In this document: piece after piece, positions 1 through 46,576 of the stretch
Position numbering within the stretch: the first letter of the stretch is position 1
Layout: each line of letters begins with the position of its first letter
DNA from: Candidatus Omnitrophota bacterium
GTDB taxonomy: Bacteria > Hinthialibacterota > Hinthialibacteria > Hinthialibacterales > JAKPRU01
DNA: 46,576 nucleotides
NCBI GenBank assembly: GCA_029570205.1
Contig: JAKQSI010000075.1
Span: 1 to 46,576 of the forward strand
Reading direction: 5' to 3'
Notes under the pieces: model-generated
Databases searched by the model: none
Seen by the model: only the letters and a program-made list of their open reading frames with translations
What the model was told of the DNA's origin: nothing
Made by a program: the position numbers and the translations under genes

Positions 1-142
1 TCAACCCGTCCACATCCTCTTCCTCAAAACGGTGAATCCCTTTGTACCCCGTCTTTCGGCTGATTCCGTAACACCGGCACAAATCCGATATCGTGTATTC
101 TCCACTCAAATACTCTCCGATAAACCGAATCCGTTCTTCCAA
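1..142 (-). CDS. IS481-family transposase, N-terminal fragment (window edge)
   Basis: The minus strand reads LEERIRFIGEYLSGEYTISD followed by LCRCYGISRKTGYK. This is the helix-turn-helix start of IS481 transposases (the motif YGISRKTGYK is diagnostic). The frame runs off the window at base 1. The family usually begins MPWK, and here an ATG reading MPWK does occur at 147-145 behind a good AAGGAGG site, but it lies one base out of frame with the HTH frame. Either translation starts at TTG 142 or the gene carries a one-base frameshift at its very start and is dead. The protein would bind the element's ends and catalyse transposition if intact. Confidence 0.6.
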   Translation of the reverse strand, partial: MEERIRFIGEYLSGEYTISDLCRCYGISRKTGYKGIHRFEEEDVDGL

Positions 143-183
143 GGCATAGGCCGCCTCCTTTCCGGCTGCTATTCCATGCCAAT

Positions 184-230
184 CTGTTACCCATGTGCCC
201 GGTCTATTCTGTTACCTATATGATCGGTTC
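184..230. repeat. Direct repeats in IS481 end
   Basis: Two related copies, 184-204 and 209-230, share the pattern CTGTTACCyATrTGnyCGGT with a 25-bp period. They sit between the transposase start and the presumed outer end and probably form the transposase-binding region of the terminal repeat. Confidence 0.5.
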
Positions 231-239
231 ATACCACCT

Positions 240-320
240 GACCTCCCCCGATCTTCGGGGGAGGAATCGTGCCTCTTATGCTTCCCCCCGAAGATTGGGG
301 GGAATAGAAGGGGGGTTGAA
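240..320. repeat. CCTCCCC-type dispersed hairpin repeat, copy 1
   Basis: CCTCCCCCGATC is followed at once by its near reverse complement (242-265). A second inverted block with runs of C and G (277-300) and a GGGGGGTTG stretch follow. The first block matches the copy at about 25200-25245 (on the opposite strand) over about 36 bp with few differences. No gene is visible in 237-360 apart from this repeat. Confidence 0.6.
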
Positions 321-360
321 TTTGTGATCGCACCTTTCCATTCAACCTTTTTCAACTCCC

Positions 361-2841
<2,481 letters not shown>

Positions 2842-2921
2842 CGATTTTCTCCATGGCGAAGAATACGACCGGAATCCTAATCGGCGCTTTCCGTTTGGTC
2901 AACCAATCGACCGAAGGTGCA

Positions 2922-2949
2922 TTGCATAGAACGGTTCCACCCGTAGAAT
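2922..2949 (+). promoter_or_regulatory. Candidate sigma70 promoter for the AAA ATPase pair
   Basis: TTGCAT (2922-2927), a 16-bp spacer and TAGAAT (2944-2949) lie in the gap before the ATPase gene. The same TAGAAT box recurs upstream of fabH, fabF and the gene at 27276. Confidence 0.4.
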
Positions 2950-2970
2950 GCTTTTTGGGAGAAATATCCG

Positions 2971-3807
2971 ATGGAAAAAGTTACGATTGAAGGAGTCGAA
3001 TTAACTCTGGCGAATCCGGTGGAATGGCCTGCGGAATGGGTCGGGCGACCGGATTTATTGCTCCAGGTGATTGCGGCGTGGATGAAAGTCACCGAAGAAG
3101 ATTTACCGTTGCATCCCCGCCTGCTCGGCAAACCGGGTGTCGGAAAAACCACCCTGGCTTATGCCGCCGCGAAAACCCTGAACCGGGAGGTATACCTGTT
3201 CCAGGCTACCATGGACACCCGCCCGGAAGACCTGATTGTCACGCCGGTGATCGCGGAACAGGGGAAGCTGCGGTATGTCGCCAGCCCTGTTGTGACAGCG
3301 ATGATCCGGGGTGGGGTGTGTATTCTCGATGAAGGCAACCGGATGAGCGAGAAAAGCTGGGCATCGCTGGCTCCGCTCCTGGATAACCGGCGCTATGTCG
3401 AATCCCTGGTTGCCGGAATCACGATCAAAGCGTCGCCGGAGTTCCGGCTGTGCGCCACGATGAACGATGATGCCAGCACATTTGACCTGCCGGAATACAT
3501 CCATTCGCGTCTTCAGCCGCAGATCCTGATCGAATTCCCGGAACGGGACGAAGAAGCGCTGATCTTGCGTCGTAACCTTCCGTATGCAGATGAATCCATC
3601 CTCGAATACGTGGTGAATTTCCTTCAGCGAGCGCATGAGAGCCAGGAACGGTACACCGTGCGGGATGGCATCAATGTGGCGCGATATGCTATCAAACTGC
3701 TTCAAATCTCTAACGGTAAATCGCCCGATGAACCGCTGGGCGCTCAAGAGGCCCTGATTCGGGCAGTGACCTCGATTCTTGGCGAAGATGCAACTTTCTA
3801 CCTCTGA
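2971..3807 (+). CDS. MoxR-like AAA+ ATPase
   Basis: A single AAA+ module of the MoxR/dynein-related (AAA_5) type, 278 residues. Walker A is GKPGVGKTT (53-61), Walker B VCILDE (116-121), and a sensor-1-like CATMND follows at 161-166. The C-terminal helical lid (about 190-278) includes the ERYTVRDGINVARYAIKL segment typical of MoxR lids. MoxR proteins act as chaperone-like remodelling ATPases, usually with a von Willebrand A partner. No VWA gene is present here. Instead the next gene overlaps this one and encodes a TraB/DUF5682-like protein, so the partner or client is probably that protein. The start has GGGAGA about 8 bases upstream. Confidence 0.85.
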   Translation: MEKVTIEGVELTLANPVEWPAEWVGRPDLLLQVIAAWMKVTEEDLPLHPRLLGKPGVGKTTLAYAAAKTLNREVYLFQATMDTRPEDLIVTPVIAEQGKLRYVASPVVTAMIRGGVCILDEGNRMSEKSWASLAPLLDNRRYVESLVAGITIKASPEFRLCATMNDDASTFDLPEYIHSRLQPQILIEFPERDEEALILRRNLPYADESILEYVVNFLQRAHESQERYTVRDGINVARYAIKLLQISNGKSPDEPLGAQEALIRAVTSILGEDATFYL

Positions 3808-5593
3808 GCCGTTTACGTTCCTGCCCATCATCCACGGTTGTTTGGAAACTGCCGTGGCCGTGCGGGAACGGCTGCTTATGTGTCGCCCGGACGCGATTGC
3901 CGTTGAGCTGCCCCGCACCCTGGAACAGGCCGTGATTCAGGCCTGTCGACGACTACCCCACTTGTCGGTAGTCTCTTACGAACAGAGCGACGGTCAGCCG
4001 GTCTACGTGCTGATCGAACCGTGCGACGGTATCATGGAGGCCGTTCGGTTCGCGCTGGAAAACGAGATCCCATTGATCTTCGCTGATATGGACACGGAAA
4101 AATACGGCCCGAAACTGGACCCGTTGCCGGACCCTTACGCCATCCGCCGAATCGGCTATGAGGCATACCTGGATGAGTATCTGAAATCCGGACTGGAAAC
4201 ACAGGACCCGGACGACCGGATGCGGGAGTCCTGTATGGCTTATCACCTTCAGGAATCCGCCCGCAAGTACGCAAGAATTGCCTTGGTATGCGGGTTGGCG
4301 CATGTTCCCGGAGTCCTTCGGGAAATTGAGACACCGCAGGCTTTTCCGATTCAGAGAACCCACCGGGAAGGTGTCACAATCTGGAACCTGTCGAAAAGAT
4401 CCTCGCGGGAGGTCCTCTCGGAACCGGCGTTCATCCAGGCTGCCTATGAGAAGTACCGAACCCGCTCCCAGGAACCGTCTCCTGACCGCCTGTTGCTTCA
4501 TCGCGACCTTCTGGAACACGCCCGCTTGAAATTTCACGAGAATGCGGGGGAAAAACTCTCCGTGAGCCAGGTGAATGTCTTTCATCAATATGGCAGGAAC
4601 CTGGGGTTTCTTGAGGGCAAACTGGCGCCGGATTTGTACAACCTCATCCTCGCTGCCAGAGGGTGTGCGGATGACAACTTTGCGTATGAACTCTGGGATG
4701 CCGCCACCGACTATCCGTGGCATGATTCCACGGCGAAACTGCCCATCCTGGATATCAGCCCAGAGGATCTCCAGCGTCATTCCCGGCATGTCCACTTTCA
4801 CCGGACATTCAAGCGTTTGCGCAAGATTCTGCGCTCAATCTTTCCCCGAAAGCGTGAAAACCGGCCCGGCGAGTGGCGGGAACGCTGGGGAGGCGTATTT
4901 ATTTGCAGCTATCCCCCCGAGGATATTGTGATCGAGTCTTACGGCGCTTTTCTGCAAAAGAAAGGCAAGTCGATCCTGTCGGAAGAAAACACTCACGTGG
5001 AGCCGTTCACAACCTCCCTGTTAGACGGCATCGACATCCGGGAAACGGTGCGGAACTGGCATGAGGGGAAAATCTATGTACGGGAATCCCGAAATGTGCA
5101 GGGAAAAGTCGGATCGGTAGTCGTGATTTTGGATGAGGATGATCCGTCCGAAGGGAAATCGAAGTATCCCTGGAAAAGTGTTTGGCATGGGGAGCACACG
5201 CAGGAATCCGATATGGCGTTCTATGCCACGCCTGCCGGAGAACATCTTGTCGGACCGGGGATCTCCCGGTGCGAGTACGGGGGATTTTTAATGACCTATC
5301 CGCCGGGCCGATTGGGGGATATCTGGTCCGACCCGTTTTATGCGGTTACGCGGAGCAAACCTGAACGGCTGCTGCTGGCCGGAATCGACTACAGCGAGGA
5401 GAGATTTATCGTTTACGCCGCGCGAAAACCGCCGCGTTCGTATTTCCAGGGATTTGCGGGCCGATTCAACCGGAAGATCATCTATATTCCCATCGGACAA
5501 CTTTCGCCGGTTACGCTCAAGCAGATTCGTTCTTTCCACGTGCTGGACGGCCGCCATGTCCGCTCGTACGCGAGAGAATATATCTGGAAGTAG
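3788..5593 (+). CDS. TraB/DUF5682-like protein of unknown function
   Basis: The reading frame overlaps the ATPase gene by about 20 bases, so the two are probably co-translated. ATG 3788 is preferred; TTG 3779 adds three residues. The N-terminal half (about residues 10-200) has FLPIIHGCLETAVAVRERL, RPDAIAVELP, IPLIFADMD and ARIALVCGLAHVPGV. This is the pattern of TraB/PrgY and EreA/DUF5682 proteins, where conserved His, Glu and Asp residues form a presumed hydrolase centre. The C-terminal 300 residues (about 360-600) match nothing I recognise. No signal peptide or membrane helix is evident, so a cytoplasmic protein is likely. DUF5682 proteins are known next to MoxR-VWA operons, which supports the pairing, but the assignment is by motif pattern only and the biochemical role is unknown. 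Confidence 0.6.
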   Translation: MQLSTSEPFTFLPIIHGCLETAVAVRERLLMCRPDAIAVELPRTLEQAVIQACRRLPHLSVVSYEQSDGQPVYVLIEPCDGIMEAVRFALENEIPLIFADMDTEKYGPKLDPLPDPYAIRRIGYEAYLDEYLKSGLETQDPDDRMRESCMAYHLQESARKYARIALVCGLAHVPGVLREIETPQAFPIQRTHREGVTIWNLSKRSSREVLSEPAFIQAAYEKYRTRSQEPSPDRLLLHRDLLEHARLKFHENAGEKLSVSQVNVFHQYGRNLGFLEGKLAPDLYNLILAARGCADDNFAYELWDAATDYPWHDSTAKLPILDISPEDLQRHSRHVHFHRTFKRLRKILRSIFPRKRENRPGEWRERWGGVFICSYPPEDIVIESYGAFLQKKGKSILSEENTHVEPFTTSLLDGIDIRETVRNWHEGKIYVRESRNVQGKVGSVVVILDEDDPSEGKSKYPWKSVWHGEHTQESDMAFYATPAGEHLVGPGISRCEYGGFLMTYPPGRLGDIWSDPFYAVTRSKPERLLLAGIDYSEERFIVYAARKPPRSYFQGFAGRFNRKIIYIPIGQLSPVTLKQIRSFHVLDGRHVRSYAREYIWK

Positions 5594-5611
5594 AACACTC
5601 GAATCACAATT

Positions 5612-5665
5612 GAACCTGTTGACCTCGTCCATCCTGTCTACTCCATCCATCTTGTACTTCCCGGT
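5612..5665. repeat. Pyrimidine-rich dispersed repeat fragment
   Basis: The block CCATCCTGTCTACTCCATCC (5629-5648) resembles the stretch CCACCCTGTTCATCCCATCC near 18560, and the differences are all transitions. Repeats of this TCCATCCTGTCCA-like type are common intergenic debris. The rest of the gap 5594-5742 holds only the ribosome-binding site of aroF. Confidence 0.3.
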
Positions 5666-5742
5666 TCTCCGTTTTCTTTCCGCCTCAATGGCGATATAAG
5701 TAAAAATTTCCAGGGATTCTGCCAGGCCGGAGGTTTACATCT

Positions 5743-6855
5743 GTGATTGTCACAATGAAAGCGGGTGCGTCCAAAGAACAGATCGACCATGTGATTGCGG
5801 TCATTGAGGAATGCGGATATAAGGCGCACCCCATTTTCGGTTCCAATTTAACCGTGTTGGCCGCTGTGGGGGACGAGCGGGGCAAGAGCGGCGTATTTGA
5901 ACGTTTGAGCAGCCAGCCGGGTGTCGGCAAGGTGGAGTACATTTTGCCTCCGTACAAACTGGTGTGCAGGGAGATTGCTCCGGGTCTGGAGCGAGAGGCG
6001 ACTGTTGTGAGAGTCCGGATCCGCCACAAGGGTGGGATTACAGGACGGGCGATTGGAGACGGCAGACTTTCGGTGATCGCCGGTCCCTGCTCCGTGGAAT
6101 CGCTGGAACAGGTAATGACGTGCGCACGGGAGGCCAGGAAATACGGCGCAACCTTTCTGCGTGGCGGCGCATTCAAACCCCGCACCTCGCCGTACAGTTT
6201 CCAGGGACTTGCCGAGGACGGTCTGAAAATCCTGGCCGAAGCCCGCGAAGAATACGGTCTCGGCATAGTGACGGAGCTGATGGATGCGCACAACCTGGAC
6301 TTGGTGACCAAGTACGCGGATATCATCCAAATCGGCGCACGGAATATGCAGAACTTCATGCTCCTGAAGAACTTGGGAGATACGAATAGGCCGATTCTTC
6401 TCAAACGGGGCATGGCTTCGACCATTGATGAACTGCTCATGTCGGCGGAATACGTGGTGTCGTGCGGCAATCCGAACGTAATTCTCTGCGAACGCGGAAT
6501 TCGAACCTTCGAGACAGCGTATCGAAACACCCTGGACCTGAACGCGGTCCCGGCTCTCCGCGCCGCGACCCACCTTCCGATTATTGTCGATCCCAGTCAC
6601 GGGACAGGCCGGTGGGAGCTGGTGAAGCCGATGAGTCTGGCCGCGGTGGCAGCCGGGGCGGATGGTTTGATTATAGAAATCCACCCGGAACCGTCCAAAG
6701 CGTTTTCCGACGGTCAACAGTCTCTTAAACCGGAGAAATTCGGCGAGCTGATGGATGCCGTGGCGGCCGTAGCCCGTTGTGTCGGGAAACCGCCCTGTTG
6801 GGAGGATGAAACCGAATCGGCCACAGAAGGCGCCGTTCCGGATTGCCTGAAATAA
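5743..6855 (+). CDS. aroF: 3-deoxy-7-phosphoheptulonate synthase (DAHP synthase, type I-beta)
   Basis: It condenses phosphoenolpyruvate and erythrose 4-phosphate, the first step of the shikimate pathway. Residues 1-70 form the small ferredoxin-like (ACT-like) regulatory domain found in Thermotoga-type enzymes. The TIM barrel follows, with GPCSVES (114-120), [49 protein letters not shown] and [17 protein letters not shown]. The start is GTG, chosen because GGAGG lies about 9 bases upstream and because it opens the domain correctly. The C-terminal tail of about 25 residues is a little longer than usual. The N-terminal domain implies feedback by aromatic amino acids, as known for this subclass. 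The gene heads the housekeeping cluster. Confidence 0.93.
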
Positions 6856-6870
6856 GGAGGCGGGGAAGGC

Positions 6871-6899
6871 AGGACATGGCTGGAAGAGTCTGCTATCAT
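6871..6899 (+). promoter_or_regulatory. Candidate promoter upstream of rsmD
   Basis: AGGACA (6871-6876), a 17-bp spacer and TATCAT (6894-6899) lie between aroF and rsmD. The match is modest, so the block may also read through from aroF. Confidence 0.3.
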
Positions 6900-6935
6900 A
6901 GAAGGTTGCGCCTGCTGTAAATGGAGTCTAAGACC

Positions 6936-7472
6936 ATGCGGGTAATTGCAGGCACATTTCGAGGCCGGAAATTGCTCGGCCCCAAAAGTCAGCCAATCCG
7001 GCCCACCAGTGACCGAGTTCGCGAGTCATTGTTCGCCATCCTGGGTGATATGGTTGTCGGAGCACGGTTTGCGGATCTGTGCGCCGGAACCGGCAGCGTG
7101 GGGTTGGAGGCGCTCAGTCGAGGGGCCTGGCATACGACTTTCGTTGAGAAATCGCGGGGAGCGGTAGCGCTTCTGCGAAAGAACGTCGAGATTTTGGGGC
7201 TTGGTCGCAACCAGGTGGAGATTTGGACGGCGGATGTGACTCGCCTGTCCAAGCCGACGGAACCATGGAACATCGTGTTCATCGATCCGCCGTATAACCT
7301 GGCAGAGAGTATCGTAGCCCGACTTGCCCAAAGAGACATTTTTGAGGAAGGCGGGTTGGTGATATTGGAACACGGCGGGAAAGAACCGATCTCGGCGGAA
7401 CCGTTCGGATTGGAGGTCCTGGACCATCGTTCGTATGGTGAGACCTCGATTACGTTTCTGAGGAAATTGTGA
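6936..7472 (+). CDS. rsmD: 16S rRNA (guanine(966)-N2)-methyltransferase
   Basis: RsmD methylates G966 of 16S rRNA in the small ribosomal subunit. The protein opens with MRVIAGTFRGRKL, the family's usual first residues. It continues with RPTSDRVRESLFAIL, the SAM-binding FADLCAGTGSVGLEALSRGA and the catalytic motif DPPY. An in-frame ATG at 6921 would add MESKT, but ATG 6936 has GGAG 9 bases upstream and gives the family's normal N terminus. About 178 residues is the normal length. The stop overlaps the coaD start by four bases, a pairing found in many bacteria. Confidence 0.92.
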   Translation: MRVIAGTFRGRKLLGPKSQPIRPTSDRVRESLFAILGDMVVGARFADLCAGTGSVGLEALSRGAWHTTFVEKSRGAVALLRKNVEILGLGRNQVEIWTADVTRLSKPTEPWNIVFIDPPYNLAESIVARLAQRDIFEEGGLVILEHGGKEPISAEPFGLEVLDHRSYGETSITFLRKL

Positions 7473-7966
7473 ACAAGGGTATCGCGATATATCCGGGTAG
7501 CTTCGATCCGGTCACTTATGGTCACCTTGATCTGGTGCAACGGGGGCTGAAAGTCTTTGACCGACTGGTGATTGCGGCGGTGGCGAATCCGAGCAAAGAT
7601 CCGCTGTTCACGCTGGAGGAGCGGGTGGAAATGCTGAAAGAAGTTACCGTGCATCTGAAGGCGGTGACGGTGGAATCGTTCGGGGGGTTGTTGGTGGATT
7701 ATATGCGCCGGTATCCGGGTGCGGTGGTCCTTCGCGGCCTGCGGGCCGTGTCGGATTTTGAGTATGAGTTTCAAATGAGTTTAACCAACCGGGAGTTGGA
7801 TGACGGTCTGGAAACGATCTTCATGCTTCCCAGTTTGGAATACACTTACTTGCGGGCTTCGCTGGTAAAAGAGGTGGCACACTTGGGCGGCGATGTCAGC
7901 CGCTTTGTGCCGCCGCAAATCTGTCGGCGGTTGATCGAACGCTGCCGGGAGCGACGTCGCGCGTAG
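7469..7966 (+). CDS. coaD: Phosphopantetheine adenylyltransferase
   Basis: CoaD transfers AMP from ATP to 4'-phosphopantetheine, the fourth step of CoA synthesis. Visible hallmarks are IYPGSFDPVTYGHL (7-20; His19 belongs to the nucleotidyltransferase T/HxGH motif), VVLRGLRAVSDFEYEFQM and the C-terminal ASLVKEVA. The length of 165 residues is typical. The start is GTG within the overlap GTGA shared with the rsmD stop, so the two are translationally coupled. CoA supplies the phosphopantetheine arm of AcpP encoded downstream. Confidence 0.95.
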   Translation: MNKGIAIYPGSFDPVTYGHLDLVQRGLKVFDRLVIAAVANPSKDPLFTLEERVEMLKEVTVHLKAVTVESFGGLLVDYMRRYPGAVVLRGLRAVSDFEYEFQMSLTNRELDDGLETIFMLPSLEYTYLRASLVKEVAHLGGDVSRFVPPQICRRLIERCRERRRA

Positions 7967-7989
7967 AAAGATTAAACCGGAGGTGCCGT

Positions 7990-8169
7990 ATGGCTCACCC
8001 CAAACATCGTAAGTCGAAGTCAAAAACCAGAATGGGACGTTCTCACCAGGCGATGAAACCGATCAACCTGGTGGAGTGCCCCCAGTGCCGCGAGAGCTAC
8101 CTGCCCCATCGTGCATGTCCTCATTGCGGCTATTACAAGGGTAGCGTTCGTTTTGCCGTTTCGGAGTAA
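7990..8169 (+). CDS. rpmF: 50S ribosomal protein L32
   Basis: A 59-residue protein beginning MAHPKHRKSKSKTRMGRSHQ and carrying two zinc-ribbon pairs, CPQC and CPHC, as in C+ type L32 proteins. CGGAGG lies 5 bases before the ATG. L32 is a protein of the large ribosomal subunit, and the rpmF-plsX-fab order is widely conserved. The DUF177 (YceD) gene that often stands before rpmF is missing here: only 23 bases separate coaD from this gene. Confidence 0.95.
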   Translation: MAHPKHRKSKSKTRMGRSHQAMKPINLVECPQCRESYLPHRACPHCGYYKGSVRFAVSE

Positions 8170-8177
8170 CAACATTG

Positions 8178-9182
8178 ATGCCGATCATTATCGACGCGAT
8201 GGGAGGAGATCGGGCGCCCGCGGATGTTCTCGAAGGGGTCCGGCTGTTTCGTGAGGAAGACCCGCTTACGGAACTGATCCTGGTCGGTCGGCAAGAGGAA
8301 TTGCAGAGCGCAGCCGAAAGGCTGGGCTGTGAGGTGGTTCATGCACCCACTGTCGTGGGGATGCACGACTCGCCCTCCTCGGCGGTGAAATCGAAACGGG
8401 ATTCGTCCATTGGTATCGCTATGCGGCTCGCGAAAGAGGGTCGCGGGGATATCGTTATTTCCATGGGGAATTCCGGAGCCGCGACCGCATTCGCGTTTTT
8501 TGTGCTGGGATGTATGCCCGGAGTCAGCCGACCCTGCATCTCGACATTGATGCCGACCATCCAAAACCGGCACTGTCTCCTGGCCGATGTCGGTGCAACA
8601 GTAGATTGCAAACCCCAGCACTTGCTTGAATGGGCGGCGCTTCAGTCGGTTTATATGCGGGAGGTCATGGGACGGGAGAGTCCCACAGTCGGGCTTCTCT
8701 CCATCGGCGAAGAGAATACCAAGGGAAACGAGTTGGTTTTTGCCGCCGGACCTCTGCTGGCCTCATCCGGATTGAATTATATCGGGCATGTCGAGGGCGT
8801 GGACATTCCGAGCGGCAAGGTGGATGTGATTGTCTGCGACGGATTTGTGGGCAATGTGGTGCTGAAATTCGGCGAGGGGCTGGCGGATATGATTTTATCC
8901 ATGTTCCGGGATTTTCTGCAGAATCCGCCCGAAGGGGTGTCGAATGGGAATACCAAAACTCGCCTGGTGAATGAGTTCGTCGCTCAGTGTGATTACAGCA
9001 CTTATGGCGCGGCGCAACTTCTGGGGATAAACGGGTTAGTGCTGATCGGTCATGGACGGTCCGCTCCCCGGACGTTTGCCAGCGCCATCCGAACGGCTCG
9101 GAAGACCATTTCGCACGGCGATCTTTTGAACAGCATGCGCCGGGAATTGGAGCAGGTTTTCAGTGCGGTGGCTGTGCGCTGA
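8178..9182 (+). CDS. plsX: Phosphate acyltransferase PlsX
   Basis: PlsX makes acyl-phosphate from acyl-ACP, feeding PlsY for glycerolipid synthesis. It starts IIIDAMGGDRAPADVLEGV, the family signature, and contains the conserved DIVISMGNSGAATAFA, PTVGLLSIGEENTKGNE and VDVIVCDGFVGNVVLKF blocks. The length of about 334 residues is normal. ATG 8178 is preferred; an in-frame TTG three bases earlier has slightly better spacing to GGAG. The gene follows rpmF with an 8-base gap and is probably co-transcribed with it. Confidence 0.95.
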   Translation: MPIIIDAMGGDRAPADVLEGVRLFREEDPLTELILVGRQEELQSAAERLGCEVVHAPTVVGMHDSPSSAVKSKRDSSIGIAMRLAKEGRGDIVISMGNSGAATAFAFFVLGCMPGVSRPCISTLMPTIQNRHCLLADVGATVDCKPQHLLEWAALQSVYMREVMGRESPTVGLLSIGEENTKGNELVFAAGPLLASSGLNYIGHVEGVDIPSGKVDVIVCDGFVGNVVLKFGEGLADMILSMFRDFLQNPPEGVSNGNTKTRLVNEFVAQCDYSTYGAAQLLGINGLVLIGHGRSAPRTFASAIRTARKTISHGDLLNSMRRELEQVFSAVAVR

Positions 9183-9192
9183 TCTGTTTCTC

Positions 9193-9220
9193 TGGACGAA
9201 TCCGTTGCGGGCTGTAGAAT
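9193..9220 (+). promoter_or_regulatory. Candidate promoter for the fabHDG genes
   Basis: TGGACG (9193-9198), 16 bp and TAGAAT (9215-9220) lie in the 125-bp plsX-fabH gap. TAGAAT is the recurrent -10 form seen at 2944, 12485 and 27223. Confidence 0.4.
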
Positions 9221-9236
9221 AGCAACTCTCCTGTGT

Positions 9237-9257
9237 GGGCCGGACTGGGTCCGGCCC
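9237..9257. promoter_or_regulatory. Leader hairpin before fabH
   Basis: GGGCCGGAC, loop TGG, then GTCCGGCCC make a perfect 9-bp GC-rich stem. There is no T-run, so it is not a standard terminator. It lies just downstream of the candidate TAGAAT promoter and would form in the fabH leader. Confidence 0.45.
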
Positions 9258-9307
9258 GATTCACGTGAAGCGGAAGGACGACAAAGCAGGCTTTCAGGAG
9301 GTGCGGA

Positions 9308-10288
9308 GTGTCTCAATATGCCAGGATTCTGGGCACGGGGATTTGCCTGCCCGAACGAGTGGTGACAAATCGCGATCTCGAAAAAATGGTCAGTACCAGC
9401 GATGAATGGATTCGCGAGCGAACCGGAGTGGTGGAACGCCGGGTGTCCGATCCGGATACAGCCGCATCCGATCTTGCCGTTGTGGCGGCGACCGAGGCGA
9501 TGGACCGTGCCGGAGTGACACCGGATGAAATCGAAGCGGTCCTGGTGGCAACAATCACGCCCGACCAGATTTTCCCTGCAACGGCCTGCATTGTCCAGCA
9601 TCGGTTGGGGATCAGGAACGCCATGGCGGTGGACCTTTCCGCGGCTTGTACAGGATTTCTTTACGCGCTCTCCGTGGCGCAGGCCTATATCGAATCCGGC
9701 CGATACCGACGGATTCTTGTTATCGGTGTGGATTTGCTCACCAAGACAGTAGACTGGGGCGATCGCGCCACCTGTGTTCTGTTCGGCGACGGGGCCGGAG
9801 CGGCAGTCATCGGGCCGGACCCCGATCACGGTGTGCTTCACACCATCCTGGGTGCGGACGGGCAATATGCCGATCTCATCATCCAGAAAGCGGGCGGTTC
9901 CCGCATCCCAATCAGCCGGGAGGCCATCGATGCGGGCCAGCATTACATTCGGGTCAAAGGGCGTGAGGTTTATCGTCATGCTGTTACCGTAATGGCCTCG
10001 GTGGCCGTGGATTGCCTGAATCATTGTGGATTATCTAAGGATGACATCCGCTGGCTTATTCCCCATCAGGCAAACCTTCGAATTATCGAGGGCGTTTCGG
10101 AGCGTCTCGAAATCCCCATGGACCGTTTCGTTGTGAATGTACAGAAATACGCCAACACCAGCGCGGCGACCATCCCGATTGCTTTGCATGAGGCGGTTAT
10201 TGACGGAAGAATCGTCGAGAGGGATCTCGTGCTGATGGTTTCATTCGGAAGCGGCCTGACTTGGGGCGCTTCGGTGATGAAGTTCTAG
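9308..10288 (+). CDS. fabH: Beta-ketoacyl-ACP synthase III
   Basis: FabH condenses acetyl-CoA (or a branched starter) with malonyl-ACP to begin fatty-acid synthesis. The triad is Cys114 (SAACTGF), His253 (IPHQANLRIIE) and Asn283 (YANTSAA). GFGSGLTWGA-type glycine closure near the C terminus is present as SFGSGLTWGA. The start is GTG with AGGAGG 6 bases upstream. Length 326 is normal. Starter preference cannot be read from the sequence with confidence. Confidence 0.95.
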   Translation: MSQYARILGTGICLPERVVTNRDLEKMVSTSDEWIRERTGVVERRVSDPDTAASDLAVVAATEAMDRAGVTPDEIEAVLVATITPDQIFPATACIVQHRLGIRNAMAVDLSAACTGFLYALSVAQAYIESGRYRRILVIGVDLLTKTVDWGDRATCVLFGDGAGAAVIGPDPDHGVLHTILGADGQYADLIIQKAGGSRIPISREAIDAGQHYIRVKGREVYRHAVTVMASVAVDCLNHCGLSKDDIRWLIPHQANLRIIEGVSERLEIPMDRFVVNVQKYANTSAATIPIALHEAVIDGRIVERDLVLMVSFGSGLTWGASVMKF

Positions 10289-10310
10289 TTGGAGGGAAAG
10301 AAAAATCCGG

Positions 10311-10333
10311 GTGGCACAGGCTTCCAGCCTGTG
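10311..10333. repeat. CACAGGC-type hairpin repeat between fabH and fabD
   Basis: CACAGGCT, loop TCC, AGCCTGTG (10315-10333), preceded by GTGG. Close relatives lie at 25124-25147 and 46221-46244. It has entered a compact essential operon. Confidence 0.65.
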
Positions 10334-10362
10334 GAATTATATGGAAACCGGTTGAAAAGTAG

Positions 10363-11298
10363 ATGAGGGCAGTGTTTCTCTTTCCGGGCCAGGGATCGCA
10401 ATCGGTCGGCATGGGAGCCGAGTGGATGGACTCCCATCCATGCCGAGGCCGGCTGGAGGTGGCCGGCCGGGTGGTCGGGCGGGATATCCGTGCCCTCTGC
10501 ATGACCGGGCCGAAAGAAGAACTGGACAAGACGGTCTACACACAACCCTGCATTTATCTGTTGAGCGCCATGCTGTTGCATAACCTGAAAGAGCATGGGG
10601 TTACCCCGGTAGCGGTCGCCGGACACAGCGCAGGCGAATATGCCGCGCTTCTTGCGGCAGAGGTTTGGGATTTCGAGACAGGGCTGAATGTCATCGCCAC
10701 GCGCGCCCGGATTATGTATGAATGTGGATTGCGCAAACCGGGCGGGATGGCAGCGGTAATTGGAATGGACGGGTCTCAGGTGAACGAGATATGCAAAGAG
10801 ATCTATCCACAAAGTGAGGTTGTAGTGGCGAACCGAAACACGCCAACCCAGACAGTGATCAGCGGCGATAAGAGCTGTATCGAGCGTATCTGCGAGATTC
10901 TTAAGGCACGTGGCGCACGACGGGCAGTTCCGTTGCCGGTCAGCGGTGGGTTTCATTCCCCACTTCTTTCCGAGGGAGTGCAGGAGTTTACGGAGTACTT
11001 GAAATCCATCCCGATCCGGTCGCCCATCGTGCCCTGGATCTCCAATCGGACCGGCGAGCCGGAATCTTCACCGGACACGATTCGGGAACACCTCGCCGGA
11101 CAACTTAACTCGCCGGTCCAGTGGGTCAAAGCCATGGAAACCCTGGAGCAATTTTCCTGTGACCGGTATCTGGAGATCGGGCCGGGGAAAGTGCTTGCCG
11201 GGCTGGTGAAAGGATGCGGGTCTATCAAACCCTGCCTCTCGGTCGGGTCGCCGACCGAACTCGATTCTATCCTGAATGACGGAGATTCAATCTCATGA
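10363..11298 (+). CDS. fabD: Malonyl-CoA:ACP transacylase
   Basis: FabD loads malonyl groups onto ACP. It contains FPGQGSQSVGMG (7-18), the active-site GHSAGEYAAL with Ser89, and His198 in GGFHSPLL. Length 311 is normal. No strong Shine-Dalgarno precedes ATG 10363, and the upstream spacer carries the inserted hairpin repeat, so this gene may depend on coupling or on a weak site. Its stop overlaps the fabG start (ATGA). Confidence 0.94.
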   Translation: MRAVFLFPGQGSQSVGMGAEWMDSHPCRGRLEVAGRVVGRDIRALCMTGPKEELDKTVYTQPCIYLLSAMLLHNLKEHGVTPVAVAGHSAGEYAALLAAEVWDFETGLNVIATRARIMYECGLRKPGGMAAVIGMDGSQVNEICKEIYPQSEVVVANRNTPTQTVISGDKSCIERICEILKARGARRAVPLPVSGGFHSPLLSEGVQEFTEYLKSIPIRSPIVPWISNRTGEPESSPDTIREHLAGQLNSPVQWVKAMETLEQFSCDRYLEIGPGKVLAGLVKGCGSIKPCLSVGSPTELDSILNDGDSIS

Positions 11299-12026
11299 CA
11301 CAACGAATCGCTTTAGTTACCGGCGGAAGCCGTGGAATCGGAAAAGAGATTGCAAAAGCCTTGCTGCGCGATGGATGCCGAGTCGCCGTGGTCGATGTCG
11401 ATGAAGAGAACCTGAGAATCTGCGAGTCGGAACTGGGTGCGGAGGGCGCTTTGAAAGGGTTTAAAGGGGATGTTACCTCCAAAGAGGAGGTTGCCGCGAC
11501 TGTCAAAGCCTGTGTGGACACATTCGGCGGCCTGGACATCCTGGTGAATAATGCCGGTGTAACACGGGATGCTCTTCTCATCCGCCAAAAAGAGAGCGAC
11601 TGGGATTTGGTGCTGAATATCAACCTGAAAGGCGCGTTCCTGTTCACTCAGGAAGCGGCACGAATTATGATCCGTGAGCGATGGGGACGGATTGTCAACA
11701 TCTCGTCTGTCGTCGGAATCATAGGGAATCCCGGCCAGGCAAACTATTCCGCCAGCAAGGCCGGGCTGATTGGATTGACCAAGACAACTGCGAAGGAGCT
11801 GGCGGGCCGAGGAGTTACGGTCAATGCCGTCGCGCCAGGCTTTATCGAAACCGCAATGACTGCAAACTTGCCGGATAAAGCCCGCGAAGATCTCATGAGC
11901 CGGATTCCACTGGGCCGGTACGGGAAACCGCAAGAGGTTGCGGACTTGGTAGCCTTTCTGGTTTCCGAACGCGCAGGCTATATTACCGGACAAGTGATTG
12001 TGGTGGACGGTGGACTGGCAAATTGA
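11295..12026 (+). CDS. fabG: 3-oxoacyl-ACP reductase
   Basis: A short-chain dehydrogenase that reduces 3-oxoacyl-ACP with NADPH. It has the nucleotide motif TGGSRGIG (9-16), NNAG (85-88) and the catalytic Asn110, Ser138, Tyr151 and Lys155 (YSASK). It ends YITGQVIVVDGGLA as usual. It shares four bases with fabD. The location between fabD and acpP fixes the assignment as FabG rather than another SDR. Confidence 0.95.
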   Translation: MTQRIALVTGGSRGIGKEIAKALLRDGCRVAVVDVDEENLRICESELGAEGALKGFKGDVTSKEEVAATVKACVDTFGGLDILVNNAGVTRDALLIRQKESDWDLVLNINLKGAFLFTQEAARIMIRERWGRIVNISSVVGIIGNPGQANYSASKAGLIGLTKTTAKELAGRGVTVNAVAPGFIETAMTANLPDKAREDLMSRIPLGRYGKPQEVADLVAFLVSERAGYITGQVIVVDGGLAN

Positions 12027-12122
12027 GATATGTCATTCTACCTCTTTTGCGGCATCATCCGTGGGAACCGATGGAACCACGAAGATATATAGGAAACAAC
12101 TCTAACCAGGAGGTATCAATCC

Positions 12123-12365
12123 GTGAGTGATATTGAAGAGAAGGTAAAAGCGATCATTGTCGATCGACTGAAGGTAGACCCCAGCGAGGTTACCCCGGAC
12201 AAGAATTTTACGCGCGATCTCGGCGCAGATTCCCTGGACCAGGTGGAGCTGGTCATGAAATTCGAAGAGGATTTCGGGATTGATGAGATTCCGGAAGACG
12301 AGGCCGAAAAGATCCAGACCGTTGGGGATGCCATCGAGTACATCAAAAACGCGACCGCGAAATAA
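12123..12365 (+). CDS. acpP: Acyl carrier protein
   Basis: An 80-residue acidic protein carrying the phosphopantetheine site [14 protein letters not shown] with Ser37. It is the carrier for all fatty-acid intermediates. The start is GTG with CAGGAGG about 9 bases upstream, a strong site that suits this very highly expressed protein. It is followed by a 200-bp gap and then fabF. Confidence 0.97.
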
Positions 12366-12460
12366 GAAACCGTGGCCCGCGTCGCAATTCGCGCCTGATG
12401 CGGCCCGAACCCGTCAGAAACCGAATTTCGGCAGAACATTCAAGGGATCGGAACCACCGG

Positions 12461-12495
12461 TTGAGGGTTCCCGTTTTCAACGAATAGAATAGAAT
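12461..12495 (+). promoter_or_regulatory. Candidate promoter of fabF
   Basis: TTGAGG (12461-12466), an 18-bp spacer and TAGAAT (12485-12490). A second TAGAAT overlaps it at 12490-12495. Confidence 0.4.
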
Positions 12496-12500
12496 CCAAG

Positions 12501-12556
12501 CAGCCCGCAAAGCCCCGCCGCCTACCGGGCTGTTCGCTTATCAATACCTCGGGTAT
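12501..12556 (+). promoter_or_regulatory. Two leader hairpins before fabF
   Basis: CAGCCCG (12501-12507) pairs with CGGGCTG (12526-12532). ATACC (12544-12548) pairs with GGTAT (12552-12556), which is followed by CTTTT and then the ribosome-binding site. The second could act as a weak attenuator or could hide the start region. This is inference from pairing only. Confidence 0.35.
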
Positions 12557-12570
12557 CTTTTGGAGGAATG

Positions 12571-13809
12571 ATGAACAGACGAGTGGTGGTTACCGGCATG
12601 GGTATCGTTTCCCCCGTGGGCATCGGCATTGACGAGGTATGGGAGAGTCTGATCAGCGGCCGAAGCGGCGCGGGACCCGTCACTCATTTCGACACAACGA
12701 ACTACGCCTGTCGAATCGCTGCCGAGGTCAAGAACCTTGATCCGCACCTGGACCCATCCGACAAAGAACTTTCGCGCTGTGACCCCTTTGTTCGATTCGC
12801 CCTCGTGGCGGCGAAACTTGCCCTGGAACATTCGGGACTGGAATTGGACAAAGAGGATTTGGACCGGTTTGGAAGCATTGTCGGGTCCGGAATCGGCGGC
12901 CTGCAGATTCTGGAGACGCAAAAAGAAATCCTGATGGAGAAGGGACCGAGACGGGTATCGCCATTTCTGATCCCGATGATGATCGGCAACATGGCCTCCG
13001 GTATGATCTCCATGCGTCATGGATTACGCGGGCCGAATACTTCTGTGGTGACAGCCTGTGCAACAGGCAATCACTGCATCGGCGATGCGTTCAACGTGAT
13101 TCGACGGGATGAAGCCGACTTAATGGTGGCGGGAGGTACGGAAGCCGCGATTACCCCACTCGGACTCAGCGGATTCGGCAATATGAAAGCCCTCGCCACA
13201 CACTGGAACGATGATCCCACCCACGCCAGCCGCCCCTTCGACAAGGACCGGGACGGATTTGTCATGGGCGAAGGTTCTGCCATTCTGGTCCTGGAAGAGC
13301 TGGAACATGCGCGGAAACGGAATGCCGTGGTATATGCAGAGATTGTCGGATACGGCATGACCGCAGATGCCTTCCATGTATCCCAACCCGCCCCGGAAGG
13401 ACGCGGGGGGCGGGAAGCAATGCGTCGCGCGCTTCGAGACGCGGGGATCTCCCCGGAAGAGGTGGACTATATCAATGCTCATGGAACCTCAACCCCAGTG
13501 GGCGATGTGGCCGAGGCGCAGGCCATCAACGCCCTGTTCGGCGAACACGCAAAAAAGGTTGCCGTCAGCTCCACAAAGTCCATGACCGGGCATCTGCTGG
13601 GCGCGGCGGGCGCTCTCGAAAGCTGTGTTTGTGTGAAAACCATCACAGAGGGGATCATCCCGCCGACCATCAACCTCGACAACCAGGACCCGGAATGCCG
13701 GATTGACTGCGTTCCAAACACGGCGCGTGAAGCGAAGATCTCTGTTGCACTCAATAATTCGTTCGGTTTCGGCGGTCAGAACTGTGTGCTGGTGTTTCGG
13801 AGAACATGA
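12571..13809 (+). CDS. fabF: Beta-ketoacyl-ACP synthase II
   Basis: FabF elongates acyl-ACP with malonyl-ACP. Counting from the first ATG (12568), the triad is Cys164 (TACATGNHC), His305 (NAHGTSTP) and His342 (SMTGHLLGAAGA), and GFGGQN occurs near the end. Two adjacent ATGs exist. The one at 12571 is preferred because TGGAGG ends at 12566, leaving a usable spacing. Length 412 is normal. The gene closes the conserved fab cluster. Confidence 0.95.
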   Translation: MNRRVVVTGMGIVSPVGIGIDEVWESLISGRSGAGPVTHFDTTNYACRIAAEVKNLDPHLDPSDKELSRCDPFVRFALVAAKLALEHSGLELDKEDLDRFGSIVGSGIGGLQILETQKEILMEKGPRRVSPFLIPMMIGNMASGMISMRHGLRGPNTSVVTACATGNHCIGDAFNVIRRDEADLMVAGGTEAAITPLGLSGFGNMKALATHWNDDPTHASRPFDKDRDGFVMGEGSAILVLEELEHARKRNAVVYAEIVGYGMTADAFHVSQPAPEGRGGREAMRRALRDAGISPEEVDYINAHGTSTPVGDVAEAQAINALFGEHAKKVAVSSTKSMTGHLLGAAGALESCVCVKTITEGIIPPTINLDNQDPECRIDCVPNTAREAKISVALNNSFGFGGQNCVLVFRRT

Positions 13810-13873
13810 CAGATACCCCGTATCGCCCCTGCGACGATAAACCAGGGAGATTCCGTCACACAGGGGGGAGTTG

Positions 13874-14398
13874 ATGTATCCCATTCCAGGTCATTTGGCT
13901 TTTGCGGCCTCTTCCGCGCGATTTTTCAAGGTGTCCCTACCTGTGGCGATCATCGCCTCTCTTGTCCCCGATGTCATCGACAAGGGCCTGAATGATCTCT
14001 TGCAGATCACTCCATACGGGCGGTACTTCATGCACAGCATTCCATCGGTGGTGGTGTGTTCCGTACTGGTCGGATGGTTGTGGGGAAAAGAAAGTGCGTG
14101 GGGCTGGTTCGCCGGTCATGCGACTCATTTGGCGGGTGATCTGGGATCTTTCCTTCCGCTCTGGATGCCGTTTGTCCAATATGACTGGCCGCCGGATAGG
14201 AACATTACGCTTTACGCGATCACCAATCCGTTCCGTCACCTGTTCTCACCGGAAATGCTTTCGGAATTGATGATGGGGATCTGGACTCTTGCGCTGTTTC
14301 GCTTTGCGAGGAACGCGGATCGGTTCAGTCGAGTCCAGCAACTGATTTGCTATACCGGGATTTGGGCTTATGGACTTCTTCGCGTTTGGTTGGGCTGA
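13874..14398 (+). CDS. DUF457/YdjM-like membrane-bound metal-dependent hydrolase
   Basis: A 174-residue integral membrane protein with about four hydrophobic stretches. Conserved-looking polar residues lie at the membrane edge: PGHLAFA near the start, SLVPDVIDK, YFMHSIPS and GHATHLAGDL. This His/Asp pattern is that of the DUF457 (YdjM-like) family, described as inner-membrane metal-dependent hydrolases of unknown substrate. GGGGGAG precedes ATG 13874; a TTG three bases earlier is an alternative. It follows fabF with a 60-bp gap and may be read through from it. Confidence 0.6.
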   Translation: MYPIPGHLAFAASSARFFKVSLPVAIIASLVPDVIDKGLNDLLQITPYGRYFMHSIPSVVVCSVLVGWLWGKESAWGWFAGHATHLAGDLGSFLPLWMPFVQYDWPPDRNITLYAITNPFRHLFSPEMLSELMMGIWTLALFRFARNADRFSRVQQLICYTGIWAYGLLRVWLG

Positions 14399-14425
14399 TA
14401 AGAAAGTGAATAGATTTCGGAGTCG

Positions 14426-14938
14426 CTACCGGCCGAACGAAGAGTTTTCCGTGGACATGGCGGCAGTCCAATCAGGGTGGTAAGTCTTCGTTCGGATATC
14501 GTAAATGGCGTCGATGAACTTCTGCTTTGTTTCTACCGAACCCTGGCTTCCCAGAATCCGCCTCATCTCGGCCGTCGCCAAGTCATCGAACAGCTTCGGA
14601 GAGTATAGAATCTGGACCGGTTCGCCGATCTGGTACCGCCGCACCATATCCCCAAGCGTGCCTTCCTGATCGGGGTTCAAGTCGAGCGATTTCATTTCGT
14701 TCTCGAATTCCTTGAACTTGCACCATCGCTGATAGCGATATGTGCCGTAAATGATCAAAAGGGCTAGAGTAGTAATCCCGCCCAAAACCGTCAGAACGAT
14801 TTTGGGATCTACTTTCGCAACCGTATAGAAATCAAAACCGAAAGAAGGTTTTCCGGGACCTTGACATCTTGGCAGGAACACCGGGGAAGTCAGGACATCG
14901 TAGAACGAATTGAAAAGAAAAATCACAGCATTTTCCAT
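14426..14938 (-). CDS. Single-pass membrane protein, unknown
   Basis: A 170-residue protein with a weak hydrophobic N terminus, one clear membrane helix (about 46-65, IVLTVLGGITTLALLIIYG) and a charged cytoplasmic part of about 100 residues (KEFENEMKSLDLNPDQEG, VRRYQIGEPVQILYSP). The cytoplasmic segment has the look of the linker that precedes PilZ domains in some proteins, but no PilZ domain follows. I do not recognise a family. It converges on the DUF457-like gene with a 27-bp gap. TATAAT lies 23-28 bases before the ATG on this strand, without a good -35 partner. Confidence 0.6.
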   Translation of the reverse strand: MENAVIFLFNSFYDVLTSPVFLPRCQGPGKPSFGFDFYTVAKVDPKIVLTVLGGITTLALLIIYGTYRYQRWCKFKEFENEMKSLDLNPDQEGTLGDMVRRYQIGEPVQILYSPKLFDDLATAEMRRILGSQGSVETKQKFIDAIYDIRTKTYHPDWTAAMSTENSSFGR

Positions 14939-15047
14939 TCAAACCACCCCCGCCAAACAAATTATACCGTATCTTATTATATCGGCAGATATTCACAAAA
15001 TCTATAGAGAAGAGTTGAAAAAAATTCGCAGGAAAACGCGCGACAGG

Positions 15048-16070
15048 TCACGGCTGTTTCGGGCCGTATAGCCCGCACTCCACCGGCAGACTCTTGGGGA
15101 TTTTCTTGCCGGCGAAGTAGCAGGCGATAGCATCCATTGTGAGTGTCCCGATTTTCTCGGGATACTGAATCGCATCCGCATAAATCAGCCCCTGGTCGAT
15201 TTTCTCGCGGGCTTCGGGTGTGGCATCATAGCCCACAACAACAATCTTCCCGGCCTTTCCGGCAGCCTGAATGGCCGCCAGCGCCCCCAACGCGGTGTCA
15301 TCATTAATGCCGAATACTCCCGCCAGGTTCGGAACGCTTTGAAGGAAGTTCTCCATGACCTGCATCGCCTCATCCCGTTTTCCCCATCCGGGATTTCGTC
15401 CCACAATTCGCACATTCGGATACTTCTTGATTTCCTCTTCGAATCCCTTCATACGGTCGATTACAGACATGACCGCCGGGTGATCGATCACGACAATATC
15501 CCCGCCGGTTTCTCCCAATGCCTCTCCCATCGCCTTGGCAGCCAGCCTTCCGCCCGCCACATTGTCGCTGGCGATATGACAGATAACTTTGCCCGATTTC
15601 GCCGCTACATCTGCTGTAAATACAGGGATTTGGGTTTTGTTGATCTTCTCAATGCTTGTGCCGATGCTCAGCGAGTCGCAGGGGCAAACCAGGATGGCAT
15701 CCACCCCCTGTACAATATAGTTGTCCAGCTGATCCGCCTGACGGTTGGGATCGAACTCCGCGGAGTCAATACGCAATTCGATTTTGTACACCTTGGCTCT
15801 GGCTTTCAGCCCGGCTTCCAGATCCCGGTAGAACTGGTGGGTGCGCGTCAGCAGGGATACTCCGACAACGATACCCTCCAAGTCGGCGATTTCCTCTTTG
15901 GTCAACTTCGGCAACACGGGTTTCTTCTCATCAGAGCTTTCGGCTTTCTCTGAGTTCTCAACCTTTTCCTCCTCAGATTTCTCCGGCCTGGCCTCCTCAG
16001 TCCAAACTTCCACTGCTATTCCGAGAATCAAAATTGCAGCCGCGAAAACAGAGACAAACCGTTTTGTCAT
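15048..16070 (-). CDS. Ribose/galactose-type sugar ABC substrate-binding protein
   Basis: A periplasmic-binding protein of the type 1 (RbsB-like, Peripla_BP_4) fold. The signal peptide (about 1-29, with FAAAILILGIAV) is followed by a charged Glu/Lys-rich linker of about 30 residues. The binding domain starts at IVVGVSLLTRTHQFYRDLEAG. Family markers are LDNYIVQGVDAILVCP, HIASDNVAGGRLAAKAMGE, GVFGINDDTALGALAAIQAAG and VVVGYDATPEA. The start MTKRF at 16070 is chosen because TGGAGG lies 8 bases before it; a longer frame from 16085 lacks this. No permease or ATPase is adjacent. A matching ATPase lies 29 kb away at 44694. The acidic linker may tether the domain across the envelope. Confidence 0.85.
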   Translation of the reverse strand: MTKRFVSVFAAAILILGIAVEVWTEEARPEKSEEEKVENSEKAESSDEKKPVLPKLTKEEIADLEGIVVGVSLLTRTHQFYRDLEAGLKARAKVYKIELRIDSAEFDPNRQADQLDNYIVQGVDAILVCPCDSLSIGTSIEKINKTQIPVFTADVAAKSGKVICHIASDNVAGGRLAAKAMGEALGETGGDIVVIDHPAVMSVIDRMKGFEEEIKKYPNVRIVGRNPGWGKRDEAMQVMENFLQSVPNLAGVFGINDDTALGALAAIQAAGKAGKIVVVGYDATPEAREKIDQGLIYADAIQYPEKIGTLTMDAIACYFAGKKIPKSLPVECGLYGPKQP

Positions 16071-16116
16071 CGAAAAGACCTCCAAATACCGCTTTATGTT
16101 CTTAATAATGAATAGA

Positions 16117-17259
16117 TTACATCAGTCCCAGTGTTTCCAGGAACTGATGCACCCGTTGCTTGTATGTATGGTCGCGCAGGACCCGTTCCCGGCCCGCACG
16201 GATGATTTCCTCGCGTTTTGCCGGGTGATCCAGATAATAGCGCACTTTGGCGCGCAAGTCCTCAATTCCCGAATAGTACGCGGCCTCTTCTTCAGATTGA
16301 AAGTAGCGTCCCGCTCCCGGAACCCAGTCTGAAAGCAGAAAACCGCCCGCAACCGGCGCATTGAAATCCCGCTGGTTTAAACTGCCATAGCATTGAACGC
16401 TATGGATATTGATGTTGACCTGCGCGGAAGCGAAAAGGGAAGGAAGTTCCTTTATCGGGTCAATTCGCCCAAGGAATCTCTCTCGCAAGGGAGAATTCTC
16501 TGTGAGAGGAAGCCAGTCCTCGTTGCCGTAAATGCGTAAGTCGAGCTCCGTCAACTGTTCCAGAAGACGCAGACGGCGGCGGTTGTTGGCTTCCCAATAG
16601 AGAAAATGACGAACAGCAGGGTCCAACTGAATACGCTTCCCCGGTGCGTAGGGGATCTCTTCCGTGAGATCGTCGAAACTCTTTGTTGGTGTGGCCAGCT
16701 TTGCTTCAACCAGGCGTTCTGTGTAACGCTGCATTTCCTCAGGCAGTTGCTTTCTTCGATAAGCCTGGTCCTGAAGACCGCCCACAAAGGCCACCTCACA
16801 GGCGTATTTTTCATCCGGTTTTCCCGGTTCGGACAGGTCGGCGGCGAGCGGGAAGTGCAATAATCTGCGGGGATTAAACCCTTTCACGGCCTCAAGATAC
16901 GTGTCATCAAACAGGCATACAATTTCATCTGGAGCGAATTCCTGATTTACGTAAAAACGGGGATCGTCGAGGAACCAGAGGATTTTGGTGCGGTGATGCT
17001 GATCTTCGCGCGGATCGATCTTGAGGTATTGGCAGTAGAAATGGTTGGATGTTTGGTTGATAAGTAGAAGAAAATCAGAGGAATCGGCAAGGAGGTCATC
17101 CCGCAATTTGTCCTGAGCGCCGGGGGAGAGCAGTTCCGCGAGGGCCAAACGAGTGGACCAGCCGAACTCCTCCAGGGCAGCGAAAATGCGACGCTTGAAC
17201 AGACCGAAACCTCTGTCGGAAATATCGCTGTAAGACCATACAGAACAGCCGGTTACCAT
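16117..17259 (-). CDS. CgeB-like glycosyltransferase
   Basis: A 380-residue protein whose C-terminal third matches the CgeB/Glyco_trans_1_2 glycosyltransferases: ASAQVNINIHS, SLNQRDFNAPVAGGFLLSDW, then a terminal helix with DHTYKQRVHQFLETL. The N-terminal half has the usual LLINQTSNHFYCQYLKID and KILWFLDDPRFY features. Such enzymes transfer sugars to spore coat, maturation or surface polymers; the acceptor here is unknown. No membrane helix is seen. It lies 46 bases upstream of the sugar-binding protein gene in the same direction and just downstream of the DUF6485 gene, so the three may form one unit. Confidence 0.75.
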   Translation of the reverse strand: MVTGCSVWSYSDISDRGFGLFKRRIFAALEEFGWSTRLALAELLSPGAQDKLRDDLLADSSDFLLLINQTSNHFYCQYLKIDPREDQHHRTKILWFLDDPRFYVNQEFAPDEIVCLFDDTYLEAVKGFNPRRLLHFPLAADLSEPGKPDEKYACEVAFVGGLQDQAYRRKQLPEEMQRYTERLVEAKLATPTKSFDDLTEEIPYAPGKRIQLDPAVRHFLYWEANNRRRLRLLEQLTELDLRIYGNEDWLPLTENSPLRERFLGRIDPIKELPSLFASAQVNINIHSVQCYGSLNQRDFNAPVAGGFLLSDWVPGAGRYFQSEEEAAYYSGIEDLRAKVRYYLDHPAKREEIIRAGRERVLRDHTYKQRVHQFLETLGLM

Positions 17260-17304
17260 GCGATGAATCCTCAGGCCCGCCCCTTGCTTTCAAGACGCAA
17301 AAGA

Positions 17305-17457
17305 TTACTTTTGCAGGCAGTCGGGCAGTTGACCGAGGGAACGGTGATAGGCCACGCACTCACAGCAGAGATATTTTCGGGGGCACGGTTCATAAGTGCA
17401 GGTGCAGCGCTTCTTGTTTTCTTCCTGGTTCGGGCAATCCTTGGGTTTGGGTGGCAT
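17305..17457 (-). CDS. DUF6485 small cysteine-rich protein
   Basis: A 50-residue protein with a clustered cysteine set: [24 protein letters not shown], then [12 protein letters not shown]. This is the compact DUF6485 pattern and probably binds zinc or another metal; no function is known. The start MPPKP (17457) is chosen because GGAGA lies 8 bases upstream. A longer frame from 17499 has no site. The gene precedes the glycosyltransferase gene on the same strand with a 45-base gap. Confidence 0.75.
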
Positions 17458-17511
17458 TGAAAAGTTCTCCATTATGGCTGTTTCAGAGGATATTAGCATC
17501 CATAATGCCTT

Positions 17512-17540
17512 TTTTTACCAGAACAGGAAGGTACTCTCAA
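17512..17540 (-). promoter_or_regulatory. Candidate promoter of the DUF6485 unit
   Basis: On the minus strand TTGAGA (17540-17535) is followed after 17 bp by TAAAAA (17517-17512). The spacing is ideal and the boxes are moderate. It lies about 55 bases from the start codon. Confidence 0.35.
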
Positions 17541-17625
17541 AGAGGAATGGGGCTGTGAGTTTTGGCTTCCGATGGACGTTATTTCCTCTTTTGACGTTTC
17601 TTGGAACTTTTTTCCTGGAAACTAC

Positions 17626-17654
17626 TTGACCAAAGTGCCTCTATCATGTTATTT
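17626..17654 (+). promoter_or_regulatory. Candidate promoter of the MerR gene
   Basis: TTGACC (17626-17631), 17 bp and TTATTT (17649-17654) lie upstream of the MerR gene. The rest of the 290-bp gap shows no gene. Confidence 0.4.
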
Positions 17655-17787
17655 TTCAGAATGTTAAAGTAGTGTGAACATTCATGGAGTCGGACATGGC
17701 CTGTTGTTTCTCTAAAATGGCCCTGCCGATTTGTCGATTCCGATGGGATGAGGGAATACACAGCGAGTCGGCGAAAAGGAAAAGATC

Positions 17788-18210
17788 ATGCCCATCACAT
17801 CCCCACCGCCCGATCTTCCAAACAAGATTTTCTATTCCATTTCCGAGGTCAGCGAGTACACGGGGATCGAACCGCACGTGCTTCGGTACTGGGAGACAAA
17901 GTTCTCTCGGCTTAATCCGAAACGAGTGGGCGGCAACCAACGCAAATACACGCGGGCCGATCTCGATCTGCTGTATGAGATTATCCACCTTCTATACAAC
18001 GAGGGTTATACTCTGGATGGTGCGGAACGGAAACTTCGGGGCGGCCTTGCCCAAGTCCGCGCGGAGCGTGAGGCCGCCAATCACCCCGAACCGACGACAA
18101 AGGAAGAAACGGAACCGACCCCGGTTTCTGCGGGTTATGTGTCGCAGATCCATGAGATCCGCGAGGAACTGGCAGAGATTGTGCAGTCATTGGGGAGGAG
18201 GGTGAATTAA
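17788..18210 (+). CDS. MerR-family transcriptional regulator
   Basis: The N-terminal winged-helix domain starts IFYSISEVSEYTGIEPHVLRYWE and contains the wing NQRKYTRADLDLLYEI. The effector part is a short helical tail with a PEPTTKEETEPTP linker and a terminal amphipathic helix (SQIHEIREELAEIVQSLG). There are no metal-binding cysteines, so it is not a metal sensor. Short MerR proteins of this form, acting without a cofactor, are common near housekeeping genes. No target gene is obvious. AGGA lies about 8 bases before the ATG. Length is 140 residues. Confidence 0.85.
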   Translation: MPITSPPPDLPNKIFYSISEVSEYTGIEPHVLRYWETKFSRLNPKRVGGNQRKYTRADLDLLYEIIHLLYNEGYTLDGAERKLRGGLAQVRAEREAANHPEPTTKEETEPTPVSAGYVSQIHEIREELAEIVQSLGRRVN

Positions 18211-18640
18211 GAATTGAGAATAGGAAAGATGGGGGAGGGAGTGAAGAAAAGTGCAGAGTGAGAAGGGGGGAGACCACGGCTGACAAGGCGATTCACGCTG
18301 GGCGGGGCGGAGGTTGGTACAAGGATCTGGGGTGGGGCAGCAATTAAACCGACAAATGGGTCACTTTCCAAGAGGGTTTAACACAAGCAGGCTCAAATTG
18401 CAGTCGTTGGAATGCGGCAACGCAGACGTTGCCTTGTCCTGCATTTCATCGGAACAGCTGGCTTGCCCCCCTTTCCTTTCGGGAGACCCCTTTTTTTCCC
18501 CTCCGCGTTTATGTAGAAGACGGAGGTAAGAGCCGAATGGACACCGCCGACCCGGATCCACCCTGTTCATCCCATCCGTCCTATTCTCCCTTCCCTTTTC
18601 CCCCCGCCCAAAATTTTTTTTGAAAATTTCCATCTGGGGG
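18211..18640. other. Noncoding gap with hairpin and pyrimidine-rich repeat
   Basis: No gene is visible. A GGCAACG/CGTTGCC hairpin with loop CAGA lies at 18416-18433. A C/T-rich stretch at about 18556-18605 resembles the 5612-5665 repeat. A run of T residues follows at 18614-18621. The stretch 18211-18270 is purine-rich and low in complexity. Confidence 0.5.
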
Positions 18641-18641
18641 C

Positions 18642-18670
18642 TTGACAAAACATATTTATATGTTAACAAT
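18642..18670 (+). promoter_or_regulatory. Promoter of the MarR gene
   Basis: TTGACA (18642-18647), exact 17-bp spacing and AACAAT (18665-18670). The strong -35 and the AT-rich core make this the best promoter in the window. The start would fall near 18677, about 70 bases before the gene. Confidence 0.7.
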
Positions 18671-18673
18671 ATA
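18649..18673. promoter_or_regulatory. MarR operator in its own promoter
   Basis: A perfect palindrome of 7-bp arms, AACATAT TT ATATGTT (18649-18664), fills the -35/-10 spacer. The 16-mer ATATGTTAACAATATA (18658-18673) covers the -10 box. The same 16-mer with TA changed to AT lies at 19280 before the next operon. Autorepression is inferred. Confidence 0.6.
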
Positions 18674-18747
18674 GATATGAACCATAAATCGACGCCGGAT
18701 TTTCCCAAGTTTTTGGTCCTGAGACCCGGCAGGTTTGGGAAGACAAA

Positions 18748-19221
18748 ATGAGTCTCCAGAAGGAATTAGGTTTCCAACGCCCTATTGAGAACCCTCTTCA
18801 TGCGGCCATGCTGAGCGTTGTACTCACCGGCTCCCTGCTGGTCAAAGAGGGTCACCGGATCATGCGCCCGTTCGGGATTACCGATGCCCAGTTCAATGTC
18901 CTGATGCTCCTGAAGTACCAGAGCGATGACGGCGAGCTGAACCAGACAGCCCTGGGCCGAATGCTTCTCGTAAATCGCTCGAATATCACGGGTTTGACTG
19001 ATCGCCTGGAACAGGCCGGGCTGGTCCGGCGTGTGATGGACACGACGGATCGGCGGGTAAACCGGGTCCGGTTGACGCCCAAAGGCCGTTCGGTTCTGGA
19101 TCGTGCGGAACAGGCTTATTTCGCACGGGTTCAGGAAATCATGGGAACACTCTCGGAGAAAGAGAATATGCAGCTGATTACGTTCCTGGAGCGCATCCGA
19201 AAGTCGCTGCGAACTCGGTAG
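18748..19221 (+). CDS. MarR-family transcriptional regulator
   Basis: A 157-residue winged-helix repressor. The DNA-recognition part reads GELNQTALGRMLLVNRSNITGLTDRLEQ (about 70-97), and the wing carries DTTDRRVNRVRLTPKGR. Helical dimerisation segments stand at both ends. MarR proteins usually repress their own gene and a neighbour and are released by small ligands. Both features fit here: an operator sits in its promoter and a close copy lies before the radical SAM gene immediately downstream. GGGAAG lies about 7 bases before ATG 18748. The ligand is unknown. Confidence 0.9.
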   Translation: MSLQKELGFQRPIENPLHAAMLSVVLTGSLLVKEGHRIMRPFGITDAQFNVLMLLKYQSDDGELNQTALGRMLLVNRSNITGLTDRLEQAGLVRRVMDTTDRRVNRVRLTPKGRSVLDRAEQAYFARVQEIMGTLSEKENMQLITFLERIRKSLRTR

Positions 19222-19237
19222 ATCGTTTCTCGGAAAC

Positions 19238-19266
19238 AAACCGGCAATGGGCCGGTTTTCTTTTTT
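19238..19266 (+). terminator. Rho-independent terminator after marR
   Basis: AAACCGGC, loop AATGG, GCCGGTTT, then TCTTTTTT. The perfect 8-bp stem with a T-run is a classical intrinsic terminator, so the radical SAM gene needs its own promoter. Confidence 0.85.
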
Positions 19267-19295
19267 GAATAGAATGTTGATATGTATACAATATA
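19265..19295 (+). promoter_or_regulatory. Promoter with MarR-type operator before radical SAM gene
   Basis: TTGAAT (19265-19270), 16 bp and TACAAT (19287-19292). The 16-mer ATATGTATACAATATA (19280-19295) covers the -10 box at the same offset (7 bp) as its near twin in the MarR promoter. The two differ only at two central bases. Confidence 0.6.
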
Positions 19296-19322
19296 TCTCT
19301 CAACAGAAGGGAGAAGAACATT

Positions 19323-20744
19323 ATGAAAATTCTGTTGATCGCCCCGGCAAGTGGAAACTGGAAAACAGTCGGTCGAAATCGCCTGTTTAACGGCAAGACC
19401 TTTCGGTTCTCGATGCTCAGCCTTCTCAGCGTGGCCGCCGAAACCCCTTCCGGCGCGGAGATCCGCATTGTAGACGAGCAGATCGACGAGATCCCCTGGG
19501 ATGAGAAATTCGACTTGGTCGGGATCACCTGCATGACCGCGCTGGCCCCGCGCGCTTATGAATTGGCCTCCCGTTTCCGCGCACTGGGAATCCCGGTGGT
19601 CCTGGGCGGGATGCACCCCACTTTCTGCCCGGAGGAGGCGCTCCAACATGGCGATGCCGTGGTAGCCGGAGAGGCGGAAGGAATCTGGCCCAGGGTGGTT
19701 GAGGATGCGCAGAATGGATGCCTGGGAGGCATCTATCGCTCAAATCAGCCGGTCGATCTCTCTTCGTTGAAAAAACTCCCGCGTCATCTGCTTCCGAGTA
19801 AGGGGTATTCGACCCGCCATGCCGTGCAGGCCACACGAGGTTGTCCCCACCGTTGCTCTTTCTGCTCCGTGTCTGCATTCAATCGGCATATTCACAAGAA
19901 GCGTCCTGTGGAGAAAGTCCTTGAGGAAATCCGAGGTATTCCCACGAAATTCTTCATGTTCGTCGATGATAATCTGATTGCCGACCGCGAGTATGCGGCC
20001 CGCCTGTTTCGCGAGATGATTCCGCTCAAGAAACGGTGGATCACACAGGTTTCTCTTTCCATGGCCGATGATCCTGAATTTGTCAAACTGGCGGCGCAGG
20101 CCGGGTGTATCGGAGTATTCGTCGGAATCGAGACATTCTCCGATCGGAATCTCGATGATATGGGCAAAACCATCAACCGGACTGCCGATTATCAAGAAAG
20201 AATTCGCGTATTCCATTCGCATGGAATCGGAGTGGAAGCGGGGATTGTATTCGGATTCGATCAGGACAGTCCCGAAGTGTTCTCCAGGACGCTGGACATG
20301 CTGGACCGGTTGGGAATCGACCTGATTCAGACCTCGATCCTCACTCCTCTACCGGGCACGGCGCAATATCCCGCCATGTCGGATCGAATCCTGGACAAGG
20401 ACTGGTCGCATTATGATTTTCATCATGCGGTGTTCCAGCCTGCCGGGATGTCGGCGGAGGCATTGCAGGCGGGCCATGACTGGGTGACCCGCGAGTTCTA
20501 TCGTCCGTGGCGAATTGTCCGGCGTGTGTGGAGACACCTCAGCCGCCCAAACGGATGGTTGACCTGGCCGTATGTGCTGGCGATCAACCTGGCGTATTAC
20601 GGTCGCGTGCAATGCTGGAACTTCAGGGGCTGGGACCCGGCCTGCGAAAAGCCCGTCCCGAAAACAAGACGTTCTATTCTCGATCTGTGGAAAGGACTTG
20701 TTCAGCATGGCTCGGCAGTTCTGAAACCGGAGGTGATAGGATAG
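19323..20744 (+). CDS. B12-binding-domain radical SAM protein
   Basis: The N-terminal part (1-130) is a Rossmann-like B12-binding domain: GITCMTALAPRAYELA and PVVLGGMHPTFCPEEALQ. The radical SAM cluster is the classical CX3CX2C at Cys174, Cys178 and Cys181 in TRGCPHRCSFCSV. It is followed by the barrel (FMFVDDNLI, GIETFSDRNL, GIVFGFDQDSPE) and a C-terminal region of about 100 residues. The family includes methyltransferases and cyclases such as HpnP/BchE relatives, but the substrate cannot be read here. GGAGAA lies about 7 bases before ATG 19323. The MarR-type operator and the terminator before it indicate ligand-induced, MarR-controlled expression. Confidence 0.88.
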   Translation: MKILLIAPASGNWKTVGRNRLFNGKTFRFSMLSLLSVAAETPSGAEIRIVDEQIDEIPWDEKFDLVGITCMTALAPRAYELASRFRALGIPVVLGGMHPTFCPEEALQHGDAVVAGEAEGIWPRVVEDAQNGCLGGIYRSNQPVDLSSLKKLPRHLLPSKGYSTRHAVQATRGCPHRCSFCSVSAFNRHIHKKRPVEKVLEEIRGIPTKFFMFVDDNLIADREYAARLFREMIPLKKRWITQVSLSMADDPEFVKLAAQAGCIGVFVGIETFSDRNLDDMGKTINRTADYQERIRVFHSHGIGVEAGIVFGFDQDSPEVFSRTLDMLDRLGIDLIQTSILTPLPGTAQYPAMSDRILDKDWSHYDFHHAVFQPAGMSAEALQAGHDWVTREFYRPWRIVRRVWRHLSRPNGWLTWPYVLAINLAYYGRVQCWNFRGWDPACEKPVPKTRRSILDLWKGLVQHGSAVLKPEVIG

Positions 20745-20767
20745 GCGCTCGGTTCGAGCCGGGATCG

Positions 20768-20886
20768 GATGCTCTGCGGAGATTCCTCACATTCGTTCGG
20801 AATGACAGCCTGCACTCCTCGCCTATTGACAGGCACAGAGGCCTGTCCCACTGGAAAAACTGGTGGGACAGGCCTCTGTGCCTGTC
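20768..20886. repeat. Long inverted repeat with perfect 24-bp arms
   Basis: Arms 20828-20851 and 20863-20886 are exact reverse complements (start GACAGGCACAGAGGCCTG), with an 11-bp loop. The upstream part (20768-20815) has an ATTCCTCACATTCGTTCGG motif seen in common bacterial dispersed repeats. It lies between the radical SAM gene and the next gene and could act as a two-way terminator. The rest of 20745-21098 shows no gene. Confidence 0.7.
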
Positions 20887-20902
20887 GATGGTCGGGACAT
20901 GG

Positions 20903-20932
20903 TTGGTCCTTTGACTCATCTTTTGGTATAGT
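20903..20932 (+). promoter_or_regulatory. Candidate promoter of the six-hairpin glycosidase-like gene
   Basis: TTGGTC (20903-20908), 18 bp and TATAGT (20927-20932). It would leave a leader of about 160 bases before the gene. Confidence 0.35.
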
Positions 20933-21098
20933 TTGAATTGGGTTTGACGTTACCGTTCTGCCGAGGCGAGCCGACTCGGATCTCGGTTCGTGCGGATCGA
21001 TGGACCGTCTCTGAAACAGTGGGAGATGGTTTTTTGCGAACGTCAAATTGAAGAATTCACTGTAAATCACGGATATCCCGCAACCGGACAGAAGAACG

Positions 21099-23714
21099 TT
21101 GTTTGCGCAGCCATCGGTCATCGAACGGGGGCTGTACCTCTCGTTTCTGTTCTCCCTTGGAGTCTGGAGCCAGTCTGCCTCTGGGGATCTTCCTATTGTC
21201 GATTTCCGCTACGCCAATCGGAATTCACTTACCCCCATCGGAATCAAAGATGGGATTCGAAAGTCTCTGGTCATGCCGGATGGGACTTTGTTGGTCGATG
21301 AGCGCCCGCTGGAGTTTCGAATCCTTTCCGTCGATGGTCATCAACCGACGCTTGACGCAAATTGGCGTCAGGACCTGGAGGAAGATTTTCTGCCTATTGT
21401 TCGTACGCGGGGAACTTGCGAAGAGTTGCAGATTCGCAAAACCGCATTTTCAGCAGAAACCTTTGCGGGTCCATGCGATGTTTTCCAGGTGGAGATTCTG
21501 AATCCCAAGCCGGTGGCGCAAAAGGTTTTTTGCTCAGTCCGGTTCGGAACGGGAAGCGCAAAATCAACGGAACGCGGATTGATCCTGGAGAACTCCGAAG
21601 GCGTTCGGGCTTACCTGATGAAAGATTGGGCGGTATCGGTTTCGGAAATGTCCGTGGAATCATACAGGCCAACCCTGGGGGAGGTCGGATGGCATGGTGT
21701 GCTGCCCAAATGGAGCGCGTCTCTCGATGGATTGAATCCGGCATTTTACGATGCGGCAATCGGTTGGTACGGGAGACCGATTCAGTATCGTTTCCCGTGT
21801 AAGCCGAACCGGATCTACACTGTGGTAATCGGTTTATGCGAAGGGTATTGGGAAAAACCGGGGAATCGCCTGCTCGATCTCCTGGTCGAGGGTGACAGCC
21901 CCGTTAAAATCGACCCGGCGGAGATATCCGGAAAAGACAAGCCGGTCACAGTGCAGTTTCTTGCACAGGACATGAACGCGGACAATTGGGTGGACATTGT
22001 CTGCGCTGCCAATGAGAAAAGTCCTCACCAGGAAGCGTTCGTCAATGCGATCTGGGTTTTTGAAGGCCGGCCGGATGTAGAGGAGCTGGGAACTGCCCTG
22101 ATTACCGGCAAGGATGGAGTGTCGATCCTGTACCAGGTCGCATGTGGAAGTCCGGACATGCGGAAATCCGGCGGATCGGCCGGCATTCTGCGGATGGTTA
22201 TTCCCCCGGCGGGTCGGGGATCGATCACGATGCTGGTCCCGTGGGAAACTCCCGATAATGTGGATTTCGCTCAGATCAATCCAAAGGGGCTTTTGGAACA
22301 GGTTCGATCCGGTTGGCATCTCTTGCTCGATCAGGGCGTCTATATCTCGGTCCCCGATCGAACTGTTGTGGATTGTTATCGAGCCTGTCTTGCCCAATTG
22401 TTCCTTTTGCAGGATTGCCTGTTCGGAGAAGGAGAAAGACGGAAACGTTCTTCCTCTGTTCGGGAACAGGCGTATATCAGCGCGGCCTTGAGTTTGTCGG
22501 GGTATGGATGGGCCGCACGGGAAAGCCTGGAGGCTCTTCGGAATCGCCAGAATTCCGACGGAGGATGGATCCATTCGGAGCCTGGCTGGGACAGCGCCGG
22601 ACAGGTCATTTGGGCGCTCTGGCTTGAGGGAACGGTCAGCCGAAGCGATCCATACTTGCGTTCCATTTATCCCACCGTTTCCAAGGCGTGCGAATGGATC
22701 GTTCAGAATCGGGAAAAAGAGAAAGAAAGGTTTTATTCCTCGCCGCCTCGAAACGATTCCAGGTTTGGTCTCCTGCCTGGAAGGCCCACTATTGGGAATG
22801 CAACGCAAGAATACCATTACGGCTATGATTTCTGGGCCATCCAGGCCCTGAATCTGGGAATGGAAATCGCGGCGCGGATCGGCGAGACGGAGGATACTCG
22901 TCGATGGGAACTTCGGTATCGCCGCTATCACGGAGATCTGTCCAGGTCGATCCGAAGAGTTTTCGTAAGCGACAAAGGATTTCTCCCCTCATCCCCCGAC
23001 GCATCCGATACCACAGGAATCCTGGATAATCTCAATGCGATTTATCCGCTGGATACCTTCTCAGACTTGCCCGAATTGGTTGCGACCCTGAATTGGATCG
23101 ACAGGAACAAACAGGAAGATTTGTTCATCGATCCGGGTTCGCGACCGCAAAGCATTGACCTGTCCCGTTCTTCGGATGTGGCAGGGTGTTTTATGACTCT
23201 CGAGCGATGGGATCGGTCGCCGGAGGTCCTGTACGCGCTTCTCAACCACGCTCAGCGCACCAAGACCTGGCCGGAACAAGTTGCCCCCGACACTCGGCAG
23301 GGCTATGGAGAAATGCCGGATGCGGAAACAGCGGCAGGGTATGTCCTTCTGTTTCGACAAAGCCTTCTCTGGGAGCAGAAGAACAAGCTGCACCTGGCAG
23401 CGGGCATTCATCGTTCCTGGCTGAATCCCGGCTGTACGGTCTCTATCGCCGATGCGCCCTCCCAGTTTGGAGTGATTTCGTTCTATTTGCAGCGCCTCTC
23501 CTGGGACATTCTTTTCGGCTCGATCACCATTCCCGAACTGGATCACCCGATACAGGTCCATCTTCATTTGCGACTGCCTGCGGATAGTGTTGTGGAAGAG
23601 GCCATCTTGAACGGCCAGCGTGTTCCTGTTCGCAATGAGACGATCGCATTTTTCAGCTCCGGCGGGATTTACGACGTTCATGCGGATATCCGAAGCGCCC
23701 AGCCCAGCCAATGA
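21099..23714 (+). CDS. Secreted six-hairpin glycosidase-like protein
   Basis: An 871-residue protein. The first 30 residues (LYLSFLFSLGVWSQSASG) look like a signal peptide, so it is probably exported. Residues 30-420 form beta-rich domains of the carbohydrate-binding or malectin-like kind. The middle (about 445-720) is an alpha/alpha-barrel of the six-hairpin glycosidase superfamily: EQAYISAALSLSGYGWAARE, SDGGWIHSEPGW, YGYDFWAIQALNLGMEIA. Catalytic acids cannot be fixed. A beta domain closes the protein. The start is TTG 21099, the first possible start in the frame, with no convincing ribosome-binding site, so the start is uncertain. It faces the GT39-like gene with a 4-bp gap. Confidence 0.7.
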   Translation: MFAQPSVIERGLYLSFLFSLGVWSQSASGDLPIVDFRYANRNSLTPIGIKDGIRKSLVMPDGTLLVDERPLEFRILSVDGHQPTLDANWRQDLEEDFLPIVRTRGTCEELQIRKTAFSAETFAGPCDVFQVEILNPKPVAQKVFCSVRFGTGSAKSTERGLILENSEGVRAYLMKDWAVSVSEMSVESYRPTLGEVGWHGVLPKWSASLDGLNPAFYDAAIGWYGRPIQYRFPCKPNRIYTVVIGLCEGYWEKPGNRLLDLLVEGDSPVKIDPAEISGKDKPVTVQFLAQDMNADNWVDIVCAANEKSPHQEAFVNAIWVFEGRPDVEELGTALITGKDGVSILYQVACGSPDMRKSGGSAGILRMVIPPAGRGSITMLVPWETPDNVDFAQINPKGLLEQVRSGWHLLLDQGVYISVPDRTVVDCYRACLAQLFLLQDCLFGEGERRKRSSSVREQAYISAALSLSGYGWAARESLEALRNRQNSDGGWIHSEPGWDSAGQVIWALWLEGTVSRSDPYLRSIYPTVSKACEWIVQNREKEKERFYSSPPRNDSRFGLLPGRPTIGNATQEYHYGYDFWAIQALNLGMEIAARIGETEDTRRWELRYRRYHGDLSRSIRRVFVSDKGFLPSSPDASDTTGILDNLNAIYPLDTFSDLPELVATLNWIDRNKQEDLFIDPGSRPQSIDLSRSSDVAGCFMTLERWDRSPEVLYALLNHAQRTKTWPEQVAPDTRQGYGEMPDAETAAGYVLLFRQSLLWEQKNKLHLAAGIHRSWLNPGCTVSIADAPSQFGVISFYLQRLSWDILFGSITIPELDHPIQVHLHLRLPADSVVEEAILNGQRVPVRNETIAFFSSGGIYDVHADIRSAQPSQ

Positions 23715-23718
23715 GACT

Positions 23719-25272
23719 TTACGGTTCTTCCTCCATCGAATCCTCTTGAGGCACATAAACTTCGTATACCCCTCCCGGTTCGACCTCAATTCGTTCCGAA
23801 AACTTTGCCGCTTTGCCGTTCGACCCATAATAAACAGACACTTCGTGGGAGCCTTCGAGCACATGACGGATTTCGGAGCCTTTTGCATGTCCGTCCAGAA
23901 TAATGGTCCATAGATTCGCCTCGAGGGAATTCGGCAGATGAATCAGAATGGTTCCTTCTCCCCGTCGGCCGAGACGTGCGGCATCCACTACTTTTCCTCC
24001 AAGTAGAAACGCGGAGATGCCGATCAGCCCCCATACGGCAAACCGAACCCATCGCACTTGACACTGTTCCAGAATATCGACCGCCAAAAGCGCCATGGGC
24101 AGCCCGGTAAAACTGAACAGGTCCCAGTCCATTCGCCCGCGATCAGGATGCCAGATCAATGTGAATATCAAGAAACAAACCAGGGACACAATCAGTACCA
24201 CGGACCAGGATTTCCCGGGAATTCTCCGGAGGATCACACCTGCCAATACAATCAGGGTTGTGAGATGCGAACTATTCCAGGCAAACCACAGCCAGTCATA
24301 GAGGTGGTCCATCGAAAACAGAGCATAGCGCTTCTTCACACCTCCCTGCTTCACATTTTCCGGGACAGCGAAAAGAGACATGAACCGGTCTCCCACCATT
24401 TCGCCGTTGCCGATATCGAATCGGAACAAAACCAGAGTCAGTAGAATTGCCGGGGTCAAGCCGACGAAAAATTGCAGGGCCTCCCGTCTGCGATGGCGAC
24501 TTTGCAGGAGTAATGGAATGAAAACAGGGGAAAGAAACCAGAAAATCAAATGAAAAAAAATCCCCAGCGAAAACACCGCCCCAACCGTGATGGCACGGAC
24601 CTGTCCGGCAAGATACCGTCGGCAAGTCAGGAAAAACAACATCAGGCAGGCTGTGGGCATAGCATAAGTCTCAATATGCCCATAAAACAGCTGCATGAAT
24701 CCGGATGAACCGATCAGTGCGAGGGCCATCCATCGGCGACTCCCGGCTCCCACGAATCGCCATGCCCAATACACAAAGGCAAAACCGGCCAGGGAGGAAA
24801 CCAGGTTGATCGCCCAACGCCCGTCCCAACCCCACAGCCGGTGCGTGATTGTGTAAGTCAATTGCATCGCGCCGAAGGAGAACATCTGCCGCTTGCGCAG
24901 CCAGATTCCGCCTTCGATTTCACGACACCATTGATCGCTGTCGCCGCCGGTCATTTCTGCGGCACGGAAAAACCAGAACAGAGCAAAGGCGGCAGTTGCC
25001 AGGAGAAGCGCGGTTCGAAAATCCCCTTCTTCAAAGCGATCCGGGGCATTACCCGCCACTTCTTCAGTATCCGCATTGCTATTCCCTCGTCCCCCGGAAG
25101 CGGGCTGGGGTGAGGAAGTCTCAGTGGCACAGTCTTCCAGCCTGTTGTCTTGCGCAATCAACGAGCATAACTCCCTCTGTGTCTCCTGCAAACTTTGGGG
25201 CAGCGGTTCCTCCCCTGGAGATCGGGGGAGGTCCGGTGGGGGTTGCCCGGATATCGCAAGACTCTTCGACAT
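23719..25272 (-). CDS. GT39-like membrane glycosyltransferase or polyprenyl-sugar protein
   Basis: A membrane protein with about ten helices (from RTALLLATAAFALFWFFRAA). The first loop carries GGDSDQW, the acidic loop position typical of GT-C enzymes, and FYGHIETYAMP follows. A soluble beta-type domain ends it. The first 68 residues of the open frame (PPDLPRSPGEEPLPQ, SPQPASGG) are encoded by dispersed-repeat DNA and are not typical protein. The real start may be GTG at 25059, giving MAGNAPDRFEEGDF directly before the first helix, although no strong ribosome site supports it. The enzyme would move a sugar from a lipid carrier to an envelope target, by analogy. Confidence 0.65.
   Translation of the reverse strand: MSKSLAISGQPPPDLPRSPGEEPLPQSLQETQRELCSLIAQDNRLEDCATETSSPQPASGGRGNSNADTEEVAGNAPDRFEEGDFRTALLLATAAFALFWFFRAAEMTGGDSDQWCREIEGGIWLRKRQMFSFGAMQLTYTITHRLWGWDGRWAINLVSSLAGFAFVYWAWRFVGAGSRRWMALALIGSSGFMQLFYGHIETYAMPTACLMLFFLTCRRYLAGQVRAITVGAVFSLGIFFHLIFWFLSPVFIPLLLQSRHRRREALQFFVGLTPAILLTLVLFRFDIGNGEMVGDRFMSLFAVPENVKQGGVKKRYALFSMDHLYDWLWFAWNSSHLTTLIVLAGVILRRIPGKSWSVVLIVSLVCFLIFTLIWHPDRGRMDWDLFSFTGLPMALLAVDILEQCQVRWVRFAVWGLIGISAFLLGGKVVDAARLGRRGEGTILIHLPNSLEANLWTIILDGHAKGSEIRHVLEGSHEVSVYYGSNGKAAKFSERIEVEPGGVYEVYVPQEDSMEEEP
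25080..25245. repeat. Compound dispersed repeat, copy 2
   Basis: Left to right: a CCCCCGGAAGCGGGCTGGGG block, a GTGGCACAG-TCTTCCAGCC hairpin-type repeat (25124-25147) and a CCTCCCC/GGGGGAGG hairpin (25207-25229) matching the copy at 240-265 in the opposite orientation. The last part reads in frame as protein in the adjoining GT39-like gene. Confidence 0.65.
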
Positions 25273-25332
25273 CTACTGCGCGCCATTATTTCATCACCAC
25301 TTTGCGGCGAGCCGCTGTTTGGCTACACCCTG

Positions 25333-27033
25333 TCAGGCTCTCTGTTTCAGCACAGCGCCGTCGGCTGCGGAGGAAACAGCCTCGGCGTACCGCACCATGA
25401 CGCCGACCTTGATCTTGGCTTCGGGGCGTTTCCAGGCCGCCCTTCGTTGCTGCATTTGTTCCTCCGAAAGTCGAACATTAAGCGACCGGTTGGGGATGTC
25501 GATATCAATAATGTCCCCCTCTTTGAGAAGACCGATCGGTCCGCCTTCCATGGCTTCGGGGGAGATATGCCCGATGGAGGCGCCCGTTGTTGCGCCGGAG
25601 AATCGCCCGTCGGTGATCAGAGCGACCTTATCGGCCATTCCCATTCCCTTCACAACGGATGTTGGGGTAAGCATTTCGGGCATTCCGGGGCCGCCCTTTG
25701 GACCTTCATAGCGAATCACCACTACATCACCGGCCTTGATTCGGCTGCCGAGCATCGCATCACAAGCTTCGCTTTCGGAATTGAATATCCGCGCGGGACC
25801 GGAGTGTTTCAACATTTCGGGCAATACGGCAGAGGCTTTTACAATACTCCCATCGGGAGCAAGATTGCCGTACAGGCAGCACAACCCCCCGGTTGCATGA
25901 ACCGGCTTGTCCAGGCAGCACACCACGGTTCCATCGCAGTCGGGCGCGGATGCCAGATTTTCTGCCAGGGTCTTTCCGGTGACTGTTAATGTGCCGCCAT
26001 CGAGGAGTTTTCCCTTCATCAATTCCTTGAGAATCACCGAGACACCGCCGACCCGATGAAGGTCCTCCAGATGCCAGGGGCCGCCCGGCGCCATATTGCA
26101 AATATGTGGAGTCTGGGCGCTAATCGTGTTGAATTCCGAGAGAGGGAGAGACAAACCGGCCTCATAGGCCAGCGCGGGAAGGTGCAACGCGGTATTTGTG
26201 GAGCCGCCGAATGCCATGTCCAGCGCAATGGCATTTTCAAAGGCTTTGCGCGTTAGGATCTGCCTGGGAGTAATCGCCTTCCTCACAAGTTCCATGATCT
26301 GCTCTCCGGCAGCCTGAGCGAGACGAATACGGTCAGCGTGGACAGCCGGAATCGTTCCGTTTCCGGGCAAGGCAATCCCCAGAACCTCGGAGAGACAGCT
26401 CATGGTGTTCGCCGTGAACATACCGGCACAGGAACCGGCGCCGGGACAGGCCGACCGGCAGCTCTCCTCAAACACGTCTTCCGGTATCTTGCCCGATTTC
26501 ACCGGCGCGATGCGCCCGAACAGGGAGTTCAGGTCCATGACAGGATCCCCCATCCCCGGATACTTACCCCGGAACAGACCCAGGTCAAATCCCACCAGCA
26601 TCGGCCCGCCGGTAATCAGGATGGCCGGGATATCCAGGCGCAGGGCGGCCATAAGCATCCCCGGTGTAATCTTGTCGCAGTTCGACACAAGGACAATCCC
26701 ATCGAACGGATGGCCCTGGGCCATAATCTCTACGGAATCGGCGATCACCTCGCGGCTCACCAGCGAATACCGCATTCCCAGGTGGTTCATCGCGATTCCG
26801 TCGCAAACCCCAATCGTCCCGAACTCGACCGGTGTCCCACCGGCCATCAGTACCCCGCGCTTGACCGCCGCCGAGATCTTATTCAGATCCACATGACCGG
26901 GGATAATCTCATTGTATGAATTCGCAATCCCGATAATGGGCTTGTCGAGATCTTTTCGGGCCAGTCCTGTCGCCATCCAGAGAGACCGATGAGGCCCTTT
27001 TTCCGGGCCGAGTTTCATCACATCGCTGCGCAT
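25333..27033 (-). CDS. ilvD: Dihydroxy-acid dehydratase
   Basis: IlvD dehydrates dihydroxy acids in valine, isoleucine and leucine synthesis and carries an Fe-S cluster. Visible motifs are SYNEIIPGHVDL, the cluster-region NCDKITPGM with Cys119, the CPGAGSCAGMFTANTM block with Cys196 and Cys202, and the C-terminal YEGPKGGPGMPEML and DGRFSGATTGASIGH. Length 566 is normal. GGAGG lies 8 bases before the ATG. No ilvC, ilvB or leu gene is adjacent, so the gene is a solitary member of its pathway here. Confidence 0.95.
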   Translation of the reverse strand: MRSDVMKLGPEKGPHRSLWMATGLARKDLDKPIIGIANSYNEIIPGHVDLNKISAAVKRGVLMAGGTPVEFGTIGVCDGIAMNHLGMRYSLVSREVIADSVEIMAQGHPFDGIVLVSNCDKITPGMLMAALRLDIPAILITGGPMLVGFDLGLFRGKYPGMGDPVMDLNSLFGRIAPVKSGKIPEDVFEESCRSACPGAGSCAGMFTANTMSCLSEVLGIALPGNGTIPAVHADRIRLAQAAGEQIMELVRKAITPRQILTRKAFENAIALDMAFGGSTNTALHLPALAYEAGLSLPLSEFNTISAQTPHICNMAPGGPWHLEDLHRVGGVSVILKELMKGKLLDGGTLTVTGKTLAENLASAPDCDGTVVCCLDKPVHATGGLCCLYGNLAPDGSIVKASAVLPEMLKHSGPARIFNSESEACDAMLGSRIKAGDVVVIRYEGPKGGPGMPEMLTPTSVVKGMGMADKVALITDGRFSGATTGASIGHISPEAMEGGPIGLLKEGDIIDIDIPNRSLNVRLSEEQMQQRRAAWKRPEAKIKVGVMVRYAEAVSSAADGAVLKQRA

Positions 27034-27198
27034 TTGAATAAACCTCCATTTGCAACTTGAAATGCTCTAATGGACCGATTCGTCCTATTCCCAATGGAAT
27101 CAAGTCAAATGAGTCTCTCACCGGCCCCGACTCGGGTCAACGGCAAGGTCCTCATCACAGCCACCGAGTCTCCCCCGGCTTTTCTCCATTCATCTTCG

Positions 27199-27228
27199 TT
27201 GCACAACCGGGCAGGTGTAATATAGAAT
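27199..27228 (+). promoter_or_regulatory. Candidate promoter of the Tat TIM-barrel operon
   Basis: TTGCAC (27199-27204) and TATAGA (27221-27226, spacer 16) or TAGAAT (27223-27228, spacer 18). It lies in the 240-bp gap divergent from ilvD. Confidence 0.45.
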
Positions 27229-27275
27229 CAGTCTGAGAGGCCGAACAAATTGAAAGCAGAGGAAAGGAATCGACC

Positions 27276-28199
27276 ATGCTATTTTCATTTTCCCGCAGAG
27301 AGTTCATTCAGAGCAGTATTGCCGCGACATTGGGAACTTCCGCGCTTGGGGTGACTTCACAAACAGCCCAGGCCATAGCGCCCATTCAACGTGGGGTGAA
27401 AGGCACGCGCATGAAACTCAGCTGCGCCGCCTATTCCTATCGGGATCATTTCAAAAGCGGAGTAATGACTATGTATGATTTTCTGGAGGCCTGTGCAACA
27501 ATGGGGTTGGATGGCGCAGAACCAACCTCCTACTATTTCCCGGATCCCCTCACCAATGAATGGATCATCGACTACAAACGGCGAGCATTCCTGCTGGGAT
27601 TAGACATTTCCGGAACTGCTGTGGGCAATACATTTACGCACAATCCCGGTCCCGAACGCGAGAAAGAAATCCAACATGTAAAGAATTGGATCGACCATGC
27701 GGCCCTTCTTGGAGCGCCGACCATCCGAATCTTCGCAGGTGGCATCCCCAAGGGATCGGACATGACCCTGGAGCAGGCACAGAAAAACGCCATCGAAACC
27801 ACACAGGAAGCCTGTGCGTATGCGGCAACGCGAGGGGTGTTCCTTGCCCTGGAGAACCACGGCGGCATTGTCCCCGATGCCGACAGTGTGCTGGCCATTG
27901 TTGAAAAAGTCGAGTCGGATTGGTTCGGAGTGAACCTCGATACGGGGAACTTCCATACGGCCGATCCCTACGCGGATATGGCGAAGGTGCTTCCGTATAC
28001 CATGACGGTCCAGGTAAAGGTTCATATACAGCCACAGGGGGGCCAGAAAACCGAGGCGGATTTCAAACGCATTCTTACAATTCTTGCCGATGGCGGCTAT
28101 CGCGGGTATGTCGCGCTGGAATATGAAGGCGCGAACGATCCGATCTCCGATGTTCCCCGATATATCGAAAAACTACAAACGATTCTGGCGAGGATGTAA
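27276..28199 (+). CDS. Tat-exported sugar isomerase/epimerase-like TIM barrel
   Basis: A twin-arginine signal, SRREFIQSSIAATL (6-19), marks export of a folded protein. The body is a xylose-isomerase-like (AP endonuclease 2 type) TIM barrel: KLSCAAYSYRDHF, LDGAEPTSYYFPD, ALENHGG, GVNLDTGNFHTADP and YVALEYEGAND. The acidic and histidine residues at strand ends suit divalent-metal binding. Family members isomerise or epimerise sugars or act on keto sugars; the substrate is unknown. It sits 3 bases ahead of the aldo/keto reductase gene, and both are probably co-transcribed. Confidence 0.8.
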   Translation: MLFSFSRREFIQSSIAATLGTSALGVTSQTAQAIAPIQRGVKGTRMKLSCAAYSYRDHFKSGVMTMYDFLEACATMGLDGAEPTSYYFPDPLTNEWIIDYKRRAFLLGLDISGTAVGNTFTHNPGPEREKEIQHVKNWIDHAALLGAPTIRIFAGGIPKGSDMTLEQAQKNAIETTQEACAYAATRGVFLALENHGGIVPDADSVLAIVEKVESDWFGVNLDTGNFHTADPYADMAKVLPYTMTVQVKVHIQPQGGQKTEADFKRILTILADGGYRGYVALEYEGANDPISDVPRYIEKLQTILARM

Positions 28200-28202
28200 C
28201 CG

Positions 28203-29177
28203 ATGAAACGCCGGGCATTTCTTCAAAGCGCTGCGATTCCTTTACTTGGATCGGCAACCGGTCTGGTCGATTGCAGTTCTCCACAGAGACCGATGAGGTG
28301 CAACACGATGACCGGAAAATTAAAGAAACGTCCTTTGGGACGGACCGGAGAGAAACTTTCTCTTATCGGATTCGGCGGGATTATTGTCGCGAATGAAGAG
28401 GTATCCGATGCGAATCGGTGGGTTGCACAGGCCGTGGAGCGAGGTGTGAACTATTTCGATGTCGCCCCCAGCTACGGCAACGCCCAGGACCGGCTGGGGC
28501 CTGCCCTGGAACCGTATCGAAAGGAAGTATTCCTGGCCTGTAAGACCTTGGAACGCGGCAAAGACGGCGCAGTGAAAGAGCTGCACAACTCGCTGAAAGT
28601 CCTCCGCACAGACCATATTGATCTGTATCAACTCCATGGGCTGGCAACCTCCGAGGATGTGGAGCGTGTGACAGGGCCGAACGGCGCCCTGGAAGCGTTT
28701 GTCGACGCGAGGGAAAAGGGGCTGATCCGGTACATCGGATTCTCGATGCATTCCGAGGAGGCGGCGGAACGGGTAATGGATGCTTTCGAATTCGATAGCG
28801 TATTGTTTCCGCTGAACTATGTTGCGTATTATCAAGGGCATTTCGGATCGAGAGTCCTTCGGAAGGCAGAAGAGAAAGGAGTAGCCTGTCTTGCACTCAA
28901 AGCCCTGGCGCGTTGTAAACGTCCCAAGGACAAGGCGGACAGCACGGAGTATCCGAAATGCTGGTACGAGCCGATTACCGATCCGGTGGAGCAGGAATCG
29001 GCCTTGCGCTGGACCCTGTCGCACAATATCACGGCGGCGGTTCCACCCGGCCACGCGGATCTGTTTTTCCGCGCCCTGGAAATCGCGGAACGATTCGCAC
29101 CGTTAACCGTCGAGGAACAGGCGGACATTCAACGCCGGTCCATCGGTCTGGAGCCGATCTTCAGGACGGAGGAGTGA
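28203..29177 (+). CDS. Aldo/keto reductase with Tat-like signal
   Basis: A 324-residue aldo/keto reductase. The N terminus KRRAFLQSAAIPLLG resembles a Tat signal. Catalytic residues are Asp86 and Tyr91 (DVAPSYGNAQ), Lys114 (ACKT) and His145 (YQLHGL). The family reduces carbonyls with NADPH, a cytoplasmic cofactor, so export, if real, would need a pre-bound cofactor carried by Tat. It follows the TIM-barrel gene directly and is probably its partner in a sugar step. The substrate is unknown. Confidence 0.85.
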   Translation: MKRRAFLQSAAIPLLGSATGLVDCSSPQRPMRCNTMTGKLKKRPLGRTGEKLSLIGFGGIIVANEEVSDANRWVAQAVERGVNYFDVAPSYGNAQDRLGPALEPYRKEVFLACKTLERGKDGAVKELHNSLKVLRTDHIDLYQLHGLATSEDVERVTGPNGALEAFVDAREKGLIRYIGFSMHSEEAAERVMDAFEFDSVLFPLNYVAYYQGHFGSRVLRKAEEKGVACLALKALARCKRPKDKADSTEYPKCWYEPITDPVEQESALRWTLSHNITAAVPPGHADLFFRALEIAERFAPLTVEEQADIQRRSIGLEPIFRTEE

Positions 29178-29200
29178 TGGGGAAAGAGCAATATGATGCC

Positions 29201-29228
29201 TTGACATCAGTATTCTTGGTGCTATGAT
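29201..29228 (+). promoter_or_regulatory. Promoter of vapBC, start at or near the initiator codon
   Basis: TTGACA (29201-29206), 16 bp and TATGAT (29223-29228). The expected transcription start is about 29235, the A of the vapB ATG, so the message should be leaderless or nearly so. No ribosome-binding site precedes the ATG, which agrees. Confidence 0.7.
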
Positions 29229-29234
29229 GACAGC

Positions 29235-29480
29235 ATGAGAACAACGCTGACCATAGACGACGATGTTCTGGACGAAGCAAGAGCGCTTGCGGCAAAGATC
29301 AACGCACCCTTCCGCCGCGTGGTAAACGAAGCGTTGCGCGTCGGACTGCAGGCGGTTGAGAATCCCCCGCGGAGTCGGCCTTATCGAAGTCGGCCCCATA
29401 AAATGGGACTGAAACCCGGCATGAATCTGGACAACATCCAGGAGCTTCTGGCCCAGGTCGAGGGGGAGGATCACCGATGA
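29235..29480 (+). CDS. Antitoxin of a VapBC-type pair
   Basis: An 81-residue protein starting MRTTLTIDDDVLDEARALAA, a ribbon-helix-helix DNA-binding start, with a C-terminal tail (PRSRPYRSRPHKMGLKPGM) that would wrap the toxin. Such antitoxins bind their own promoter and neutralise the PIN partner. The stop overlaps the toxin start (ATGA). It lacks a ribosome-binding site but sits at the predicted transcription start, so leaderless translation is likely. Confidence 0.8.
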   Translation: MRTTLTIDDDVLDEARALAAKINAPFRRVVNEALRVGLQAVENPPRSRPYRSRPHKMGLKPGMNLDNIQELLAQVEGEDHR

Positions 29481-29905
29481 TCCTCGTGGATGTCAACATC
29501 CTCCTGTATGCCCAGGACGAGTTGAGTCCTTGCCACACAAAGGCGCGCGAATGGTTGGATTCCCGGCTGTCCGGCGATTCTCCAGTGTGCTTCTGCTGGC
29601 CCGTTCTCGGCGCATTCATTCGCATCAGCACAAATCCGCGCATTTTCAAGCATCCGCTGTCCCTCAATCAGGCACTTTCCTGTGTGCAAAGCTGGCTGGA
29701 TCAGCCCTGCACACGTATTGTTCATCCGACAAGTCGACATTGGACCGTCTTTAGAAAAATGCTCGTCGAGGGACAAGCCGTGGCAAACCTCGTGACCGAT
29801 GCGCACTTGGCGACATTGGCCATTGAACACGGTTGCGAACTGATGTCCACCGATACCGACTTTTCACGCTTTCCTGCTGTCAAGTGGCGAAATCCCTTGA
29901 AATAG
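29477..29905 (+). CDS. PIN-domain toxin of a VapBC-type pair
   Basis: A 142-residue PIN RNase. Catalytic-site acids are visible as Asp5 (ILVDVNILLYAQD), Asp108 (LVTDAHLATLA) and Asp126 or Asp128 (STDTDFSRF). PIN toxins of this type cleave RNA and stop growth. GGGGGAGG lies 7 bases before the ATG inside the antitoxin gene, so the two proteins are made from one message, the toxin from a strong site. All expected acids are present, so it should be active. Confidence 0.85.
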   Translation: MILVDVNILLYAQDELSPCHTKAREWLDSRLSGDSPVCFCWPVLGAFIRISTNPRIFKHPLSLNQALSCVQSWLDQPCTRIVHPTSRHWTVFRKMLVEGQAVANLVTDAHLATLAIEHGCELMSTDTDFSRFPAVKWRNPLK

Positions 29906-29985
29906 GGGGATTTGGGTGTTGGCGAGTTCCGGGTAGAAGAATCCCTCACGAAAATGGATCCTGCACTTGATGGAGGACGCCGGAC

Positions 29986-30159
29986 ATGTTTGCAGAAAAG
30001 GATATTCTCAACCTTACCGTCTCGGAGCGCATCCAACTCGCTCAGGATATTTGGGATAGTATCGCCCAGGTTCCCGAATGCGTCGATCTCACTGACGAGG
30101 AAAAATTGGAGATCGATCGGAGGCTGGATGTCTATCACAAAATCGAGAATCGTAGATGA
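29986..30159 (+). CDS. Truncated addiction-module (antitoxin-like) protein
   Basis: A 57-residue protein, MFAEKDILNLTVSERIQLAQ DIWDSIAQ then DEEKLEIDRRLDVYHKIENRR. This is the small addiction-module antitoxin family often paired with RelE/ParE toxins. The usual C-terminal segment after the YE/YH helix is cut short. GGAGG lies 10 bases before the ATG. The stop overlaps an ATG (30156) of only 23 codons that runs into the opposite-strand nitroreductase gene. A partner toxin has therefore probably been lost. Activity is doubtful. Confidence 0.65.
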   Translation: MFAEKDILNLTVSERIQLAQDIWDSIAQVPECVDLTDEEKLEIDRRLDVYHKIENRR

Positions 30160-30180
30160 ACCGCCAGTACAAGTTGGATT

Positions 30181-30786
30181 CTATTCCTGAACCACCGGAG
30201 CCGTCTGCCCCCAATCCCCAGTGAACACGAACTCGCGAATCGGCCTGCGTGTGCGTGGTGCATATTCCGCCTCCTTGAGATTGTCGGGCAGCGATTCGGG
30301 GTCCCCCGGATAGCCGACGGCAAAGGCGGTGATCGGCTCGAATCCTTCCGGCACATGGTAGATTTCCCGCACCCGATCAGGAGAGAAGCCTGCCATGGGG
30401 TGTATGCACAATCCCAAATCCACCGCCTGAAGGATCATATTTTCGGAGGCCAATCCGGCATCAAAAAACGCATGACGGTTCGGTTTTCCGTCAAACTCCA
30501 TGTTGAGAGGAGCGACACAAATCGTGAGGACAGGCGCAAATCGCACCCAGCGGATATTCTGTTCCACCAGGCACCCCAGCATCCGCTCATATTCCGCCGG
30601 ATCCTCTTGCGTAGCGACCAGGAATCGCCAGGACTGGTTGTTGTAACAGGACGGCGCCCACCGTGCGGCCTCGAAAATACTCCGCAGCTTCTCCGGCTCC
30701 ACCGGGCGGTGGGAAATCGCCCGAGGACTCCATCGACGTTGAATGACATCCATCACCGGATAATCGGTTTCGGCGATTTTCTCCAT
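30181..30786 (-). CDS. Nitroreductase-family protein
   Basis: A 201-residue FMN-dependent nitroreductase-like protein: RRWSPRAISHRPVEPEKL, ARWAPSCYNNQSWRFLVA for flavin binding, and ASENMILQAVDLGL. The family reduces nitro groups, quinones or flavins with NAD(P)H. GGAGG lies 7 bases before the ATG. It lies divergent from the methyltransferase and next to degenerate TA remains. The natural substrate is unknown. Confidence 0.85.
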   Translation of the reverse strand: MEKIAETDYPVMDVIQRRWSPRAISHRPVEPEKLRSIFEAARWAPSCYNNQSWRFLVATQEDPAEYERMLGCLVEQNIRWVRFAPVLTICVAPLNMEFDGKPNRHAFFDAGLASENMILQAVDLGLCIHPMAGFSPDRVREIYHVPEGFEPITAFAVGYPGDPESLPDNLKEAEYAPRTRRPIREFVFTGDWGQTAPVVQE

Positions 30787-30878
30787 GATGCCACCTCCGA
30801 AGGATGAATAGAATCATCATTTTCAGGCTACACAAAACCCTTCGCTGGAACAAGATCAAAGCCTCGGAAGCACCTCCG

Positions 30879-30907
30879 TTGAGTGCATCGCTCACCCCCG
30901 GTAGGAT
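30879..30907 (+). promoter_or_regulatory. Candidate promoter of the methyltransferase gene
   Basis: TTGAGT (30879-30884), 17 bp and TAGGAT (30902-30907). Confidence 0.4.
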
Positions 30908-30970
30908 GGGCGCATGTCCGGTAGTTCATCCATACCGGCCGGCTGCCCAACAAAGTGAGATTGCATTGAA

Positions 30971-31822
30971 ATGCATCCTCCCATTTCGCCGAAATTCTCC
31001 GAAAAAATTGAAAAAACCAGAAAAATTCTTCGGAATCTCGAACAGGATGCCTCGCTGTTGCCGGAAGAACGTCGGGAAATCTGGGTAAAATACCTCCGCT
31101 CGCACACTCAGCATTATCTGATGGTATTTTCTCTGTTCGAGGACGTCGATTCGGCGGCACGGATTCTGGAGGTCGGCAGTTTCCCGGGGCACCTGACCAT
31201 CCTGTTGAAAAAAATGGGTTATTCGGTGACCGGCGTCGATATTTCGCCGGATGCGATCTTGCCGTTGATGACAACATTCGGGATTCCGGTCATTCGGCTG
31301 GATATCGAACGCGAACCGCTCCCATTTGAGGATCAAACCTGCGACGTCGCAGTATTTACGGAAGTATTCGAACACCTGCGAAACAATCCGATCCATGCGA
31401 TCCTGGAGATATCGCGCGTACTCAAGCCGGGAGGATTGCTTCTTTTCAGTATTCCCAATATCACACCCATGGATCGGATTCGGTTTCTGTTGGGACGAGA
31501 CTATCAGGACAGCCCGCTTCGCGCATATCAAAAGCTGCAAGAATTCGGATTCTGCGGTCATTTTCGTCTCTACTCCCGCCGGGAAGCGACAGAAATTCTC
31601 CAGTTCGCCGGTTTTGATATGGAACGTGTTGTGCGAAAAGGAAAACTACCGAAACGAATCTGGAAATGGATCGCTTACTTGTCGGGTCCCTTTGTTGATC
31701 AATTTCGTTCCCATATTTATTTCGTGTGTAGAAAAAAAATAAGAACCGCCAGGCAAACAACGTTTGTTCGGCCATCGGACGGGAGAGACTTTTGTGAATC
31801 CATCGCGGGGAATGAGTTTTGA
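30971..31822 (+). CDS. Class I SAM-dependent methyltransferase
   Basis: A 283-residue protein with the SAM motif ILEVGSFPGHLTILLKKMGYSVTGVDIS, the second motif DVAVFTEVFEHL and KPGGLLLFSIPN. A lysine-rich N-terminal extension (about 60 residues) precedes it. Enzymes of this form methylate small molecules, lipids or sugars; no target is deducible. No good ribosome-binding site precedes the ATG. The last 29 bases overlap the next gene. Confidence 0.8.
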   Translation: MHPPISPKFSEKIEKTRKILRNLEQDASLLPEERREIWVKYLRSHTQHYLMVFSLFEDVDSAARILEVGSFPGHLTILLKKMGYSVTGVDISPDAILPLMTTFGIPVIRLDIEREPLPFEDQTCDVAVFTEVFEHLRNNPIHAILEISRVLKPGGLLLFSIPNITPMDRIRFLLGRDYQDSPLRAYQKLQEFGFCGHFRLYSRREATEILQFAGFDMERVVRKGKLPKRIWKWIAYLSGPFVDQFRSHIYFVCRKKIRTARQTTFVRPSDGRDFCESIAGNEF

Positions 31823-32741
31823 TTGGTCCGGTTCCGGGGCACTGGTGGCGTCGCTTTTGTGCTGGGCGACGGTTCCTTTGTTCCTGCGTTCGTTTATTCA
31901 CGAAATGGATGCCTGGACAGCAAACGGTGTCCGCTACCCGATTGCCGCACTGTTTTGGTTGGGACCGCTGTTGTATTCCTGCCGACAGGGCCGGGTAGAC
32001 GGGATTTATTTCCGTCGCGCCCTGCTGCCTGCCGTATTCAGCCTGGCCACACAATCGCTCTGGGCCTGGGCTCCGTATTTCCTGGAACCCGCGATGATGG
32101 CGTTTTTGTCGAAGGTGTCCAGTGTTTTTGCGGTGCTTTGCTCATTCCTCGTGTTTCCCGATGAGTCCAAATTGCTTGGCTCCGGGGTCTTCTGGACCGG
32201 GCTGGCGCTGTGCCTTCTGGGATTTTTGGGAATGACCTTCCTGGGATCAACGATTCCGACGGGAGGCGCACTGATCGGGATTGTCCTGCTGCTGTTTTCC
32301 GGCATCTTCTTTGCCTGGTACGGAATCGCGGTCCGCTGGGCCATAACCGGCGTCGATTCCAGGACCGCCTTCGCGATCATTTCGATTTACACCTCGGTCG
32401 GCACAATCATCCTGATGGCCTTTTTCGGACAACCATCCCGCCTGCTGGAAATGACTCCAGACCGGCATATTGTCCTTGTTGTGTCGGCGTTGGTGGGGAT
32501 CGCATTCGCGCATGTGTTCTTTTATATTGCCATTGCGCGGATCGGCGTGACAATCACCACCGGTTGCCAGCTTCTTTCCCCCTTTCTGACCGCCGTAGGT
32601 TCCTTCTTCATCTTTCACGAGGTTCTGACGCTCGGCCAATGGACTTCCGGAGCTGTCCTGCTGGCAGGGTGCGCTCTGCTGATGTGGTCCCAGGAAAAGG
32701 TCCATTCGTACCGCGCCGAACGGAAAACCCCAAAGTATTGA
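31794..32741 (+). CDS. EamA/DMT-family transporter
   Basis: About ten membrane helices in two EamA repeats, from LVASLLCWATVPLFLRSFI through QLLSPFLTAVGSFFIFHEVLTLGQWTSGAVLLAGC. The start GTG 31794 is chosen because GGGAGAG lies 6 bases before it. A longer frame from TTG 31764 has no site. It overlaps the methyltransferase gene by 29 bases. Members export or import metabolites such as sugars or amino acids; the cargo is unknown. Confidence 0.85.
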   Translation: MNPSRGMSFDWSGSGALVASLLCWATVPLFLRSFIHEMDAWTANGVRYPIAALFWLGPLLYSCRQGRVDGIYFRRALLPAVFSLATQSLWAWAPYFLEPAMMAFLSKVSSVFAVLCSFLVFPDESKLLGSGVFWTGLALCLLGFLGMTFLGSTIPTGGALIGIVLLLFSGIFFAWYGIAVRWAITGVDSRTAFAIISIYTSVGTIILMAFFGQPSRLLEMTPDRHIVLVVSALVGIAFAHVFFYIAIARIGVTITTGCQLLSPFLTAVGSFFIFHEVLTLGQWTSGAVLLAGCALLMWSQEKVHSYRAERKTPKY

Positions 32742-32771
32742 AACGGCGCTATTGCATCACCAAATTCATCC

Positions 32772-32815
32772 AAAAAAACAGACAGCCCCAAAACGTTTCG
32801 CTCTGGGGCTGTCTG
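32772..32815 (-). terminator. Intrinsic terminator of the DUF1080 gene
   Basis: A perfect 12-bp stem, 32779-32790 with 32804-32815 (CAGACAGCCCCA / TGGGGCTGTCTG), and a T-run on the minus strand at 32778-32772. It lies just beyond the stop of the gene at 32836 and also terminates in part the opposite gene. Confidence 0.85.
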
Positions 32816-32835
32816 CATACCGTTCGTTTCCGATT

Positions 32836-33480
32836 TTACAGACACTTCACACGGATATTCCGAAATGCGGCCTTGTGCTTGAAGCTCTTGTGCTGAAAGG
32901 CGATTCCACCTTCCTGACGTTTGTGTTTGATCCCTTCAAGCCCGTCGATATCCGTGTCCTGGACGGTCTCGCCGTTGAGAATAACGGTCAGATGATTGTC
33001 TTTCACGGTAATCTCAACCGTGTTCCACTCCCCAGCCGGCTTGATCGCATTCTTTTTCGGCGCAAGAACGTTGAAGATTGCCCCGGAACTTTTCTTACTC
33101 GGCTCTTGACCGGCATCATCGCAGAGTTGAATTTCCGGGCTGGTAATAAAGACCTCTTTTTCGGGTGTATGAAAAAGAATCCCCGTGTTGCCGTCCTTCT
33201 CGATCAGGACCTCGCATCGCAGGGTGAAATTTCGGAACTTTTTCTTGCTGATGATTGCCCACCAATCCCAGCCATCCATCTTGAGTATGTTGTTTTCAAT
33301 GCTGGGTTTTTCGCCTTCCAATCCCTGGATAATCCAACCATCCAGGTTTTCTCCATTGAACAGCAATTCGAATCCCTGGCTTTTTTCCTCCGCACTGAGA
33401 TCGACACTGCCCGCAATCAGCGGGAAACTCAGCAACGCCATACAGCATCCGGTTACCAATAATCGACTTATCCTGTCCAT
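32836..33480 (-). CDS. Secreted DUF1080 (3-keto-disaccharide hydrolase domain) protein
   Basis: A 214-residue protein with signal peptide (1-31, LLVTGCCMALLSFPLIAG) followed by the DUF1080 (PF06439) fold. Visible family marks are GFELLFNGENLDGW, DWWAIISKKKFRNFTL, EKDGNTGILFHTP, SPEIQL and AGEWNTVEITVKDNHLTVILNG. Pfam names the family 3-keto-disaccharide hydrolase. The exact reaction of this member is not known. AAGGAG lies 6 bases before the ATG. It is a single-gene transcription unit with its own promoter and terminator. Confidence 0.88.
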   Translation of the reverse strand: MDRISRLLVTGCCMALLSFPLIAGSVDLSAEEKSQGFELLFNGENLDGWIIQGLEGEKPSIENNILKMDGWDWWAIISKKKFRNFTLRCEVLIEKDGNTGILFHTPEKEVFITSPEIQLCDDAGQEPSKKSSGAIFNVLAPKKNAIKPAGEWNTVEITVKDNHLTVILNGETVQDTDIDGLEGIKHKRQEGGIAFQHKSFKHKAAFRNIRVKCL

Positions 33481-33561
33481 GCACAGCTCCTTGATTCATC
33501 GGCTTGACATGCCGAATGTTTTCGGTTGGGATGTCCCGACGGGTCCAATCCTCAACAAGCC

Positions 33562-33593
33562 ACCGTTATACGGTCACCAACAATATATCTCAA
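33562..33593 (-). promoter_or_regulatory. Promoter of the DUF1080 gene with a small inverted repeat
   Basis: On the minus strand TTGAGA (33593-33588), 17 bp and TATAAC (33570-33565). The inverted repeat ACCGT TAT ACGGT (33562-33574) overlaps the -10 box and could be an operator. The rest of 33481-33709 shows no gene. Confidence 0.5.
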
Positions 33594-33709
33594 ATTACCC
33601 AGATTCCAAAAGCATGTACATTCCACTCCGGATGCCCTGGAGAATAACACCCTTCAGGCCGCGGGAAGCGGATTGGAGACCCGTGTCACGGATTCCCGTG
33701 GAGTAATTC

Positions 33710-35278
33710 TCAAGCCTCCTCGATGATTTCCAGGCCAAGCGCCTTGCCGAACTCCATCAAGGGCGCTTTCACATCCCCATACACAGTTACCCGATGCCAA
33801 CCGAACCGGTTCCATTCATTGAACATCTTCTCAAGATCACCGCACACCTCAGCGGCCAGTTTCGTTCGGCACCCTCGTTCGGTTTCCAGATTGCCTGTCG
33901 CCTTCGCCTGGTGAATGACCATCTGCTTACGTTTAACACTTGTACGAAACGAAGTAGTCATGTATCCCGCGGGCAAGAACGACTGCGCACAGGCCCCCCG
34001 TGGATCGCGATTGTGTAACGTCCGAATATCGTACTCGTTCGACTCGCGCTTTGAACCGAAGGCTTTTGTCGTCGCCACGCAGTGGGAATAGACAATCCGG
34101 TTCTTCGATGTGTCCAGAGCAGGATCGGAGACATAACCGGGACGATCGGTAAGGATTCGAGCCATCAACATGCTGACCGTATCATCCGGCGCAGCCTCGC
34201 AGACACCCTGCCCGCCGTCATTGAGAATCTGCATGAATCCGAGGCAGGGATAGGCCGACAGTTTGCCTGCCGCGAAGCCTCCAAGACAGTTCATGGTGAC
34301 ACTGTCCTTACCGTGCTTCTTGAGCAGCTCCAGCGTGGCCAGGTACACGGCTCCCGCGTTTCGGATCGGTTCGGGTCCCGGCTCGACAACTTTTCGGGCT
34401 TGCCGGGACCAACGGTCCGCCCACTCGGCTGCCTGGTCTCGATCCACTTTCTCATAGAAGGCATTCAGGTCCTCAAAGTCCACATAAATCCCCTTTGAAC
34501 CAAGGAAGTCCCGCTCCTCTCCTGACTTCCCCCCTGTAACAATCAGAAATTTCGATTCCTTGAGACGCTTCACACACTCTCCGATCTCTGTCAGAGAAAC
34601 AGGATCATCCGCGCATTTCGGCTCTCCTGTCCTGGGAAAAGTGGCGCGATAGACATCCCAACACTTGCGGGCAAATGAAGCGGGGGTAACATCCGGCTTT
34701 CGGGCGTCCGCGAATTGTCGGACCACGGCGATCATGTCATCCGGTCGAGTGGCGGAAACAGCCCCCGCTGGAAGTCCCTCCTCACGCAGTTGACCGTAGG
34801 CTGTCAGGAAAAGACCGGACCCGCCCAGAAATTCATCCGCCACAACCAGGGGCTTCCCCAGCCGGCCGATCTCAAGAAGCGGGGCACGCTGCGCCCAATC
34901 CAGCGTCAGGACACACACCAGGTAACCGTCCACTTCGTCTTTCAGCGCCGTTGCTTTCTGCCCATCCTCCGGCTGCTTGATCGTTACAGGCACGAGCTCG
35001 ATTTCCGGGCAGTTTTTCTCCAACAGCGCGAGAATTTCCTGCTGTCGGCCCTGGGCGTCAAAACCGGGATACGGCCAGAGCTCACGAACCTCCGTGTTCG
35101 ACAGAAAAACGGCGGCCACACGCACCTTGTCCCGTTCGCTGTCGCCGGCAGCGTGGGCTGAGGAGGTCAACCCATGCGCCGCCACAGCGGCGACACCGCC
35201 AAGACCCTGGAGGAAACGCCGCCGATTCACGGCAGCAAGACAACCGAAACACGAACCGTTCGATCCGGGCTGACACAT
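33710..35278 (-). CDS. Tat-exported L-fucose/arabinose isomerase-like protein
   Basis: The twin-arginine signal NRRRFLQGLGGVAAVAAHGL follows a short Cys-containing N terminus (MCQPGSNGSCFGCLAA). The body resembles the FucI/AraA superfamily fold (VRVAAVFLSNTEVRELWPYP, LDWAQRAPLLEIGRLGKPLV, CLGGFAAGKLSAYPCLGFMQI, DPRGACAQSFLP). The start 35278 is chosen because AGGAGA lies 6 bases before it. A longer frame to 35410 lacks a site and reads through the promoter. Cytoplasmic isomerases of this fold are the rule, so a Tat signal is unusual. The Cys-rich start may bind a metal or a lipid. Activity on free sugar is unproven. Confidence 0.65.
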   Translation of the reverse strand: MCQPGSNGSCFGCLAAVNRRRFLQGLGGVAAVAAHGLTSSAHAAGDSERDKVRVAAVFLSNTEVRELWPYPGFDAQGRQQEILALLEKNCPEIELVPVTIKQPEDGQKATALKDEVDGYLVCVLTLDWAQRAPLLEIGRLGKPLVVADEFLGGSGLFLTAYGQLREEGLPAGAVSATRPDDMIAVVRQFADARKPDVTPASFARKCWDVYRATFPRTGEPKCADDPVSLTEIGECVKRLKESKFLIVTGGKSGEERDFLGSKGIYVDFEDLNAFYEKVDRDQAAEWADRWSRQARKVVEPGPEPIRNAGAVYLATLELLKKHGKDSVTMNCLGGFAAGKLSAYPCLGFMQILNDGGQGVCEAAPDDTVSMLMARILTDRPGYVSDPALDTSKNRIVYSHCVATTKAFGSKRESNEYDIRTLHNRDPRGACAQSFLPAGYMTTSFRTSVKRKQMVIHQAKATGNLETERGCRTKLAAEVCGDLEKMFNEWNRFGWHRVTVYGDVKAPLMEFGKALGLEIIEEA

Positions 35279-35356
35279 GGTATTTCTCCTGTTCGAAAAA
35301 ACGGACTCCGGAAGGGCCGGGCTGCGACTGCGAATATACGTTATTTCTGAAAATTC

Positions 35357-35385
35357 ATGGTAATTCACGCTTTGAAGTGCGTCAA
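35357..35385 (-). promoter_or_regulatory. Promoter of the Tat isomerase-like gene
   Basis: TTGACG (35385-35380), 17 bp and TACCAT (35362-35357) on the minus strand. Confidence 0.5.
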
Positions 35386-35410
35386 GCAGAAAAGCGGCCA
35401 TCTCCAACAC

Positions 35411-35773
35411 AGAACTTATCGACCCGGAACCCCGGCTTGCAGAAACCTCATTCCATACATTCGGCTTACTTTTCGGACGAACGGAAAATTAAAAATGAAA
35501 CAGGGACCGGTGGTGTAATGCGAGCGGTGGAAGCAGTAAACCGGTCCCTGTCCTGGAGGGGAAGGGGATTAAACCCTGCTATGTGCTTTACTTCGGATGT
35601 ACGAACCTGGAAATCACTCTCCGGAATCCGTTATTACATCCTCTCTTACTTTTCAACTTTATCAGCATTTTAGCGCCATTGAGGGAAAAGTCAATCCCTC
35701 TTGGCGAAAATTGTCCCCGCATTCCGATGACGATATGGGTCACAGTTCCCCTCTGGAAAGGAGTGATGAATAA
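35411..35773. other. Noncoding gap with 11-bp inverted repeats
   Basis: No gene is seen. CAGGGACCGGT (35501-35511) has its exact reverse complement ACCGGTCCCTG at 35540-35550, 28 bp apart. A GAGGGA/TCCCTC pair lies at 35681-35700. The stretch also carries the leader ahead of the promoter at 35774. Confidence 0.5.
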
Positions 35774-35802
35774 TTGATTCCTGTCGGGGGCTGGGCTATG
35801 CT
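35774..35802 (+). promoter_or_regulatory. Promoter of the DUF4838/GH67-N-like gene
   Basis: TTGATT (35774-35779), 17 bp and TATGCT (35797-35802). Confidence 0.5.
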
Positions 35803-35917
35803 CCCTTTTGCATGACATAATTGCATCATCATTCAGCCTGGATGGAGCTGTCGGAAGACCGGATCGGGTCGTTGCCGGATCCGAAAAATCATTCCATCCA
35901 AATAAGGAGACTCGGCC

Positions 35918-38491
35918 ATGTTCGGACACAAGACCATTCCAGTCCTGTTTCTGGCAGTCGGGTTGGCGTTAGCGCTCGACCTGTGTGCATCCGTTCCGTC
36001 GACCGCAGCGGGATCGTCGGAGCGCCCCGTCAGCCGGGTGGCCATTATCACCGGCGAGAAAAGCGCCCAGCCGGAGCGAAAAGCCGCGGAGATATTTCAA
36101 AAGCGTATTCTGAAGCGAAGCGCCATATCAGCCCAAATCGCCGCGGAAAATGATGCCGCCGCAAGGCCGCTCATGGAAAAAGCCGAGATCACATTCGTTG
36201 TCGGCACGCCCGAAGGGAATGGTCTGTCGAAAGACCTGATGCAGAAACTGGGTGTCAAACGACCCACTCTTCCCAATTCGGATGTCCTCCATCCGGAGGG
36301 ATTTGCGGTCAAATCCGGTGTTGTGAATGGGAGGGACGTCATTCTCATCGCCGGAACCGATGAGCGGGGCACGCTTTACGGTGTGGGTTGGATGCTGCGG
36401 GCGATGACATACCATGCGGAGTCCCTGCTGATTCCGAGCGTGGATGTCCGGGAGAAACCGGCTTTTTTCATCCGGGGAGGACGACCGACCGGACCCGGCA
36501 GCCGGGCGAGACAATACGGCAACCTTCGGCCTCAAACTCCGGAAGAAACCGTGGAAGTCATGGAAGACCTGATGTTGCTTGGAACAAACGTTTTTGAGGA
36601 GGACCCGGCGGAGATGCGTTCCACATACGGCATGTTGACCGCGTTCGGGAGAACACTGAACCAGATGCCCGCAAATGCCGACGGATCGCCGGGATTTCCA
36701 CGCGAATGGGCAGCGGACGGCGGGCGCTCACGGAGATATGTCTGTCCTTCCATCCCGGAGGCACGAAAGGCTCTGCTCGAATCGTTCGATCAAATGTTCC
36801 GGTCCGCCCCGGATTATGATTTTTTCACAACAAACTCCGGCGATGAAGGGGGATGCCGCTGTGAGAAATGTATGCCCTGGGGAAATACCTATATTCGACT
36901 ACTTCACGAAGTCGCGGACCTTCTGCACAAATATCATCCGAACTGTAAAATTATGGCGACCAACCAGGATCTGACAAACGAGGGCAATCAGGCTATTTTT
37001 GATTACCTGAACAGCCGGGATTCCAGTTGGCTCTATGCCATTCGTTACGGCCCCGGCGCGGACGAGATGCAGACGTACATCCGGGGGCCTGTCAATCCGA
37101 GATGGTTTGAATATGAGGGATTCGGACCCTTGGGTAATTACCTGAAATATATGTTTCACGAGTTGCCCCGAACGACTACAATTGTCCTCTACAGCGATAT
37201 CACCCACTGGATGCAGGCTCAGTACGCGGTGCCGCATCCGGACATCGTACTCGCGGCGATTTATGACCGTCGATCCTGGAATGCCCGTCCGCGGAACTTC
37301 CATAAAGTGGCACAAGAGATTCTTCATTACTCCGTCGGGGATAAGCATTACAGCGAGGGAATGCACGATGATTTCAATAAGTGGTTCTGGTACCGTCTTC
37401 TCTGGAATCCCAATCAGGATGCCGAATCGATTACTAAAGAGTATTGCCGGTACTGGTTCGGACCCGAAGCGCAGGATGAAATCGCCCAAGCCATTTTCCT
37501 CATGGAAGAAACCCTGGAGAAACCGCTGATGGATAATCCCGGTGTCGCGAAAGCGGTCGATCTTCTCCGTTCGGGCGGGAAGAAGATCCCGGACAACCTG
37601 TTACGGAATGATTATCGATGGAGAATTATTACAGAAAAGGCCCTGATGGACCTGTACCTTCAAATGCGGGTCCGGAGAGGACAGGCAATCAAAGAGGAAG
37701 CGATCCCCATATTGGAGCGCGTACGACAATCCTCCGATCCCTCAAACGACGTGGCGGAAGCGCTGAAGATTCTGGACCAACCACTGGAAACAAATGCGAT
37801 GAAGGCGATCAAGGAGGAAGCGAAGGAGCGCGGGGAAGAATCAAACCGGGTAATCGGATATCGCGAACCGGTCGTCTTTTTAGTCGATCAGGGATTCGAC
37901 CTGACGGAAATCGAATGGTGGAAGAAAACTCTTCAGACCGGTCTGGACAGCAAGAACGATGAGCAGATTCGCAATGCCGTCGAAACCGTCCTGCACTATG
38001 ATGACCCGGGCGAAGGCGGATTCTACGATGATGTCGGATGGCCCAACGAGTCAGAACACCTGATCTATGGAGAAGCGCTATGGGGATTCGCTCCCTTTCC
38101 CGGTCCCGCAAAACTGTCTCATTACAATCTTGCTTACTCGTTCGGACGAGCAGATCGCGGTGTGACCTTCCGCTACGACGGCCTTGACCCTGAGGCGGAG
38201 TATGTTGTTCGAATCTCCGTGGGGCTTCATGTGGAGGAACAGGTAGACATGCTTCCAGGGGCGGAGTTGGAAGAAGGACTGATCGCAGATGGTGAGGTAA
38301 TCAGTGAGGGATTTCCGATCCCCAAGGGAGATGTACAGTTCCGCGAGTTCGATATTCCGCAGAAGGTGACGCGGGATGGAACAGTGGAAATATCTCTCAC
38401 AGGTAAATCCAAGACGTTGCCCGTAACCGGATTATTCGAGATCTGGTTGATGCGCAAGGATAGGATGCCCTGGACCGGTCGGGTCGAATGA
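35918..38491 (+). CDS. Secreted GH67-N/DUF4838-like protein
   Basis: An 857-residue protein. The signal peptide (1-31) is followed by an alpha-glucuronidase N-terminal-like domain (about 38-175: VAIITGEKSAQPERKAAE, GRDVILIAGTDERGTLYGVGWMLR). A TIM-barrel-like domain carries SGDEGGCRCEKC (307-318) and KIMATNQ, as in DUF4838 proteins. A C-terminal beta domain (about 690-855) completes it. Family relatives act on, or bind, polysaccharides; the exact hydrolase step is unknown, and the catalytic acids could be in SGDE. AAGGAG lies about 9 bases before the ATG. It stands upstream of the sialidase-like gene, probably in one unit. Confidence 0.75.
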   Translation: MFGHKTIPVLFLAVGLALALDLCASVPSTAAGSSERPVSRVAIITGEKSAQPERKAAEIFQKRILKRSAISAQIAAENDAAARPLMEKAEITFVVGTPEGNGLSKDLMQKLGVKRPTLPNSDVLHPEGFAVKSGVVNGRDVILIAGTDERGTLYGVGWMLRAMTYHAESLLIPSVDVREKPAFFIRGGRPTGPGSRARQYGNLRPQTPEETVEVMEDLMLLGTNVFEEDPAEMRSTYGMLTAFGRTLNQMPANADGSPGFPREWAADGGRSRRYVCPSIPEARKALLESFDQMFRSAPDYDFFTTNSGDEGGCRCEKCMPWGNTYIRLLHEVADLLHKYHPNCKIMATNQDLTNEGNQAIFDYLNSRDSSWLYAIRYGPGADEMQTYIRGPVNPRWFEYEGFGPLGNYLKYMFHELPRTTTIVLYSDITHWMQAQYAVPHPDIVLAAIYDRRSWNARPRNFHKVAQEILHYSVGDKHYSEGMHDDFNKWFWYRLLWNPNQDAESITKEYCRYWFGPEAQDEIAQAIFLMEETLEKPLMDNPGVAKAVDLLRSGGKKIPDNLLRNDYRWRIITEKALMDLYLQMRVRRGQAIKEEAIPILERVRQSSDPSNDVAEALKILDQPLETNAMKAIKEEAKERGEESNRVIGYREPVVFLVDQGFDLTEIEWWKKTLQTGLDSKNDEQIRNAVETVLHYDDPGEGGFYDDVGWPNESEHLIYGEALWGFAPFPGPAKLSHYNLAYSFGRADRGVTFRYDGLDPEAEYVVRISVGLHVEEQVDMLPGAELEEGLIADGEVISEGFPIPKGDVQFREFDIPQKVTRDGTVEISLTGKSKTLPVTGLFEIWLMRKDRMPWTGRVE

Positions 38492-38660
38492 GAGTCCATT
38501 CCTTCGCGATTCGAGAGTCGCGGTCGAGTACGGATGACACTTCCATTCCGAATGGCCCGGCTTTCGGTACTTGTTTGATACAAGACCACATTCGGAGGCT
38601 AAACGAATGATCCACAAAGGAGAATCGCTCGCAATAACGATATTGCATAATTGGAGAAAG

Positions 38661-39896
38661 ATGATGAAACAACGACTCTATTCGACATTTTGTATAGGCG
38701 TGGCCGTCCTGGTAGCGACATTCCATGTCGGCGCGGAAGAGCCTTTTTATCAGGCCGAGGTGATCTTCCCCGGTGAAGATATCCATAACCACGGCTCGTG
38801 TATTGTCGAATGCCCGAATGGCGATTTTCTTGTCTGTTGGTTCCATGGAGGGGAGCGACAGACGGACAGCGCTTATGTCGAGGGCGCACGTTGGGTAAAG
38901 GAAACCGGGAAATGGAGCGAGCGGTTTCTCATGGCCGACACGCCCGGTTTCCCCGATACGAACTGTTGCATGATTATCGATCCGCAAGAGCGGCTGTGGC
39001 TGTTGTGGCCCACGATTCTAGCCAATACGTGGGAAAGCGCCTTGATGAAATACAAGGTTTCCAGCGACTACATGCGTCCGGAAGGTCCGCCCAAGTGGGA
39101 TTACATGGAGGTGCTTCATATCAAGCAGGGCGATGACTTCGAACAGAAAGTTCGGGTAAAAAGCGAGGAATATATCAAATCGTTGAATATGCCGCCGGAT
39201 GAGCGCTTGACACGTTGGATTGACCGGAACTGCAGGCAGGCCGCCGATAAGCTCACGCGACGCCTCGGATGGTTCACACGCGGACATCCGTACATTCTGA
39301 ACGGTCGGACGATGCTGGTCGGATTGTATTCCGACGGATTTTCCTTCTCATTAGTGGCGCTGACTGACGATTGGGGGAAGACATGGCGGTTCAGCGACCC
39401 CATTGTCGGCGCCGGGAATATCCAGCCCACTTTCGCAAGGAAAAAGGACGGCACACTTGTGGCTTACATGCGGGATAACGGTCCACCGCCAAAACGAGTA
39501 CATGTCTCCGAGTCGACAGATAACGGGATGACCTGGAGCACGGTACACGATCATCCTCTACTTCCGAATCCCGGATCGGGACTGGAGGTCGCGAATCTCA
39601 AAGACGGCGACTGGATAGTCATTTACAACGATACGGAGGAGGGGCGACACAGCCTTGCGGTTTCCATTTCACAGGACGAAGGCAACACATTTCGATGGAC
39701 TCGCCATTTGGAATATAAAGAACCGGATACGGGCGGGAGTTTCAGCTACCCGTCGATTATTCAGGCCCGCGATGGAACAATCCATGCATCCTACACGTAC
39801 AACAATACCGGCCAACCCGATCCTCGGGAAAATGGGAAGACCATTAAACACGCGGCATTTAACAAAGCGTGGGTCATGGCAGGCGATCAGAAATAA
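38661..39896 (+). CDS. Secreted BNR sialidase-family protein
   Basis: The predicted mature protein begins after a signal peptide (MKQRLYSTFCIGVAVLVATF, HVGAEE). It holds a sialidase-type propeller with Asp-boxes TDDWGKTW, STDNGMTW and SQDEGNTF. The start pair ATGATG (38661, 38664) follows GGAG. A longer frame from 38607 also has GGAGG, giving 18 more residues and a less typical signal peptide. Function is exo-sialidase-like or a related glycan hydrolase or binding protein; the sialidase FRIP motif is not clear. The next stretch holds the ThuA relic. Confidence 0.75.
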   Translation: MMKQRLYSTFCIGVAVLVATFHVGAEEPFYQAEVIFPGEDIHNHGSCIVECPNGDFLVCWFHGGERQTDSAYVEGARWVKETGKWSERFLMADTPGFPDTNCCMIIDPQERLWLLWPTILANTWESALMKYKVSSDYMRPEGPPKWDYMEVLHIKQGDDFEQKVRVKSEEYIKSLNMPPDERLTRWIDRNCRQAADKLTRRLGWFTRGHPYILNGRTMLVGLYSDGFSFSLVALTDDWGKTWRFSDPIVGAGNIQPTFARKKDGTLVAYMRDNGPPPKRVHVSESTDNGMTWSTVHDHPLLPNPGSGLEVANLKDGDWIVIYNDTEEGRHSLAVSISQDEGNTFRWTRHLEYKEPDTGGSFSYPSIIQARDGTIHASYTYNNTGQPDPRENGKTIKHAAFNKAWVMAGDQK

Positions 39897-39897
39897 C

Positions 39898-40101
39898 GGG
39901 ACCGTTTTTATCGCCTGCATTTTGCTGACGGGGTGCTTCGCCGCCACCGCATTTGCTGCTCCTCTGAAAGTCTGTCTTTTGTCGGGGTCGGAGGAATACA
40001 AGTCGGATGTCTCTCTTGCCGCGTTCAAGGAGTATTTGGAGAGTCATTTCGACATGGAGTGTACGCTGCTTAAAGCGGTGGGGTTGGAGGGACTGCGGGG
40101 A
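39898..40101 (+). pseudogene. ThuA-like gene, 5' and 3' truncated
   Basis: In frame one reads a hydrophobic signal-type stretch FIACILLTGCFAATAFAA followed by LKVCLLSGSEEYKSDVSLAA FKEYLESHF and CTLLKAVGLEGLRG. This is the first part of ThuA-like (trehalose-utilisation family) proteins, normally over 200 residues. There is no start codon in frame behind the sialidase stop, and the frame is broken off by the repeat that begins near 40102. The gene is dead, probably by deletion at its 5' side and repeat insertion at its 3' side. Confidence 0.7.
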
Positions 40102-40200
40102 GACGCCCATGACACGCATCCCACACATCCGGAAGCCCACCACCCCGGCCCTCCCTGTAAACGGGGAGGGAGAAAAGGCCCGCGAGAATTGCAGGACGCA
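40102..40200. repeat. CCTCCC-type hairpin repeat, copy 3
   Basis: CCCTCCC (40149-40155), loop TGTAAACG, GGGAGGG (40164-40170), flanked by ACCCCGG and AAAAGGCC. It abuts the ThuA relic and is of the same type as the copies at 240 and 25207. Confidence 0.55.
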
Positions 40201-40402
40201 CGCCTTTCAAGAACTCTGCCGGCCGACATGTTCTGTTTGTATAATCCCGACATTGTGTTTTCTTTATCAGGCGGATCGTGATCCTGTGTTGAAGGATGGG
40301 AATTGTTGCCTTTTTCCCGCCCAGGACAGAGGACCGGAAGGCCGCATACGAGAAGCGAATACACGCAAGTATGATTTTACTTAATCGAGGTCAAAGGAAG
40401 AG

Positions 40403-42148
40403 ATGAGTGTCCTGGCTTTTCTAGCGATTCCCATAGTTGCTTTCATCCTGGCAAGCAAATTGTATGCAAGATACATCGCGCGGGTTCTCGGCGAAGATGC
40501 GAATCATCCGACTCCGGCAGTAACAATCAATGATGGACGGGACTATGTTCCTACCAAACGATACATAGTTTTTGCCCATCATTTTTCTGCGATCGCCGGA
40601 GCCGGACCGATTATCGGCCCGACGATGGCGGTACTCTACGGATTCCTGCCCGCATGGCTTTGGGTAGTTGTGGGAGGGATATTCATCGGTGCGGTACATG
40701 ATTTCACAACGATGTTCGTGTGCCTCCGCGAAAAAGGGAAATCCATTGCCGAAGTGGCCCGCATTACCCTCGGCAAGACGGGCTTCAACTTAATGATCTC
40801 ATTTACAATCATGATGCTGCTGCTGCTGATCTGCTCATCCTTTCTCAGCGCCACGGCTATCTCGTTAACTTCTCTATGGCCGCTCAGCAAACTCGGCATC
40901 GAAGGGACCGATACGATCCTCAAAACCGTTACATCCGATGGAGTCGTCTACGGACGGATCGGCGGCATCGCCTCCACATCCGTAATTGTCATAACCTTGT
41001 GCGCGCCCTTTCTGGGTTGGCTGATTTACAGAAAAGGAATCAAGGCAATTCATGCGTATTTGCTGGCCTCCGCCATCTGCATCGTGTCCATTTTACTCGG
41101 TATTGCCTATCCGGTTTCCTTGCAACCTTTTCATTGGATGATCATTATTTCGATTTATGTCCTCATCGCTTCCGGAACGCCGGTGTGGGTCATTCTTCAA
41201 CCGCGCGATTTTATCAATGTGCAGATTCTGTATGGCGGAATGGTTCTCCTGGTCGTTTCATTATTATCGGCAGGACTCCGCGGCACGACAATTTCCCTTC
41301 CGGAATTCAACCTTGCGGAAGGAGCGCACAGCCTGGGCCTCGTCTGGCCGATGATGTTTATTACGATCGCCTGTGGCGCGATATCGGGATTTCACTCGCT
41401 CGTCGCCGGCGGAACCACCTGCAAACAACTAAGCGTCGAAACCGATGCGCGGAAAATCGGCTTTCATTCCATGCTTCTCGAATCGCTGCTTGCGGTTTGT
41501 GTACTTCTTGCTCTCGGTGTCGGACTGAGTCTGGCCGACTATCGATCGATTGTCTGGCCTTCCGACCCCTCGGCAAAATCCAATCCCATCTTAGGATTTT
41601 CCCTGGCGGCAGGCCATTTATTCAACAGGGGCCTGGGGATACCTATTTCCCTTGGAACGGTGTTCGGCATTTTACTGGTCGAAGGATTTGTGATTACCAC
41701 GCTCGATGCGGCGGTCCGGTTGAATCGATACCTGTTTGAAGAATTGTGGGCCATCCTTTTTGACAATCGAAACCGACTTCTCGCTAACTACTGGTTCAAT
41801 TCGTTCCTGACGGTGTGTTGCATGTTTATCCTTGCGTATTCGAATGCCTTTTCCGTGCTCTGGCCGGTTTTCGGAGCGGCAAACCAACTTCTTGCCGCGC
41901 TGGCTTTGTTCACTGTTTCCAGCTGGTTAGTAATCAAAGGCAGGAAATATGTTTTTGCCCTGTATCCGGCGCTTTTCATGCTCGTGACCACGATCACCGC
42001 AGTAGTCTTTCTGTTATTGGATCATGTACGGAAAGACAACTACATTCTAATAGTCGTTGATCTGCTTTTATTCCTGCTTTCAATCGGTGTTGTCATACTC
42101 GCCGGAAGGATGTTCTTTAAACAGAGGAAGGGGAACGTCCCCGCATGA
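40403..42148 (+). CDS. cstA: Carbon starvation protein CstA
   Basis: A 581-residue polytopic transporter. Family hallmarks are FAHHFSAIAGAGPIIGP, GGIFIGAVHDF, SGFHSLVAGGTTCKQL and LFGAANQL-type (VFGAANQLLAALAL). CstA-type proteins import peptides and pyruvate, often under starvation. AAGGAAGAG precedes the ATG. It follows the wrecked region, so its promoter is unclear: nothing convincing is seen between 40201 and 40402. Confidence 0.93.
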   Translation: MSVLAFLAIPIVAFILASKLYARYIARVLGEDANHPTPAVTINDGRDYVPTKRYIVFAHHFSAIAGAGPIIGPTMAVLYGFLPAWLWVVVGGIFIGAVHDFTTMFVCLREKGKSIAEVARITLGKTGFNLMISFTIMMLLLLICSSFLSATAISLTSLWPLSKLGIEGTDTILKTVTSDGVVYGRIGGIASTSVIVITLCAPFLGWLIYRKGIKAIHAYLLASAICIVSILLGIAYPVSLQPFHWMIIISIYVLIASGTPVWVILQPRDFINVQILYGGMVLLVVSLLSAGLRGTTISLPEFNLAEGAHSLGLVWPMMFITIACGAISGFHSLVAGGTTCKQLSVETDARKIGFHSMLLESLLAVCVLLALGVGLSLADYRSIVWPSDPSAKSNPILGFSLAAGHLFNRGLGIPISLGTVFGILLVEGFVITTLDAAVRLNRYLFEELWAILFDNRNRLLANYWFNSFLTVCCMFILAYSNAFSVLWPVFGAANQLLAALALFTVSSWLVIKGRKYVFALYPALFMLVTTITAVVFLLLDHVRKDNYILIVVDLLLFLLSIGVVILAGRMFFKQRKGNVPA

Positions 42149-42167
42149 GGCCTGTGGATTACTTGTG

Positions 42168-44663
42168 ATGGACGAACCTGAATGGACAGATATTGCGCGC
42201 CCTTGTTTGCGGGAACCGCCTGCCCGTCCGCTGGTAAAGGTCGCATTGGGGTACATGGCCGGACTGACCATCGGATGGGCTTTCCCTGTTTCTATACTCT
42301 TGACATCGGCGCTTCTTCTGGTTTGCGTTGGTGTGTTGCTTTTATTTGCTCTGAGACGGTCGCCGGGAATAAAACAGGCGGTCTGGATTTGTGCCGTGGT
42401 TGTGGCCATACTCATCGGGATGATCCGTGCCGAGTGGATCTCCGCTCGCCAAAGTCGTATCGACGATCAAGTATCCTACCTGGCCGGACCCGGCCCTGTT
42501 TCTCTAACCGGTAGAGTGTCCGCACCGCCGGTGTTTCGGGATGGTAAGGCGCGGATTCTGCTCAATCGGGTAGCCGTCACGCGGTATGAGAAAACCTATT
42601 CCATGCCCGGATCGGTTGAGTTGTATTATTCCACAGAGAGCGAGCCGAGCGTGGACATCGGTCAGCTGGTTCAAGCGGAGGGGGGGCTTTCTCTACTTCA
42701 GGGTTCCATGCTGCCGGGAGGATTTTCGGCCCGGGATTTCTATTACGCCCGCGCTCAGGTTGCCCGGGCGTATGCCGACTCGACTACTGTGGAATTCGCT
42801 CCGCCTGCTCCGGCTCGTTCTCTCTCAGACAGGCTGATGGGATTTGTCTGGGGCTTCGGGAACAAAAGCGATCGGCTGATCCGTGAGACGTTTCCATCCG
42901 AGGAGTCGGGGTTGCTGCTGGCCCTCGGTCTTGGCGTCAATACACAGATGTCATGGGAAGTTAAGGAAGCCTTTCGGAAAAGCGGCCTGGCGCATATCAC
43001 GGTAGTCAGCGGTCTACATCTCACGCTGCTGCTGAGTGCGCTGTTGTGGTTCCTGCGATTTGCGGGATTTCGGAGGCGTATTGCCGCCTCCCTGGCGATT
43101 CCGTTTCTCTGTTTTTTTCTGTTGCTGGTCGGACCGAGGGTTCCCGTGGTTCGTGCTACAATCACGGCGGCCTTCCTGATGGGCGGGATTTTCCTGGAAC
43201 GTCCGGTCGATCGTCTCAATGCGTTGGCTACCGCTGCACTTGTGGTTCTCTTGATTTGGCCGGATGAATTCTGGCTGCCCTCTTTCCAATTATCCTTTAT
43301 GGCGGTCCTGGCTTTGATTGTCATTCTGCCGGGATGTACACGATTCCTGCCGTTGCCCCGCCCATTACCGTGGTCCTATATCGTCCAACTGGTTCTTGCT
43401 TCACTTGTTGTAACGCTTGGTATTTCCCCACTCACTATCTACCATTTTCATCTGTGGAGCGTCGGCAGCATTCTTGGGAATTTGATTGCCATTCCGCTTC
43501 TCTCCTTTCTGTTACCGCTTCTCTATGTCTTTTTGATTCTTCATCATGTCGGTCTGTCGATAGTCGCAGGTCTTCTTGCACCGGTCATTCGAGCATTTAC
43601 CGAATGGATGATGTTGACTGCGAAAAGCTTCTCTGCACATATCGAATTAGCATGTTGCGGAGTGGGATTGCTTGCCGCTGCCGCGCTGGTTTTCTTGAGC
43701 ATCTCTCTGGTAGAGGTATCCCGAAAGCGGCATCAGAGGCGGCCGATCAGCCTTGTCGTGGTTTGCCTGGCCCTGGCTGCCATGGGGGTCTGGTATGATA
43801 CGCTGAACACATTCTGGCGGCCCCTTCGGGTAGATTTTCTATCTCTGGGACAGGGCGATTCCATTTTCATTCGCACACCGCAGGGATCGACAATCTTAGT
43901 CGATGGCGGCGCACCACACGCACGCTACGAGAGCCTCGTGGAATACCTTCTCGATCAGGGGATTCGCCGGATCGACCTTGTTGTCCTTACCCACCCGGAG
44001 GCCGATCATATCGGAGCGTTGCCGGAGGTTCTCTCACGATTCCCGGTGGACTTGGTTCTTGATCCGGGCAAGGATGCGGAAACCGATTCCTGGCAGGTAT
44101 TTCGTTACGCAGTGATCCAAAACGGTGCGGCGTGGGAGGTTGCCCGCGCGGGGGATGAGATCGGTGGGCTGCGGGATATCCGTCTCCAGGTTATTCATCC
44201 GTCCGGCCCGCGCGCACGTTGTCCGGTCGAAGGAGAAGCCAACGAGGATTCCCTGGTTTTATTGCTCTCCTGGCGAAATCTTCAAATTGTCCTCACCGGG
44301 GATATCGGGTTCGAAACCGAGGAGAATCTCGACCTTCGTGCAGACGGAAAGACCGTGGTATTAAAAGTCCCGCACCACGGGAGCCGGTACTCTTCTTCCT
44401 GGGAGTTTCTTGAAAACCTTCATCCGTTGGTCGCGGTAGCCGAGGTGGGACGAAATCCGTACGGGCATCCGCACGAGCGCACGATACGCCGGTATTGGGG
44501 CATCGGCGCCCAGTTTTTCCGCACAGACCGCTGCGGCACGGTCTGCCTCCAATCCGACGGCGATACCCTGCGTATTCTGACCACGCGGCGTGACGCGGCT
44601 TACGAGTATGCCCCCGAACAATCCGCGATTCAATCTTCAGGAGATGCGCAAATCCCTCTATAA
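42168..44663 (+). CDS. comEC: ComEC/Rec2-type DNA uptake channel protein
   Basis: A long membrane protein of about 830 residues. An N-terminal extracellular OB-type (DUF4131) part is followed by the competence membrane domain (SGLHLTLLLSALLWFLRF, RVPVVRATITAAFLMGG). A C-terminal metallo-beta-lactamase-like domain (LGQGDSIFIRTPQGSTILVDGG, LTHPEADHIGALPEVL, VPHHGSRYSSSWEFL) follows. ComEC moves single-stranded DNA across the inner membrane. The start at 42168 is the first good one; a longer frame from 42057 overlaps cstA. No strong ribosome site is seen. Confidence 0.9.
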   Translation: MDEPEWTDIARPCLREPPARPLVKVALGYMAGLTIGWAFPVSILLTSALLLVCVGVLLLFALRRSPGIKQAVWICAVVVAILIGMIRAEWISARQSRIDDQVSYLAGPGPVSLTGRVSAPPVFRDGKARILLNRVAVTRYEKTYSMPGSVELYYSTESEPSVDIGQLVQAEGGLSLLQGSMLPGGFSARDFYYARAQVARAYADSTTVEFAPPAPARSLSDRLMGFVWGFGNKSDRLIRETFPSEESGLLLALGLGVNTQMSWEVKEAFRKSGLAHITVVSGLHLTLLLSALLWFLRFAGFRRRIAASLAIPFLCFFLLLVGPRVPVVRATITAAFLMGGIFLERPVDRLNALATAALVVLLIWPDEFWLPSFQLSFMAVLALIVILPGCTRFLPLPRPLPWSYIVQLVLASLVVTLGISPLTIYHFHLWSVGSILGNLIAIPLLSFLLPLLYVFLILHHVGLSIVAGLLAPVIRAFTEWMMLTAKSFSAHIELACCGVGLLAAAALVFLSISLVEVSRKRHQRRPISLVVVCLALAAMGVWYDTLNTFWRPLRVDFLSLGQGDSIFIRTPQGSTILVDGGAPHARYESLVEYLLDQGIRRIDLVVLTHPEADHIGALPEVLSRFPVDLVLDPGKDAETDSWQVFRYAVIQNGAAWEVARAGDEIGGLRDIRLQVIHPSGPRARCPVEGEANEDSLVLLLSWRNLQIVLTGDIGFETEENLDLRADGKTVVLKVPHHGSRYSSSWEFLENLHPLVAVAEVGRNPYGHPHERTIRRYWGIGAQFFRTDRCGTVCLQSDGDTLRILTTRRDAAYEYAPEQSAIQSSGDAQIPL

Positions 44664-44664
44664 T
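44636..44664 (+). promoter_or_regulatory. Candidate promoter of the sugar ABC ATPase gene
   Basis: TTCAGG (44636-44641), 17 bp and a perfect TATAAT (44659-44664) overlapping the comEC stop. Confidence 0.45.
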
Positions 44665-44693
44665 AACCAGACCTGTTACCGGAGAATCGACTG

Positions 44694-46190
44694 ATGCCGA
44701 GTCCACACATCCTGGAAATGCTGGAGATCGACAAATCCTATCCGGGCGTTCAGGCGCTGCGGAATGTGCAGCTGCGGGTCCGGCCCGGCGAGGTCCACGC
44801 CCTGGTGGGGGAAAATGGGGCTGGAAAATCCACCCTGATGAAAATCCTGGCCGGCGCGGAGAGCATGGACTCCGGTCGCATCCTTGTGGACGGTAGCGAG
44901 GTCCTGATCGATTCGCCCCACAAGGCACAGTCGCTCGGCATTTCCATCATTTACCAGGAGTTCAACCTGGTCCCGCAACTGGGGGCCGCTGAGAACATCT
45001 TTCTGGGGCGGGAACCGACCCGCTTCGGATTTGTGGATTTCGGGAAAGAATATGCGGAATCCCGTGCCCTTCTGGAACGGCTGGGGATCACACTGGACCT
45101 CGACACTCCCATCAGCCGTCTCTCTGTGGCTCAGCAACAGATGGTCGAAATCGCCAAAGCCCTTTCGGTGAACGCCAAGATCATCGCCATGGACGAACCG
45201 AGCGCCACGCTGACACTCCATGAACTGGAAAGCCTTTTCAAACTCATTCATACACTGAAAACACAAGGGGTCAGTATCATTTATATCTCGCACCGCCTGG
45301 AGGAAATCTTTGAGGTCTGCGACCGCGTGACCGTGCTGCGGGACGGCGAATGGATCGACACCAGGGACATTTCCGAAGTGAACCGGGAATCCGTCATCGA
45401 AATGATGGTCGGCCGCAAAATCACGGATGAGTTCCCGAAGGAAAAGATCACGCCCGGCAAAGAAATCCTTCGTGTAGAGGGACTTTCGCGCGGCTTTGTG
45501 CGGGATGTTTCCTTCTCGGTCCATGAGGGTGAAATTGTAGCGCTGACCGGCCTGGTGGGCGCGGGACGAACAGAAATCGCGCGGATGATATTCGGCGCGG
45601 ACCAGCCACAAAGCGGGCAGATTTTCCTGGCCGGCAATCCGGTTGACGTGCGGTCTCCGCGCAACGCCATCGACCGGGGCATCTGCCTTTTGACCGAGGA
45701 CCGCAAAAACCAGGGACTTGTTCTGGGAATGCGGCTCCGCGAAAATGTCACACTGCCAAGTTTGAAAGATTTCTGCACATGGGCTTTTGTTCGCATAAAT
45801 GAGGAACGCGCTCGCGTCTCCGAGTTTGTAGACGATTTGCGAATTAAGACACCATCGGTGGAAGAGATTGTTCAGAATCTTTCCGGCGGGAACCAGCAGA
45901 AAGTCGTCCTCGCCAAATGGCTATTGACCAGAGCCAAACTCATAATCTTTGATGAACCGACACGCGGAATCGATGTCGGGGCAAAACGGGAAATCTACAC
46001 GCTGATGGGGCGGCTGTTGAAACAGGGACTCGGCATTTTGATGATTTCATCCGAATTGCCGGAGGTCCTTGGAATGGCCGACCGGGCGCTGGTCATGGCA
46101 GAGGGACGCATTCAGGGTGAACTCTCGCGGCAGGAGGCCACCCAGGAGAAGATCATGGATCTCGCGACCAGCGCCGCACGGGCAGCATGA
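44694..46190 (+). CDS. Ribose/galactose-type sugar ABC transporter ATPase (two NBDs)
   Basis: A 498-residue RbsA/MglA-like protein. The first ATPase has GENGAGKSTLMKILAG, LSVAQQQMVEIAKAL and IIAMDEPSATLT. The second has the degenerate GLVGAGRTEIARMIFG, LSGGNQQKVVLAKWLL and LIIFDEPTRGIDVGAK. The family couples sugar uptake to ATP. GGAG lies about 9 bases before the ATG. No permease follows: repeats and a new promoter lie directly downstream. The substrate-binding protein at 15048 is a possible partner. Confidence 0.93.
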   Translation: MPSPHILEMLEIDKSYPGVQALRNVQLRVRPGEVHALVGENGAGKSTLMKILAGAESMDSGRILVDGSEVLIDSPHKAQSLGISIIYQEFNLVPQLGAAENIFLGREPTRFGFVDFGKEYAESRALLERLGITLDLDTPISRLSVAQQQMVEIAKALSVNAKIIAMDEPSATLTLHELESLFKLIHTLKTQGVSIIYISHRLEEIFEVCDRVTVLRDGEWIDTRDISEVNRESVIEMMVGRKITDEFPKEKITPGKEILRVEGLSRGFVRDVSFSVHEGEIVALTGLVGAGRTEIARMIFGADQPQSGQIFLAGNPVDVRSPRNAIDRGICLLTEDRKNQGLVLGMRLRENVTLPSLKDFCTWAFVRINEERARVSEFVDDLRIKTPSVEEIVQNLSGGNQQKVVLAKWLLTRAKLIIFDEPTRGIDVGAKREIYTLMGRLLKQGLGILMISSELPEVLGMADRALVMAEGRIQGELSRQEATQEKIMDLATSAARAA

Positions 46191-46220
46191 TTGGGCAAAT
46201 GCGCGGCTGTCTTTCCTGGG

Positions 46221-46448
46221 GTGGCACAGGCATCCCTGCCTGTGATTTCTGCCCTGGATTCCAGCTTTCGCCGGAATGACGGCTTGCACCCCGCGTGGTC
46301 CCATTCACGGCTTGCACCCCGCGTGGTCCCATTCATCGTCATTCCGGACCTGATCCGGAATCCAGGAAACGACGGTGCAGGCAAGGAATAGTAACACGGG
46401 CGTCTTGCCCGTGATTTGCCTGGATTCCGGCTTTCGCCGGAATGCTGG
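46221..46448. repeat. Cluster of CACAGGC- and ATTCCGG-type hairpin repeats
   Basis: CACAGGCA TCCC TGCCTGTG (46225-46244). CACGGGC GTCTT GCCCGTG (46395-46413). Two ATTCC(A/G)GC TTTC GCCGGAAT units, one near 46260-46278 and one near 46424-46443. Together they fill the gap after the ABC ATPase gene. No gene is seen. Confidence 0.65.
46280..46335. repeat. 28-bp tandem duplication
   Basis: Two exact head-to-tail copies, 46280-46307 and 46308-46335, starting CGGCTTGCACCCCGCG. It lies inside the hairpin cluster. Confidence 0.75.
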
Positions 46449-46505
46449 AGTTTGGCCTTTTACTAGAGAAAACGGACTGAAAATTACATCGGGTGAAATT
46501 TTTGC

Positions 46506-46534
46506 TTGATTTCGCCCGGTTTTCGGTGTATCCT
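46506..46534 (+). promoter_or_regulatory. Promoter of the gene starting at 46573
   Basis: TTGATT (46506-46511), 17 bp and TATCCT (46529-46534). The start would fall near 46541 within the operator. Confidence 0.6.
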
Positions 46535-46537
46535 GGG

Positions 46538-46557
46538 ATCTAGTGATATAACTAGAT
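46538..46557. promoter_or_regulatory. Inverted repeat operator at the transcription start
   Basis: ATCTAGT GATATA ACTAGAT: perfect 7-bp arms with a 6-bp spacer, covering the predicted start site, followed at once by AGGAGG. The placement is that of a repressor operator. Confidence 0.6.
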
Positions 46558-46572
46558 ACCAGGAGGATTCCC

Positions 46573-46576
46573 ATGG
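46573..46576 (+). CDS. Start of a gene cut by the window
   Basis: ATG at 46573 lies 6 bases after AGGAGG (46561-46566). Only four bases are present, so the product cannot be named. The operator before it suggests a regulated gene, perhaps encoding its own repressor. Confidence 0.6.

Follow-up and report, generated by a model that had tools for sequence, protein, structure and literature searches.

The window analysed here, a 46,576-nucleotide stretch of DNA from a Candidatus Omnitrophota bacterium, contains a gene for a MarR-family regulator and, downstream on the same strand, one for a B12-binding radical SAM enzyme. The question raised by this locus is whether a single repressor acts on both promoters and, if so, what its regulon is for. 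A sequence-only reading had proposed such an arrangement from two similar 16-mers, ATATGTTAACAATATA (18658-18673) and ATATGTATACAATATA (19280-19295). Both lie at these places and start 7 bases ahead of the respective -10 hexamers (AACAAT for marR and TACAAT for the radical SAM gene), and the strong marR terminator and the perfect palindrome with 7-bp arms that it had described in the marR spacer were likewise recovered (Table 1). The spacer palindrome was seen only in the window's genus, being present too in the near-identical genome G002. The unit conserved among relatives begins approximately 4 bases upstream of the 16-mers as first noted, and its centre of symmetry falls between 18660 and 18661 for marR and between 19282 and 19283 for the radical SAM gene. 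A MerR-family regulator gene (17788-18210; Pfam MerR_1, 8.5e-22) precedes marR on the same strand, and approximately 85 bases past the radical SAM gene there is a perfect 24-bp inverted repeat, GTGGGACAGGCCTCTGTGCCTGTC (arms 20828-20851 and 20863-20886), of which no further copy could be found within the window.

Table 1. Features of the marR/radical SAM locus, in window coordinates
Feature	Position	Strand	Basis
marR promoter, TTGACA-17-bp spacer-AACAAT	18642..18670	+	consensus scan, 10/12
Perfect palindrome AACATAT-TT-ATATGTT, 7-bp arms, in marR spacer, overlapping the operator	18649..18664		sequence
marR operator (predicted), ATTTATATGTTAACAATAT	18654..18672	+	pattern scan, motif discovery, cross-genus model
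MarR-family regulator, 157 aa	18748..19221	+	Pfam MarR, 3e-13; orthologs in 10/14 phylum genomes
marR intrinsic terminator	19238..19265	+	8-pair stem (19238-19258) and T tract; folding z = -3.0
Radical SAM gene promoter, TTGAAT-16-bp spacer-TACAAT	19265..19292	+	consensus scan, 9/12
Radical SAM gene operator (predicted), GTTGATATGTATACAATAT	19276..19294	+	pattern scan, motif discovery, cross-genus model
Radical SAM enzyme with N-terminal B12-binding domain, 473 aa	19323..20744	+	Pfam Radical_SAM, 1.2e-16; B12-binding, 1.6e-13

Within the window, the two 16-mers are the only matches at up to three mismatches, where 0.21 would be expected by chance. The scan of the genome for further copies that the earlier reading had suggested was carried out on the 4.39-Mb assembly, for which all genome-wide scans were pattern searches, and gave only two good copies: two exact ones and zero others at two mismatches or fewer. 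A further 22 matches all carried three mismatches, making a total of 24 against 27 for a reversed-pattern control; being as frequent as in the control, these were disregarded as candidate additional regulon members in this genome. With a 19-mer consensus drawn by eye from the promoters of relatives, the same two sites were again the sole copies at up to two mismatches.

For motif discovery, 18 marR and radical SAM gene upstream regions from nine genera (one genome each) were used without a seed motif. The motif found was GTTTATATATAAACAATA, with a score of 142.6 compared with 51-62 in dinucleotide-shuffled sets. Its first 14 bases are palindromic, as expected for a dimeric winged-helix regulator, and the MarR winged-helix domain is present in the window's protein (Pfam PF01047, 3e-13; PF12802, 1.4e-12). 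Written in full as GTTTATATRTAAAC(ARTAT), the element resembles an operator: it is palindromic and sits across the core promoter. A test model was then built from the 16 upstream regions of other genera and scanned on both strands of the window, where position 19275 ranked first (21.2 bits) and 18653 second (21.0 bits); the next independent site scored 8.8 bits, the entries between being other-strand or overlapping readings. When each genus was left out in turn, the scores of 15 of the 18 upstream regions were reached by 0 of 500 shuffles, the weaker cases being the marR upstream regions of G003 (p 0.036), G004 (p 0.074), and G006 (p 0.034). Second, weaker operator-like matches were also seen at 18668-18685 (marR) and 19288-19305 (radical SAM gene), with 12.3 and 12.7 bits, starting 13-15 bases downstream of the start of each main operator; these may be additional dimer sites, or may simply follow from the palindrome being AT-rich.

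The -10 hexamer lies inside each 16-mer, and promoters of a GC-rich genome are AT-rich, so the likeness might be merely that of two AT-rich -10 regions. This explanation is extremely improbable and was rejected: shuffled upstream regions do not reproduce the motif, a model drawn from other genera picks exactly the two window sites, and several relatives have the element past the -10 hexamer or over the -35 hexamer. The centre of symmetry is placed 4 bases before the start of the -10 hexamer in G000 and G009 (both genes), G012 (marR), and G008 (radical SAM gene), and 11-14 bases past it for marR of G008, the major facilitator superfamily (MFS) genes of G003 and G004, and a 366-aa protein gene of G003 and G005; in a Verrucomicrobia-labelled operon described below, it is on the -35 side. 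Some of the promoter predictions in relatives are weak, yet all of these centre positions occur among the strong ones alone (10-12 of 12). The element varies in position relative to the -10 hexamer and mostly overlaps the core promoter; the overlap fits repression, and the MarR protein would be a repressor rather than an activator.

Conservation was examined across 14 genomes of the window's phylum. A MarR ortholog was found in 10 of them, all 10 also encoding the radical SAM enzyme; six of these have the two genes side by side, and in the other four they sit on separate contigs. The element is present upstream of the radical SAM gene in all 10, including the four with the genes on different contigs, and upstream of marR as well, where it is weak in three (G003, G004, and G006). 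Conservation of the element in relatives that keep the gene pair, which the sequence-only reading had named as the finding its proposal depended on, was thus observed, and the idea that one MarR repressor acts on its own gene and on the radical SAM gene is well supported by this conservation across relatives. In G002, the radical SAM gene (92% identity; L032 1501-2904) contains an in-frame TAA, which marks it as a pseudogene or reflects an error in the assembly; the operator is intact.

From these comparisons, the element is almost certainly a real conserved operator, and MarR is likely to be the protein that binds it. Alternatively, it could be the site of another regulator or of an activator, with MarR a bystander in the same regulon; the weak marR-promoter scores in three genomes and the presence of the element in G001, which yields no MarR match, could be taken in this direction. 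Against this, a palindrome over the core promoter suits a dimeric repressor, the MarR-enzyme pair together with the site recurs in another phylum, and the site is gone where MarR is gone: G011 retains the enzyme (51% identity) together with an Aas-type gene but lacks a MarR ortholog, and the element is missing from the upstream regions of both genes, with the proviso that MarR absence is uncertain in an assembly 84% complete. We regard a bystander role as improbable and retain MarR as the likely binder.

The element is not restricted to these two genes in relatives. It precedes Aas-type genes (MFS, PlsC acyltransferase, and AMP ligase) in G007, G006, G005, and G001, the copies of G005 and G001 having been located by gene homology rather than by motif; several other regulon members were picked by the motif itself. 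No Aas-type gene was found in G003 and G004 at the threshold used, and a different MFS gene bears the element there, followed in G003 by a ligase-ACP-PlsC gene and in G004 by the contig end. Homologs of the ligase-ACP-PlsC gene in G007 and G008 had no clear element in the upstream stretch read. A DUF2339 gene bears the element in G008, and the DUF2339 locus of G012 has none. In G001, a genome of the same genus as the window's, where the element before the Aas-type gene lies at L127 1360-1420, neither MarR nor a closely matching radical SAM gene was found, and both may be missing from this assembly.

A 366-aa membrane protein (L049 1541-2641) without a Pfam match is encoded in 9 of the 14 genomes and neighbours the Aas-type gene in G005; by eye, it has coiled-coil-like and zinc-ribbon-like parts. 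Its gene has the element upstream in G003, G005, and G006, and not in G007, G004, G001, G009, or G012, and with three genomes only it is not a firm regulon member. Three further motif matches, which may or may not belong to the regulon, were obtained in G003:C20, before a putative lipoprotein gene, in G013:C281, and in G006:C79, where the contig ends and there is no Pfam match; two others are likely chance, one within fabH (G003:C66) and one on the start of a coding frame (G008:C43).

In the window's genome, only marR and the radical SAM gene were found under the element, and no Aas-type, DUF2339, or 366-aa gene could be detected. The system there seems reduced to regulator and enzyme, unless the other genes are absent from an assembly that is 93% complete. 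The compact one-repressor, one-enzyme system envisaged by the earlier reading holds for the window's genus and not for related genera with further operator-bearing genes. As the operator stands in front of phospholipid re-acylation and DUF2339 genes in those genera, a membrane-lipid regulon that has contracted is the better description of the system.

Relatives outside the phylum were found by scanning genome contigs for the enzyme. One Verrucomicrobia-labelled MAG (L143) has an operon of marR, the radical SAM gene, and a PlsC/AMP-ligase gene; its MarR is 36% identical over 119 aa, the marR gene overlaps the start of the enzyme gene, and the PlsC/AMP-ligase gene begins 48 bases after the enzyme gene. 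The promoter of this operon contains GTTTATATGTCAACTATA on the minus strand, and similar sites number 13 in the genome compared with 2 for a reversed control. In two Elusimicrobia-labelled MAGs (L141 and L144), a DUF2339 gene adjoins the enzyme gene. No MarR, Aas, or DUF2339 neighbours were seen for the close enzyme relatives L140, L216, L142, G111, and G138, making the linkage recurrent rather than universal. G064, a Verrucomicrobia-labelled genome, has an exact match to the queried motif (L226 1501-1518) in the region between an ApbE protein gene and a divergently oriented gene for a DUF2157-like membrane protein (below the Pfam cut-off).

The palindrome is conserved and lies at promoters, and its gene partners recur in other phyla. 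The grouping of MarR, Aas, and DUF2339 points to repair of phospholipid damage, and a lipid-damage role for the regulon, enzyme included, is moderately likely. In the mechanism we propose, a MarR dimer would bind the palindrome over the core promoter and repress both marR and the radical SAM gene, which is transcribed separately, and a ligand would free it from the operator to turn both genes on. The ancestral regulon would have served membrane-phospholipid repair, represented in relatives by Aas/LplT-type transport and re-acylation and by DUF2339 (Arc3A-family) proteins; the radical SAM enzyme would also take part in this response, probably acting on a lipid or other envelope component, and the inducer, at a guess, could be a product of lipid damage, for instance a lysophospholipid or a free fatty acid. 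Taken jointly, the reading we consider probable is that MarR represses its own gene and controls a regulon for membrane-phospholipid repair, with the B12-type radical SAM enzyme among its members.

The enzyme itself was compared with curated families and structures. Both the B12-binding domain and the radical SAM core with its CxxxCxxC motif are present, the latter (residues 174-181) being invariant in the alignment of the 10 orthologs, and the predicted fold (mean pLDDT 78.5) resembles the B12 radical SAM structures AprD4, MgmA, CysS, and OxsB. The domain layout is that of the BchE, HpnJ, HpnR, TIGR04072, and PhpK families, and the curated models matched include several lipid or tetrapyrrole enzymes; the enzyme falls far below all cut-offs, its family being unassigned, and was rejected as an equivalog of any of these five (best 105.7 bits, compared with 481 for BchE). 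These comparisons bear on a different possibility, in which the MarR operator is real, the regulator governs a response to general envelope or xenobiotic stress, and the enzyme, unconnected with lipids, produces or detoxifies an unrelated small molecule or peptide. The nearest curated models are diverse (BchE, PhpK, ApyD, MgmA, and HpnJ) and far below cut-off, none of the nearest folds AprD4, MgmA, and CysS is a lipid enzyme, and the nearest MarR models include regulators for phenolic compounds, e.g. HpaR. However, the operator and operon partners are lipid genes in three phyla, and we judge a non-lipid role unlikely, if well short of negligible.

Autoregulated MarR pairs are common. The gene set of MarR, radical SAM enzyme, and Aas or DUF2339 is uncommon, unlike ordinary pairs of this kind. 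The operator in one phylum and the operon arrangement in two others both link an uncharacterised B12/radical SAM family to two known lysophospholipid-clearing pathways; the enzyme thereby gains a concrete, testable cellular role, and a dedicated phospholipid-damage sensor in little-studied phyla is suggested. A more specific proposal, put forward tentatively, is that the B12-type radical SAM enzyme is an unrecognised part of defence against lysophospholipid or phospholipase damage alongside Aas and DUF2339 (Arc3A), induced through a MarR repressor dedicated to sensing lipids; the arrangement would span at least three phyla. No paper combining MarR with radical SAM and B12-binding or cobalamin was found in the open-access literature.

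Among known systems, a close parallel in gene content is the lysophospholipid defence of Pseudomonas aeruginosa, in which Arc3A (DUF2339) keeps lysophospholipids from accumulating when phospholipases attack and Aas re-acylates them, aas genes often neighbouring arc3 genes (PMC8926400). In the relatives, DUF2339 and Aas-type genes fall in one inferred regulon or lie beside the enzyme gene, whereas the Pseudomonas defence is under Gac/Rsm rather than a MarR repressor, with no radical SAM enzyme reported there (PMC8926400). A MarR regulator accompanying radical SAM genes is also a feature of the TIGR04472 radical SAM mobile pair regulators, to which the window's MarR was not assigned (34.1 bits against a cut-off of 240), nor could it be assigned to FabT (NCBIfam, 32.4 bits against 200). 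In regulatory logic, FabT of streptococcal and enterococcal fatty-acid synthesis offers a likeness, being a MarR-family regulator that acts on its own operon and on genes for membrane lipids (PMC13046290); the regulon proposed here differs in comprising re-acylation and DUF2339 genes in place of fab genes.
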